Assembly: GCA_028289965.1 (NCBI GenBank)
Contig: JAQGKS010000067.1
Location: forward strand, 1 to 52,287
Reading direction: 5' to 3'
Length of the DNA: 52,287 nucleotides
Source of the DNA: Sphingomonas bacterium
Lineage (GTDB): Bacteria > Pseudomonadota > Alphaproteobacteria > Sphingomonadales > Sphingomonadaceae
This document shows positions 1 through 52,287 of this stretch, piece after piece (the stretch's first letter is position 1; each line of letters opens with the position of its first letter). The translations under genes were made by a program, and so were the position numbers. Below the pieces are notes generated by a model. It was not told the DNA's origin. It ran no database searches and saw only the letters and a program-made list of their open reading frames with translations.

Positions 1-2699
1 CCGAGCAGCATCAGCAGCCCGATCAGCACCGGCATCGAGATCGGATTGCCGGTGAGGAGGAGCGCCCGCGCGCCGCCGAGGGGCGCGAGCATCAGCGATC
101 CCATGTTCACGAACGGCGGCATCACCCGTTTGTAGAGCAGCACCAGCACCGCGAAGACGAGCAGGATGCCCGAGACGACGGCAATGACGAAGTTCACGAT
201 CATCTCGGCCTGCCACTTGCTGTCTCCGTAATTCACCTTGGCGACGCCGCGCGGCAGGTTCTTCAGGATCGGCAGCGCGAGGATCTTGGGCATGGCCTGG
301 CCGCTGACCGCGCCGGGGGCGAGATCGGCGCCGATCATCGCGCGGCGGGCCTGGTTGTAGCGGCGAAGCTCCGACGGGCCGGCACCGAAGCCGATGTCGG
401 CGACGACCTTGAGCGGCACCGAGCCGCCGCTGGCGGTGGGCACCGGCAGGTTCTGGATCGTCGCAAGGCTGCGGCGCGCATTCTCGTCGATCGCGACGCG
501 GATCGGGATCTGCCGGTCCGACAGCGAGAATTTGGCGACGTTCTGATCGATGTCGCCAAGCGTCGCGATGCGGATCGTCTGGCTCAGCGCGCTGGTCGTT
601 ACGCCGAGATCGGCGGCGAGGTCGAAGCGGGGGCGGATGGTGATTTCCGGGCGGCTGAGATCGCCGTCGATGCGCGGCGCGCGCAGTTCGGGAATGCCGC
701 GCATCTCCTCGACCAGCTGGAGCGCGGCGGTGCTCAGCGCCTCCGGATTGTCGCCGGCCAGCACGACCGTGATGTCGCGCCCGCCGCCGCCCGCCTGGCT
801 CTGGAAGGTCACGCGGGCATCGGGGATGTCGCGCAGGGCAGGTGCCATCGCCCGCTCGAACTCGGTGCTCGTGCGGTCGCGCTTCTTGTGGAGCTGGAGG
901 AAGATATTGGCGTTGCCGATCTCGATATCCTCGAACGCCGATTTCACGTCGGGCGCGTTGCGAGCCAGCTCGGCGACCCGATCGGCCACCGCCGTGGTCT
1001 GCGCCAGCGTCGATCCGGGGACCATCTCGATCCGAATCTGGCTCGAATCATTGTTGTTCGCCGGGCGGAAGGTGAAGGGCAGGGTGTAGAAAGCGAGCAC
1101 GGTCAGGGCGAACGACACCGCACCCAGGCCGACCGTCTTCCAGCGGTTGCGCAGCGACCAGCGCAGCACCGCCATATAAGCGCGCATCACGGCGTTCTCG
1201 CCGTGCGGCGCCTCGCCATGCGCCTTGAGGAAATAGGCTGCGATCATCGGCGTGACGAGCCGGGCGACCGCGAGGCTCATCAGCACCGCGGCGACGACGG
1301 TCAGGCCGAACTGCTTGAAGAACTGCCCCGAAATGCCGGGCATCAGGCCGACGGGCAGGAACACGGCGACGATCGCCATCGTCGTCGCGAGCACCGCCAG
1401 GCCGATCTCGTCGGCGGCGTCGATCGATGCCTGATAGGCGGATTTGCCCATCCGCATGTGGCGCACGATATTCTCGATCTCGACGATCGCATCGTCGACG
1501 AGCACGCCCGCCACCAGGCTGAGCGCGAGCAGGCTGATCCCGTTGAGGGTGAAGCCCATCAGGTCCATCACCCAGAAAGCGGGGATGGCGGACAGCGGGA
1601 TCGCCAGCGCCGAGATCACCGTCGCGCGCCAATCGCGCAGGAACAGGAAGACCACGAACACCGCCAGCACCGCGCCCTCGACCATCGCCTGGATCGCCGA
1701 GTGATATTGCGCCTTGGTATAATCGACGCTGGTATAGAGCTGGGTGAACTTGACCTTCGGATTGTCCTTTTCGAGCTTGGAGATCAGCCGGACAGCCTCG
1801 TCATAGACGGTGACGTCGGATGCGCCCTTGGCCTTTTCGAGGCTGAAGCTGAGCACCTGACGGTCGTTCATCTTCGAGATCGAACGCTGTTCGGCATAGA
1901 GGTCGCGGACCTCGGCGATATCGGACAGGCGGATCGTGCGGCCATTGCCGACCGAGATCTGCTTCTCGCCCAGCGCATAGGCGTTTTCGGCGTTGCCGAG
2001 CACGCGCACCGACTGTTCGGACCCGGCAATCTCGGCGCGGCCCCCTGCGGCATTGAGGTTGGTCTGGCGCAGCTGGGTGTTGACCTGCGCCGCGGTGATC
2101 CCCTGCATCTGCATCTTGAGGGGATCGAGGATGACGCGGATCTCGCGGCTGACGCCGCCGCCCCGGTTGACCGCGGCCATGCCGCTGATTGAGAGCAATT
2201 GCTTGGCGACCGTATTGTCGACGAACCAGCTCAGCTCCTCAAGCGTCATGTCGACCGCCTCGGCCGAGAAATAGGCGATCGGCCCGCCTTCAATGTCGAC
2301 GCGCACGATCTGCGGCTCGAGGATGCCGTCGGGCAGCTCGCTGCGGATCTGGGATACGGCATCGCGCACGTCGTTGACCGCCCGATCGACCGGGGTGCCG
2401 ATGGCGAACTGGACGGTGGTCCGCGAGCTGCCTTCGCTGACGAAGGAGGAAATCTCGTCGACGCCGCTGATACTGCGCACGGCGGCTTCGACCCGCTGCG
2501 TCACCTGGGTTTCAAGCTCGGTCGGCGCGGCGCCCGGCTGCGAGACGATCACCTGGGCGGCCGGGAAGCTGATGTCCGGATTGTTGTTCACGTCCATCCG
2601 CATGAAGCTGACCACGCCGGCCAGCGTCAGAGCGATGAACAGGACGATCGGGGGAACCGGGTTGCGGATCGCCCAGGCGGAGATGTTGCGGAAATCCAT
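1..2699 (-). CDS. RND multidrug efflux permease (AcrB/MexB-like), partial
   Basis: Inner-membrane proton-driven pump of the HAE1 RND family; about 899 codons are present and the C-terminus lies beyond the left edge. My reading of the minus strand starts MDFRNISAWAIRNPVPPIVL, a typical RND N-terminus with the first membrane helix, followed by the large periplasmic porter loop. The motif LVDDAIVEIEN near residue 400 matches the TM4 proton-relay Asp pair of AcrB (D407/D408). A second periplasmic loop follows, and the visible end lies in the C-terminal helices (YKRVMPPFVNMGSLMLAPLG). It starts 10 bases after the adaptor gene stop, so the two are surely one operon. No outer-membrane factor gene is seen here. 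The substrate cannot be read from sequence; a multidrug or solvent exporter is the default reading. Confidence 0.93.
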   Translation of the reverse strand, partial: MDFRNISAWAIRNPVPPIVLFIALTLAGVVSFMRMDVNNNPDISFPAAQVIVSQPGAAPTELETQVTQRVEAAVRSISGVDEISSFVSEGSSRTTVQFAIGTPVDRAVNDVRDAVSQIRSELPDGILEPQIVRVDIEGGPIAYFSAEAVDMTLEELSWFVDNTVAKQLLSISGMAAVNRGGGVSREIRVILDPLKMQMQGITAAQVNTQLRQTNLNAAGGRAEIAGSEQSVRVLGNAENAYALGEKQISVGNGRTIRLSDIAEVRDLYAEQRSISKMNDRQVLSFSLEKAKGASDVTVYDEAVRLISKLEKDNPKVKFTQLYTSVDYTKAQYHSAIQAMVEGAVLAVFVVFLFLRDWRATVISALAIPLSAIPAFWVMDLMGFTLNGISLLALSLVAGVLVDDAIVEIENIVRHMRMGKSAYQASIDAADEIGLAVLATTMAIVAVFLPVGLMPGISGQFFKQFGLTVVAAVLMSLAVARLVTPMIAAYFLKAHGEAPHGENAVMRAYMAVLRWSLRNRWKTVGLGAVSFALTVLAFYTLPFTFRPANNNDSSQIRIEMVPGSTLAQTTAVADRVAELARNAPDVKSAFEDIEIGNANIFLQLHKKRDRTSTEFERAMAPALRDIPDARVTFQSQAGGGGRDITVVLAGDNPEALSTAALQLVEEMRGIPELRAPRIDGDLSRPEITIRPRFDLAADLGVTTSALSQTIRIATLGDIDQNVAKFSLSDRQIPIRVAIDENARRSLATIQNLPVPTASGGSVPLKVVADIGFGAGPSELRRYNQARRAMIGADLAPGAVSGQAMPKILALPILKNLPRGVAKVNYGDSKWQAEMIVNFVIAVVSGILLVFAVLVLLYKRVMPPFVNMGSLMLAPLGGARALLLTGNPISMPVLIGLLMLL

Positions 2700-2709
2700 G
2701 GCGAGCGGC

Positions 2710-3891
2710 CTAGCGCCGGGCGGCCTGGCGTTCCGGGATCACCTGGTCGCCAGCGTTGAGGAAGGCACCCGCGGACAGCACGACCCGCTCGTCGCCGGCC
2801 AGCCCGGAGGTGATCGCGATTCCCGCATCGGACACCTCGCCGATCTTGACCGGGCGCCGCGCGACCTTGTTGTCGGGCCCGACGACATAGACGAAATTGC
2901 CCTGGGCGTCGCTCTGCACCGCGGATTCGGGGAGCAGCGGGGCATCGACCGTGCCGCTGACGATACTGGCGCTGGCGAAACCGCCGGGCCGCAGCGCCGG
3001 ATCATAAGCGAGCGCGATTCGCGCGGTGCCCTGGCGCATGTTCGGATCGATCACCGGCGACAGCTGCCACACCTTGCCCTGGAAGGCGGTGCGCATGCCG
3101 GTCGGCGTGACCGTCGCGGGCATGCCGATCTTGAGGCGGGCGAGATCCTGCTCGGCAAGCCGTGCAAGCATCTCCATCTCGCCGCCGCGGGCGATGCGGA
3201 ACAAGGCGGCGTTGGACGGGCCGACGATCTGGCCCGGTTCCAGCGCGCGGGTGAGGATCAGGCCGGCGGCCGGCGCGCGGATGCTGAGCCGGCCGATGCG
3301 CGCGCGCGCCTGGCCGAGTTGCGCCTCGGCGACGCGGACGCGGGCGATGGCGGCGTCGCGCGCGGCGACCTTGCGATCGATGTCGGCCTTGGAGATGAAG
3401 CCGCGGCTGACCAACGCCTGCGCGCGATCCAGTTCGGCGCGGGCCAGCGCGGCATCTGCCTGCGCCACCGCGATCGATGCGCCGAGCGCATTGCTTTCCT
3501 GCACCTGGACCGAGCGCTCGATCGTCGCGAGCGTCTCGCCGGCGGCGACCCAGTCGCCCGCCTCGACCAGGACCTGGGAGACCATGCCGCCTTCGCCGGC
3601 GATGCCGACCGGCATTTCGCGGCGGGCAGCGAGGCTGCCGGTGGCGTTGATGACCCCGGCGACCGCCTGGCGGCCGGGCACGATGACGGTGACGCGTGGC
3701 AGCACCGGCGCCTCGGCAACCGGCGCGCCCCCGCGACCCCGGAACAAGAAGATCGATGCGACGATCGCCACGGCAAGGACGGCGGCACCGATCCAGATCC
3801 AGCGGCGGCGCGACCGCAGCAGCTCACCGTCGGGCAGCCCTTCGGTGATCTCGGCATTGCGACGCGAAAAGCCTTGCTCGATGTTCATCAC
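2710..3891 (-). CDS. RND efflux periplasmic adaptor (membrane fusion protein)
   Basis: A 393-residue HlyD/AcrA-type adaptor that would link the permease to an outer-membrane channel. A cytoplasmic N-terminus of about 30 residues rich in Arg is followed by one membrane anchor (WIWIGAAVLAVAIVASIFLF), so it is anchored by a helix rather than by lipid. Then come the first half of a lipoyl domain (VLVEAGDWVAAGETLATIE), an Ala/Arg-rich coiled-coil hairpin, the second lipoyl half (IRAPAAGLILTRALEPGQIV) and beta-barrel and membrane-proximal domains. Two adjacent ATG codons (3891 and 3888) could serve as start. It is the first gene of the operon, transcribed away from the 3892-4368 gap, which must carry its promoter. 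Confidence 0.93.
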   Translation of the reverse strand: MMNIEQGFSRRNAEITEGLPDGELLRSRRRWIWIGAAVLAVAIVASIFLFRGRGGAPVAEAPVLPRVTVIVPGRQAVAGVINATGSLAARREMPVGIAGEGGMVSQVLVEAGDWVAAGETLATIERSVQVQESNALGASIAVAQADAALARAELDRAQALVSRGFISKADIDRKVAARDAAIARVRVAEAQLGQARARIGRLSIRAPAAGLILTRALEPGQIVGPSNAALFRIARGGEMEMLARLAEQDLARLKIGMPATVTPTGMRTAFQGKVWQLSPVIDPNMRQGTARIALAYDPALRPGGFASASIVSGTVDAPLLPESAVQSDAQGNFVYVVGPDNKVARRPVKIGEVSDAGIAITSGLAGDERVVLSAGAFLNAGDQVIPERQAARR

Positions 3892-4124
3892 GTTAGACTT
3901 TCCGCCCGCCCCTCCAGCGACTCCGCGTCGCGGCGGCGCTGTATTACCCTAATATAGCACCGGTCTCAAGCCGGCGATGCGGCCCGTTTTGGTCCTTATA
4001 CCGCAGCGCGGCAAGACAAGGATTGCCACCACCGGGGCAGTATTTGCTTGCCCGCGGGCTTGGACTGATAGCTCATGTTCCGCGATGGCGCGTAGAGGTC
4101 GGGCGGGATCCTGTGGAGCGGGTC
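3892..4124. other. Intergenic region upstream of the efflux operon
   Basis: About 230 bases with no credible intact gene on either strand; reading frames here have weak composition and no ribosome binding site. It should carry the promoter of the minus-strand efflux operon. An AT-rich patch around 3945-3958 (read on the minus strand as TATATTAGGGTAATAC) is the likeliest -10 region, but I cannot assign a clear -35. Together with the decayed gene that follows, it forms one of the two longest non-coding stretches in the window. Confidence 0.4.
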
Positions 4125-4285
4125 ATGCTTGGCTGGATCTTGCCGGGGCTGGTGGCGGGGCTGCCGGGCAAGCCGTTGATGGCCGTGGGCAGGACGGATC
4201 GGCCGGCTGGATCGCCGCGACGCTCGGTGCAATCACCATGCTGATCGGCTACCGGGTCGCGATCCGCGACAATCGTCGCCCGTAG
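4125..4285 (+). pseudogene. Decayed GlsB/YeaQ/YmgE-like membrane protein gene
   Basis: From the ATG at 4125 one frame reads MLGWILPGLVAGLPGKPLMA, which matches the usual N-terminus of the transglycosylase-associated (GlsB/YeaQ) family. Around 4190 the similarity moves to another frame, reading QDGSAGWIAATLGAITMLIG and ending with YRVAIRDNRRP and TAG at 4283-4285. In intact relatives a G-R/K-D-G-G-W-I-A block follows the N-terminal helix directly, and about 30 more residues precede the last helix. The segment therefore looks like a relic with one frameshift and an internal deletion. Its length is not a multiple of three. An intact family member lies at 5160-5417. Family assignment is from memory of the consensus, so confidence is moderate. 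Confidence 0.45.
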
Positions 4286-4286
4286 C

Positions 4287-4310
4287 GGAACGGGGCGCAT
4301 GCGACGCGTT
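4287..4310 (+). promoter_or_regulatory. Possible EcfG-type general-stress promoter
   Basis: GGAAC at 4287-4291 and CGTT at 4307-4310 are separated by 15 bases, 58 bases before the ATG of the SIMPL gene. Alphaproteobacterial EcfG sigma factors recognise GGAAC and CGTT, usually with 16-17 bases between, so the spacing is one short. This is a weak candidate that would put the SIMPL gene in the general stress regulon. Confidence 0.3.
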
Positions 4311-4368
4311 CAGCCGCCGCTCAGGCAGGTTCGAACCTGTGTGCGGCCAACCAACAGGAGGCATTCGC

Positions 4369-5094
4369 ATGACCAACACACACGCCCTGATCGCCGCACT
4401 GGCCATCGCCGCAGCGGGACCGGCGGCGGCGCAGGTCGGCACCGGGCCGGCGGCCGGCCCGATGATCCAGGGTACGCGGCTCGATCTGGTGGCCGACGGG
4501 GAGGTCACCCGCCGCCCCGATCTGGTCAACATCTCCGCGGGCGTCGTCACCCAGGCGGCGACGGCGAGCGAGGCGATGGCGGAAAATTCGCGGCGGATGG
4601 CCGCGACGATGGCGGCGCTGCGCAAGGCGGGCGTCGCCGCCAACGACATCCAGACGAGCGCGATCAACCTCAGTCCGCAATATCGCTATGGCGAGAACAT
4701 GCCGCCGGTGATCACCGGATATCAGGCGTCGAACCAGGTTGCGGTGCGCTTTCGCGATGTGAAGCGGGCGGGATCGATCCTCGACACGCTCGTCGCCCAG
4801 GGCGCCAACCAGATCAACGGACCGGCCTTCGCGCTCGACAAGCCCGCCGCGGCGCTGGACGAGGCACGGGCGCAGGCGATCGCCACCGCGCGGGCGCGGG
4901 CCGAACTTTATGCCAAGGCCGCCGGGCTCAGCGTGAGGCGGATCGTCTCGATCAGCGAGGCGGGCGGGTTCGCGCCGCCGCAGCCGATGCCGATGGTAAT
5001 GTCGATGCGGGCCAAGGAATCCGCCGATACCAATATCGAGGCGGGCGACCAGAAGATGAGCGTGACCGTCGCGGTCAGCTTCGAGCTGCAATAG
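4369..5094 (+). CDS. SIMPL-domain (DUF541) periplasmic protein
   Basis: A 241-residue exported protein. The start is the ATG at 4369, preceded by AGGAG at 4357-4361; an upstream in-frame ATG at 4339 lacks a ribosome site and would spoil the signal peptide. Residues 1 to about 22 (MTNTHALIAALAIAAAGPAA, then AQ) form a Sec signal with an Ala-x-Ala cleavage site. The rest is a SIMPL/DUF541 domain: a conserved GEVTRRPD strand near the start, alternating helix-strand units, the ARARAELYAKAAGL helix, and a closing strand VTVAVSFEL. The family (E. coli YggE and relatives) is linked to oxidative-stress protection, but no enzymatic activity is established. It stands alone, convergent with the glsB-like gene, and shares a terminator with it. 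Confidence 0.88.
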   Translation: MTNTHALIAALAIAAAGPAAAQVGTGPAAGPMIQGTRLDLVADGEVTRRPDLVNISAGVVTQAATASEAMAENSRRMAATMAALRKAGVAANDIQTSAINLSPQYRYGENMPPVITGYQASNQVAVRFRDVKRAGSILDTLVAQGANQINGPAFALDKPAAALDEARAQAIATARARAELYAKAAGLSVRRIVSISEAGGFAPPQPMPMVMSMRAKESADTNIEAGDQKMSVTVAVSFELQ

Positions 5095-5104
5095 GCATAT
5101 GAAA

Positions 5105-5135
5105 AGGGCCGCTCCGGATGGTCCGGAGCGGCCCT
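5105..5135. terminator. Shared terminator between convergent genes
   Basis: A perfect 14-base-pair stem (5105-5118 with 5122-5135) and a 3-base loop lie 10 bases after the SIMPL stop and 24 bases after the end of the convergent glsB-like gene. On the minus strand it is followed by a short T run (TTTTC), so it fits a Rho-independent terminator for the glsB-like gene. On the plus strand the T run is missing, so it may work less well in that direction. Confidence 0.75.
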
Positions 5136-5159
5136 GATCAGCCGTTCATGGTCTGGCGA

Positions 5160-5417
5160 TTAACGCACGCGACCACGACGGAACAGGTTGACGATCGCCA
5201 GCAGGATGACGGCGCCGGCAAGCGAGGCCAGGAACGAATAGATATTCAACGGAGCATTGTTGATCGAACCGCCGCCAAAGATCAGGCCGCCGATGAAGGC
5301 GCCGATGATGCCGACGACGATATTCAGAATAATGCCCTGCTGCGCGTCCGTCCGCATGATCATGCTGGCGAGCCAGCCGATGACGCCACCGATGATCAGC
5401 CAAAGAATAAGACCCAT
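5160..5417 (-). CDS. GlsB/YeaQ/YmgE-family stress-response membrane protein
   Basis: An 85-residue inner-membrane protein, normal length for the transglycosylase-associated (PF04226) family. It has three hydrophobic helices: MGLILWLIIGGVIGWLASMI, then IILNIVVGIIGAFIGGLIFG after a short polar loop with the conserved D-A-Q-Q-G turn, then FLASLAGAVILLAIVNLF, ending in Arg-rich RRGRVR. The start is supported by AGGAGG a few bases upstream on the minus strand. Members are often induced by general stress or low pH, and their molecular role is unknown. A decayed paralogue appears to lie at 4125-4285. Confidence 0.9.
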   Translation of the reverse strand: MGLILWLIIGGVIGWLASMIMRTDAQQGIILNIVVGIIGAFIGGLIFGGGSINNAPLNIYSFLASLAGAVILLAIVNLFRRGRVR

Positions 5418-5586
5418 TTCGTCCTCCTGTATAATTTACGCGCACCGTCTTTCGAACCGTGCCCGCCGACGCGTTCCGCCCGCTTGCGCCTTTTCGGCTC
5501 TGTCGGGTTGGCTGATTTAAGTCCCGGCGGGAATATTTGTTCCAGCGAAGCAACAAGATTATGGGCGCGAACTGAACCGAAACGCA

Positions 5587-5621
5587 GCAGCCCCGCCACG
5601 CGGGGGCGCGGGCGGGGCTGC
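5587..5621 (-). terminator. Hairpin downstream of sciP
   Basis: An 11-base-pair perfect inverted repeat (5587-5597 and 5611-5621) with a 13-base GC-rich loop lies 34 bases beyond the sciP stop. On the minus strand the bases after it are only moderately T-rich (GTTTCGGTTC), so it may be a weak terminator or an mRNA-end stabilising stem. Confidence 0.45.
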
Positions 5622-5655
5622 AGGAGGGACGCGGGGACGCGCCGGCGGGGGCGGA

Positions 5656-5955
5656 TCAGTATTTCTGCTGGCGTTCGTAGAGCGACTTATAATGCTGGAT
5701 CCGCGTCACCCGCAGCCCGGGCATGCCCGAGCGATCGACCGCGCGCTGCCAGCTGGCGAACTCCTCCAGCGTCAGGCTGTACCGATCGCAGACCTCGTCC
5801 ACGGTCAGCAGCCCGCCGTTGACGGCCGCCACCACTTCCGCCTTGCGCCGCACCACCCAGCGCGTCGTCGACGGCGAGGGCAGGGACTCGATGGTCAGCG
5901 GTTCGCCCAGCGGACCGATGACCTGAGCGGGACGTATTTTCTGATTCTCGATCAT
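5656..5955 (-). CDS. sciP: SciP-like CtrA inhibitor (DUF1153)
   Basis: A 99-residue cytoplasmic regulator of the DUF1153 family. In Caulobacter, SciP binds the cell-cycle regulator CtrA and blocks activation of CtrA-dependent promoters. The signature is clear: IGPLGEPLTIESLPSPSTTR, then WVVRRKAEVVAAVNGGLLT, the helix-turn-helix DEVCDRYSLTLEEFASWQRA, and the basic end GLRVTRIQHYKS. I chose ATG at 5955 (MIENQKIRP), the usual family N-terminus; a GTG two codons upstream (5961) is in frame but adds residues the family lacks. It is monocistronic here. Its presence is strong evidence for an alphaproteobacterium with CtrA-controlled cell cycle or motility genes. Confidence 0.93.
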   Translation of the reverse strand: MIENQKIRPAQVIGPLGEPLTIESLPSPSTTRWVVRRKAEVVAAVNGGLLTVDEVCDRYSLTLEEFASWQRAVDRSGMPGLRVTRIQHYKSLYERQQKY

Positions 5956-6068
5956 TACCACCCTCGAACGCGGCCATTGGCCGGGCTTTTTTCTTGACCC
6001 ACATCGACTACCAGACCGGCCTTGAAGGAAGGCTAACCCGCGAAGGTAAAGAGGCCGGTCATCTTGGT

Positions 6069-6335
6069 TTACGGCGGCCCAACGGCGACCTCCGGATTGA
6101 AGCTGCCGCTCAGGACCCTGCCGGCCACGAGCCAGCCCGGACGCGGATCGAGCACGGCGACGAGGCCCTGCACGGTCCCGACCGGAGTATCCCCGGCGAT
6201 CGCGATCTGGCTGGCGACTTCCGCGGTCCGGCTCGACCCCTGCGCGGAGGCGAGGATCGCGACGAGGCGCGGATAATCCAGCCGCAGCGATGCTGCCGCC
6301 GTCGTCTTCCAGCCCCGACCGAAGGAAAGGTCCAC
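6069..6335 (-). CDS. Small hypothetical protein
   Basis: An 88-residue reading frame starting at GTG 6335; an in-frame stop lies just upstream, so this is the only possible start. The codons have the strong G/C third-position bias of neighbouring genes, and the product begins MDLSFGRGWKTTAAASLRLD with short hydrophobic and polar stretches but no signal peptide or clear membrane helix. I recognise no domain. GGAGA lies 13-17 bases upstream on the minus strand, a rather long spacing. It lies between sciP and mnmA and is divergent from mnmA. Codon use supports a real gene; expression is uncertain. Confidence 0.55.
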   Translation of the reverse strand: MDLSFGRGWKTTAAASLRLDYPRLVAILASAQGSSRTAEVASQIAIAGDTPVGTVQGLVAVLDPRPGWLVAGRVLSGSFNPEVAVGPP

Positions 6336-6464
6336 CCGTCTCTGTCTCCGCTTTTATGTTCCGGAGTCCGGCAGTAGCGCCGATTACTGAAGCACCCGTA
6401 AAGCCGGGCCGATCGCGCGGCGCAGATGGTTCTCTTTGCGGCCAGTGGAGGCTATGGCGCGACG

Positions 6465-7571
6465 ATGGATGCAGACTTCCAGATTGATCGGCCGCTGGCC
6501 GGCGCGCGGATCGTGGTCGCCATGTCCGGCGGGGTCGACAGCTCGGTCGTCGCGGCGCTGGCGGCGGCGAGCGGCGCCGAGACGATCGGCGTGACGCTTC
6601 AGCTCTACGACCATGGCGAGGCGGTCGGCCGCACCGGCAGCTGCTGCGCCGGGCAGGACATACGCGACGCGCGCGCCGTCGCCGACCGGCTCGGGATCGC
6701 CCATTACGTGTTCGATTATGCCAGCCGCTTCCAGGACAGCGTGATCGCCGACTTCGCCGACGAATATATGGCCGGGCGCACCCCGATCCCGTGCGTGCGC
6801 TGCAACCAGGGGGTCAAGTTCACCGATCTGTTCGGCATCGCCCGCGATCTGGGCGCGGACTGCCTGGCGACCGGCCATTATGTGCGGCGGGTGGTCGGCC
6901 GCGACGGCCCCGAACTCCACCGCGCCGCCGATCCGGCGCGCGACCAGAGCTATTTTCTGTTCGCGACGACTCGCGACCAGCTCGCTTATCTGCGTTTTCC
7001 GCTGGGCGGCATGCCGAAGGCGGAGGTCCGCGCGCTGGCGGCCGGGCTGGAACTGGGGGTGGCGGCCAAGCCGGACAGCCAGGACATCTGCTTCGTGCCC
7101 GATGGCGATTATGCCGCGGTGGTGCGCAAGCTGCGGCCCGAGGCGGGCGAGGCGGGCGAGATCGTCGATCTGGGCGGGCGCGTGCTCGGCATGCACCGCG
7201 GGATGGTCAACTTCACCGTCGGCCAGCGTCGCGGGCTGGAAATCGGCGGGCAGGCCGAGCCGCTCTATGTCGTGGGGATCGAGCCCGCGAGCCGGCGGGT
7301 GATCGTCGGCCCGCGCGCCGCGCTGGCGGTGCGTGCGGCGCGGATCGACGACCTCAACTGGCTGGGCGGCGACCATGACGGTCCGCTGACCGCCAAGATC
7401 CGATCGATGGCGCGGCCGGTGCCGGCGCGCTTCGACGGGCGGATGCTGACCTTCGACACGCCCGAATATGGCGTGGCCCCCGGCCAGGCCGCCGTATTCT
7501 ATGCCGGCGACCGGGTGTTGGGCGGCGGCTGGATCGAGGAAACGGTGGCGGCGGAGCGGATCGCCGCCTGA
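6465..7571 (+). CDS. mnmA: tRNA-specific 2-thiouridylase
   Basis: About 368 residues. MnmA activates the wobble uridine U34 of Lys, Glu and Gln tRNAs with ATP and inserts sulfur from a persulfide relay. Visible motifs are the PP-loop SGGVDSS, the GSCCAGQD block with the first catalytic Cys, [11 protein letters not shown], and [16 protein letters not shown] with the second catalytic Cys, then [12 protein letters not shown] and the C-terminal barrel ending APGQAAVFY. Length is normal. I prefer ATG 6465 ([11 protein letters not shown]), with a GGAGG element about 13 bases upstream; ATG 6426 is in frame but has no ribosome site. The gene converges on the PhzF-like gene with only 22 bases between. 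Confidence 0.95.
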
Positions 7572-7593
7572 CGCGCAGTGTGCCGCGACGCCG

Positions 7594-8382
7594 CTACAGC
7601 AGGAATCTTCCCTCGATCACCGTGACGCACGGACCGTCGAGAAGCACCCGATCGCCGGCGAGCCGGCAGCCGAGATGGCCGCCGCGCGCGGAGGCCTGGA
7701 ACGCGGTGAAACGATCCCGCCCGAGCCGGTCTGCCCAATAAGGGGCGATGATCGCATGGGCCGATCCCGTCACCGGATCCTCGTCGATCCCCGCGCCGGG
7801 GGCGAAGACGCGGCTGACGATATCGGTGGCATCGCCCGGCGCGGTGGCGATGAACAGGACGTCGCCTTGCGCCGCCAGCGCCCGGAAATCGGGATCGAGC
7901 GCGCGCACCTCGGCTTCGGAGGCGTAGACCAGCACCGCATAGTCGCCTTCGCGCCACAACGTCTCGACCGGGGTGCCGCCGACGCCGGCGACCGCCTCGG
8001 GGAGCGGCTTGGCGGAGGCCGGCCAGGCCGGCAGGTCGAGCGTGTAGCCCGGCACGGCGCGGCCGACGACGAGCACCCCGGCCTTGCGGGTGCGGAAGCG
8101 GACGGCATCGAGTTCGGGTCGGTCGCCAAGGATCACATGGCCGCTGGCGAGCGTGGCGTGGCCGCACATCGCGATCTCCATCGTCGGCGTGAACCAGCGC
8201 AAATCATAGTCGGCGTCTCCCCCGGTCGGCACCAGGAAAGCGGTTTCGGCGAGATTATTCTCGGCCGCGATCGCCTGCATCGTCGCATCGTCGATCCAGG
8301 CATCGAGCGGGATCACCGCCGCGGGGTTTCCACCGAACGGGCGGTCGGCAAAGGCATCGACCTGGATGAAGCGCAATTTCAT
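7594..8382 (-). CDS. PhzF-family isomerase/epimerase
   Basis: About 262 residues of the PhzF/YddE fold, a diaminopimelate-epimerase-like pair of alpha/beta barrels. The start at ATG 8382 ([20 protein letters not shown]) follows CAGGAGG on the minus strand. GGNPAAV, the [11 protein letters not shown] block with the likely catalytic Glu, and [16 protein letters not shown] near the C-terminus are the family hallmarks. PhzF itself isomerises a phenazine precursor, but no phenazine genes are nearby and most family members have unknown substrates. It lies 56 bases downstream of pdxH on the same strand and is probably cotranscribed with it. Confidence 0.9.
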
Positions 8383-8438
8383 ACGGCCTCCTGCTGTGGC
8401 TGGGTCGGGCAACGCGCGTGCGCCGGAACGCGATCCGC

Positions 8439-9017
8439 TCACGGGTAGAGCAGGCCCTCGCTCCAGCCGTCGGCGGTCGGCACGAACAGCCGGCGCTCGT
8501 GCAGCCGGTGGGCGCGATCCCGCCAGAACTCGATCCGCTGCGGCGCGACGCGAAAGCCCGACCAATGCGGCGGGCGCGGCACCGGGCCGCCAGCAAAGCG
8601 CGCCTCCGTCGCGGCAAAGCGCGCCTCGAACGTCTCGCGCGAATCGAGCGGGCGGGACTGGTCCGATGCCCAGGCGCCGAGCTGCGAATCGCGACCGCGG
8701 GTGGCGAAATAGGCGTCTCCCTCGGCATCGCTGACGCGGCTGACCGCGCCCTCTATCCGGACCTGGCGGCGGAGCGACTTCCAGTGGAACAGCAGCGCGG
8801 CACGGGGATGGCCGATGAGATCGCCGGCCTTCCGGCTTTGCAGGTTGGTATAGAAAACGAACCCGCGCGCATCATGCCCCTTCAGCAGCACCATCCGGCA
8901 CGAAGGCTGGCCATCGTCGTCCACCGACGCAACCGTCATGGCGTTGGCATCGTTGGGCTCCGAGGCGCGCGCTTCGGTGAACCAGGCGTCGAACAGGGCG
9001 ATAGGATCGATGGTCAT
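8439..9017 (-). CDS. pdxH: Pyridoxamine 5'-phosphate oxidase
   Basis: A 192-residue FMN-dependent oxidase that makes pyridoxal 5'-phosphate from the pyridoxamine or pyridoxine phosphates. FMN- and substrate-binding stretches are visible: [49 protein letters not shown], then [13 protein letters not shown] and [16 protein letters not shown] with a C-terminal leucine-tyrosine-proline end, as in E. coli PdxH. The start is ATG 9017 ([13 protein letters not shown]); the frame stays open far upstream but that is an antisense artefact. It probably heads an operon with the PhzF-like gene and is divergent from the transglutaminase gene, with 81 bases between. Confidence 0.95.
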
Positions 9018-9098
9018 GATGCGGGGTCTAAAGTATTTTCGTGCGGGACGCAGCGTCTCAATATTGCGCTGCACAAGCGCATGTGGTGCAACAGGCGC

Positions 9099-12000
9099 AT
9101 GATCCAGGCTGCGCTTCACCACGTCACGGCCTATCGCTACGATCGGCCCGTCCTCCTCGGGCCACAGCTGATCCGGCTGCGCCCCGCGCCGCACAGCCGC
9201 ACGGCCGTGCCGAACTATTCGCTGACGATCGAGCCGGCGAACCACTTCATCAACTGGCAGCAGGATCCGCTGGGCAACTGGCTGGCGCGGCTGACCTTCC
9301 CCGAGCGTACCGATCATCTGAGCATCACGGTCGACCTGATCGCCGATTTGACGGTGATCAACCCGTTCGACTTCTTCGTCGAGGAGTATGCCGGCCAATA
9401 TCCGTTCGCCTACGAACAGACGCTCGCATCCGATCTGACGCCCTATTTCGAAGGCGATCGATCGAGCCCGCTGCTCGACGCGCTGGTCGCCGAATTTGCC
9501 GGCCACCGCGGCGGCACGATCGACTTCCTGGTCGATATCAACAGCACGCTCAGCCAGCGCGTCGCCTATATCGTGCGGATGGAGCCGGGCACGCAGACGC
9601 CCGAGGAAACGCTGCGCATCGGCAGCGGATCGTGCCGCGATTCGAGCTGGCTGCTGGTCCACCTGCTGCGCCGGCTGGGGTTCGCGGCGCGCTTCGTCTC
9701 GGGCTATCTGATCCAGCTCAAGGCCGATATCGAGCCGGTGACCGGGCCCAAGGGCACCGACAAGGACTTCACCGATCTGCACGCCTGGGGCGAGGTCTAT
9801 ATCCCCGGCGCCGGCTGGATCGGCCTCGACCCGACGTCCGGGCTGTTTGCGGGCGAGGGCCACATCCCACTCGCCGCGACGCCGCATTATCAGTCGGCCG
9901 CGCCGATCAGCGGCGCGCTGCTCGAGCCGGCATCGACCGAGTTCCATTTCGAGATGGACGTCCAGCGCATCGCCGAGGCGGTGCGGATCACCCAGCCGTT
10001 CACCGATCAGCGGTGGGATTCGCTGCTGGCGCTGGGCGACCGGGTCGACGCCGATCTCGTCGCGCAGGACGTGCGGCTGACGACCGGCGGCGAGCCGACC
10101 TTCGTCTCCGCCGACGATCCCGAAGCGGGCGAGTGGAACGGCGACGCCGTCGGCCCGACCAAGGCGCTCTATGCCGATCGCCTGATCCGCAAGCTGCGCG
10201 GCAGCTTTGCGCCGGGCGGGCTGCTCCACCACGGCCAGGGCAAATGGTATCCGGGCGAAAGCCTGCCGCGTTGGGGCTATTCGATCTATTGGCGGCGCGA
10301 CGGGGTGCCGATCTGGCGCGATGCATCGCTGATCGCCGAGAGTGGCAGCGCGGGCGGCGCGTCGCTGCCGCCCGGTGCGGCCGAGGAGTTCCTGGCGGCG
10401 ATCGCCGACGGCCTCGGCGTCGAGCGCGCCAACGTCCAGCCGGCGTTCGAGGATGGCCTGCAATGGGCGGTCAAGGAAGCCGAACTGCCCGGCAATACCG
10501 ATCCGACCGACCCCAAGATCGACGATCCCGAAGAACGGGCGCGGATGGTGCGGGCGTTCGAGCGCGGCCTGTCGAGCCCGATCGGCTATGTCCTGCCGGT
10601 CCAGCGCTGGCAGGCGCGGGCGGACAAGGGCTGGCGATCGGAACAGTGGCGCGTGCGACGCGGCAAGCTGTTCGTGGTGCCGGGGGATAGCGCGCTCGGC
10701 TATCGCCTGCCGCTCGGTTCGCTGCCGCACGTGCCCAAGGCGGAATATCCCTACATCCACGTCCGCGATACGACCGAGCCACGCGAGCCGCTGGCCGATT
10801 ATCGCGAGCAGCGGATCGAGCATGTCGCCGAGGCGAATGGCGGCGCCGCAGCGCAGGAGCGCCAGGAACAGCATATCATCCAGGGCGCGGTGCGCACCGC
10901 GATCACGGTCGAGGCGCATGACGGGCACCTTGCGGTGTTCATCCCCCCGACGGAGGCGCTGGAGGATTATCTCGAGCTGATCGCCGAGGTCGAGGCGGCC
11001 GCCGAACGGCTCGGCACGCCGGTGCGGATCGAGGGCTATGCCCCTCCGCCCGATCCGCGCCTCCAGGTGCTCAAGGTCACGCCCGATCCCGGGGTGATCG
11101 AGGTCAACGTCCATCCGGCGTCGAGCTGGCGCGAGACGGTGGAGATCACCGAGACGGTCTACAAACTGGCGCGCGAGACCGGGCTGACCGCCGACAAGTT
11201 CATGGTCGACGGCCGCTCGATCGGCACCGGCGGCGGCAACCACCTCGTGCTCGGCGGACAGGCGGTGACCGATTCGCCGTTCATCCGCCGGCCCGATCTG
11301 CTCAAGAGCTTCGTGCTCTACTGGCAGCGCCATCCGTCGCTCAGCTACCTGTTTTCCGGCATGTTCATCGGCCCGACCAGCCAGGCGCCGCGGATCGACG
11401 AGGCCCGCCACGACGGGCTGTACGAACTGGAGATCGCCCTCGCGCAGGTGCCGCTGCCCGGCGAAGGCGAGACGCCCGAGCCGTGGCTGGTCGACCGGCT
11501 GTTCCGCAACCTGCTGGTCGACGTGACCGGCAACACCCACCGTACCGAAATCTGCATCGACAAGCTGTTCTCGCCCGACGGGCCGACCGGCCGGCTCGGG
11601 CTGGTCGAGTTTCGCGGGTTCGAGATGCCGCCGGAAGCGAAGATGAGCCTAGCGCAGCAATTGCTGATGCGCGCGCTGACCGCCTGGCTGTGGCGCGAGC
11701 CGCAGCGCGGTTCGCTGATCCGCTGGGGCACCGCGCTCCACGATCGTTTCCTGCTGCCCCATTTCGTCTGGGCGGACTTCCTCGGCGTGCTCGAGGATCT
11801 GCGCCAGGCGGGCTATGATTTCGATCCCGACTGGTTCGAGGCGCAGCGCCAATTCCGTTTCCCCACCCACGGCACGATCATGGCCGGCGGGGTCGAGCTG
11901 GAAATCACCCACGCGCTGGAGCCGTGGCATGTGCTCGGCGAGACCGGGGCGATCGGCGGCACGGTGCGCTATGTCGACAGCTCGACCGAGCGGTTGCAGG

Positions 12001-12407
12001 TGAAGGCCAAGGGGCTCGTCGCCGGGCGCCACGTCGTCGCCTGCAACGGCCGCGCGGTGCCGATGACGTCGACCGGCATCGCCGGGGAGGCGGTCGGCGG
12101 CGTGCGCTACAAGGCGTGGGCGCCGGCCAATTGCCTCCACCCGCGTCTGCCCGGCAATGCCCCGCTGACGTTCGACCTGTTCGATCGCTGGAACGATCGA
12201 TCGCTCGGCGGATGCGTGTATCATGTCGCGCATCCCGGCGGACGCAGCTACGAGAGCGTCCCGGTCAACGATTATGAAGCCGAGGCGCGCCGCAAGACGC
12301 GCTTCCAGGAACATGGCCACACGCCGGGCAAGGTGGTCGTGCCGTCCGAAGAGAGGACCGAAGAATTCCCGATGACGCTGGATCTGCGCACGCCCGCGCC
12401 CCGCTGA
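9099..12407 (+). CDS. Transglutaminase/DUF2126 putative amidoligase
   Basis: A large cytoplasmic two-part protein, 1102 residues from ATG 9099 ([20 protein letters not shown]); ATG 9081 is an alternative start. The N-terminal 300 residues are a bacterial transglutaminase-like unit: beta-rich Bact_transglu_N, then the papain-like core with C179 (in [10 protein letters not shown]), H228 (LHAWGEVY) and D244 (GLDPTSG), so the triad is intact. The remaining 800 residues are DUF2126, including [50 protein letters not shown] and [17 protein letters not shown]. This domain has been predicted to be an amidoligase forming peptide-like bonds with ATP. It is the first gene of a three-gene set and no substrate is known. 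Confidence 0.93.
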
Positions 12408-12415
12408 CCACCGCA

Positions 12416-14935
12416 GTGCTCGACCGGATGGTCGCCACGCCCGGCAATAGCGGACGGGTCGATGGCTGGATGAACGACTATGTCGCGGCGGCCGGCGCCG
12501 GCGATGTGATGCGCGGCGCGATCGCCCGTGGCGACCGCAGCTGGCGCGATATGCTGGGCGGGCTGGCGGCGATCAGCGACGGCCATCTCGGCCGGCTCAA
12601 CGATCGCATCCTGCGCCAGGCGTTCGAGGTCGGCACCGCCTTCCGCCTCCCCGGCGAGGTGCAGGAACGGCGCTGGCCGCTTTCCGCCGTGCCGCTGCTG
12701 ATCGGCGAGGCCGAGTGGGCGACGATCGAGGCCGGCGTCGTTCAGCGCGCCGATCTGCTGGAAAGCGTGCTGGCCGACATCTTCGGGCCGCAGACGCTGA
12801 TTGCCGACGGCGCGTTGCCGGCGGCGCTCGTCGCGGGCAGCCCGCATTTCCTGCGCTCGATGATCGGCTGGACGCCGCCCGGCCGCCACCGCCTGCACAT
12901 CTATGCCGTCGATCTGGGGCGCGGGCCGAATGGCGAGTGGCGGGTGCTGGCCGACCATGCCCGAGCGCCGGCCGGGGCCGGCTATGCGCTGGAGAACCGG
13001 CTCGCCGCATCGCGGGTAATGGGGGCGCTGCAGGCGCGGCTCAACGTCCGCCGGCTGGCGCCGTTCTTCTCCGCCTTTCGCGATGGCCTGTCGGCGGTGT
13101 GCCGCCGATCGGAGCCGCGAATCGGGCTGCTCACGCCCGGACGCTACAATCAGAGCTATGCCGAACAGGCGCATCTGGCGCGCTATCTCGGGCTGTTGCT
13201 GGTCGAAGGCGCGGACCTGGCGGTGCGCGAGGACCAGCTCTACGTCCGCACGATCGAGGGGCTGAAGCGGGTCGACGCCTTGTGGCGACGGATGGATTCG
13301 CGCTTCCTCGATCCGCTCGCCTTCGATGCGCGGTCGGCGATCGGGGTGCCGGGGCTGATGGATGCGATGACCGCCGGCAACGTGATCGTGGCCAATGCGC
13401 CGGGCGCCGGCGTGGTCGAGTCGCCGGGCATGGCCGCCTTCCTGCCGGCCTTGTCGCGGCGGCTGAGCGGCGAATCGCTGCGGCTGCCCAACATCGCCAC
13501 CTGGTGGTGCGGCCAGGCGCGGGAGCGCGCGCATGTCGAGGCGTCGTTCGATCGGCTGCTGATCGCGCCGGCATTCGGCGAGGTCTCCGCCGCGCTGCCC
13601 GCCGGATCGGTGTTCGGCGGTGGGCTGGCGGGCCGGGCGCGCGACGCGCTGCTCGCTGACATCCGCCGGCGTCCGCACGATTATGTCGGGCGCGAGGTGG
13701 TTCGCCTGTCGACCACGCCCGCCCTCCGCGGTGGCGCGTTGCTGCCCCGGCCGTTCACCCTGCGCGTGTTCGCGGCGCGCGATGCGAGCGGATCGTGGAC
13801 GGTGATGCCCGGCGGCTTTGCCCGGCTGGGCGAGGATCCGGACGTGCGCGCCGCGGTGATGGGCGAGGGCGCCTTTGCCGCCGAGGTCTGCGTGCTCGGC
13901 GAAAAGCCGGTCGCGGCGCTGTCGCTGCTCCCCGCCCACGTGCCGATCCGGCGCAACCCCGGCACGTTGCCCAGCCGGGCGGCGGACAATCTGTTCTGGC
14001 TCGGCCGCTATATCGAACGCGGCGACGCGACGCTGCGGCTGGTGCGCGCCGCATTGGGCGGCACGATCGACGCCGATGGTGCCGCGGCGCGGGGCCCCGC
14101 CACGATGGCGCGGATCGCGGAGATGCTGATCGAATCGGGCGCGGTCGATGACCCGGCGGAGGCGGCCACCGGCGCGGCCGGGGCCAGCGAAAGCGCCGCG
14201 CCCGACCTGCACATGCTGGCCCGCGCCGCGCTGGAGGGGGATAGCGGCGCGAGCGTCCGCAGCCTGCTCCACAGCATCCACACGATCGGCGAGGGCACGC
14301 GCGACCGGCTGTCGGCCGAGGTGTGGCGGCTGATCGATGCGCCGCCCTACAGCGAGACCGAGCCCAACGCCGCCGCATTGCTCAACCGCGCCACCGCGAT
14401 CCAGGAGCGGTTCTCGGCACTGGCCGGGCTGGCCGCGGAGAATATGGGCCGGACGGCGGCATGGCGTTTCCACGATCTCGGGCGGCGGGTCGAGCGTGCG
14501 GTGCAGGTGTGCCGGCAGATGCGCTGTTTTGCGGCGAACGAGGCGTTGGCGGACGATCTGACCACCCTGCTCGATCTCAACGACAGCCAGATCAGCTACC
14601 GCGCGCGCTATCTCACCGGCCTCGCGCTGGCGCCGGTGCGCGATCTGATCGCTCTCGATCCGTTCAACCCGCGTTCGCTTGCCTATCAGGTCGAAATGAT
14701 CCGCGAGCATCTTACCGCGCTGCCGGTGCTGCACGACGACGGCATGGCCGAGGATCATCAGCTGATCGCGATCGAACTGGGCGGGCTGGTGGCGATGGCG
14801 AAAGCCGAGCAGCTCGGCGCCGCTGCGGTGGCGCCGATCGAGAACCGGCTGTTCGCTCTGTCCGACGCGATCAGCCGGCGCTTCTTCCTCCAGGGCAATG
14901 AGACGATCCGTTCCGCGGGGATGACGCTGGCATGA
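12416..14935 (+). CDS. Circularly permuted ATP-grasp/alpha-E fusion protein
   Basis: 839 residues from GTG 12416, eight bases after the previous stop; ATG 12428 is also possible. Residues 1 to about 515 match the circularly permuted type 2 ATP-grasp family: LLTPGRYNQSYAEQAHLARY, GADLAVREDQLYVRTIEGLK, SRFLDPLAF, NAPGAGVVESPGMAAFLPAL and RPFTLRVFAARDASG. From about residue 518 (TLPSRAADNLFWLGRYIERG) to the end it is an all-helical alpha-E domain. These are often separate genes; here they are fused. The canonical nucleotide-binding Lys and Gly-rich loop is not visible where I expect it (residues 380-400 read RLLIAPAFGEVSAALPAGSV), so ATP use by this copy is in doubt. The cassette is a predicted peptide-forming system. 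Confidence 0.9.
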   Translation: MLDRMVATPGNSGRVDGWMNDYVAAAGAGDVMRGAIARGDRSWRDMLGGLAAISDGHLGRLNDRILRQAFEVGTAFRLPGEVQERRWPLSAVPLLIGEAEWATIEAGVVQRADLLESVLADIFGPQTLIADGALPAALVAGSPHFLRSMIGWTPPGRHRLHIYAVDLGRGPNGEWRVLADHARAPAGAGYALENRLAASRVMGALQARLNVRRLAPFFSAFRDGLSAVCRRSEPRIGLLTPGRYNQSYAEQAHLARYLGLLLVEGADLAVREDQLYVRTIEGLKRVDALWRRMDSRFLDPLAFDARSAIGVPGLMDAMTAGNVIVANAPGAGVVESPGMAAFLPALSRRLSGESLRLPNIATWWCGQARERAHVEASFDRLLIAPAFGEVSAALPAGSVFGGGLAGRARDALLADIRRRPHDYVGREVVRLSTTPALRGGALLPRPFTLRVFAARDASGSWTVMPGGFARLGEDPDVRAAVMGEGAFAAEVCVLGEKPVAALSLLPAHVPIRRNPGTLPSRAADNLFWLGRYIERGDATLRLVRAALGGTIDADGAAARGPATMARIAEMLIESGAVDDPAEAATGAAGASESAAPDLHMLARAALEGDSGASVRSLLHSIHTIGEGTRDRLSAEVWRLIDAPPYSETEPNAAALLNRATAIQERFSALAGLAAENMGRTAAWRFHDLGRRVERAVQVCRQMRCFAANEALADDLTTLLDLNDSQISYRARYLTGLALAPVRDLIALDPFNPRSLAYQVEMIREHLTALPVLHDDGMAEDHQLIAIELGGLVAMAKAEQLGAAAVAPIENRLFALSDAISRRFFLQGNETIRSAGMTLA

Positions 14936-15810
14936 TCTACGACATCACCCACCGCACCTTGTGCCACTATGCCAATGCGGTGCGCTTCGCCCGCTGCAAC
15001 CTGCGCATGGCGCCGATCGACTGGCCCGGCCAGCGGGTGCACGACCATTCGCTGAGCGTGAAGCCGCGCGCGACGATCGGCACGACGCGCAGCAGCGGCT
15101 ACCCGGTCAACGTCACGCGGGTGGTGATCGACGAGCCGGCGCGAGAGCTGGTGATCGAAAGCCGCTTCCGGGTGACCGTCGACCGGCCGGTCCCCGCGCC
15201 GCTGCCCGACGATCCGACCGTCTCCGAGGTCGTCGAAATGGCCCTCGCGTCGCGCGATCTGTCGCCCAGCGCCCCGGCCAATTACCTGTTCGGATCGCCG
15301 ATGGTGTCGCTCGATCCGGCGATCGCGGCGTGGTGCGCCGAGGAGCTGGCGCCCGATCGCGGCATCGTCGAAGCGGCGATCGCGCTCACCCGCCGGATCA
15401 CCGCCGAGTTCAAATATGACGGCAACGCGACCGCGCTGGACACCAGCCCGGCCGAAGCGTTCGAGAAGCGGCACGGCGTGTGCCAGGATTTCGCCCATGT
15501 CATGATCGCCGGCGCGCGGACGCTGGGCCTGCCGGCGGCCTATGTCAGCGGCTATCTGCGGACCTATCCGCCCGCCGGCAAGCCGCGGCTGGTCGGCGCC
15601 GATGCGACCCATGCCTGGCTGTTGCTGTGGTGCGGGCCGAAGCGCGGCTGGATCGGGTTCGATCCCACCAACGCCTGCTTCATGGCCGACGATCATATCG
15701 TCACCGCGATCGGCCGGGATTATTCGGACGTGTCCCCGGTCGACGGCATCTTCCTCGGCCGCAACAAGCAGAAGATCGACGTCTCCGTGGATGTCGCGCC
15801 GGTCGAGTGA
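14932..15810 (+). CDS. Transglutaminase-family protein
   Basis: A 292-residue protein starting at ATG 14932 inside the stop of the previous gene (ATGA overlap), so translation is coupled. It has a Bact_transglu_N domain (residues 1-150, MIYDITHRTLCHYANAVRFA) followed by a transglutaminase core with C184 (RHGVCQDFAH), H227 (ATHAWLLLWC) and D244 (GFDPTNAC), an intact triad. No signal peptide is seen, so it should act in the cytoplasm. Family members may cleave or transfer amide bonds rather than crosslink proteins. With the two upstream genes it completes the predicted peptide-modification cassette; it differs clearly from the first gene's transglutaminase unit. Confidence 0.92.
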   Translation: MIYDITHRTLCHYANAVRFARCNLRMAPIDWPGQRVHDHSLSVKPRATIGTTRSSGYPVNVTRVVIDEPARELVIESRFRVTVDRPVPAPLPDDPTVSEVVEMALASRDLSPSAPANYLFGSPMVSLDPAIAAWCAEELAPDRGIVEAAIALTRRITAEFKYDGNATALDTSPAEAFEKRHGVCQDFAHVMIAGARTLGLPAAYVSGYLRTYPPAGKPRLVGADATHAWLLLWCGPKRGWIGFDPTNACFMADDHIVTAIGRDYSDVSPVDGIFLGRNKQKIDVSVDVAPVE

Positions 15811-15879
15811 TCCGCGCGGCCGGGCGAGGCGGCGCAGCCCCGTTGCGGCGCGCGGCGGCGCGGTCTAGGCGGCTCGCTT

Positions 15880-16635
15880 ATGCGTTCGGCGTCGTACCAG
15901 TCTGCGTCGGATCGCGATTCCCGATCGATCGGGAGCCGGGCGATTGCGCTGGTGCTGGCGATCGCCGTGCACGCGCTGTTGCTCCTGATGCTGCTCAGCC
16001 TCGCCCCCGAACTGCTGCCGCTCGGCCCCGAGACCAAGAGTTTCCGGCTGCTCAACTTCTCCGAACAGCCCGCGCCCGATCCGGCGCCGCGCTCCAGCCC
16101 GAGGCGGGCCGAGGCGGCGGCCACGCCCCGCGAGACGGCGGCGCCGGCCCCGCCGAAAATCCCGCCGCCACCGCTCCTGCCACCGGCGCCGTTGCAGATG
16201 CTCCACGTCTCGCGCGACGTGTTCGCGGCGGGAGACATTGGCGCGATGCCGCGCGGCGTCGCCAGCGCCCCGGCCGGCGATAGCGGGGCGGGGGAGGAGG
16301 ATGGCGGGGCCGAGGGCACCGGCGAAGGGCCGGGCGGCGAGCGGCTCTACAATGCCCAATGGTACGTCAAGCCGAAGCGGGCCGAGCTCGCCACCTATCT
16401 GCCGCAGGGCAGAGCGGGGCCGGGCTGGGCGCTGATCGCCTGCCGGACGATCGCGAACTATCAGGTCGAGGATTGCCAGGAACTAGGCGAATCGCCCTCC
16501 GGCTCCGGCCTCGCCCGCGCGCTGCGCCAGGCGGCGTGGCAGTTCCGCGTGCTGCCGCCCCGGATCGGCGGGCGCAAGATGGTCGGCGCGTGGGTGCGGA
16601 TCCGCTTCGACTTCACCGAGGCCCGCGACGAGTGA
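15880..16635 (+). CDS. TonB-like membrane-anchored protein
   Basis: A 251-residue protein with the architecture of an energy transducer: a cytoplasmic N-terminus of about 20 residues, one membrane helix ([20 protein letters not shown], with His as often found in TonB), a long Pro/Ala-rich periplasmic spacer (residues 60-105), a Gly-rich linker and a C-terminal domain of about 100 residues from [20 protein letters not shown]. The end ([20 protein letters not shown]) resembles the closing strand of TonB C-terminal domains. No ExbB, ExbD or receptor gene is near. It lies 69 bases after the second transglutaminase gene on the same strand and may be cotranscribed, but a functional link is only inferred from position. 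Confidence 0.7.
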
Positions 16636-16650
16636 TCTCCTAGCCCGCGA

Positions 16651-17730
16651 TCAGGCCGCGGTGCGTCCCGCCGCTCCGGCGATCAGCCGGTTGATGAAGT
16701 CGAGCTTGCAGACGATCGCCGCGGAGAGGTGGAAGGGGTAGAGATCGGGTTGCCCCATGCTCCGGTTGATCGCGTTGAGCGCGAAGGAGAAGGGGATCCA
16801 TCGGTCGACGAGCTGCGCGGTCGGCGCGCGGTACGGATCGAAATCGACCGTCGGGCCGGGATGGCTCTCCGGCCCCGGAAAGGGCGCGAGCGACGCGCCG
16901 AAGCCGCCGATCGTCGCCAGCGTATCGATCATGTGGAGCAGGTGGGCGAAGGTTTCGGCAAAATCCTCCCACGGGTGCGAACAGGCGTAGAGGCTGACAT
17001 ATTCGTCCGACCAGGCGATCTGCCCGCCGAGCGACTGATAATGATTCTGGAGCGCGGCGGCATAGTTCTTGCGCTCATCGCCAAAGGCTTCGCGGAAGCC
17101 CTCGAGATCCGGGCCGTCCTTGACCAGCCTTTCCCAGAAATGATGGCCGACCTCGTGGCGGAAATGGCCGAGCAGGGTGCGGTATGGCTCGCCCATCTCG
17201 CGCCGTATCTGTTCGCGGCGGACATCGTCGGCCTCGATGATGTTGAGCGTGATCAGCCCGCCATTATGGCCGGTGAGGACCAGCGGCTGTCCGCTCGCCT
17301 CCGCCGAGGCATCGTAGAGGAAGTCGAAAGCGAGCGCGTCGGGCCGCTCGGCGCGGGTCTCGAGCGGCAGGCCGAGGCGGATCAGCGTGTGAAACATGCG
17401 CCGCTTGGCCGCCTCGATCTTGGCCCAGCGTTCGGGCACGTCCGATACCGACAGATCGGGGATCATCCGGTTGTGGCGGTAGGCGCGGCAGAGCGGCGTC
17501 GTATCACCCACCGCGACCAGCCAGTTGCACACCTGCAACGGCCCGTTGTTGGCGCACACCGTGACATCATGCGCCGCGCCGTCAATGTCGCGCCAGGTGG
17601 TGCAATTGTCGCCCAGGAAGAGAAAGCGATCGGCGTCCGGATGATAGCCGAGCGTGAAGTTGCACGCCGGGCAGACGCGCGCTTCGAAGTGGATCAGGCG
17701 GCGGCAATTGGGGCATGCGAACGGCGGCAA
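16651..17730 (-). CDS. Putative zinc-binding metallopeptidase (DUF2248-like)
   Basis: About 359 residues. The N-terminus is a zinc ribbon with two CxxC knuckles (FACPNCRRLIHFEARVCPAC), followed by a gluzincin-type motif GHFRHEVGHHFWERLV, where HExxH-like HEVGH supplies zinc ligands and the catalytic Glu; SHPWEDFAETFAHLLHM further on probably gives the third ligand. The enzyme is uncharacterised; peptidase activity is predicted from motifs. I chose TTG 17730, which sits 8 bases after AGGA and just before the zinc ribbon. An in-frame ATG at 17811 would add 27 residues without clear conservation. It converges on the TonB-like gene with 15 bases between and is close to the transglutaminase/ATP-grasp genes. 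Confidence 0.85.
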   Translation of the reverse strand: MPPFACPNCRRLIHFEARVCPACNFTLGYHPDADRFLFLGDNCTTWRDIDGAAHDVTVCANNGPLQVCNWLVAVGDTTPLCRAYRHNRMIPDLSVSDVPERWAKIEAAKRRMFHTLIRLGLPLETRAERPDALAFDFLYDASAEASGQPLVLTGHNGGLITLNIIEADDVRREQIRREMGEPYRTLLGHFRHEVGHHFWERLVKDGPDLEGFREAFGDERKNYAAALQNHYQSLGGQIAWSDEYVSLYACSHPWEDFAETFAHLLHMIDTLATIGGFGASLAPFPGPESHPGPTVDFDPYRAPTAQLVDRWIPFSFALNAINRSMGQPDLYPFHLSAAIVCKLDFINRLIAGAAGRTAA

Positions 17731-17871
17731 ATCTATCTTCCTTGTTTGGACCGGGTTCAACGCCGGTTCGCGCGATAGGTGCCCCTTGCAAGCGCGCGCC
17801 GCTGACCTCATCTCGCCCGTGGCAAATTTGCAACAGTTGGCTTAACCGGTCGCATAAGCGAAACAGGCACC

Positions 17872-18831
17872 ATGGCAGATCTTTACGACACACTGGGCGT
17901 CGCCCGCGGCGCGAGCGAAGCTGAAATCAAGAAGGCCTATCGCAAGCTCGCCAAGGAGCTGCACCCCGATCGCAACAAGGATAATCCGAAGGCGACCGCG
18001 CGCTTCAGCGAGGTCGCGGCGGCCTACGACCTGTTGTCCGACAAGGACAAGCGGGCGCAATATGATCGCGGCGAAATCGACGAGGGCGGCAACCCCAAGG
18101 CCAATTTCGGCTATGGCGGCGGCTATCCCGGCGGGTTCCGCCCAGGCGCGCATCCCGGCGGCCCGTTCGGGGCCGGGGCCGAAGGCGCCGATGCCAGCGA
18201 CATATTCGAGGGCCTGTTCGGCGGCGGCGGCGGCCGCGCCCGCGGCGGATCGGGCGGCGGCTTCGGTGGGTTCGGCGGCTTTGGCGGGCGCGGTCGCGCG
18301 CCGCAGAAGGGTGCCGACGTCGCCTATCGCCTGTCGGTGCCGTTCGAGGATGCCGCCGCGCTCAAGCCGCAGCGGGTGACGCTGGCCAGCGGCAAGACGC
18401 TCGACCTGAAACTGCAGCCGGGGATCGAGAGCGGCACGCAGATGCGGCTCGGCGGGCAGGGCGATGCCGGGCCCGGCGGCAATGGCGATGCGACGGTGAC
18501 GATCGACATCGCACCCCACCGCTTTTTCACCCGCGACGGAGACGATGTGCGGCTGAACCTGCCGGTGTCGCTGGCCGAGGCGGTCAACGGTGCGTCGGTA
18601 AAGGTGCCGACGGTCGACGGCGCGGTGATGCTGACGGTGGCGAAGGGATCCACCTCGGGGCGCACGCTGCGCCTGAAGGGCAAGGGCTTCCACCGCAAGA
18701 GCGGCGGGCGCGGCGACCAGCTCGTCACGCTGATGATCGACGTGCCGGCCGACGATGCCGAGCTGCAGGCGTTCGTTGCCGGATGGAAGGGCGCGGACGA
18801 ACGAAACCCGAGGGCCCCGCTGGGCGTATAG
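17872..18831 (+). CDS. DnaJ-family co-chaperone (CbpA-like, class B)
   Basis: A 319-residue J-domain protein. Residues 1-70 are the J domain with the HPD motif ([20 protein letters not shown]) that stimulates DnaK ATPase. A long Gly/Phe-rich linker follows (residues 80-143), then two beta-sandwich substrate-binding domains with the typical [20 protein letters not shown] strand. There is no CxxCxGxG zinc finger, so it is class B like CbpA rather than true DnaJ. It is divergent from the metallopeptidase gene, and the next gene starts 6 bases after its stop, so it heads a plus-strand run. Its client range is not readable from sequence. Confidence 0.93.
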
Positions 18832-18837
18832 CCCGCA

Positions 18838-19782
18838 GTGCACGAGATTTCGCCAGAATCGCCCGAGCGGCGCGGCAAGCGCGGCCGTGCGCGCGCCCGG
18901 CTGGAACGATCCTTCGATCATTTCCGGCCGGGCAGTTTTGCCTTCACCGTGCTCAAGCGCGTGGCGATCGGCGTCTATTCGGATGGGTTCATCCATGCCG
19001 GTAACATCGCCTATCTGGCGCTCGTGACGCTCTTCCCGTTCTTCATCATCATCGCCGCGCTGGCGCAGCTGTTCGGCGGCGGCGCAGAGACGATGGGTGC
19101 GGTGCAATCCTTCCTCAACACGCTGCCGCCGACCGTTGCCGAGCTGCTCGCCAAGCCGATCAGCGACGTGCTGGCGGCGCGCACCGGATCGCTCCTGTGG
19201 CTCGGCGCCCTGGTCGGCCTGTGGACCGTCGGCAGCTTCATCGAGACGATCCGCGACATCCTGCGCCGCGCCTACGGCACCGAATATTCGCGCTCCTTCT
19301 GGCATTATCGGCTGAGTTCGGTGGTGATCATCGTCGGATCGGTCGTGCTGGTGCTGATGGCGTTCAGCGTGCAGGTGCTGCTGACCGCCGCCGAACAGTT
19401 CATCTATCGGCTGCTGCCCTTCGCCAATGGCATCGCCACCTGGGTCGGCCTGTCCCGGCTCGCGCCCTTGTTCATGCTGTTCGTCGCGCTCTACGGCCTG
19501 ATCTATCTGCTGACGCCCTCCAAATATCGCTACAGCGCCTGCCCCAAATGGCCCGGCGCGGTGTTTACGGCGGTGTGGTGGGTGTCGATCACAATGGCGA
19601 TGCCGCAGGTGCTGTCCCGGCTGGCCAATTACGACCTGACCTATGGCAGCCTGGCGGGCGTGATCGTCGCCCTGATCTTCTTCTGGCTGGTCGGATTCGG
19701 CCTGGTCATCGGCGCACACCTGAACGCGGCACTGGCGGAAAGCCCGCAACCGGCGGTACAGGGGAACGCATCAAAGCCGTAA
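18838..19782 (+). CDS. YihY/BrkB-family integral membrane protein
   Basis: A 314-residue inner-membrane protein with about six helices, the first in the block FIHAGNIAYLALVTLFPFFI, then LLWLGALVGLWTVGSFIETI, two central hydrophobic helices, and the end LIFFWLVGFGLVIGAHLNAA. These are landmarks of the YihY/virulence-factor BrkB family (once wrongly labelled RNase BN). Function is not established. The start is GTG 18838, six bases after the DnaJ-like stop. A basic N-terminal stretch of about 35 residues precedes the first helix. The stop overlaps the ribosome site of fabI, so the genes are closely coupled. Confidence 0.9.
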   Translation: MHEISPESPERRGKRGRARARLERSFDHFRPGSFAFTVLKRVAIGVYSDGFIHAGNIAYLALVTLFPFFIIIAALAQLFGGGAETMGAVQSFLNTLPPTVAELLAKPISDVLAARTGSLLWLGALVGLWTVGSFIETIRDILRRAYGTEYSRSFWHYRLSSVVIIVGSVVLVLMAFSVQVLLTAAEQFIYRLLPFANGIATWVGLSRLAPLFMLFVALYGLIYLLTPSKYRYSACPKWPGAVFTAVWWVSITMAMPQVLSRLANYDLTYGSLAGVIVALIFFWLVGFGLVIGAHLNAALAESPQPAVQGNASKP

Positions 19783-19791
19783 GGAGTAACA

Positions 19792-20595
19792 ATGGCCGGC
19801 ATCATGCAGGGCAAGCGCGGTCTGATCATGGGCCTCGCCAATGATCGCTCGCTCGCCTGGGGGATTGCCAAGGCGCTCGCCGCCCATGGCGCAGAGCTGG
19901 CGTTCAGCTATCAGGGGGAATCGATCGAGCGGCGGGTTCGCCCGCTGGCAGCGGAGCTTGGATCCGATTTCCTGATCGATTGCGACGTTGCCGACATGGG
20001 CGCGCTGGACGTCGCCTTCGGCACGCTGGCGGAACGCTGGCCGACGATCGACTTCCTGGTCCACGCGATCGGCTTTTCCGACAAGAACGAGCTGCGCGGC
20101 CTGTACGTCGATACCAGCCTGGACAATTTCCTGCTGACGATGAACATTTCGGCCTACAGCTTCGTCGCCGTGACCAAGCGGGCGCGCGGGATGATGCCCA
20201 ACGGCGGATCGATCCTGACCTTGAGCTATTACGGCGCGGAAAAGGTCGTGCCCCATTACAACGTGATGGGCGTGGCCAAGGCCGCACTGGAGGCCAGCGT
20301 CAAATATCTGGCGATGGATCTCGGGCCGGAGAATATCCGCGTCAACGCGCTCTCCGCCGGGCCGATCAAGACGCTTGCCGCCTCGGGCATTGGCGACTTC
20401 CGCTACATCCTGAAGTGGAACGAGCTCAACGCGCCGCTGCGTCGCAACGTCACGATCGAGGATGTCGGCGGCGCGGGCCTCTACATGCTGTCGGACCTGG
20501 CATCGGGGGTGACCGGCGAGATCCATCATGTCGATGCCGGCTACAACGTCATCGGCATGAAGGCGGAAGACGCGCCGGACATCGCGCTGGCGTGA
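19792..20595 (+). CDS. fabI: Enoyl-[acyl-carrier-protein] reductase (NADH)
   Basis: 267 residues. FabI performs the last reduction of each fatty-acid elongation cycle in the cytosol. The short-chain-dehydrogenase variant motifs are visible: GLANDRSLAWGIA for the cofactor-binding start, then LTLSYYGAEKVVPHYNVMGV with the FabI-type Tyr-x6-Tyr-x6-Lys catalytic set, continuing AKAALEASVKYLAMDLGPEN, and SAGPIKTLAASGI. The start is fixed by AAGGAG 5 bases before ATG. It is the likely target of triclosan-type inhibitors in the cell. The stop overlaps the GNAT gene start by GTGA. Confidence 0.96.
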   Translation: MAGIMQGKRGLIMGLANDRSLAWGIAKALAAHGAELAFSYQGESIERRVRPLAAELGSDFLIDCDVADMGALDVAFGTLAERWPTIDFLVHAIGFSDKNELRGLYVDTSLDNFLLTMNISAYSFVAVTKRARGMMPNGGSILTLSYYGAEKVVPHYNVMGVAKAALEASVKYLAMDLGPENIRVNALSAGPIKTLAASGIGDFRYILKWNELNAPLRRNVTIEDVGGAGLYMLSDLASGVTGEIHHVDAGYNVIGMKAEDAPDIALA

Positions 20596-21107
20596 CGATC
20601 CTCGTCCGGCGGGCGGCGGCCGAAGACCGCGACGCGATCTTCGCGCTGCATGCCGCGGCCTTTCCGACCGCGGCCGAGGCGCGGCTGGTGGTGGCGCTGG
20701 AGGAGGATGGCGACGCCTTGCTGTCGATCGTCGCGAGCAGCGAGGGGACGATCCTCGGCCATGCGATGTTCAGCCGGATGGCCGGCACCGTGGGCAGCCG
20801 TCCGCTCGCCGCGGCGGCGCTGGCGCCGGTTGCGGTGCAGGCCGAGCGGCGATACCGGGGGATCGGATCGGCGCTGATCGATGCCGGCCTGGCGATGCTG
20901 GGGGAAGATGGCATCGACTATGTCTTCGTGCTGGGGGATCCCGATTATTATGAGCGGTTCGGCTTCGATCCGGAGATTGGCGGGCGCTTCGCCTCGCCTT
21001 ATGCCGGTCCGCACTGGATGGCGCTGGCGCTGGGCGACGGCCCCGTCCTCAAGCGCGGCGAGGCCCGCCACGCGCGCGCCTTCACCGGGCTCGGCACGGC
21101 AGGCTGA
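20592..21107 (+). CDS. GNAT-family N-acetyltransferase
   Basis: 171 residues, starting with GTG 20592 that overlaps the fabI stop (GTGA), so it is translationally coupled. The protein (MTILVRRAAAEDRDAIFALH) has the GNAT fold: motif A with the acetyl-CoA loop AVQAERRYRGIGSALIDAGL, then DYVFVLGDPDYYERFGF, a signature of the YhbS-like subfamily. The acceptor substrate is unknown; YhbS-like enzymes have been linked to small molecules or translation-related targets. Nothing in the sequence decides between these. Confidence 0.9.
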   Translation: MTILVRRAAAEDRDAIFALHAAAFPTAAEARLVVALEEDGDALLSIVASSEGTILGHAMFSRMAGTVGSRPLAAAALAPVAVQAERRYRGIGSALIDAGLAMLGEDGIDYVFVLGDPDYYERFGFDPEIGGRFASPYAGPHWMALALGDGPVLKRGEARHARAFTGLGTAG

Positions 21108-21111
21108 TCCG

Positions 21112-21510
21112 GTGGGACGCTCCCCGTCGTTCATCGTGGCCGCGCTCGGCCTGCTGCTCGCGCCGCCGGTCCGGGCCGAGCCCGCGCCTGTATCCGAGGC
21201 GCCCCTGTGCGGCGTGGTGGCGCGCGACGCCCCCGGATACCGCGCGGCGGTGGCTGCCGATCCGCGGTTCAAGGCCGATGGCGGCGATGCGCTGCGCGAA
21301 AGCTTCTCGGCCGAGGACATCCAGGCGATCTGGACCTTCGTCAAGCCGAAGCACCCGGCTTACCCCGCGGCGGTGTGCCAGCAGGTGGTCGATCGCGACG
21401 GGCTGCTCCAGATCGAGCGGCAGGTGCGCTGCGAGGCGAGCGCGGCGGCGTGCGCGGCGTTGACCGCCGAACTCGACAGGATGGACGACGGATCGGGCGA
21501 CGGCGCATGA
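21112..21510 (+). CDS. Small exported hypothetical protein
   Basis: 132 residues from GTG 21112, four bases after the GNAT stop. The N-terminus ([20 protein letters not shown], then RAEPAP) is a signal peptide with a likely cleavage site after R-A-E or A-R-A-like positions, so the mature protein would be periplasmic. The mature part has four Cys (in [33 protein letters not shown]), a pattern that could form two disulfides. I recognise no family. It overlaps aroC by ATGA, so it is clearly inside the operon. Confidence 0.75.
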
Positions 21511-22577
21511 GTTTCAACAGTTTCGGGCGGCTGTTCCGCTTCACCACCTGGGGCGAGAGCCACGGACCGGCGTTGGGCGCGGTGGTCGACGGCTGCCCGC
21601 CGGGGCTCGACCTGTCGGAGGAATCGATCCAGCCGTGGCTCGACAAGCGCCGCCCCGGCACGTCGCGCTTCACCACCCAGCGGCAGGAGCCGGATCGGGT
21701 GCGGATATTGTCCGGCGTGTTCGAGGGGCGGACGACGGGCACGCCGATCAGCCTGATGATCGAGAATGTCGACCAGCGATCGAAGGATTATTCGGAGGTC
21801 GCGCTGGCCTATCGCCCCGGCCACGCCGACTATGCCTATGACGCCAAATATGGCTTTCGCGATTATCGTGGCGGCGGGCGATCCTCGGCGCGTGAGACGG
21901 CGGCGCGCGTCGCGGCCGGCGCGGTCGCCCGCGCGGTGATCCCCGAGGTGCGGATCCGCGCCTATCTGGTCGAACTGGGCGGCGACGCGATCGACCGCGC
22001 GGCGTTCGACGACGGCGAGATCGACGCCAACCCGTTTTTCTGTCCCGACGCCGCCGCGGCGGCGCGCTGGATCGAGTTGCTGGACGATGCACGCAAGGCC
22101 GGATCGTCGCTTGGCGCAGTCGTCGAATGCGTCGCGGACGGCGTGCCGGCGGGGTGGGGCGCGCCGCTCTACGCCAAGCTCGATTCGGAACTGGCATCGG
22201 CCTGCATGAGCATCAACGCGGTCAAGGGCGTCGAGATCGGCGATGGCTTTGCGGCGGCGCGGCTGCGCGGCGAGGACAATGCCGATCCGATGCGGCCGGG
22301 CAATGACGGCAAGCCGGTCTTCCTGGCGAACCATGCAGGCGGCGTCGCCGGCGGCATATCGACCGGACAGCCGGTGGTGGTGCGGGTGGCGATGAAGCCG
22401 ACCTCGTCGATCCTCACGCCGACCGAGACGATCGGCCGCGACGGCCAGGCCACCGAGATCCGCACCAAGGGCCGCCACGATCCATGCGTCGGCATCCGCG
22501 CCGCGCCGGTGGTGGAGGCAATGATGGCGCTGGTGCTGGCCGATCAGAAGCTGCTCCAGCGCGGGCAGTGCGGCTAA
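21507..22577 (+). CDS. aroC: Chorismate synthase
   Basis: 356 residues. AroC converts 5-enolpyruvylshikimate-3-phosphate to chorismate with reduced FMN, closing the shikimate pathway. Signatures are GESHG near the start, [18 protein letters not shown], the FMN-site block [40 protein letters not shown], and [20 protein letters not shown] at the C-terminus. The length is standard. The start ATG 21507 overlaps the previous stop (ATGA). It is the last gene of the run that begins at 17872; the next gene has its own promoter-like region. Confidence 0.97.
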
Positions 22578-22629
22578 AGCGGCCGCGCAAGGCCAATCTT
22601 CACGAGCCGGCGGCGGGGCGCCCCGGCGA

Positions 22630-22657
22630 TTGACATTCACGCAACCGCCCCTAGAAG
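22630..22657 (+). promoter_or_regulatory. Candidate sigma-70 promoter for serC
   Basis: TTGACA at 22630-22635 is a perfect -35 hexamer; TAGAAG at 22652-22657 is a moderate -10 at 16 bases spacing. The pair lies 57 bases before the serC ATG in the 136-base gap after aroC, a plausible place for the start of the serine operon. Confidence 0.5.
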
Positions 22658-22713
22658 CGCCGACGGGCCACGCCGCCCCAACGCGGCGCGAGCTCTCTGC
22701 GAGGAGAGACTAT

Positions 22714-23871
22714 ATGACGACGATTACCCGCCCCGGGACGAAGCCGGCGCGCCCGCATTTTTCTTCCGGTCCCTGCGCCAAGCCGCCGGGCTGGGCCCCC
22801 GAAAAACTCCCCCATGGTTCGCTCGGCCGTTCGCACCGCAGCAAGCTCGGCAAGAGCCGGCTGCAATATGCGCTCGACCTGACGCGTGACGTGCTCAAGG
22901 TGCCCGCGACGCACCGCATCGGCATCGTCCCCGGTTCGGATACCGGTGCGTTCGAAATGGCGATGTGGACCATGCTCGGCGCGCGCCCGGTGACGATGAT
23001 GGCGTGGGAGAGCTTCGGCGAGGGCTGGGTGACCGATGCCGTCAAGCAGCTCAAGCTCGACGCCAAGGTCGTCAAGGCGCCCTACGGCCAGCTTCCCGAT
23101 CTCTCCGCGGTCGACCAGTCGAGCGACATGGTGTTCACCTGGAACGGCACGACCTCCGGCGTGCGCGTGCCGGACGGCGACTGGATCAGCGACACGCGCG
23201 AGGGGCTGACCTTCGCCGACGCGACCTCCGCCTGCTTCGCCATGGACCTGCCGTGGGACAAGCTCGATGTCGTGACCTATTCCTGGCAGAAGGTGCTGGG
23301 CGGCGAGGGCGGCCACGGCATGCTGATCCTCGGCCCGCGCGCGGTCGAGCGGCTGGAAAGCTTCACCCCGGATCGCCCGCTGCCGAAGATCTTCCGCATG
23401 ACCAAAGGCGGCAAGCTGATCGAGGGCATCTTCAAGGGCGAGACGATCAACACGCCGTCGATGCTGGCGGTCGAGGATTATATCTGGGCGCTCGAGTGGG
23501 CCAAGGATCTGGGCGGCCTGACCGGGCTGATCGCACGCGCCAACGCCAATGCCGCGGCGCTCGACGCCTGGGTCTCGGTGACGCCGTGGATCGCGCACCT
23601 CGCCGAGGATCCCGCCAGCCGCAGCAACACCAGCGTCTGCCTGAAGTTCGCCGACGAGGCGGTGGCGGGCATGGACGATGCGGCCAAGCAGTCGCTCGTC
23701 AAGAAAATGGCGTCGCTGCTCGAGGCGGAAGACGCCGCTTATGACGTGGCGGGCTATCGCGATGCGCCCCCCGGCATCCGCATCTGGTGCGGCGCGACGG
23801 TCGAGACCGTCGATGTCGAGGCGCTCGGTCCGTGGCTCGACTGGGCGTTCCACGAGGCGCGCGGCGCGTAA
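22714..23871 (+). CDS. serC: Phosphoserine aminotransferase
   Basis: 385 residues. SerC transaminates 3-phosphohydroxypyruvate to phosphoserine with PLP and glutamate. The start is ATG 22714 ([20 protein letters not shown]), with GAGGAG about 8 bases upstream; an earlier in-frame ATG at 22630 lies in promoter-like sequence. The PLP Lys lies in [20 protein letters not shown]. It is the variant found in alphaproteobacteria and Methanosarcina rather than the E. coli type, judging from the N-terminus and [16 protein letters not shown] block. It pairs with serA downstream, giving two consecutive steps of serine synthesis. Confidence 0.95.
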
Positions 23872-23904
23872 GGCGTTCGCCCTCCAACTTCCAACACGAT
23901 CAGA

Positions 23905-23932
23905 GCATCATCCCGGCAGATCGGGGATCCAG
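23905..23932. repeat. Possible interspersed palindromic repeat unit
   Basis: The segment ATCATCCCGGCAGATCGGGG and the following ATCCAG in the serC-serA gap resemble the short repeats with CGTCATCCCGG and CGGGATCCAG ends that are scattered through many alphaproteobacterial genomes. It has an imperfect ATCCC/GGGAT stem. Only one copy is seen in the window, so the call rests on memory of such repeats. Confidence 0.35.
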
Positions 23933-24019
23933 CTTCGCGGCAACTCGACAGGAGCTGCATCGGCGGACGGATGGATCCCCCAAGCCGCGGCATGTGGTTT
24001 AGAGAACAGGACAAGAATC

Positions 24020-25600
24020 ATGCCCAAGGTACTGATTTCCGACAAGATGGATCCCCGCGCCGCGCAGATCTTCCGCGAGCGCGGTGTCGAGGTCGACGAG
24101 ATTACCGGCAAGACCAAGGATGAGCTGATCGCGATGATCGGCGAATATGACGGGCTGGCGATCCGCTCCTCGACCAAGGTCACCAAGGAAGTCCTCGCCG
24201 CTGCGACCAACCTGAAGGTCGTCGGCCGCGCCGGGATCGGGGTCGACAATGTCGACATTCCCGCCGCGTCGGCCGCCGGCGTCGTCGTCATGAACACGCC
24301 GTTCGGCAACTCGATCACCACCGCCGAGCATGCCATCGCGCTGATGTTCGCGCTGGCCCGCGACCTGCCTGCCGCCGACGCCTCGACCCAGGCCGGCAAG
24401 TGGGAGAAGAACCGCTTCATGGGGGTCGAGCTGACCTCCAAGACGCTCGGCCTGATCGGCGCGGGCAATATCGGCTCGATCGTCGCCGATCGCGCGCTCG
24501 GACTGAAGATGAAGGTCGTCGCCTATGATCCTTTCCTGACGCCCGAAAGGGCGCTGGAAGTCGGCATCGAGAAGGTCACGCTGGATGAGCTGCTGGCGCG
24601 CGCCGACTTCATCACGCTGCACACGCCGCTGACCGATTCGACCCGCAACATCCTCAGCCGCGAGAGCCTGGCCAAGACCAAGAAGGGCGTGCGGATCATC
24701 AATTGCGCGCGCGGCGGTCTGATCGACGAGGCGGCGCTGAAGGACATGCTCGACAGCGGCCAGGTCGGCGGCGCGGCGCTCGACGTGTTCGTCGACGAGC
24801 CGGCCAAGGCGAGCCCGCTGTTCGGCACGCCCAACTTCATCTCGACCCCGCACCTCGGCGCATCGACCACCGAGGCGCAGGTCAACGTCGCGATTCAGGT
24901 CGCCGAGCAGATGGCCGATTTCCTGATGACCGGGGGCGTCACCAACGCGCTCAACATGCCGTCGCTGTCGGCCGAGGAAGCGCCCAAGCTGAAGCCGTAC
25001 ATGGCGCTCGCCGAGGAACTGGGCAGCCTGATCGGGCAGCTGGCCCACGGCGTTTTGACCCACATCTCGATCGAGGTCGAGGGCGCGGCCGCCGAGCTCA
25101 ACCAGAAGCCGATCACCGGCGCGGTGCTGGCCGGGCTGATGCGGGTCTATTCGGACACCGTGAACATGGTCAACGCGCCGTTCCTGGCCAAGGAGCGCGG
25201 GCTCGACGTGCGCGAGGTGCGTCATGACCGCGAGGGCGACTACCACACGCTGGTCCGCGTTTCGGTGCGCACCGATGCCGGCGAGCGTTCGGTGGCCGGC
25301 ACCCTGTTCAGCAATTCGACCCCCCGGCTGGTCGAGATCTTCGGCGTGAAGGTCGAGGCCGATCTGGTCGGCGACATGCTGTACATCGTCAACGAGGACG
25401 CGCCCGGCTTCATCGGCCGGCTCGGCACCACGCTCGGCCAGGCGGGGGTCAATATCGGCACGTTCCACCTTGGCCGTCGTGCGGCGGGCGGCGAGGCGGT
25501 CCTGCTGCTCTCGGTCGACTCGCCGGTCGAGGAGCCGCTGCTCCAGCAGCTGTGCGCGCTGCCGGGGGTGCGGACCGTTCGCGCCCTTAAATTCCCCTGA
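24020..25600 (+). CDS. serA: D-3-phosphoglycerate dehydrogenase (long form)
   Basis: 526 residues. SerA oxidises 3-phosphoglycerate with NAD in the first step of serine synthesis. The substrate and NAD domains show TNLKVVGRAGIGVDNVDIPA, the Rossmann loop LGLIGAGNIGSIVADRALGL, CARGGLIDEAAL with the catalytic Arg region, and TPHLGASTTEAQ with the catalytic His. Then comes an intervening domain (residues 320-450) and a C-terminal ACT domain (LYIVNEDAPGFIGRLGTTLG, GGEAVLLLSVDSPV), the usual serine-sensing module. The ATG 24020 start (MPKVLISDKMDPRAAQIF) gives the standard length. It follows serC by 148 bases. Confidence 0.97.
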   Translation: MPKVLISDKMDPRAAQIFRERGVEVDEITGKTKDELIAMIGEYDGLAIRSSTKVTKEVLAAATNLKVVGRAGIGVDNVDIPAASAAGVVVMNTPFGNSITTAEHAIALMFALARDLPAADASTQAGKWEKNRFMGVELTSKTLGLIGAGNIGSIVADRALGLKMKVVAYDPFLTPERALEVGIEKVTLDELLARADFITLHTPLTDSTRNILSRESLAKTKKGVRIINCARGGLIDEAALKDMLDSGQVGGAALDVFVDEPAKASPLFGTPNFISTPHLGASTTEAQVNVAIQVAEQMADFLMTGGVTNALNMPSLSAEEAPKLKPYMALAEELGSLIGQLAHGVLTHISIEVEGAAAELNQKPITGAVLAGLMRVYSDTVNMVNAPFLAKERGLDVREVRHDREGDYHTLVRVSVRTDAGERSVAGTLFSNSTPRLVEIFGVKVEADLVGDMLYIVNEDAPGFIGRLGTTLGQAGVNIGTFHLGRRAAGGEAVLLLSVDSPVEEPLLQQLCALPGVRTVRALKFP

Positions 25601-25610
25601 CAGATCCGGG

Positions 25611-25638
25611 GCCATCGTCCGCTTCGGCGGGCGATGGC
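25611..25638 (+). terminator. Hairpin with UUCG loop after serA
   Basis: A 12-base-pair stem with one G-T pair (25611-25622 with 25627-25638) is closed by a C(TTCG)G tetraloop, an unusually stable RNA hairpin, 10 bases after the serA stop. No T run follows, so it could be a Rho-dependent or stabilising 3' end rather than a standard intrinsic terminator. Confidence 0.55.
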
Positions 25639-25748
25639 ATTCGGGCATTGCGCGGGCGGCGCCGACGGGGATATCCGCCGCTGCGTTTGCGGGCGCACCA
25701 GACCGCAACCGCCGGCACGATCCGTACCCCCGCGAGGAGCCTGCCCCG

Positions 25749-26864
25749 ATGAGTATCGCCCCCGGCCTGTTGCCCGAAGGATTGCGCGATCGGTTGCCCC
25801 CGCAGGCCGAGGCGGCATCGCGGCTGATGCACCGCGTGATCGTGGCGATCGGTCGCCATGGCTATGAACGGGTCAGCCCGCCGCTCGCCGAGTTCGAGGA
25901 ACAATTGGTCGGCCGGCTCAAATCGGCGCGGCCGCAGGATCTGCTGCGCTTCGTCGATCCGGTATCGCAGCGCACGCTGGCGCTTCGGCCCGACATCACC
26001 GCCCAGGTCGGCCGCATCGCCACGACCCGCATGGGCCACCGCGCCCGGCCGCTGCGGCTGGCTTATGGCGGCCCGGTGCTCAAGCTGCGCGCGACCCAAC
26101 TTCGCCCCGAGCGCGAACTGATGCAGGCCGGCGCCGAGCTGATCGGCAGCGACAGCGTCGCCGGGGTGATCGAAGTGCTGGGCGTGGCGATCGAGGCGCT
26201 CGAGACGGCGGGGGTCACCAACATCGCCGTCGACCTGACGCTACCCGACCTGGTCGAGACGCTGGCGCGCGGAGCGATGCCGCTGCCGGCCGGGCGGATC
26301 GATGCGGTGCGCGATCTGCTCGACGCCAAGGATGCCGGCGGGCTCGCCGCGCTCGGGGCCGAGGCCTATCTGCCGTTCATCGCCGCCGCCGGGCCGGTCG
26401 AGCCCGCGCTCGCCCGGCTGCGCGCGCTCGATCCGTCGCGGGCGCTCGACACGCGGCTGGCCGGGATCGAGGTGATCGCCGCCGCGGTCGAGGGCAGGGC
26501 CGCGCTGACGCTCGATCCGACCGAGCGGCATGGTTTCGAATATCAGAGCTGGATCGGCTTTTCGCTGTTCGGCGCGGGCGTGCGCGGCGAGATCGGCCGC
26601 GGCGGCAGTTATACCGTGCTCCATCCCGACGGTCGCGAGGAGGCCGCGGTCGGCTTCTCGCTCTACCTCGATCCGCTGGTCGACGTGGGGCTCGGCCAGG
26701 TCGCGCCGCGCCGGCTGTTCGTGCCGCTCGGCAGCGATGCCGCCGCCGCGCAGCGGTTGCGCGCGGAGGGGTGGACCACGATCGCCGCGCTGTCCGCGGA
26801 GGACGACGCCGGCGCGCTCGGCTGCACCCACCGCCTCACGCCCGACGGTGTTGCGCCGATCTGA
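25749..26864 (+). CDS. hisZ: ATP phosphoribosyltransferase regulatory subunit
   Basis: 371 residues. HisZ is a catalytically inactive histidyl-tRNA-synthetase paralogue that binds the short HisG and is required for the first step of histidine synthesis. Class II synthetase-like motifs are visible: ERVSPPLAEFEEQLVGR, FVDPVSQRTLALRPDITAQV, RPLRLAYGGPVLK and ERELMQAGAELIGSDS. Length and the lack of a C-terminal anticodon-binding domain argue against HisS. The start ATG 25749 follows GAGGAG with a 9-base gap. hisG is not in the window. It lies between serA and purA on the same strand. Confidence 0.93.
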   Translation: MSIAPGLLPEGLRDRLPPQAEAASRLMHRVIVAIGRHGYERVSPPLAEFEEQLVGRLKSARPQDLLRFVDPVSQRTLALRPDITAQVGRIATTRMGHRARPLRLAYGGPVLKLRATQLRPERELMQAGAELIGSDSVAGVIEVLGVAIEALETAGVTNIAVDLTLPDLVETLARGAMPLPAGRIDAVRDLLDAKDAGGLAALGAEAYLPFIAAAGPVEPALARLRALDPSRALDTRLAGIEVIAAAVEGRAALTLDPTERHGFEYQSWIGFSLFGAGVRGEIGRGGSYTVLHPDGREEAAVGFSLYLDPLVDVGLGQVAPRRLFVPLGSDAAAAQRLRAEGWTTIAALSAEDDAGALGCTHRLTPDGVAPI

Positions 26865-26992
26865 CTTGACGGCACGGTTCGCAAAAGGCAGTTGCGCCCC
26901 GGCATAGGGCACCAGCCCGTCCAGACACATCCAGCCGTCGAGTCCTGTCGAAGGGCGGCCCGGATCCGCCCGGCAGGCGGGGAATCATATCC

Positions 26993-28282
26993 ATGGCAAA
27001 TGTAACCGTCATCGGCGCCCAGTGGGGCGATGAAGGCAAGGGCAAGATCGTCGACTGGCTGTCGGCGCGGGCGGACGTCGTCGTCCGTTTCCAGGGCGGG
27101 CACAATGCCGGCCACACCCTCGTCGTCGGCGACCAGACCTATAAATTGAGCCTGCTGCCCTCGGGCATCGTGCGCGGCACCCTGTCGGTGATCGGCAACG
27201 GCGTGGTGCTCGATCCGTGGCACCTGCGCGACGAGATCGCCAAGCTGACCGGGCAGGGCGTGTCGATCACTCCCGACACGCTCCAGATTGCCGAGACCTG
27301 CCCGCTGATCCTGCCGTTCCACCGCGACCTCGACGGTCTGCGCGAGGACGCCTCCGGCGCCGGCAAGATCGGCACCACGCGCCGCGGCATCGGCCCGGCC
27401 TATGAGGACAAGATCGGTCGCCGCGCGATCCGGGTGTGCGATCTCGCCCATCTCGACGCGCTCGCGCCGCAGCTCGACCGGCTGTGCGCGCACCACGATG
27501 CGCTGCGCGCCGGGTTCGGCGAGCCGCCGATCGATCGCGCGCGGCTGATGGCGGAACTGGCGGAGATCGCCCCGACCGTGCTGCCCTATGCGCAGCCGGT
27601 GTGGCGCACGCTGAACGAGGCGCGCGAGGCCGGCCGTCGCATCCTGTTCGAAGGCGCGCAGGGCGTGCTGCTCGATGTCGATCACGGTACCTATCCGTTC
27701 GTCACCTCGTCCAACACCATCGCCGGCAGCGCGGCGGGCGGATCGGGGCTGGGGCCAAGTGCCGCCGGCTTCGTTCTTGGTATCGTCAAGGCCTATACCA
27801 CCCGCGTCGGATCGGGCCCGTTCCCGACCGAGCTGGAGGATGAGACCGGCGAGCGGCTGGGCGTGCGCGGGCATGAATTCGGCACCGTCACCGGCCGCAA
27901 GCGCCGCTGCGGCTGGTTCGATGCGGTGCTGGTGCGCCAGTCCGCGGCGGTTTCCGGGATCACCGGGATCGCGCTGACCAAGCTCGACGTGCTCGACGGG
28001 TTCGAGGAGCTCAAGATCTGCATCGGCTATCGGCTGGGCGATCGCACCCTCGATTATCTGCCGCCGCATGCGCGCGACCAGGCCGCGGCCGAGCCGATCT
28101 ACGAGACCGTGCCGGGGTGGAGCCAGTCGACCGCGGGCGCGCGCAGCTGGGCCGACCTGCCGGCCGAGGCGATCAAATATATCCGCCGCGTGGAAGAACT
28201 GATCCGCTGCCCGGTCGCGCTGGTTTCGACCAGCCCGGAGCGGGAGGACACGATCCTCGTGCGCGATCCGTTTCGCGACTGA
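26993..28282 (+). CDS. purA: Adenylosuccinate synthetase
   Basis: 429 residues. PurA joins IMP and aspartate with GTP to make adenylosuccinate, the committed step to AMP. Motifs are clear: [20 protein letters not shown] (P-loop), [62 protein letters not shown] and the C-terminal GTP-binding stretch [14 protein letters not shown]. Length is normal. A 128-base gap separates it from hisZ; the two may share a transcript. Confidence 0.97.
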
Positions 28283-28513
28283 TCCGACCAGCTAGCCGAT
28301 GGTTCAGGCCGTCCGATCGCGCGAACGGTTCGCCGCACGTACCCGGGCGGCCGTTGCTTGCAATGTGCCGGGATGCCCGACGCTTTCCCTCCGATCGTCA
28401 GCCGATTGCTGCCGATCGGGGGCGCCGGCCCGTCCGAGCCCGGGATTGACGCCGCCGCCCGGACCGGCCAACGGCGCGTTGCATATTCCCGCCCTATCAG
28501 GAGCCGCAGTGTC

Positions 28514-29257
28514 GTGACGATCCATCCCGGTGGGGTTGTCCAGATCGTGGACGCGCTTTCCCGCACGCAGACGATCCGTTCGATCGTTACCCAATGGGCG
28601 ACGATCGGGCTGTTCGGCGCGGTCGGCTGGCCGTGGCTGCTCAAGAGCCTGGGCGATGGCGGTGCCGTGGCGCGCCAGCGGCTGCTGGAGGCGACCGGGC
28701 TGCCCGATACGGCGCTGCCCCCGCTCGGCGGCTGGCGCGGCGATGCCGGGCTGCTCACGCTGATCGCCACCCACATTGCCGAGGCGCGGCCGCAGGTGAT
28801 CGTCGAATTTGGCGGCGGCACCACCACCCTGATCGCCGCGCGCGCGCTGACCCAGGCCGGCAGCGGCCGGCTGATCAGCTTCGACAGCGAGGAACGCTTC
28901 GCCGACGAGACCCGCCGGATGCTGGCGGAGCAGGGGCTGGAGGCGGAAATCCGCGCCGCGCCGCTGGTGCCGTCGCCGGACGGCTGGCCGGGGCTGTGGT
29001 ACGCCCACGGCCCGCTGCCCGATGCGATCGACCTGCTGATCGTCGATGGCCCGCCCTGGTTCATCCATCCCCAGGTGCGTGGCGCGGCGGCCTCGCTGTT
29101 CGATCGGATCACGCCCGGCGGGACGGTGATCCTGGACGATGCCGCGCGCCCCGGCGAACGGCTGGTGGCGCGGCGCTGGCGGCGGGAATGGCCCGATTTC
29201 GATTTCCGCTTCGTCGCAGGGCCGGCCGGAACGCTGGTCGGCACCCGGCGTCGCTAG
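28514..29257 (+). CDS. Class I SAM-dependent methyltransferase
   Basis: About 247 residues from GTG 28514 (MTIHPGGVVQIVDALSRTQT), with AGGAG ending 10 bases upstream. An earlier in-frame ATG at 28358 would add 52 residues of poor quality. A hydrophobic stretch (WATIGLFGAVGWPWLLKSLG) near residue 30 could touch the membrane. The core shows motif I VIVEFGGGTTTLIAARALTQ, an acidic post-I strand LISFDSEERF, and the later motifs LLIVDGPPWFIHPQ and ITPGGTVILDDAARPGE, as in FkbM- or Methyltransf_24-like enzymes. The acceptor is unknown. It follows purA after 231 bases in which I see no other gene. Confidence 0.85.
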   Translation: MTIHPGGVVQIVDALSRTQTIRSIVTQWATIGLFGAVGWPWLLKSLGDGGAVARQRLLEATGLPDTALPPLGGWRGDAGLLTLIATHIAEARPQVIVEFGGGTTTLIAARALTQAGSGRLISFDSEERFADETRRMLAEQGLEAEIRAAPLVPSPDGWPGLWYAHGPLPDAIDLLIVDGPPWFIHPQVRGAAASLFDRITPGGTVILDDAARPGERLVARRWRREWPDFDFRFVAGPAGTLVGTRRR

Positions 29258-29272
29258 CCGCGGATTGCCCCG

Positions 29273-29953
29273 ATGGCGCCGTTGCCGCGGACCCTGCCAC
29301 TCCTGCTGGCGATCCTGCTGCTGCTCGCCGGTTGTATCCCGTCGGGGCGCAAGCCGCAGCCGGGCCGCCCATCGGGCACGGCGCGGCCGACCCGACCGGT
29401 CGAGGATCCCAGCGCGCGCCAGGTGCGCCAGTGCCTCGCCGATCTCGGCAAGGCGGGCGTGCGCTACAGCGCGGTGCCCGATCGGGCGATGGGCGGCGGC
29501 TGCACGCAGCTGGGCACCGTCCGCCTGCTCGACCTCGGCCTGCCGGTGACCAATCTGGGGCCGATGAAGTGCCAGCTGGCCGAGCGCTTCGCCGAATGGA
29601 TCAACGAGGCGGTGCAGAAATCGGCGATGGCCTGGCTCGACGCGCGCGTCGCCCGGGTCGAAAGCTTCGGCACCTATAGCTGCCGGCCGGTCAACCACCG
29701 CGAAGGCGCCCGCCTGTCCGAACATGGCCGCGCCAATGCCGTGGACGTGGCCGCGTTCGTGCTGACCGACGGGCGGCGGATCACCGTAAAGGATGGCTGG
29801 AACGGCAGCGATCCGGGTGCCCGCGATTTCCTTCGCGCGGTGCGCAAGGCCGCATGCCGGCGCTTCGCCATCGTCATCGGTCCCGAGGGCGACGCGATGC
29901 ACCGCGATCACCTGCACTTCGACATGGGCGGCAACGGCCCTTATTGTCACTGA
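29273..29953 (+). CDS. Extensin-like LAS-fold lipoprotein
   Basis: 226 residues. The N-terminus LLLAILLLLAGC is a lipoprotein signal with a lipobox, so the mature protein should be lipid-anchored in the envelope. The C-terminal 160 residues match the bacterial extensin-like C domain, related to LAS-type D-Ala-D-Ala metallopeptidases: LSEHGRANAVDVAAF supplies His and Asp, and MHRDHLHFDMG supplies the second His. Cys pairs (VRQCLADLG, GGGCTQLG, PMKCQLA, TYSCRPV, AACRRFA, GPYCH) suggest disulfides. Peptidoglycan hydrolysis is inferred from the fold only. It is 15 bases after the methyltransferase gene. Confidence 0.87.
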   Translation: MAPLPRTLPLLLAILLLLAGCIPSGRKPQPGRPSGTARPTRPVEDPSARQVRQCLADLGKAGVRYSAVPDRAMGGGCTQLGTVRLLDLGLPVTNLGPMKCQLAERFAEWINEAVQKSAMAWLDARVARVESFGTYSCRPVNHREGARLSEHGRANAVDVAAFVLTDGRRITVKDGWNGSDPGARDFLRAVRKAACRRFAIVIGPEGDAMHRDHLHFDMGGNGPYCH

Positions 29954-30017
29954 TCCTGAGGGTTTTGGGCCGCAGCCCGCGGAACCAACACCCGTCTATC
30001 CGAGTAATCCGACGCTC

Positions 30018-30893
30018 ATGAAGCAACCGTCCATTCCCAAGCGCGTCTTCTCCCCCGCCAAGACCGATGCCGCCACCGCGCGCAACGCCGCACCCAAGCC
30101 GCAGACGAGCCACCCCGCCTACCGGCTGGCGTTCCAGGACGAGGAATTCCTGCTGCGCGACGATCTGCGCCCGGTGCGCTTCCAGCTCGAGCTGCTGAAG
30201 CCCGAGCTGCTGCTGGACGAGGCGCGGATCGGATCGACCCTGGTCTTCTACGGCTCCGCCCGGATTCCCGACCCCGAGCGCGCCCATGCGCTGGTCGAGG
30301 CGGCGGCGACCGACACGCAGCGGCGGATTGCCGAGCGGCTGCGCGCCAAATCCCATTTCTACGCCGAGGCGCGCACGCTGGCGGTGCTGGCCAGCGCGAC
30401 CCCCGACGATGCCGATGGCAAGCGCCAGTTCGTCGTTTGCTCGGGCGGCGGACCGTCGATCATGGAGGCCGCCAATCGCGGCGCGTTCGATGCGGGCGCG
30501 GATTCGATCGGCCTCAACATCGTGCTGCCGCACGAACAGGCGCCGAACGCCTATGTCACCCCGTCGCTGAGCTTCCAGTTCCACTATTTCGCGCTGCGCA
30601 AGATGCACTTCCTGTTGCGCGCACGCGCGGTGGCGGTGTTCCCGGGCGGGTTCGGCACATTCGACGAGACGTTCGAGCTGCTCACCCTGATCCAGACCGG
30701 CAAGATGGCGGCTTTGCCGATCCTGCTGTTCGGGCGCGAATTCTGGGAGCGGGTGGTGGATTTCAACGCGCTGGTCGAGGAGGGCGTGGTCTCGCCCAAC
30801 GATCTCGACCTGTTCCGCTTCGTCGAGACCGCGGACGAGGCGTGGGACTATATCCAGGGCTGGTATGCCGCACGCGAGAAGGAGCGCGCCTGA
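30018..30893 (+). CDS. LOG-family protein (TIGR00730-like)
   Basis: 291 residues from ATG 30018 (MKQPSIPKRVFSPAKTDAAT). The LOG fold is recognised by LVFYGSARIPDPERA, FVVCSGGGPSIMEAANRGAF and the signature AVAVFPGGFGTFDETFELLT, which carries the PGGxGTxxE motif and the Arg/Glu active site. Family members hydrolyse nucleoside 5'-monophosphates to base and ribose phosphate; plant and bacterial LOGs release cytokinins, and others act in purine turnover. The long N-terminal extension (about 85 residues before the core) is of the type found in alphaproteobacterial members. It lies 64 bases after the extensin-like gene. Confidence 0.9.
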   Translation: MKQPSIPKRVFSPAKTDAATARNAAPKPQTSHPAYRLAFQDEEFLLRDDLRPVRFQLELLKPELLLDEARIGSTLVFYGSARIPDPERAHALVEAAATDTQRRIAERLRAKSHFYAEARTLAVLASATPDDADGKRQFVVCSGGGPSIMEAANRGAFDAGADSIGLNIVLPHEQAPNAYVTPSLSFQFHYFALRKMHFLLRARAVAVFPGGFGTFDETFELLTLIQTGKMAALPILLFGREFWERVVDFNALVEEGVVSPNDLDLFRFVETADEAWDYIQGWYAAREKERA

Positions 30894-31042
30894 GGCCGGT
30901 CGCCCGGGCTCCGGCCCCGAACGGAAGACGCGAATGGCTTCGACACGCAATGGCTGGGGCAAGGTCCAGGGGGAACCTCGGAAGAGGCTTCTCACCGGGG
31001 CGGTCGGGGGCTAGGCTGCTGGCTCGATCTGAAGGAATGAAC

Positions 31043-31198
31043 ATGAAACTTCGCATCCTTGCTGCCGCCGCCGCCGCCGTGCTGGCCACCGGCACCGCTT
31101 ACGCCGCCATGGATTGCTGCAAAGACGCTACGTGCGCGTGCTGCAAGGACATGGAGAAGGACGGCGCGAAGCCTGCCGAGCCCGTGCATCATCACTGA
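31043..31198 (+). CDS. Small Cys-rich exported protein
   Basis: 51 residues from ATG 31043, with GAAGGA ending 6 bases upstream; an in-frame ATG at 31037 is too close to that site. Residues 1-22 (MKLRILAAAAAAVLATGTAY, then AA) form a signal peptide. The mature peptide of about 29 residues has C25, C26, C31, C33 and C34 in a CC-x4-C-x-CC pattern plus a run of three His at the end, so it probably binds a soft metal or forms disulfides in the periplasm. I recognise no characterised family. It follows the LOG gene after a gap of 149 bases and precedes a non-coding region. Confidence 0.75.
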   Translation: MKLRILAAAAAAVLATGTAYAAMDCCKDATCACCKDMEKDGAKPAEPVHHH

Positions 31199-31670
31199 CA
31201 CCGGCGCGGTCTGACCGCTTCCGTGTCACCGCTGCGACCCCATTGAGCCCCGCATCGGTGCCCGCCTTCCAATTCCAGTGCGGCGGTCTCCCTTTCCCGC
31301 TCGCGCCGGCCTCCGGGGCGACAGGCCGTCGCGAGCGATCATGCACCCGCCTCGATGTCGGCGGCGTTGCGCGATGGCGCGGTGGCCGCGATGGCGAACG
31401 CACCCGATCCGGCAAAGGCAGCGCTGCGCACCGCGACGCGGTCGCCCCAGCTGTGGCGCCACGCCAGCTTGGCGCGCGAAGGCGCCGGCGATTTCCCGGT
31501 CCTGTTCAAGCCATACCGGATCGACGCACTCGCTTCGGCGATCGAGACAGCGCTGAGCGCGATCCCGCACGGCTGAGGGTGCGCTCCCTCATCGTCATGG
31601 CGGCGGCAGGCGAAAGCGGATCGAGAGCGGCTGAACGGCGGCGCGGTACGAAGTGGCTCGGTCTGCCCCG
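31199..31670. other. Long intergenic region with a gene remnant
   Basis: 472 bases between the Cys-rich peptide gene and the diguanylate cyclase stop. No intact gene is convincing. The only recognisable item is a response-regulator-like fragment near 31490-31576, reported separately. The rest has no clear terminator, RNA gene or repeat that I can identify. Confidence 0.5.
31490..31576 (+). pseudogene. Receiver-domain C-terminal remnant
   Basis: A short plus-strand frame ends DFPVLFKPYRIDALASAIET then ALSAIPHG and a stop at 31576. The pattern V-L-x-K-P-Y/F-R-x-x-x-L-x-x-A-I is the conserved last strand and helix of CheY-like receiver domains, including the invariant Lys. No phospho-acceptor Asp or acidic pocket is found upstream in any frame. 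It is best read as the tail of a deleted response-regulator gene, beside a signalling gene on the other strand. Confidence 0.4.
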
Positions 31671-33506
31671 TCAGGCGGCGCGGACCAGGCGGTTCCGCCC
31701 CTCCTGCTTGGCCTGGTACAGGCGCCTGTCGGCGCGCAGCTTCAGCGTCTCGGGCGTGTCGTCGGCCCCCGCCTCCGCCACGCCCAGGCTGACCGTCACC
31801 CGCAGCGGCAGCGCGGATGCCCCGAGGAGATCGCCGCCAAGGTCGATGCGCTCGGCTGCGACATTGGCCAGGGCCCGGTGTCCGACGATGCAGGCGGTTT
31901 CGACATCCGCGCCGGTGAGGAGGATGGAGAATTCCTCGCCCCCGGTGCGCGCGACGATGGCCCCGGTGCGGAGGCTCCGGTTGAGGATTTCGGCGACGCG
32001 GCGGAGGACCAAGTCGCCGGCGGCATGGCCGAAGCTGTCGTTGACGCGCTTGAAATGATCGATGTCCACCGCGATGAGCGACAGCGGAATACCCTCTTCG
32101 CGGGTGCGCAGGATTTCTTCCTCGAGCATCCGGGTGAATGCCCGGCGGTTCGGCAGGCGGGTGAGATCGTCGGTCAGCGCGGCCGATTCGTGGGCCTTGG
32201 CGGTGCGCTCCGCTTCCGCTGCGCGGCGCTCCGTCTCCCGCCGCGCTTTCTTGTACGGCGTGATATCGCGGAACAGCCCGCCGAAGCCGATATTCTCGTC
32301 CCCGCTCTGCTTCAGGCGGTAGACGAAAAGCTGGATGTCGCGCGGCGTGCCGCTCTCGTCGATGATCATCGTCTCGGCCTGCGCTTCGTCGATGGCGCCG
32401 GCCCTGAGGGCCTCTGCCATTTCGGCGAGCTTCTTGCTCTCTTCGGCCGGAATGTGGGTCAGGAAGGGCTTGCCGATGCTGTCCGCGACAGAGCGGCCGG
32501 TGACCTTCTCATAGGCGCTGCTCAGATAGACCCAGCGCCCGGCGCCGTCGGTACGGAACAGGACCTCCTCGATCCGGTTGGCGACCATCCGCAGCGTCGC
32601 GGCGCGGCGTTCGGCGAGTTGCCTCTGCCGATCGCTCTGGGCAATAATGGTCGCGACGGGCAGGGAAAAGAGGAACATCGTCGCGACGAACATTTGCAGG
32701 ACATAGCCCTTGGCCGCGATCGTTCCCGGAACATTGGCGAGCGGGCCGACGCCGGTAATCAGGCAGACCGTTCCAATCACCGCCAGGATCAGCGTTCCCA
32801 GCGCGGCGCCGAGCACGCCCATCCGGAAGGTCGCGAACAATAAGGGCGGGACGGCCAGGAACAGGAGCGGGTGGGTCCACTGGGTGAACACGATCAGCCC
32901 GGCCATCGCGACGAGGACGAGGGGCAGGGCGCCTTGGGCGAGCCGCGGGAGTGTGGCGCGGGTGACCTTCGCGACACGATTTCGCCTGCGCAGTACGACC
33001 AGCATCGGCGCGACGATGATCTGCCCGCAGGCATGGGTCGCGAACCAGGCGAACCCGACGGCGAATGGGGAGGCCGACAGGCCGGGCGCAAGCAGCAACC
33101 CTATCGCGATCGCCGACGGAAGCACCCCGATGATCGTCGCGAGCACGAAGCCGGCGACATGGCCGGGCCGGGTGAACAGATCGGCGCTGCCGGCAAAGCG
33201 GAGCGTCAGAACCGCGACGAGCACTGCTTCGATGACGTGCGCAGCGGGTACGGCACCCGCCATCAGCAGCGCCGGATTGATGGTCAGGATCAGCGCGACC
33301 GACGTCGCTGCAACCAGAGCGGTACAAATCTGCCCGATGCGGCGGCTGCTGGTCAGGATCACCGCGGTGAGAAGGGCGTTGGCGGGCCAGATCAGCGCGA
33401 GCCCGACCGGCTGCCGCGTGAAGGTGATCGAGACGAACGACAGGGCCGCCCAGCCGACGACCAAAAGCACGTACAGGCTCATTCCCCGCATCGTCATCGT
33501 TTGCAT
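31671..33506 (-). CDS. Diguanylate cyclase with MASE1, PAS and GGDEF domains
   Basis: About 611 residues. Residues 1-290 form a MASE1-like membrane sensor with about eight helices (SLYVLLVVGWAALSFVSITF at the start), residues 300-430 a PAS domain (VLFRTDGAGRWVYLSSAYEK), and the C-terminus a GGDEF domain that makes cyclic di-GMP. The signature is GGEEF (residues 522-526), an active-type variant, within ARTGGEEFSILL. The inhibitory RxxD site is altered: R513 is kept but the Asp is Ala (RTGA), so product inhibition may be lost. No EAL domain is present. The start ATG 33506 follows GGAGG by four bases; an ATG at 33524 lies before that site. Confidence 0.92.
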   Translation of the reverse strand: MQTMTMRGMSLYVLLVVGWAALSFVSITFTRQPVGLALIWPANALLTAVILTSSRRIGQICTALVAATSVALILTINPALLMAGAVPAAHVIEAVLVAVLTLRFAGSADLFTRPGHVAGFVLATIIGVLPSAIAIGLLLAPGLSASPFAVGFAWFATHACGQIIVAPMLVVLRRRNRVAKVTRATLPRLAQGALPLVLVAMAGLIVFTQWTHPLLFLAVPPLLFATFRMGVLGAALGTLILAVIGTVCLITGVGPLANVPGTIAAKGYVLQMFVATMFLFSLPVATIIAQSDRQRQLAERRAATLRMVANRIEEVLFRTDGAGRWVYLSSAYEKVTGRSVADSIGKPFLTHIPAEESKKLAEMAEALRAGAIDEAQAETMIIDESGTPRDIQLFVYRLKQSGDENIGFGGLFRDITPYKKARRETERRAAEAERTAKAHESAALTDDLTRLPNRRAFTRMLEEEILRTREEGIPLSLIAVDIDHFKRVNDSFGHAAGDLVLRRVAEILNRSLRTGAIVARTGGEEFSILLTGADVETACIVGHRALANVAAERIDLGGDLLGASALPLRVTVSLGVAEAGADDTPETLKLRADRRLYQAKQEGRNRLVRAA

Positions 33507-33622
33507 CTCTCCTCCAAGGGGCATGGAGCCGAAACGGTCAACGCTTTTAGATCAGCCGTGCGCACGGCGGGGAACTGAGCCGGTCTGGCCGACCGGCGTC
33601 GATATGCCGTCCGCGTCGCGGA

Positions 33623-34306
33623 TCATTGCTTGAGGTACCGGAAGTACCAGACCTCGCGGCCCTCGCGGCGAGCCTTGCCCTCATAGCGGGTCTGCGGCCA
33701 ATCGTCGGGGCGGACGAGGAAGTCGGCGGGGCGCTCGGCCGTCCAGCGCAGATCGTCGCGCGCGCCCATCACCATCATCGCCCAGCGGCAATAAACCGGA
33801 TGATCGGTGCCGAAGCGGAACTCGCCGCCGATCCGCAGCTTGGCGGCGATCACGTCGATCGGCCCCTGGTTCATGAAGCGGCGCTTGGCGTGGCGCGCCT
33901 TGGGCCAGGGATCGGGGTGGAGCAGGTAGACCCGCTCGACGCTGCCGTCGGGGAGCCGCTCGAGCACGTCGAGCGCATCGCCCATGTGGAGGCGGATGTT
34001 GGTCGGCCCGCCATCCTCGTCGATCTTCATCAGCGCGCCGACGACACCGTCGAGGAACGGCTCGCAGCCGATGAAGCCCTGGTCGGGGTGCGCCATCGCC
34101 TGGCCGACGAGGTGCTCGGCCTTGCCGAAGCCGATCTCGAGCTGGAGCGGGCGATCGTCGCCGAACAGCGAGGCGGCGCTCAGCCCGCCGGTTTCGGGGA
34201 CCGAGAGGGTCGGGAGCAGGCGCTCGACAAGGGCCGCCTGGCCCTCGCGCAGCTTGTGCCCCTGGCGGCGGCCATAGAGGCGGCGGATGGTGGTCGGATC
34301 GTTCAT
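33623..34306 (-). CDS. trmB: tRNA (guanine-N7)-methyltransferase
   Basis: 227 residues. TrmB methylates G46 in the variable loop of tRNAs with SAM. Motif I reads LQLEIGFGKAEHLVGQAMAH, and the family-specific block VYLLHPDPWPKARHAKRRF (with the catalytic Asp) and GGEFRFGTDHPVYCRWAM are present. The start is ATG 34306 (MNDPTTIRRLYGRRQGHKLR). It is the last gene of the conserved lnt-metK-trmB block, 122 bases after metK with a terminator-like hairpin between, so it may also have its own promoter. Confidence 0.96.
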   Translation of the reverse strand: MNDPTTIRRLYGRRQGHKLREGQAALVERLLPTLSVPETGGLSAASLFGDDRPLQLEIGFGKAEHLVGQAMAHPDQGFIGCEPFLDGVVGALMKIDEDGGPTNIRLHMGDALDVLERLPDGSVERVYLLHPDPWPKARHAKRRFMNQGPIDVIAAKLRIGGEFRFGTDHPVYCRWAMMVMGARDDLRWTAERPADFLVRPDDWPQTRYEGKARREGREVWYFRYLKQ

Positions 34307-34374
34307 CGCGCCCGCTTAAAGGGTTGCCGCACCGGACGGAACCGGGACGTGCCCGGCTACCGCTCAAATTAGAA

Positions 34375-34404
34375 GGGGGAGGGCGCCCGTGAGCGTCCTC
34401 CCCC
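34375..34404 (-). terminator. Intrinsic terminator-like hairpin after metK
   Basis: A 12-base-pair stem with one G-T pair (34375-34386 with 34393-34404) and a 6-base loop lies 24 bases beyond the metK stop. On the minus strand it is followed by TTCTAATTTG, a moderately T-rich tail. It would end or attenuate metK transcription before trmB. Confidence 0.7.
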
Positions 34405-34428
34405 GAACTTGCACGAGGTTTTGTAGGC

Positions 34429-35661
34429 TTAGAGCGCGGCCTTCAGCGCATCGACGAGGTCGGTCTTCTCCCACGAGAAGAAGTCGCCGTCGGGCTTGCG
34501 ACCGAAATGGCCGTAGCTGGCGGTGCGCTCGTAGATCGGCTTGTTGAGGCCGAGATGGGTGCGGATCGTGCGCGGGGTCAGCTTGCGACCGCCAAGGATG
34601 GTGGCGAGCACCTGCTCGATCCTGGCCTCGTCCACCGTGCCGGTGCCGTGCGTGTCGACATAGAGCGACAGCGGCTCGGCCACGCCGATGGCGTAGGACA
34701 GCTGGATCGTGCAGCGCTTGGCAAGGCCCGCCGCGACGACGTTCTTGGCGAGATAGCGCGCGACATACGCGGCCGAGCGATCGACCTTGGTCGGATCCTT
34801 GCCCGAGAAGGCGCCGCCGCCGTGCGGCGAGGCACCGCCATAGGTGTCAACGATGATCTTGCGACCGGTCAGGCCGCAATCGCCGTCCGGACCGCCGATT
34901 TCGAAGATCCCGGTCGGATTGACGTAGATCGCGGTCTCGTCGGTGATGAAGCCGGCCGGCAGCACATTGTGGAACACGCCGACGACATAATCGCGCAGCT
35001 GCTTGTAGAGCTCCGGATCGCCATCATTGCCGTGGTAGAAATAGCCCGGCGCGTGCTGGGTCGAGACGACCAGCGCGGTGGCGCGGACCGGCACGCCATT
35101 TTCATACTGGAGCGTCACCTGGCTCTTGGCGTCGGGCTCGAGGAAGGGGACCTTCTTCGAGTGGCGGTCGGTCGCCATCTGCTCGAGGATGCGGTGCGAG
35201 TAATAAAGCGTCGCGGGCAGATAATCGGGGGTCTCGTCGGTCGCGTAGCCGAACATGATGCCCTGATCGCCGGCGCCTTCGTCCTTGTTGCCGCCCTCAT
35301 CGACACCCTGTGCGATGTGCGCGGACTGGGCGTGGAGGTTGTTCTGGAACTCGGCGGTTTCCCAGTGGAAGCCATTCTGCTCATAGCCGATGCGCTTGAC
35401 CGCGGCGCGCGAGACCTTTTCGATCTTGGCGCGGCCCTCGTCCGTCAGGACGCCATTCTCGTCGATGATCGAGCGATCCGAGGAGCGGACTTCGCCGGAC
35501 AGGATGATCTTCTGGGTGGTGACCATCGTCTCGCACGCAACCCGCGCTTCGGGATCGGTGGCGAGGAACAGATCGACCACCGCGTCCGAGATCTGATCCG
35601 CGACCTTGTCGGGATGGCCTTCGGAAACGCTTTCGGACGTGAAGAGATAATTGCTGCGCAT
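34429..35661 (-). CDS. metK: S-adenosylmethionine synthetase
   Basis: 410 residues. MetK makes SAM from methionine and ATP. Motifs are complete: [20 protein letters not shown] near the start with the catalytic His, [20 protein letters not shown], and [20 protein letters not shown]. The start is ATG 35661 ([15 protein letters not shown]); the frame continues upstream into lnt by chance. GAGGACAG precedes the ATG by about 7 bases. The 71-base gap upstream holds a 22-base imperfect palindrome that may be a SahR-type operator. SAM is used by trmB and miaB of the same array. Confidence 0.97.
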
Positions 35662-35707
35662 CGACGGACTGTCCTCTTGGTGGGGTGCCGGCAAGTCGCC
35701 CGGCGCT

Positions 35708-35729
35708 GATATAAAGGATTCCTTATGTC
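35708..35729. promoter_or_regulatory. Candidate SahR-type operator before metK
   Basis: A 22-base imperfect palindrome, GATATAAAGGA followed by TTCCTTATGTC (8 of 11 positions match), is the only AT-rich element in the lnt-metK gap, 47 bases before the metK ATG. ArsR-family SahR regulators control SAM-cycle genes, including metK, in several proteobacterial groups through palindromes with AAG/CTT arms. Match to that motif is from memory, and the regulator gene is not in the window. Confidence 0.45.
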
Positions 35730-35732
35730 CCC

Positions 35733-37229
35733 TTAGCGCCGGAAGCGCCGGAGCGCAATTGCGGCGGCAATCAGCAGCGCGGCGAGCAGCAACGGCAGGA
35801 TGTTGCCGGCTTGGGCGAACAAGGTCGGCGGCGTCGCCCGCGGGAAGCGTGCGTCGATCGTGCCGGCCGCGCGCCACGGCAGATGAGCGGCAAGGCGTCC
35901 ATCGGGCGCGATCACCGCGGAGATACCGGTGGGGGTGGAGCGGACGACGGTGATGCCCTCCTCGATCGCGCGCAGCCGGGCCTGGGCGAGGTGCTGGGGC
36001 GGGCCCCACGCGCCGAACCAGGCATCGTTGGAGGGGTTGAACAGCATCGCCGGCCGATTGGCGGCATCGACGACGTGGCCGGAAAAGATGATCTCGTAGC
36101 AGATCTGGTAACCGACCGTGCCCAAGCCGGGCAAAGCGAAGCTCTGCGCGCCCGGACCGGGAAGGAAATCGAGATCGCCGGGGGCAAGGCGGGACAGGCC
36201 GATCGCCGACAGGATCGTCCGCATCGGCAGATATTCGCCGTACGGCACCAGATGCGCCTTGTCGTAGCGGCCGATCAGATTGCCCGCGCCGTTGAGCGCG
36301 AACAGGCTGTTGCGCGCGGCGGCGACATGGCCGTCCTTGCCCCAGACGAGCGCGACGCCGCCGGTGAGGAGGATATCGCGCGGGCCGAGCAACCGGGCGA
36401 GCCGGGCGCGTGCGCCTGGCTCCTCCTCGAGATAGTCGGGCACCGCCGCCTCGGGCCACAGGATCAGCCGCGGCTCGGCGCCCGGCGGGCCGGTGAGGGC
36501 GGCGAGGCGGCCAAAATTGGCGCGCTCGAACCCCGGCTGCCATTTTTCCTGCTGGCCGATGTTCGGCTGGACGACGCGGAGGCGCGGCGCCGCCGGGTCG
36601 GCCGCGATCGGCGCCCGCGCGAACTGCCACAGCAGGAAGGTGATGGCGGGCACGATCAGGACCGCCGCCATCGCCCGGCGGCGCGGGGCCGCGGCAAGGG
36701 CGAGCCCGGCCCACAGCGCGAACAGCCCGGACAGGCCATAGGTGCCGATCCAGCGGGCGGGCAGCGCGCCCGCGCCAAGCGGTACGAGCAGCACGCCGAG
36801 CGGGTTCCACGCAAAGCCGGTGAACAGGGTCGCGCGGAGCCATTCGGCGACGATCCAGGCGGCGGCGAAGATCAGGGCGAAGCGCACCGGATCGCCCCGG
36901 CCCCAGCGCCAGGCGAGCCCGGTGGCGATCGCCGGGAACAGCGCCAGATAGAGCGACAGCAACAGCACCGCGATCCAGCCGAGCCACGCCGGCATCGCCG
37001 CCTGATAGGTGAAGGCGGTGGCGATCCAGTTGAGCCCGAGTGCGAAATGGCCGAGCCCGAACATCCAGCCGAGCGCGAGCGCGCGGCGCAGCGACGGCGC
37101 CTGCCCGACCATCGCCAGCAGCGCGACGAGCGCGACGAGCGCCAGCGGCCACAGATCGAGCGGAGCAAAGCCGAGCGCGGAAACGAGCCCGGCGATCAAC
37201 GCGAAGGGCAGCCGGGGTGCGATCTTCAT
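35733..37229 (-). CDS. lnt: Apolipoprotein N-acyltransferase
   Basis: 498 residues. Lnt adds the third acyl chain to the N-terminal Cys of lipoproteins in the inner membrane. The N-terminal 200 residues contain six or so helices ([20 protein letters not shown] onward), followed by a periplasmic nitrilase domain with E260 (LWPEAAVP), K324 ([13 protein letters not shown]) and C377 (YQICYEIIF), matching the E. coli catalytic E267, K335 and C387. A final helix ([14 protein letters not shown]) ends the protein. ATG 37229 ([14 protein letters not shown]) is the natural start. It is normally next to corC; here a VOC gene and a dehydrogenase gene separate them. Confidence 0.96.
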
Positions 37230-37321
37230 GGCGCGCCTCGTAAAGCCAGACGGGGCAGGATTGAACCGGAAATCGATCGGCCATGGGTGACGGGAGGGCG
37301 GCGCGCGGCTATTCGTCGGCC

Positions 37322-37756
37322 ATGTCCACGCTGCGCCCGTTCCACATCGCCTTCCCGGTCCACGATCTCGCCGCCGCCCGCGCCTTTTACGGCGGCGTGC
37401 TCGGCTGCCCGGAGGGGCGGAGTTCCGACGAGTGGATCGACTTCGACCTGTTCGGCCACCAGATCGTCGCCCACCTCAAGCACGGGATGGAGCCGGAATC
37501 GGCCGTCACCGCGACCAACGCGGTCGACGGCCATGACGTGCCGGTGCCCCATTTCGGCGTCGTCCTGACGATGGCCGACTGGCAGGCGCTGGCCGACCGG
37601 GTGGAGCGCGCCGGGATCGCGTTCGGCATCGCGCCGCATGTGCGCTTCGCCGGCCTGCCCGGCGAACAGGCGACGATGTTCTTCCGCGACGCCTCGGGCA
37701 ATGCTCTCGAGTTCAAGGCGTTTGCCGACCTCAACCAGTTGTTCGCGACCGACTAG
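37322..37756 (+). CDS. VOC/glyoxalase-superfamily protein
   Basis: 144 residues from ATG 37322 ([20 protein letters not shown]); ATG 37283 in frame precedes it but adds an unlikely leader. Two beta-alpha-beta-beta-beta units of the vicinal-oxygen-chelate fold are visible: [20 protein letters not shown] with metal-ligand His, [20 protein letters not shown] with a second His, and [18 protein letters not shown] with a Glu ligand near the end. It resembles small dioxygenase-like or lyase-like members; the reaction is unknown. It is the only plus-strand gene inside an otherwise minus-strand array, divergent from lnt. Confidence 0.9.
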
Positions 37757-37784
37757 GCGGGCGCGTCCGATCCGGGGCGCCGCG

Positions 37785-39137
37785 TCACTGCGCCGCGCTG
37801 ACCCGCCAGATGCGGTTGCCGACATCGTCCGCGACGAGCAGGCTGCCGGTCTTGTCGATCTGAACGCCGACCGGGCGGCCCTGGGCATTTTCCTCCTTGT
37901 CGAGGAAGCCGGTCAACACGTCGACCGCCTTGCCCGCCGGCATGCCCTTGGCGAACGGCACGAAGATCACCTTGTAGCCGGACTTCGGCTTGCGGTTCCA
38001 CGAGCCATGCTGGCCGATGAAGGCGCCGTTGCCGAACTGGGGGCCGAGCTTCTGGCCGCTGGCGAAGGTCAGCCCGAGCGATGCGGTGTGCGGCCCCAGC
38101 GCATAATCGGGGCGCTTCACATATTGCTGCATGTCGTCGTTCGCCGGCTGGACGCGCTTGTCGATATAGCCGCCCCAGTAGAACCAGGGCCAACCATAGA
38201 AGCCGCCAAATTCGACGCTGGTCAGATAATCGGGGACGATGTCCGATCCGATCTCGTCGCGTTCGTTGACGACGGTGAACAGCTCCTTGCTTTCCGGCTC
38301 CCACGCCATGCCGTTGGGGTTGCGCAGGCCGCCCGCGAAGATGCGGTGGTTGCCGGTCTTGGGATCGACCTCCCAGATAGCGGCGCGGCCCTCCTCGACG
38401 GCCATGCCGCGCTCGGCGACGTTGCTGTTCGATCCGACCGTCACGTAGAGCCGGCTGCCGTCCGGGCTGGCCACGACATTCTTGGTCCAGTGGTGATTGA
38501 TGCCGGCGGGCAGATCGACGACCTTGACCGGGGTCGCGTCGATCCGGGTCTGGCCGACGGTGAACGGCACGCGGACCAGGGCATCGGCATTGGCGATGTA
38601 GAGCTGGCCGTCGAGCAGGGCCATGCCGAACGGCGAGTTGAGCCCGCCGATCAGCACCGAGCGGCTTTCCGCCACGCCGTCGCCATCGCCGTCGCGCAGC
38701 AGGGTGATACGGTTGGCGCTGGGGCGGGCGCCCGATCCGGCCTGGCCCATCACCAGCTGCATGATCTTGTCGCGGATGCCGCCCTCAGCATTCTTCGGCT
38801 TGGGCGGGGCCTGGGTTTCCGCCACGAGCACGTCGCCGTTCGGCAGCACCAGCAGCCAGCGCGGATGATCGAGCCCGGCGGCGAACTGGTTGACCTTGAG
38901 CCCCGCGGCCGGAGTCGGCTGTGCGCCCACCGCCCAGCCCTTGGCATCGGCGATGTTGACGGTGGGGAAGAGCGTCGTCTTCGGATCGATGATCGTCGGC
39001 TTCGGCCCCATCACCGCTTCGACCGGCAGCGTCGCCGTGCCGCTCCGCCGCGCGATGATCACCAGCGCGATCGCCAGCACCACGAGGATCGCGACGATCG
39101 CGATCAGGATCTTCTTCCACCGTGCCATCGCCATCAT
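37785..39137 (-). CDS. PQQ-type sorbosone dehydrogenase-like protein
   Basis: 450 residues. A membrane anchor or uncleaved signal (ILIAIVAILVVLAIALVIIA) precedes a six-bladed beta-propeller of the soluble aldose-sugar/sorbosone dehydrogenase type: DHPRWLLVLPNGDVLVAETQ, NRITLLRDGDGDGVAESRSV, INHHWTKNVVASPDGSRLYV with the likely catalytic His, AGGLRNPNGMAWEPESKELF and GSWNRKPKSGYKVIFVPF. These enzymes oxidise sugars or aldehydes with PQQ in the periplasm; substrate and PQQ use are inferred. The start ATG 39137 overlaps the corC-like stop (ATGA), so it is coupled to the array although it is accessory in content. Confidence 0.9.
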   Translation of the reverse strand: MMAMARWKKILIAIVAILVVLAIALVIIARRSGTATLPVEAVMGPKPTIIDPKTTLFPTVNIADAKGWAVGAQPTPAAGLKVNQFAAGLDHPRWLLVLPNGDVLVAETQAPPKPKNAEGGIRDKIMQLVMGQAGSGARPSANRITLLRDGDGDGVAESRSVLIGGLNSPFGMALLDGQLYIANADALVRVPFTVGQTRIDATPVKVVDLPAGINHHWTKNVVASPDGSRLYVTVGSNSNVAERGMAVEEGRAAIWEVDPKTGNHRIFAGGLRNPNGMAWEPESKELFTVVNERDEIGSDIVPDYLTSVEFGGFYGWPWFYWGGYIDKRVQPANDDMQQYVKRPDYALGPHTASLGLTFASGQKLGPQFGNGAFIGQHGSWNRKPKSGYKVIFVPFAKGMPAGKAVDVLTGFLDKEENAQGRPVGVQIDKTGSLLVADDVGNRIWRVSAAQ

Positions 39138-40033
39138 TCCCGTTCCGATTCGGTCGAGAGCTGCGGCGGGTGGAGGCGAAGCCGCGTCACCCGCTTGCTA
39201 TCGGCCTCGGTCACCTCAAGTCGCCAGCCGCTGCCATGTTCCACGATTTCGCCGGTCTGCGGAACATGGCCCGCCAACACCGTCGCCATCCCGCCGAGCG
39301 TGTCGACATCTTCCTCGATCTCGGCCAGCCGCGGATCGACGATCGTCGCGACATCCTCGAGCTCGGTCCGGCCATCGGCATCCCAGATCCCGCCATCCAG
39401 CGCGACCAGTTCGGCCTCGGCCGCCTCGTCATGTTCGTCTTCGATCTCGCCGACGATTTCCTCGACCAGATCCTCGATCGTCACCAGCCCCTCGGTGCCG
39501 GTATATTCGTCGAGGACGATCGCGAGGTGGGTGCGCGTGGCGCGCATCTCGGCGAGCAGATCGAGCACGCCCATCGATTCGGGCACATAGCGCGGCTCGC
39601 GGATCAGCGAGGCGATCTCGTCCGGCGGCGGGCCGCCATTGGCCAGGATGACGAACACGTCCTTGATGTGGACCATGCCGATGACGTGATCGAGATCCTC
39701 GCGATAGACGGGCAGGCGGCTGTGGCCGGCCTCGGCGAACATCGCCACGAGATCGCCGAAGCTGATCGTCTCCGGCACCGCGATGATGTCGGCACGCGGC
39801 ACGCCGATGCGCCCGACGGTGCGTTCCCCGAAGTGCAGCAGATTGCGCAGCATCTGACGCTCGACCGGGGAAAGATCGCCCTCGGACGCCTCGCCCTCAT
39901 GCTCGTCGATCGCCTCCTCGATCTGGTCGCGCAGCGAGGTCTCGCTGTCCTCGCCGAAGAGCAGGCCGCGCAGGCCGCGCCAGAGCCGGCCGCTGCCGCC
40001 CTGGGGTTCGTTGGTACTGGAATCGTCCGGCAT
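39134..40033 (-). CDS. CorC-like CBS-domain protein
   Basis: 299 residues from ATG 40033 (MPDDSSTNEPQGGSGRLWRG). It contains an acidic N-terminal helix (SLRDQIEEAIDEHEGEASEG), a pair of CBS domains (VGRIGVPRADIIAVPETISF, GHSRLPVYREDLDHVIGMVH, THLAIVLDEYTGTEGLVTIE) and a C-terminal transporter-associated domain (VDTLGGMATVLAGHVPQTGE). It lacks the DUF21 membrane domain of larger hemolysin-family proteins, so it is the soluble CorC type linked to magnesium or cobalt transport. In many proteobacteria it sits between ybeY and lnt, as here apart from the insert. Confidence 0.94.
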   Translation of the reverse strand: MPDDSSTNEPQGGSGRLWRGLRGLLFGEDSETSLRDQIEEAIDEHEGEASEGDLSPVERQMLRNLLHFGERTVGRIGVPRADIIAVPETISFGDLVAMFAEAGHSRLPVYREDLDHVIGMVHIKDVFVILANGGPPPDEIASLIREPRYVPESMGVLDLLAEMRATRTHLAIVLDEYTGTEGLVTIEDLVEEIVGEIEDEHDEAAEAELVALDGGIWDADGRTELEDVATIVDPRLAEIEEDVDTLGGMATVLAGHVPQTGEIVEHGSGWRLEVTEADSKRVTRLRLHPPQLSTESERE

Positions 40034-40043
40034 CGGTTGTGCG

Positions 40044-40568
40044 TCAGGCCCCCTGTTCGCCGTCTTCGTCGATAAGATATGGATCGTCGATGCCCAGGCT
40101 GGCGAGCGCGGCACGCTCGATATCCTCCATCCCCTCGGCTTCGCCATCGTCGATATGATCGTAGCCGAGCAGGTGGAGCATGCCATGGACGATCAGATGC
40201 GTCGCGTGCGTTTGCACGGCGATGCCGCGCCCCGCCGCCTCGCGGGTGCAGACGCCGAGCGCGAGGACGATATCGCCGAGCAATACCTCGCCATCGTCGC
40301 TGTTCGACATCGCATCGAGCAGATCGGCCTGGACCATCGGGAAGGACAAGACGTTGGTCGGCCGATCCTTGCCGCGATAGTTCGCGTTGAGCGCGCGCAC
40401 CTCGTCATCGTCGGTCAGCTTGATCGAAACCTCGGCGGTGAACGATCGATCGATCATCCAGCCCTGCGGGCTCGCCCGCAGCGCCGCGGACACCGCCTGG
40501 TTCGCCAGGGCGTCCCAGTCCAGTGACGTATCCCAGCCCTGTTCCTGCTGGATCGCGACCTCAAGCAT
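40044..40568 (-). CDS. ybeY: Endoribonuclease YbeY (rRNA maturation)
   Basis: About 174 residues. YbeY is a zinc-dependent endoribonuclease that acts in 16S rRNA 3'-end processing and ribosome quality control. The conserved zinc site is HLIVHGMLHLLGYDHIDDGE, with H-x3-H-x5-H geometry, preceded by LNANYRGKDRPTNVLSFPM and LLGDIVLALGVCTREA. I prefer ATG 40568 (MLEVAIQQEQGW), which overlaps the phoH-like stop by 8 bases and follows GAGGGCAAGG; ATG 40580 is also in frame. It forms a coupled pair with the phoH-like gene. Confidence 0.95.
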   Translation of the reverse strand: MLEVAIQQEQGWDTSLDWDALANQAVSAALRASPQGWMIDRSFTAEVSIKLTDDDEVRALNANYRGKDRPTNVLSFPMVQADLLDAMSNSDDGEVLLGDIVLALGVCTREAAGRGIAVQTHATHLIVHGMLHLLGYDHIDDGEAEGMEDIERAALASLGIDDPYLIDEDGEQGA

Positions 40569-41556
40569 CCTTGCCCTCATAGGCTTCGACGATGCGGCCG
40601 ACGATCGGGTGGCGGACGACGTCGCCCACGCCGAAGCGGATCGTGCCGATGCCCTCGATCCGCTCCAGCCGCGACACCGCGTCGGCCAGCCCGGACTTGC
40701 CCGGATCGGGCAGATCGACCTGCTTGGGATCGCCGCAGATCACCATCCGGCTATTCTGGCCGAAGCGGGTGAGAAACATCTTCATCTGCGCCGGGGTCGT
40801 GTTCTGCGCCTCGTCGAGTATCACGAACGCGTCGGCCAGAGTGCGGCCGCGCATTAAGGCGAGCGGCGCGATCTCGATCTCGCCGCTGGTGATCCGCCGC
40901 TCGACCTGTTCGGCCGGGAGCATGTCGTAGAGCGCATCGTAGAGCGGCCGCAGATAGGGATCGACCTTCTCCTTCATGTCGCCCGGCAGGAAGCCGAGCC
41001 GCTCGCCCGCCTCGACCGCGGGGCGCGACAGGATCAGCCGGTCGACCGACCCGGAGATAAGCTGCTGCACCGCCTGCGCGACGGCGAGATAGGTCTTGCC
41101 GGTGCCCGCCGGCCCGAGCGCGAAGATCACGTGATCGCGCCCCAGCGCCTCCATGTAGCGCATCTGCGTGCCGGACCTGGGCACGATCGTCTTCTTGCGC
41201 GTACGGATCATCAGCGTCGGCGGCTGGCTGGCATCGATGCGGAGGATGCCGTCGAGCAACGGCTCGGCGGACATGGCGATGATCGCCTCGACCGCGCCGG
41301 GCTCGATCTCCTGGCCCTGGAGCAGGCGGTTGTAGAGCCCGGTCAGCACCTCGCGCGCGCGGGCCGCGGCCTCCGCCTCGCCTTCGATCTGGAGCTTGTT
41401 GCCGCGCGCGGCGATGTAGACGCCCAGCCGGTTCTCGATCGCCACCAGATTCTGGTCATATTCGCCGAACAGCCGCCCAAGCAATTGGGGTTTGTCGAAC
41501 ATGACCTCGAGGCGGGCGCGGTCGCCCGGACGGGCGGGGGTGGGCTTACGCGGCAT
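40561..41556 (-). CDS. PhoH-like ATPase
   Basis: 331 residues. A KH-like N-terminal region (IENRLGVYIAARGNKLQIEG) precedes the P-loop ATPase core: FALGPAGTGKTYLAVAQAVQ (Walker A), DRLILSRPAVEAGERLGFLP, DAFVILDEAQNTTPAQMKMF (Walker B) and NSRMVICGDPKQVDLPD. These match the YbeZ branch of PhoH proteins, which interacts with YbeY in rRNA processing. It may act as an RNA helicase-like ATPase; that is inferred from the family. It lies 103 bases after miaB and overlaps ybeY. Confidence 0.95.
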   Translation of the reverse strand: MPRKPTPARPGDRARLEVMFDKPQLLGRLFGEYDQNLVAIENRLGVYIAARGNKLQIEGEAEAAARAREVLTGLYNRLLQGQEIEPGAVEAIIAMSAEPLLDGILRIDASQPPTLMIRTRKKTIVPRSGTQMRYMEALGRDHVIFALGPAGTGKTYLAVAQAVQQLISGSVDRLILSRPAVEAGERLGFLPGDMKEKVDPYLRPLYDALYDMLPAEQVERRITSGEIEIAPLALMRGRTLADAFVILDEAQNTTPAQMKMFLTRFGQNSRMVICGDPKQVDLPDPGKSGLADAVSRLERIEGIGTIRFGVGDVVRHPIVGRIVEAYEGKDA

Positions 41557-41659
41557 TCAACTCCCTTTGGTTCCCGGAGACTCGGTCAAGATAGTCGTCC
41601 GCACCGGATTTGGTAGCGGATCGGCAGCGAAATCAATCAAATGGCTGGACCAGGCCGGA

Positions 41660-42988
41660 TCAGGCCGCGACTGGCTGGGCGATCGCGCCGGTCAGGCTGT
41701 TCGGCCCGGCGGCGACGATGTCGACGGTCAGCATCTCGCCGGGGGCGGCGCCGGTCTCGACGACGATCGATTGCAGCCAGGGTGATTTCCCGATCCGCTG
41801 CCCCGGGCGCTTGCCGTCGCGCTCGATCAGAGCCTCGGTGCGCCGGCCCAGGCTGTTGCGGTTGAACGCGTGCTGCTGATCGTTGATCAGCGCCTGCAGC
41901 CGCTGGAGCCGATCGTCGGCGACGTCGTCCGGCACGGGATCCGCCATCGTCGCCGCCGGGGTGCCGGGGCGGGGCGAATATTTGAACGAGAAGGCCTGGG
42001 CGTGCCCGACGGCGCGGATCAGCGCCAGCGTCTGTTCGAAATCGACCTCGGTCTCGCCGGGGAAGCCGACGATGAAGTCGCCAGAGATGGCGATGTCCGG
42101 CCGGATCGCGCGGACGCGCTCGATCAGCCGCAAATAGCTGGTCGTATCGTGGCTGCGGTTCATCGCCTTGAGGATGCGGTCGCTGCCCGCCTGCACCGGC
42201 AGATGGAGAAAGGGCATCAGCTTGTCGATATCGGCATGGGCGGCGATCAGCCCGTCGCTCATGTCGTTCGGGTGGCTGGTGGTATAGCGGATGCGGGCCA
42301 GGGCCGGGATCTCGGCGATCGCGCGGATCAGCCCGTCGAGCCCTTGCGGGCGGCCGGCAATGTCCTCGCCGCGCCAGGCGTTGACGTTCTGGCCGAGCAG
42401 CGTGATCTCGCGCGCGCCGGCCTCGACCAGCGCCTGCGCCTCCGCCACGATCTGCGCCCATGGCCGCGAGACCTCGGCGCCGCGTGTATAGGGGACGACG
42501 CAATAGGTGCAGAACTTGTCGCACCCTTCCTGCACCGTCAGGAACGCGCTCGGCCCCTGGCGGCGGCGCGCCGGCAGCGCATCGAACTTGGAGGCCGCGG
42601 GCATGTCGGTGTCGAGCGCGACGCCGTCGCGCGCGGCGCGGACGAGGGCGGGCAGGCGGTGATAGGCCTGCGGGCCGACGACGATATCGACGGCGGGGGC
42701 GCGGCGCGGAATCTCGGCACCCTCGGCCTGGGCGACGCAGCCGGCGACGGCGATCATCGGCCGGGCCGCGCCGCCGCGCTTCACCAGCCGGCCGATATCC
42801 GAATAGACCTTCTCGGCCGCGCGTTCGCGAATATGGCAGGTGTTGAGGACGACCAGATCGGCGGTTTCGACGCTGGCCGGGGCCATGCCCTCCGCCTCGA
42901 GCAGCTCGCCCATCCGCGCGCCGTCATAGGCGTTCATCTGGCAGCCGAACGACTTGACGTGGAAGCTCTTGGGGGCGGGGCGGGTCAT
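41660..42988 (-). CDS. miaB: tRNA-2-methylthio-N6-dimethylallyladenosine synthase
   Basis: 442 residues. MiaB adds a methylthio group to isopentenyl-A37 of tRNAs by a radical-SAM reaction with two iron-sulfur clusters. The N-terminal cluster ligands are in [20 protein letters not shown] and [11 protein letters not shown]. The radical-SAM cluster is in [19 protein letters not shown] (CxxxCxxC), followed by [18 protein letters not shown] and [20 protein letters not shown]; a TRAM RNA-binding domain ends the protein. The start ATG 42988 ([20 protein letters not shown]) overlaps the plsC-like stop (ATGA). Confidence 0.96.
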
Positions 42989-43716
42989 GCGGCAGCGCCA
43001 TAGCCGAGGCCGGCCGATCGCGAAAGCGTCGCCGCGATCGCCGCTTGTGCGGCGGCGGCGATCGCCTTGCGGTCGTCGTGCAGCGCCGGATCGATCGGGG
43101 CGAGGAAGTGGAGCGTCACCGCCAGCCGGCCGGGGCGGCCGAGCAGGCGACGGGCATTGGCACCGGCGCTCTCCCCCTCCGCCCATGCGATCTCCGCCGC
43201 CGCAGCGCCATAATCGATCGCGACCGGCTGGACGCACACTCCCGGTGGCGGCGGGGCGACGGCGGCGAACAGCGAGGCCCGGAAGGGTAGCAGCGCAATG
43301 CCATCACCCGTGGTTCCTTCCGGAAACAGCGCGGCAGGGCGGCCGCGGGCCAGTGCGACGCCGAGCGCATCGGCCTGTCCGCGGGTACTCGCCCGGCTCT
43401 CGCGCCGGACGAAGATGGTGCCGGCGATCCGGGCGAGCGCGCCGACCAGCGGCCAGCGCTCGACCTCGTCCTTGGAGACGAAGGCGGCACCGGTCACCCC
43501 GCCGAGTGCCAATATGTCCATCCATGAGACGTGATTGGCCGCGTAGAGCACGTTGGCGGGGATCGGGGTGCCGACGACCCGCACCCGAGCGCCGAACGCG
43601 CGCGCCGCCATCGCCAGGAAGCGCGGCACCCAGGCATCGCCCCGGCCGAACGACCGCGCGATGCCGTATCCGATGTAGCAAAAGCCGAGCGCCGCGACGG
43701 CGCGGCCGATGCGCAA
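42985..43716 (-). CDS. 1-acyl-sn-glycerol-3-phosphate acyltransferase (PlsC-like)
   Basis: 243 residues from TTG 43716. PlsC makes phosphatidic acid from lysophosphatidic acid at the inner membrane. The catalytic motif is NHVSWMD (NHxSxxD, in [18 protein letters not shown]) and the phosphate-binding motif is [13 protein letters not shown] hydrophobic N-terminal helix ([17 protein letters not shown]) precedes them. No ATG or GTG exists upstream before the fur gene, and the frame stays open, so the true start is uncertain; TTG 43716 has no good ribosome site. Its stop overlaps miaB. Place between fur and miaB is common in alphaproteobacteria. Confidence 0.88.
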
Positions 43717-43792
43717 GGCGAGCCGCGGCAGCGTCAGGAGCGATCCGGCGTCGGGAGCGATCCTGGCGGTCGGCGCGCGGGCTGGCGCCGCG

Positions 43793-44215
43793 TCAGTGCT
43801 TGCGCGAGAGCGGGACGCCGTAAAGCTCCATCCGGTGGTCGACCAGCCGGAAGCCGAGCTTCTCGGCGATCTGCCGCTGCAACGCCTCGAGCTCGGGATC
43901 GACGAACTCGATCACCTGTCCGCTTTCGACATCGATCAGATGATCGTGATGGGCATCGGGCGCCGCTTCGTAGCGCGCGCGGCCATCGCCAAAGTCATGC
44001 CGCTCGAGGATGCCGGCTTCCTCGAACAGGCGCACCGTGCGGTAGACGGTGGCGATCGAGATACCGGGATCGATCGCCGCCGAGCGGGCGTGGAGCGCCT
44101 CGACATCCGGATGATCCTCGGCCTCCGATAGCACGCGGGCGATCACCCGGCGCTGCTCGGTGATCCGCAGGCCCTTCTGCGCACAAAGCGCCTCGACGTC
44201 GATCTTCCGGTTCAT
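43793..44215 (-). CDS. fur: Ferric uptake regulator (Fur/Irr family)
   Basis: 140 residues. The N-terminal winged helix (GLRITEQRRVIARVLSEAED, GISIATVYRTVRLFEEAGIL) binds DNA; the C-terminal dimer domain has the metal site APDAHHDHLIDVESGQVIEF. The E. coli structural CxxC zinc site is absent (ESGQ instead), as is common in alphaproteobacterial Fur. It could repress iron uptake or, in some alphaproteobacteria, manganese genes (Mur). Irr is less likely because the heme-binding HxP motif is not seen. It lies between a MucR-like regulator and plsC, about 140 bases downstream of the former. Confidence 0.92.
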   Translation of the reverse strand: MNRKIDVEALCAQKGLRITEQRRVIARVLSEAEDHPDVEALHARSAAIDPGISIATVYRTVRLFEEAGILERHDFGDGRARYEAAPDAHHDHLIDVESGQVIEFVDPELEALQRQIAEKLGFRLVDHRMELYGVPLSRKH

Positions 44216-44355
44216 CTTGTCCCTTGCCCGATCCGGTCGGCACCGTACTGCGGAGCCGGACGGTAACGGCTTTCACCGTGCGAAGAAAGCCGCGGGGGCC
44301 TTTTTGTCCGGCGCCCACGACGCCATCGGCGGCGCGGGTGCGGATCAGCCTAGGC

Positions 44356-44769
44356 TCAGGGTTTGCGACCGCGCGTGCCGAGGCCGATCTTCTTCGCCAG
44401 CGTGCGACGCTGCTCGGTATAGTTGGGTGCGACCATCGGATAGTCGGCCGGCAGGTTCCACTTGGCGCGGTACTGCTCCGGCGTAAGCTGATAATGCGTC
44501 ATCAGGTGACGGCGCAACATCTTGAGCTTCTTGCCATCTTCCAGGCAGACGATGAAGTCGGGCTTGACCGACGAGCGGATCGGAACCGCCGGTTCACGCC
44601 GCTCCTCCGGCTCGGCGACGGTCTCGCCAAGGCCGCTCAGCGCGACATGGACGTTCTGGATCAGCGACGGCAGATCGGCGAGGGCAACGCTGTTATTGCT
44701 CACGTGCGCCGACACGATGTCCGCCGTCAGCGTGATCAACGCGTCCGCGGAGGCGGTTACTTCGGTCAT
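44356..44769 (-). CDS. Ros/MucR-family transcriptional regulator
   Basis: 137 residues. An acidic or variable N-terminal half is followed by a prokaryotic zinc-finger DNA-binding domain: FIVCLEDGKKLKMLRRHLMT, HYQLTPEQYRAKWNLPADYP, then MVAPNYTEQRRTLAKKIGLG. The metal ligands read C75-x2-D78-x9-H88-x3-H92: the second Cys of the classic Cys2His2 finger is Asp, a variant known in some Ros/MucR relatives. Such proteins repress or globally regulate cell-surface, motility and cell-cycle genes in alphaproteobacteria. It sits between rimI and fur on the same strand with 60 and 140 base gaps. Confidence 0.93.
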   Translation of the reverse strand: MTEVTASADALITLTADIVSAHVSNNSVALADLPSLIQNVHVALSGLGETVAEPEERREPAVPIRSSVKPDFIVCLEDGKKLKMLRRHLMTHYQLTPEQYRAKWNLPADYPMVAPNYTEQRRTLAKKIGLGTRGRKP

Positions 44770-44829
44770 GTCTATGCCAACCCTTGTAGCTTTTATAGCC
44801 GCCCGAAGGGCAGCACCGCTGTCATTTAT

Positions 44830-45342
44830 TCATTCGGCGCCGGAGATCAAGATGTTCGTTGCGGACCGTTCCGGTTCCAAGGTGAAGGATAGCGTCAGCG
44901 CGTCGAACAACTTGCCGTCGCTACCGCGATAATAACCACGTCGCCGGCCGACTTCGGCGAAGCCGCTATTTTGGTACAAGCGGAATGCATCATTGCCGTC
45001 GCGGACTTCGAGGTGGACGGTGCGCGCGCCGGCCGCGGCAGCCACCGCCAGGGTGCGCCCGATCAGCAGCTGGCCGATGCCGCGTCGGCGAAAGCAGGGC
45101 CGGACGGCAAGCAGCAGCAGCTCCGCCTCATCGGCGACGACGCGGGCGAGGGCGAAGCCGGCGGGTTGCCGATCCGCGCTCGCCAGCGTCAGCCAGACGC
45201 TCGGCAGGCCAAGGATGCCGAGGCACTGGGCGCTGTTCCACGCCTCGCCGAAGGAAGGGTCGAACGCCTCCCGCATCACCGTCATCATCTCGCCGACATC
45301 CCGCGCGCCGGTCTCGCGCAGCACGATGTCCGGGGGCGTCAT
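44830..45342 (-). CDS. rimI: Ribosomal protein S18-alanine N-acetyltransferase (RimI-like)
   Basis: 170 residues of the GNAT fold. The acetyl-CoA loop is LLLLAVRPCFRRRGIGQLLI, and the RimI-typical block VHLEVRDGNDAFRLYQNSGF then AEVGRRRGYYRGSD follows. RimI acetylates the N-terminus of S18. The start ATG 45342 overlaps the tsaB stop (ATGA). The tsaB-rimI pair is conserved in proteobacteria and supports the name over an unspecified GNAT. A hydrophobic strand (PAGFALARVVADEAELLLLA) precedes the loop as normal. Confidence 0.92.
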   Translation of the reverse strand: MTPPDIVLRETGARDVGEMMTVMREAFDPSFGEAWNSAQCLGILGLPSVWLTLASADRQPAGFALARVVADEAELLLLAVRPCFRRRGIGQLLIGRTLAVAAAAGARTVHLEVRDGNDAFRLYQNSGFAEVGRRRGYYRGSDGKLFDALTLSFTLEPERSATNILISGAE

Positions 45343-45959
45343 GCCGCAGCGGGGCGCGCATCCGGCGCGCGGCCATAGATCGGGGTCGCGGGGAGGGCGG
45401 CATAGGCGTCGGGCAGCAACAGGCAGTCCGCCGCGCGGGGCAGTGCGGCGTGCGCCGTGCCGGAGCCACGTGCCTCGACCAGCGCGGCGGCGCCCGAGCC
45501 GAGCACCAGCCGGTCGGCGATCAGGCCCGCCGCCTCGGCCGGGATCAGCGAGGCGAGCGCGCTCCCGGCGCGGAACGGGTCGCGGGCAAATCGCTGGACG
45601 AACAATTCGCCATGCCCTCCCGTCACCGCCACGGCGAGCGTGGCGGCGGCGGGATCGGCGGCAAAGCCGGCGGCGGCGATCAGCGCGAGCGAGGAATAGC
45701 CCCGCACCGGGGCCGCCCAGCCGATGCCGAGCCCCCGCGCCGCGGCGATGCCGACGCGCACGCCGGTAAAGCTGCCGGGGCCGCAATCGACCAGGATCGC
45801 ATCGGCCCGCCCGCCGTCGGGCAGTTCGGCGACCATCGGCAGCAGGCGCTCGGCATGGCCGCGGCCGACGACTTCGTGGCGCGCGGCAATCACCCCCCCA
45901 TCCTCGACGAGGGCAACCGAGCAGGCGGCGGTCGCGGTCTCGATCACCAGCACTCTCAT
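45339..45959 (-). CDS. tsaB: tRNA threonylcarbamoyladenosine biosynthesis protein TsaB
   Basis: 206 residues. TsaB partners TsaD and TsaE to make t6A37 of ANN-reading tRNAs. The ASKHA-fold N-terminus is MRVLVIETATAACSVALVED, followed by RGHAERLLPMVAEL and the marker VDCGPGSFTGVRVGIAAARG. The C-terminal half is more variable (GGHGELFVQRF, PIYGRAPDARP). ATG 45959 is the natural start; the frame continues upstream by chance. It lies 44 bases after the NifU-like gene and overlaps rimI. Confidence 0.94.
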   Translation of the reverse strand: MRVLVIETATAACSVALVEDGGVIAARHEVVGRGHAERLLPMVAELPDGGRADAILVDCGPGSFTGVRVGIAAARGLGIGWAAPVRGYSSLALIAAAGFAADPAAATLAVAVTGGHGELFVQRFARDPFRAGSALASLIPAEAAGLIADRLVLGSGAAALVEARGSGTAHAALPRAADCLLLPDAYAALPATPIYGRAPDARPAAA

Positions 45960-46003
45960 CGTTGCAGCGGGGTCTGGAACGCTACGCACATAGTCGCCGC
46001 CGA

Positions 46004-46570
46004 TCAGGCAGCGCGCACTTCGGTGACTTCGGGCACATAATGTTTGAGCAGCGTCTCGATGCCCTGCTTGAGCGTCGCGGTGGACGAGGGGCAGCCCGCG
46101 CACGCGCCGTGCATCGCCAGATAGACCGTGCCGCGATCGAAGCCGCGATAGACGATGTCGCCGCCATCGCGGGCGACCGCCGGGCGGACGCGCGATTCGA
46201 TCAGATCCTTGATCTGGGCGACGATCTCGGCATCGGCCGGATCATCGGTGAAGCTGTCGGCGATCTCGATTCCGCCCGCGCTGCCGCCGCGGAACAGGGG
46301 CGCCTCGCTCGCGAAATGATCGAGCAGGACGCCCAATACCTGCGGCTTGAGCATGCGCCAGTCCGATCCCGGCCCGGCGGTGACCGACACGAAATCGCTG
46401 CCGAAGAACACCCCCGACACGTCGCCCAGGCTGAACAGCGCCTCGGCCAGCGGCGAGGCATCGGCCTCGTCGGCATCGGCGAAATCGCGGGTGCCGCTGT
46501 CCATCACCTTGCGTCCCGGCAGGAACTTCAAGGTGGCGGGGTTCGGCGTGGTTTCGGTTTCTATGAACAT
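46004..46570 (-). CDS. NifU-family Fe-S cluster scaffold/carrier (Nfu-like)
   Basis: 188 residues. An N-terminal Nfu domain (MFIETETTPNPATLKFLPGR, SGVFFGSDFVSVTAGPGSDW) is followed by a C-terminal NifU domain with the cluster-binding CxxC in YLAMHGACAGCPSSTATLKQ. This is the layout of human NFU1 and alphaproteobacterial homologues, which deliver iron-sulfur clusters to target enzymes. MiaB, in the same array, is a likely client class. It is the first gene of the long minus-strand array, divergent from the DEAD-box gene. Confidence 0.94.
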   Translation of the reverse strand: MFIETETTPNPATLKFLPGRKVMDSGTRDFADADEADASPLAEALFSLGDVSGVFFGSDFVSVTAGPGSDWRMLKPQVLGVLLDHFASEAPLFRGGSAGGIEIADSFTDDPADAEIVAQIKDLIESRVRPAVARDGGDIVYRGFDRGTVYLAMHGACAGCPSSTATLKQGIETLLKHYVPEVTEVRAA

Positions 46571-46789
46571 GGACCGGATTTGGCCCCGATGGACCCACGG
46601 ATCAAGGGCAATGTCGCTGCCCTACTTGCCTTTTGACGCGCATCGGGCCATATGGCTGTCGACGTCTACGTCCGGGTACCGGGCGTCCGGGCGGAGCAGC
46701 GTGATATCCTGCCGCTTCCAAATGGCAGGGCTGAGCTCCCCCCTCCCAAGCGACGTTGAGCCCAAGGCCTCCCTTTCACGCGGGTTGTC

Positions 46790-48178
46790 ATGAACAAACC
46801 CGCTGGCGTCGCACCCGTTAAGGCGCGCCGCACGCGCTTTATCGAAAGCATTCACTTGACCAAATTCTCACAGCTCGGCCTGGCCGAACCGATCCAGCGC
46901 GCACTTGCCGCAAAGGGTTATGACGAGCCGACGCCGATCCAGGCGCAGGCGATCCCGCCGCTGATGGACGGCCGCGATCTGTGCGGCATCGCCCAGACCG
47001 GCACCGGCAAGACCGCCGCGTTCGCGCTGCCGTCGCTCCATCACCTGTCCGAAAATCCCAAGCCGCGGCCGCCGCAGGGCTGCCGCATGCTGGTCCTGTC
47101 GCCGACGCGCGAGCTGGCCAGCCAGATCGCCGAGAGCTTCGTCGCCTACGGCAAGTTCCTCCGCCTGTCGGTCGCGACGGTGTTCGGCGGCGTGCCGATC
47201 AGCCGGCAGATCCGCCAGCTCCAGGCCGGTGTCGACATCCTCGTCGCCACCCCGGGCCGCTTGCTCGACCTGATCGATCAGCGCGCGCTCAACCTGCGCA
47301 ACGTCGAGATCTTCGTCCTCGATGAGGCCGATCAGATGCTCGATCTGGGCTTCATCCACGCGCTCAAGCGCGTCGATCAGATGCTGCCCGAGAAGCGCCA
47401 GAGCCTGTTCTTCTCCGCGACGATGCCGAAGACGATCGCCGAGCTGGGCGATCGCTTCCTGACCGATCCGGTCAAGGTCTCGGTTGCGCCGGCCGCCACC
47501 ACCGCGGAGCGCGTCGAGCAGTTCGCGACCTTCGTCGGCCAGTCCGAGAAGACCGCTTTGCTGATCATGAAGATCCGCTCCGAGCCGATCGATCGTGCGC
47601 TGGTGTTCAGCCGCACCAAGCATGGCGCCGACCGGGTTGTCCGCAACCTGATCGCCGCCGGCATCCGCGCCGAGGCGATCCACGGCAACAAGAGCCAGCC
47701 GCAGCGTGAGCGTGCCCTCGCCCAGTTCCGTTCGGGTGAGATCCGCATCCTCGTCGCGACCGACATCGCCGCGCGCGGCATCGACGTCGGCGGCGTCAGC
47801 CACGTGTTCAACTACGAGCTGCCGAACGTGGCCGAGCAATATGTCCACCGCATCGGCCGCACCGCGCGCGCCGGGGCGACCGGCATCGCCATCGCCTTCG
47901 TGGCGGATGACGAGCGGCCGTATCTGCGCGCGATCGAGAAGCTGACCCGCATCAAGCTGGAAATGGTGCCGCTGCCGGACAACTTCCTGGCCGAGAAGGC
48001 GAAGCTCCCGGCGCCGGTCCAGCCGACCGGCGGCGGCCAGCGTCGCCATGACGATTCGCGCGGTGGTGCCGGACAGCGCCACGGCGCGGGGCCCGAGCAG
48101 ACGCGCCGTTTCGCGCCGCGCCGTCCGGCCGGCGTCGGCACCCACAAGGGCGCCGTGCGCAAGACCAGCAGCCGGTAA
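46790..48178 (+). CDS. DEAD-box RNA helicase (RhlE-like)
   Basis: 462 residues from ATG 46790. The core has every helicase motif: Q (GYDEPTPIQAQAIPPL), I (AQTGTGKTAAFALP), Ia (SPTRELASQI), II (DEAD in FVLDEADQMLDLGF), III (SATMPKTI), IV-VI (ATDIAARGIDVGG, YVHRIGRTARAG). The C-terminus is a basic, Gly/Arg-rich tail after residue 400 (GGGQRRHDDSRGGAGQRHG) typical of RhlE. An alternative TTG start at 46856 (LTKFSQLGLAEPIQ) would remove a basic 22-residue leader. The 5' region forms an inverted repeat around the ATG. These helicases remodel RNA in ribosome assembly or cold adaptation. Confidence 0.94.
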   Translation: MNKPAGVAPVKARRTRFIESIHLTKFSQLGLAEPIQRALAAKGYDEPTPIQAQAIPPLMDGRDLCGIAQTGTGKTAAFALPSLHHLSENPKPRPPQGCRMLVLSPTRELASQIAESFVAYGKFLRLSVATVFGGVPISRQIRQLQAGVDILVATPGRLLDLIDQRALNLRNVEIFVLDEADQMLDLGFIHALKRVDQMLPEKRQSLFFSATMPKTIAELGDRFLTDPVKVSVAPAATTAERVEQFATFVGQSEKTALLIMKIRSEPIDRALVFSRTKHGADRVVRNLIAAGIRAEAIHGNKSQPQRERALAQFRSGEIRILVATDIAARGIDVGGVSHVFNYELPNVAEQYVHRIGRTARAGATGIAIAFVADDERPYLRAIEKLTRIKLEMVPLPDNFLAEKAKLPAPVQPTGGGQRRHDDSRGGAGQRHGAGPEQTRRFAPRRPAGVGTHKGAVRKTSSR

Positions 48179-48207
48179 TCTTCCCCGTCTGTTGCTGAAA
48201 ACGAAGC

Positions 48208-48240
48208 GGCGCTCATCCCGGTCGGGATGGGCGCCGTTTT
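48208..48240 (+). terminator. Intrinsic terminator of the DEAD-box gene
   Basis: A 12-base-pair stem with one T-G pair (48208-48219 with 48224-48235) and a GGTC loop is followed directly by GTTTT, 30 bases after the stop. An A-rich tract upstream (GAAAACGAAG) extends the stem against the T run. This is a textbook Rho-independent terminator. Confidence 0.88.
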
Positions 48241-48281
48241 CGTGTGCGCGTCACCGTTCGCTGAAGGGACGGCGGCGCCGG

Positions 48282-48524
48282 CTAGTTGGACTGGTCGTGC
48301 ATGTCCTGCACCTTGACCTCGCCGGCGGTGCCGGAAACGCCGTCCGCCACGCCCGGCGGATCGAGCGGCGAACCATCGTGCGTCGGCGGCACGCCACCGG
48401 TATGATCGGGGCCGTCCTCGACGCTCTCGCGGCCGGGCTCTCCGGTTGGCGAGACCTGCTCGACATCCTCGGACGGGCCGGCGGGCAGGGAATCGGGATG
48501 GCTGTCGGGTACGCTGGCGGTCAT
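48282..48524 (-). CDS. Small acidic, probably disordered protein
   Basis: 80 residues from ATG 48524 (MTASVPDSHPDSLPAGPSED), with GAAGGAG about 6 bases upstream. The product is rich in Asp, Glu, Pro, Gly and Ser, has no Cys, no hydrophobic stretch and no signal peptide, and ends EVKVQDMHDQSN. It is likely unstructured. I recognise no family. It lies 53 bases after the aldose-epimerase-like gene on the same strand, so may be cotranscribed. The good ribosome site supports a real gene. Confidence 0.6.
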   Translation of the reverse strand: MTASVPDSHPDSLPAGPSEDVEQVSPTGEPGRESVEDGPDHTGGVPPTHDGSPLDPPGVADGVSGTAGEVKVQDMHDQSN

Positions 48525-48577
48525 GATCGTCTCCTTCGAAAGGGACAACGCCAGACCGGCGATCCGGCTCCTTCGCG

Positions 48578-49450
48578 TCAGCCCGCCGCCTGCACCGTCA
48601 CCCGCATCGTGAAGCGGCGATCCTCTCCCGGCGGGACGAGGATGACACCGGGCTTGGCGCGAAAATCGCCGGCAAAGCCCTGCGGATCGGAATGGCCCTG
48701 CCAGGGCTCGATGCACAGATAGGGCGCCCCCGGCCTGGTCCAGACGCCGAGTTGGGGCAGCCCCTCCCACGAAACATGAAGGCCGGGCTGGTCGGGGGTG
48801 CCATATTCCAGCGCGTGGCTGGCGAGGCGATCGAAGATGATCGCATCGTCGGTGAACAGCCCATCCTCCAGCGGCAACGTCCGGCCGACGACCGGGCTTG
48901 GATGCTGGGTCGGCGTGACAAGGCCGTGGGCGTCGATCCGGCGGATCGGCGCGGGCTCGGGCTCGGCGAAGCGCAATCGATGGTCCGCGCGCGCGCCGGC
49001 ATCGGGCAGCGGCCAGCGGAACGCAGGATGGAAGCCGAAGCTGGCGGGGAGGGCGGCCACGCCCGGATTGGCGAGCGTCGCCGCCATCGTCAGCGTCGCA
49101 CCGGCGAGCGCGAATTCCACGTCGAGCCGGAAATCGAACGGATAGGCCGCGCGCGTCGCCTCGCTCGGCGTCAGGCGGAAGGTCGCGCGATCCCCGGTGC
49201 TGTCGGTCACCGCGAAGGTGCTGCGGCGGGCGAAGCCATGCTTGGCCATCGCATAATCCCGTCCGTCGATCCGCAACCTGTCGCCGCCGAGCGTGCCGAC
49301 GATCGGGAACAGCAGCGGCGCCCGGCCGGTCCACCAATGCCGATCGCCGTCCCACAGATAGTGGCGGCCGGCCTGATCGCGCAGGGTCTGCAACTCGGCG
49401 CCCTCGGGGGCAATCGTGGCGTGGAGCCGATCGGATGCTATCGTGATCAT
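48578..49450 (-). CDS. Aldose 1-epimerase-family protein
   Basis: 290 residues from ATG 49450 (MITIASDRLHATIAPEGAEL). The galactose-mutarotase-like beta-sandwich is recognised by ELQTLRDQAGRHYLWDGDRH, WTGRAPLLFPIVGTLGGDRL, KHGFARRSTFAV with the conserved His, ASFGFHPAFRWPLPD with the likely catalytic His, and YLCIEPWQGHSDP with a catalytic-type Glu. It resembles the LacX/YeaD-like branch rather than GalM itself, so the sugar is unknown. No sugar operon surrounds it. Confidence 0.9.
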   Translation of the reverse strand: MITIASDRLHATIAPEGAELQTLRDQAGRHYLWDGDRHWWTGRAPLLFPIVGTLGGDRLRIDGRDYAMAKHGFARRSTFAVTDSTGDRATFRLTPSEATRAAYPFDFRLDVEFALAGATLTMAATLANPGVAALPASFGFHPAFRWPLPDAGARADHRLRFAEPEPAPIRRIDAHGLVTPTQHPSPVVGRTLPLEDGLFTDDAIIFDRLASHALEYGTPDQPGLHVSWEGLPQLGVWTRPGAPYLCIEPWQGHSDPQGFAGDFRAKPGVILVPPGEDRRFTMRVTVQAAG

Positions 49451-49580
49451 CGCCCGGTTATTAGCGGGTGGGCGGCCCCGGTCCAGTTCGGCGCGTCGGC
49501 CCGGCCCGCTGCCGGGGCAGGCGGTCCGCGCTTGCCCTTGGCCGGCCGCTGTTATAGAGCGCCCGCCGAACGGCGGCCCC

Positions 49581-49665
49581 GCGGGCGTGGCGGAACTGGT
49601 AGACGCGCTGGATTTAGGTTCCAGTATCGCAAGATGTGGGGGTTCGAGTCCCTTCGCCCGCACCA
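49581..49665 (+). tRNA. tRNA-Leu(TAG)
   Basis: A complete class II tRNA of 85 bases. The acceptor stem pairs GCGGGCG (49581-49587) with CGCCCGC (49655-49661), then discriminator A and encoded CCA (49663-49665). The anticodon arm is CTGGA, loop TTTAGGT, TCCAG, giving anticodon TAG for CTA leucine codons. A long variable arm and the GGTTCGAGTCC T-arm are present. It lies between the divergent epimerase gene and tig. Confidence 0.96.
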
Positions 49666-49722
49666 GCTTCGCGCTCGTAACGCGGGGTGGCCGACGATCA
49701 TTGACGAAAAGGCCCGGAATCC

Positions 49723-51366
49723 ATGCAGACTGTCGAGACTTTGAACGAGGGGCTGAAGCGCGCCTACACGCTGACCATCCCCGCCAAGGAGATCAGCGAC
49801 CGGGTCGAGGCCGAGGTTCGCCAGGCCGCCCCGCAGGTTCGCATGCCCGGCTTCCGCCCCGGCAAGGTTCCCGCCAACCTGATCCGCAAGATGCACGGAC
49901 CGCAGCTTGAGCAGGATGCGCTGAACAACGCCGTCCGCGACAGCGTCCAGGCGCTCCTGTCGGAAAAGCAGCTCCGCCCGGCGATGCAGCCGGCCGTCGA
50001 GCTGGGCGACGGCTATGAGTCCGGCAAGGATGCCGAGGTCACCGTCTCGCTCGAAGTGCTGCCCGACGTGCCCGCCCCGGTGATCGAGGGTCTCACGCTC
50101 GAGCGGCTGACCGTCGAGCCGAGCGAGGAGGAGATCGACACCCAGCTCAACCGCCTCGCCTCGCAGCAGAAGGCGTTCGAGGACGCTCCCGAGGACCGCG
50201 CCGCCGACAAGGGCGACCAGGTCATCATGGATTTCGCCGGCAAGGTCGACGGCGTCGCGTTTGATGGCGGCACCGGTGAAGGCATGGCGATCGAGCTCGG
50301 CTCGGGCCAGCTGATCCCGGGGTTCGAGGACCAGCTGATCGGCGTCAAGGTCGGCGAGAGCCGCACCGTATCCGTCAACTTCCCCGACGATTATGGAGTC
50401 GAGACGCTCAAGGGCAAACCGGCGACGTTCGACATCACCGTCACCGCGCTCAAGACCGCCAAGGAAGGCGGCCCGGACGACGCGTTCGCCAAGTCGCTCG
50501 GGCTCGAGAGCCTCGAGCAGCTGCGCGGCCTGCTCAAGGGGCAGATCGAGCAGGAGCTGAACGGCCTCACCCGCACCCACATGAAGCGCAAGCTGCTCGA
50601 CCAGCTCGCCGCGAGCCACGACTTCCCGGTGCCGCCGTCGATGGTCGAGGCCGAGTTCGGCCAGATCTGGCAGCAGCTGGAGCATGAGGCGACGCACGAG
50701 GCCGATCAGGACGCCGCGCGCGCCGAGATGGAGAAGGATCGCGCCGACTATCAGAAGATCGCCGAGCGCCGGGTTCGCCTTGGCCTGCTGCTGTCGCAGA
50801 TCGGCCAGCAGAATGGCGTCGAGGTCAGCAGCCAGGAAATGAACCGGCTGATCGCGCAGGCGGCCCAGCAGTACAGCCCGAAGGACCGCGAGCGCTTCAT
50901 CCAGTATATCCAGCAGGATCCGATGGCGGCCGCCCAGCTGCGCGCGCCGCTTTATGAGGACAAGGTGGTCGACTGGCTGTTCGACAAGGCCGAGATCACC
51001 GATCGCCCCGCGACCCGCGCCGAGCTGGAAGCGGCGATCGAGGAGGAGGACGGTTTCGCGACCGGCACCCACCAGCACAGCCACGACGATCATGACCATT
51101 CCGGTCACGATCATGCCGCGCACGACCATGGCGACCACGATCATGGCGCCGACGATCATTCCGGCCACGATCATGGCGCCAACGAGGCATCCGCGGTCGA
51201 TGCCGGCTATGGCGACGAAGCGTCGGTAGAGTCCGAGGCCGAAGCGCCCAAGGCCGCCAAGAAGGCGAAGAAGGCCAAGCCGGTCGAGGGCGACGTCGTC
51301 GATCCGAGCGAAGGTGCCGAGGCGGTCAAGCCGCGCGCCAAGCGCAAGGCGAAGGACGAGGGCTGA
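49723..51366 (+). CDS. tig: Trigger factor with a His-rich C-terminal extension
   Basis: 547 residues, about 100 longer than usual. Trigger factor is the ribosome-bound chaperone that meets nascent chains and has prolyl isomerase activity. The ribosome-binding signature is VRMPGFRPGKVPANLIRKMH, the FKBP domain includes DKGDQVIMDFAGKVDGVAFD and LIPGFEDQLIGVKVGESRTV, and the helical arms follow. From residue 447 comes an unusual tail: residues 450-484 hold 14 His in HDH-type repeats, then a Lys/Ala-rich acidic-basic end (KAAKKAKKAK). At DNA level a 30-base unit is repeated near 51135-51180. The tail suggests metal binding. The stop overlaps the next gene (TGATG). Confidence 0.95.
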   Translation: MQTVETLNEGLKRAYTLTIPAKEISDRVEAEVRQAAPQVRMPGFRPGKVPANLIRKMHGPQLEQDALNNAVRDSVQALLSEKQLRPAMQPAVELGDGYESGKDAEVTVSLEVLPDVPAPVIEGLTLERLTVEPSEEEIDTQLNRLASQQKAFEDAPEDRAADKGDQVIMDFAGKVDGVAFDGGTGEGMAIELGSGQLIPGFEDQLIGVKVGESRTVSVNFPDDYGVETLKGKPATFDITVTALKTAKEGGPDDAFAKSLGLESLEQLRGLLKGQIEQELNGLTRTHMKRKLLDQLAASHDFPVPPSMVEAEFGQIWQQLEHEATHEADQDAARAEMEKDRADYQKIAERRVRLGLLLSQIGQQNGVEVSSQEMNRLIAQAAQQYSPKDRERFIQYIQQDPMAAAQLRAPLYEDKVVDWLFDKAEITDRPATRAELEAAIEEEDGFATGTHQHSHDDHDHSGHDHAAHDHGDHDHGADDHSGHDHGANEASAVDAGYGDEASVESEAEAPKAAKKAKKAKPVEGDVVDPSEGAEAVKPRAKRKAKDEG

Positions 51367-52287
51367 TGCTGACGGGCGGGGCGGCGCTGCTCCAGCAGCA
51401 GGCGCCGTCCGCCCGGCCGCGGATAGCGGTGATCCTGCCATGCTATAACGAGGCGGCGACGATCGGCATGACCGTCGCCGCTTTTCGTGCGGCGCTGCCG
51501 GCGGCGACGATCTACGTCTACGACAATAATAGCGGTGACGGAACGGCGGCGATCGCCGCTGCGGCCGGCGCGATCGTCCGGCCCGAGCGGATGCAGGGCA
51601 AGGGCCATGTCGTGCGGCGGATGTTCGCCGACGTCGAGGCCGACATCTACGTCATGGCCGATGGCGATGCGACCTACGATGCCGATGCCGCGCCGGGGCT
51701 CGTCGCGCAGCTGCTCGGCGAGCAGCTCGACATGGTCGTCGGGGCGCGCCAGTCGGCGGTCGAGGAGGCGTATCGGCCGGGGCATCGGCTCGGCAACCGG
51801 CTGCTCACTGGGCTGCTCGCTCGGCTGTTCGGGCGGACGTTCAGCGACATCCTGTCGGGCTACCGGGTTTTTTCGCGGCGCTTCGTCAAGAGCTTCCCGG
51901 TGCTCTCCACCGGGTTCGAGATAGAGACCGAGATCAGCGTCCATGCGCTCGAGCTGCGCATGCCGGTCGGCGAGCAGGTCACCCGTTATGGCGCGCGGCC
52001 CGAAGGGTCCGCCTCCAAGCTGTCGACCTGGCGGGACGGGTGGCGGATCCTCAAGACGATCCTGCTGCTGCTGCGGATCGAGCGGCCGGTATTGTTCTTC
52101 GGCAGCATCGGGCTGGTGCTGGCGCTGGCGGCGGTGCTGCTGGCGATCCCGCTTGGCCTGACCTATATCGAGACCGGGCTGGTGCCGCGGATGCCGACGG
52201 CGATCCTGTCGACCGGGCTGGTCATCCTGGCGGTGCTCAATCTGTTCTGCGGGCTGATCCTCGATACCGTCGTGCGCGGCCGGCGCG
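51366..52287 (+). CDS. Family 2 glycosyltransferase, partial
   Basis: At least 307 residues; the 3' end is outside the window. The GT-A fold begins with PRIAVILPCYNEAATIGMTV, then IYVYDNNSGDGTAAIAAAAG, and the metal-binding DGDATYDAD motif; the acceptor region has DILSGYRVFSRRFVKSFPVL and GFEIETEISVHALELRM. After residue 245 two or more membrane helices follow (PVLFFGSIGLVLALAAVLLA), so it is like polyprenyl-phosphate mannosyl- or glucosyltransferases. The start ATG 51366 shares one base with the tig stop, so it is translationally coupled. Donor and acceptor are unknown. Confidence 0.92.
   Translation, partial: MLTGGAALLQQQAPSARPRIAVILPCYNEAATIGMTVAAFRAALPAATIYVYDNNSGDGTAAIAAAAGAIVRPERMQGKGHVVRRMFADVEADIYVMADGDATYDADAAPGLVAQLLGEQLDMVVGARQSAVEEAYRPGHRLGNRLLTGLLARLFGRTFSDILSGYRVFSRRFVKSFPVLSTGFEIETEISVHALELRMPVGEQVTRYGARPEGSASKLSTWRDGWRILKTILLLLRIERPVLFFGSIGLVLALAAVLLAIPLGLTYIETGLVPRMPTAILSTGLVILAVLNLFCGLILDTVVRGRR

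What the first reader, a model, noticed from the sequence alone, without database searches (positions are those of the whole stretch)
9099..15810. Predicted peptide-ligation cassette without Anbu
Three consecutive genes encode a transglutaminase/DUF2126 putative amidoligase, a circularly permuted ATP-grasp/alpha-E fusion and a second transglutaminase, packed with an 8-base gap and an ATGA overlap. Established: ATP-grasp, alpha-E and transglutaminase genes are a predicted peptide-synthesis or protein-modification system, often found beside the proteasome-like Anbu gene. Seen here: no Anbu-like reading frame in the window. Inference: this is an Anbu-free version in which DUF2126 supplies a second ligase-like activity. 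Substrate and product are unknown to me.
Basis: partly seen in the sequence, partly recalled or inferred. Interest (0 to 1): 0.78.

Follow-up and report, generated by a model that had tools for sequence, protein, structure and literature searches.

The report
Paired amide-ligase and transglutaminase gene cassette
Three neighbouring genes make two predicted bond-forming enzymes and two predicted bond-cutting or bond-transferring enzymes; it is a widespread, uncharacterised bacterial gene set of unknown product, and here it seems to go together with a second, proteasome-related gene set elsewhere in the genome rather than replace it.

Summary
In detail: TG-DUF2126 (9099-12407), CP-ATP-grasp/alpha-E (12416-14935), transglutaminase (14932-15810), with an 8-base gap and an ATGA overlap. 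Fold models support two ligases: DUF2126 resembles glutamine synthetases, the ATP-grasp resembles glutathione and glutathionylspermidine synthetases. Both transglutaminase triads are intact.

"Anbu-free" is only half right. The cassette rarely sits beside Anbu (0 of 80 named loci; 2 of 21 class-sample genomes). But the source genome, an 87%-complete assembly, also carries the stand-alone ATP-grasp and alpha-E of an Anbu-type operon, cut by a contig end inside its transglutaminase gene; the one same-genus genome sampled has that operon with Anbu. In the family, 28 of 32 DUF2126 genomes have Anbu, like the rest (96 of 117), and 31 of 31 tested keep a stand-alone-type alpha-E. I read the cassette as a second module beside the Anbu-type module, not a replacement.

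A likely fourth member was missed: a zinc metallopeptidase (16651-17811, minus). In the family, 13 of 13 genomes with it have DUF2126; elsewhere the link is looser.

A known kind of system; substrate unknown; moderate interest.

The parts
9099..12407 (+). Transglutaminase (about residues 1-265) fused to DUF2126, a GS-fold amidoligase-like domain
   Evidence: Pfam; model pLDDT 78.4; residues 1-294 match 3isr Z 22.6, residues 293 onward match glutamine synthetases Z 10.9-12.1; TG residues C179/H228/D244 in 48 of 48 aligned rows, DUF2126 motifs nearly or fully invariant
12416..14935 (+). Circularly permuted ATP-grasp (type 2) fused to Alpha-E
   Evidence: Pfam; solved relative 3n6x E 1.2e-107; model pLDDT 87.4, 3n6x Z 41.1, glutathione synthetases Z 22-25, glutathionylspermidine/trypanothione synthetase-amidases Z 20.4-21.5; lies in the fused clade of the ATP-grasp tree
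14932..15810 (+). Second transglutaminase, own polypeptide
   Evidence: Pfam; C184 and H227 in 94 of 94 rows, D244 in 93 of 94; ATGA overlap with the preceding gene
16651..17811 (-). Zn-ribbon + Peptidase_Mx putative zinc metallopeptidase, convergent; likely fourth member
   Evidence: Pfam (PF15887 314.6 bits, PF10005 76.9 bits); HExxH H219 21/21, E220 20/21, H223 21/21; 13 of 13 family genomes with it have DUF2126; near TG-DUF2126 in 10 of 80 named loci
15880..16635 (+). Unassigned protein (251 aa) between the cassette and the peptidase; probably not part of the system
   Evidence: No Pfam match; not in any family shared by 7 or more of 109 loci

Best explanation
The window holds the DUF2126 branch ('module B') of the ATP-grasp/alpha-E/transglutaminase system. 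It carries two ATP-dependent amide-bond-forming domains (a GS-fold domain and a glutathionylspermidine-synthetase-like ATP-grasp with alpha-E fused on) and two papain-fold transglutaminase-type domains that would hydrolyse or transfer the same kind of bond. The metallopeptidase next door would trim peptide product or substrate. I infer a make-and-break cycle on a small peptide, a gamma-glutamyl-type amide or a protein tag, as glutathionylspermidine synthetase/amidase does on one chain. Module B works alongside, not instead of, the related stand-alone module A (ATP-grasp, alpha-E, transglutaminase, usually Anbu), which the source genome also carries. Shown: gene order, predicted folds, conserved catalytic residues, co-occurrence. 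Inferred: catalysis, the cycle, a shared substrate, any tie to nitrogen limitation.
For: Folds: DUF2126 to glutamine synthetases; ATP-grasp to 3n6x, glutathione synthetases and glutathionylspermidine/trypanothione synthetase-amidases. Catalytic residues conserved. Order kept in 70 of 80 named loci. Modules A and B are separate ATP-grasp groups (22 stand-alone rows on one side of a 100/100 branch). Co-inheritance: all 21 DUF2126 genomes of the class sample have alpha-E, against 27 of the other 121; 31 of 31 DUF2126 family genomes tested have two alpha-E copies, one fused-type and one stand-alone-type by score. Among family genomes without an Anbu hit, stand-alone-type alpha-E is in 4 of 4 with DUF2126 and 2 of 15 without (p 0.004, or 0.012 without the source). 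Physical linkage: two Caballeronia plasmids hold both modules and Mx in one block; G042 and G035 have stand-alone ATP-grasp/alpha-E beside module B; G091 and G025 have TG-DUF2126 close to Anbu and only a stand-alone-type alpha-E. Mx: 13 of 13 in the family, 34 of 46 in the phylum sample. Papers (passages): the Y. bercovieri Anbu-operon ATP-grasp releases phosphate from ATP (PMC6376114); P. putida PP_2685 (proteasome-like) and PP_2688 (CP ATP-grasp) have log2 changes of 4.44 and 3.99 on nitrate versus ammonium (PMC8050072); in marine metagenomes these domain families associate with urea-metabolism domains (PMC3597751).
Against: I found no activity reported for any DUF2126 protein (searches listed under Tried and rejected). 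The nitrogen data concern module A genes of other bacteria. No sigma-54-type site lies in the short region upstream of 9099. The Y. bercovieri operon proteins formed no stable complex and its Anbu cut none of the tested peptides (PMC6376114, passages). DUF2126 model confidence is moderate (pLDDT 78.4, pTM 0.71) and stretches at or near conserved motifs (704-710, 754-770, 808-816, 825-831) are below 50. The 31 of 31 is only partly informative, since Anbu, and so presumably module A, is in 96 of 117 family genomes without DUF2126. Four class-sample genomes have the fused ATP-grasp/alpha-E and TG without DUF2126 (L051-L054); 7 of 80 named loci show TG-DUF2126 without an ATP-grasp in the held stretch, at least one because the contig ends. 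Mx also occurs without DUF2126 (12 of 46 in the phylum sample; 8 of the 10 plasmid loci I opened). Genomes are related, so all Fisher values are only indicative.
Confidence: 0.6

Rival explanations
1. One reading: an Anbu-free alternative, in which DUF2126 makes up for an absent Anbu system.
For: No Anbu hit in the source genome; 0 of 80 named loci have Anbu in the held flank; three near-complete family genomes (G168, G169, G250) have DUF2126 and no Anbu hit.
Against: Source contig C133 ends inside an Anbu-type operon whose counterpart in the same genus has Anbu. In the family 28 of 32 DUF2126 genomes have Anbu, against 96 of 117 others (Fisher p 0.60); in the class sample 13 of 21 against 21 of 121, a positive association (p 6e-5). 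The three Anbu-less genomes keep module A's ATP-grasp and alpha-E. Two genomes have DUF2126 close to Anbu.
Confidence: 0.1
2. The cassette makes a secondary metabolite or storage peptide and has nothing to do with proteins or tags; the transglutaminases are biosynthetic condensing enzymes rather than editors.
For: Both ligase folds are those of small-molecule enzymes (glutathione synthetase, GS, GmaS). Module A genes rise together with nitrate and urea uptake genes in P. putida (PMC8050072, table passage).
Against: No precursor peptide or tailoring enzyme stood out: apart from the three genes and Mx, the families shared by 7 or more of 109 loci look lineage-specific or mixed to my eye (an ABC-type ATPase group in 25 loci is mixed). 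Frames under 80 aa were not examined.
Confidence: 0.25
3. The Mx metallopeptidase is only a chance neighbour carried by synteny.
For: In 8 of 10 opened plasmid loci it stands without DUF2126, three of them with heat-shock, cold-shock or other stress genes nearby; 12 of 46 phylum-sample genomes have Mx without DUF2126; in 4 of the 13 family genomes it lies far from DUF2126.
Against: It is close to TG-DUF2126 also in Methylobacterium, Methylopila, Aurantimonas, Boseongicola, Nitratireductor and Caballeronia, on either side of it, though in four of the ten named loci no ATP-grasp was found in the held stretch; 13 of 13 family genomes with Mx have DUF2126.
Confidence: 0.3

Closest known systems
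Anbu operon (ATP-grasp, alpha-E, transglutaminase, Anbu; predicted peptide-synthesis system of Iyer et al. 2009, which I could not read; described in PMC5666114 and PMC6376114, passages)
   Same: Same three families; ATP-grasp of the same superfamily but a separate group; the stand-alone form is present in the same genomes.
   Different: Here ATP-grasp and alpha-E are one protein, a TG-DUF2126 protein is added, and Anbu is not adjacent.
Mycobacterium leprae ML2678 (PMC11597610, passage)
   Same: PF08379 transglutaminase region plus PF09899 on one protein.
   Different: Neighbours not examined; that paper reports a frameshift in it in one isolate. A similar M. tuberculosis cluster (Rv2566-Rv2569c) is recalled, not tested.
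E. coli glutathionylspermidine synthetase/amidase and trypanothione synthetase-amidase
   Same: Related ATP-grasp ligase fold (Z 20.4-21.5) on one chain with an amidase (its papain-type fold is recalled).
   Different: One polypeptide with known substrate; here transglutaminase-type domains and a second, GS-fold ligase.
Glutamine synthetase and gamma-glutamylmethylamide synthetase (GmaS)
   Same: DUF2126 fold (Z 10.9-12.1).
   Different: 7-13% identity over the aligned part, an alignment spread over more than 600 residues of the model, an N-terminal transglutaminase.
Rim and Rlo loci of Pseudomonas (PMC12239564, abstract and passages)
   Same: ATP-grasp protein encoded with a protease; mutations in the ATP-grasp gene rescue the protease mutants.
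   Different: Aspartic proteases, RimK-type ATP-grasp and, in Rlo, an inactive transglutaminase.

Membership tests
DUF2126 branch of the ATP-grasp/alpha-E/TG system | TG fused to DUF2126, then ATP-grasp/alpha-E, then TG, in order on one strand | tested here: met
DUF2126 branch of the ATP-grasp/alpha-E/TG system | Groups with other fused ATP-grasps, apart from stand-alone ones | tested here: met
   three rows that my script labelled stand-alone by best query (L054, L059, L060) fall among the fused ones and have fused frames of 787-827 aa
Anbu operon | Anbu gene adjacent | tested here: not met
   No Anbu hit in the source genome, window included
Anbu operon | Separate ATP-grasp and alpha-E genes | tested here: not met
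   One 839-aa protein here; a separate pair is on contig C133
Glutamine-synthetase-fold amidoligase | GS fold | tested here: met
   on a predicted model of moderate confidence; Foldseek alone is weak
Glutamine-synthetase-fold amidoligase | ATP-dependent carboxylate-amine ligation | not testable with these tools
   Needs an enzyme assay
Transglutaminase-type cysteine enzymes | Cys-His-Asp triad in both copies | tested here: met
   which residues form the triad is recalled from the family
Glutathionylspermidine-synthetase-like ATP-grasp | Fold and homology to 3n6x and glutathione synthetases | tested here: met
   substrate not tested
Zinc metallopeptidase (Peptidase_Mx) | HExxH zinc motif | tested here: met

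The most novel reading that the evidence does not exclude
Modules A and B plus Mx are one two-stage amide-ligation and editing cycle: B depends on A's ATP-grasp/alpha-E, and the cell can use either of two unrelated peptidases (Anbu or the Mx zincin) at the cutting step. This would be a bacterial protein- or peptide-conjugation cycle distinct from pupylation and from RimK-type glutamylation.
Probability: 0.2. Interest if true: 0.78.

Novelty: new member of a known kind. Interest (0 to 1): 0.42.

Why it matters
The system is widespread (at least 592 relatives of the TG-DUF2126 protein in one scan) and the same domain pair is annotated in the much-reduced M. leprae genome (PMC11597610, passage), yet I found no substrate in print. 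Evidence that the DUF2126 module goes with the stand-alone ATP-grasp/alpha-E module, rather than replacing Anbu, says which genes to remove together to see a phenotype. The 13-of-13 metallopeptidase link in one family gives a concrete extra gene to test.

Tried and rejected
Rejected: that the proteasome-family hit in the genome is Anbu; it is HslV, next to HslU. PF00227 as an Anbu detector: it misses many, so I built A1 from ten Anbu proteins and used it instead. The first extraction of Anbu frames took wrong-strand frames for several loci, so some 'Anbu' rows there are false; redone. Foldseek rows to diphtheria toxin (TM about 0.06, probability about 0.1) are noise. Alpha-E has no convincing match: its rows (Z under 10) are within what helical bundles give by chance. 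Sigma-54-like sites: 3 of 25 module A upstream regions (letter shuffles: mean 0.68, largest 4) and 12 of 103 module B regions (mean 2.8, largest 6), none in the window's upstream region; too weak to use. The first neighbour clustering was spoiled by antisense frames in high-GC DNA and was redone with a codon-position filter, which recovered TG-DUF2126 in only 95 of 109 loci, so its counts are lower bounds. NCBIfam gave no family at E 0.001 for the four proteins tried. A PDB sequence search with Mx gave nothing of use. Rows dropped before counts: two sub-threshold Mx hits in the class sample; three mis-assigned rows among the 73 junctions; translated rows with stops; G233 was left out, and 6 of the 21 family genomes with neither Anbu nor DUF2126 were not tested there.

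Papers: Iyer et al. 2009 is not held, so I cannot say whether it already places DUF2126 or Mx in this system. Searches: DUF2126 alone (0 papers); alpha-E with ATP-grasp and transglutaminase; Anbu with proteasome; Rv2566/Rv2567/Rv2569c; circularly permuted ATP-grasp or alpha-E domain; nitrogen starvation; COG4196/PF09899/COG2307/COG4307/putative amidoligase (8 papers; only PMC11597610 opened); zinc-binding metallopeptidase with ATP-grasp or transglutaminase (16 papers, 10 listed). I opened passages, never a whole text, of PMC5666114, PMC6376114, PMC8050072, PMC3597751, PMC8407117, PMC11597610, PMC12096838, PMC12239564 and PMC3056875; the other papers were seen only as listings. None of what I saw tests a DUF2126 protein.
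Full report
What is there. The three genes are as described. 9099-12407 encodes a transglutaminase (Bact_transglu_N and Transglut_core) fused to DUF2126; 12416-14935 a circularly permuted ATP-grasp fused to Alpha-E; 14932-15810 a second transglutaminase. The gap of 8 bases and the ATGA overlap are exact. Upstream, 8439-8828 on the minus strand is part of a pyridoxamine-phosphate-oxidase-type gene.

Folds and catalytic residues. I modelled TG-DUF2126 with 48 of the 81 sequences in hand from the window and the 80 named loci (A3): mean pLDDT 78.4, pTM 0.71. Residues 1-294 match a transglutaminase-like protein (3isr, Z 22.6). The rest matches glutamine synthetases: all 49 further rows listed are glutamine synthetases or homologues such as GmaS, Z 10.9-12.1, 224-284 residues aligned at 3.6-5.4 A. 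These Z values stand above the 7-8 that the tool gives as typical for models without a clear match, but identity is 7-13%, parts of the model are weak, and Foldseek's own E-values for GS are only about 0.02 to 0.2. The ATP-grasp/alpha-E protein (A4, 45 sequences) gave pLDDT 87.4. Its ATP-grasp part matches 3n6x (Z 41.1), glutathione synthetases (Z 22-25) and glutathionylspermidine or trypanothione synthetase-amidases (Z 20.4-21.5). Cys, His and Asp of the first transglutaminase are invariant in 48 of 48 rows, and the DUF2126 motifs [35 protein letters not shown] and EICIDK are nearly or fully invariant; those of the second transglutaminase are present in 94, 94 and 93 of 94 rows. So the transglutaminase and DUF2126 domains look intact; that they are active is an inference.

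How common it is. TG is next to DUF2126 in 80 of 80, an ATP-grasp follows in 73, and TG-DUF2126, ATP-grasp, alpha-E and TG are all found in 70; some contigs end early. Anbu is in 0 of 80 held flanks. By tblastn start, a -4 overlap before the last gene recurs in 30 of 70 loci (my count, after dropping three mis-assigned rows).

Is it Anbu-free? The source genome is a 3.0-Mb, 301-contig assembly, 87.18% complete. Its only proteasome-family hit is HslV beside HslU, and an Anbu profile from ten proteins of relatives (A1) finds none. But it has a second alpha-E on contig C133, next to a stand-alone ATP-grasp. Bases 16-3782 of that contig align at 80% identity to a contig of G175, the one same-genus genome in the family sample, in the order ATP-grasp, alpha-E, transglutaminase, Anbu. 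C133 stops about 100 codons into the transglutaminase; in G175 Anbu begins 33 bases after the transglutaminase (L064 coordinates). The most economical reading is that the organism has Anbu and the assembly lost it. I cannot prove this without a better assembly.

Co-occurrence. In a class sample of 142 genomes DUF2126 is in 21, alpha-E in 48 and Anbu in 34. All 21 DUF2126 genomes have alpha-E; 13 of 21 have Anbu, against 21 of 121 others (Fisher p 6e-5); all 34 Anbu genomes have alpha-E. By score and frame I class 19 of the 21 as having a stand-alone-type alpha-E; the two exceptions (G099, G127) are 84% and 74% complete. In a family sample of 149, DUF2126 is in 32 and Anbu in 124: 28 of 32 against 96 of 117, no association (p 0.60). 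Of the four DUF2126 genomes without an Anbu hit one is the source; G168, G169 and G250 are 99-100% complete. I tested alpha-E in 46 genomes, among them 31 of those 32: 31 of 31 have two copies, one fused-type and one stand-alone-type by score, while of 15 genomes with neither Anbu nor DUF2126 only two have any. Since most of the family has Anbu anyway, the telling part is the Anbu-less set: 4 of 4 against 2 of 15. G168, G169 and G250 keep the stand-alone ATP-grasp and alpha-E. So Anbu looks optional while module A's ligase part goes with module B. A tree of 77 ATP-grasp domains separates stand-alone from fused forms (22 rows, 100/100; the window with G175 among the fused).

Mixed arrangements. 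In two Caballeronia plasmids both modules and Mx sit in one block. In G042 and G035 the stand-alone pair adjoins module B. Two class-sample genomes have TG-DUF2126 close to Anbu: G091, divergent from a stand-alone ATP-grasp/alpha-E/Anbu operon, and G025, where Anbu, a transglutaminase and TG-DUF2126 follow within about 2 kb. In both only one alpha-E was found, of the stand-alone type. Four class-sample genomes have the fused ATP-grasp/alpha-E and TG without DUF2126 (L051-L054), and in G198 the fused copy lies 2.4 Mb from DUF2126.

The fourth gene. In the family sample Peptidase_Mx is in 13 of 149 genomes and all 13 have DUF2126 (Fisher 2e-10 with genomes treated as independent). In eight of the 13 it lies within 7 kb of DUF2126, in one about 13 kb away, in four farther or on another contig. 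In a phylum sample of 299 it is in 46, of which 34 have DUF2126, against 50 of the 253 others; in 10 genomes the two lie within 12 kb. In the class sample 9 genomes are over the cut-off, 6 of them with DUF2126. It is near TG-DUF2126 in 10 of 80 named loci, in four of which no ATP-grasp was found in the held stretch. Against this, 8 of the 10 Mx plasmid loci that I opened (of 50 records) have no DUF2126 near, and three of these sit near heat-shock, cold-shock or other stress genes. I conclude that Mx is a frequent but not obligate partner.

Mechanism. Most likely two ligases make, and two transglutaminase-type enzymes hydrolyse or transfer, an amide bond, with Mx (and Anbu where present) cutting peptides. 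An ATP-grasp of this type joined to an amidase is seen in glutathionylspermidine synthetase/amidase (fold match; the amidase fold is recalled). An ATP-grasp protein set against a protease is also seen in Rlo (PMC12239564, abstract and passages). Direct evidence on relatives is thin: phosphate release by the Y. bercovieri ATP-grasp (PMC6376114, passages), induction of P. putida PP_2685 and PP_2688 on nitrate (PMC8050072, table passage) and a metagenomic association with urea-metabolism domains (PMC3597751, passage), none of it for DUF2126.

Verdict. A good observation of a known, uncharacterised kind of system. The Anbu-free inference is probably wrong for the genome; the second-ligase inference is supported by predicted fold. 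The added value is the two-module picture and the metallopeptidase.

Noticed in passing
L024 (source contig C133) 1-2781: Stand-alone ATP-grasp, alpha-E and the first 100 or so codons of a transglutaminase, ending at the contig edge: a truncated Anbu-type operon.
   Followed up: yes
L191 2907-13679 and L188 2818-13574 (Caballeronia plasmids): TG, fused ATP-grasp/alpha-E, TG-DUF2126, Mx, stand-alone alpha-E and ATP-grasp in one block; no Anbu hit in the stretch.
   Followed up: partly
L062 6632-13882 (G091) and L198 9726-14280 (G025): TG-DUF2126 close to Anbu; in both genomes only one alpha-E, of the stand-alone type, was found.
   Followed up: partly
L051, L052, L053, L054: Fused ATP-grasp/alpha-E plus transglutaminase in genomes without a DUF2126 hit.
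   Followed up: no
L187 6399-9212, L193, L196 (plasmids): Peptidase_Mx copies without the cassette, near Hsp20, cold-shock, general-stress or nitrite-reductase genes; the L187 plasmid is typed as conjugative.
   Followed up: partly
L028 and L030 upstream of the stand-alone ATP-grasp: Sigma-54-type sites without mismatch (TGGCAC-N5-TTGCT), 146 and 87 bases upstream by the script's count; the only two without mismatch in the set.
   Followed up: partly
window 15880-16635: 251-aa frame with a hydrophobic N-terminal stretch and a proline-rich region, no Pfam match; looks TonB-like by eye only.
   Followed up: no
window 49581-49665: A tRNA-Leu gene.
   Followed up: no
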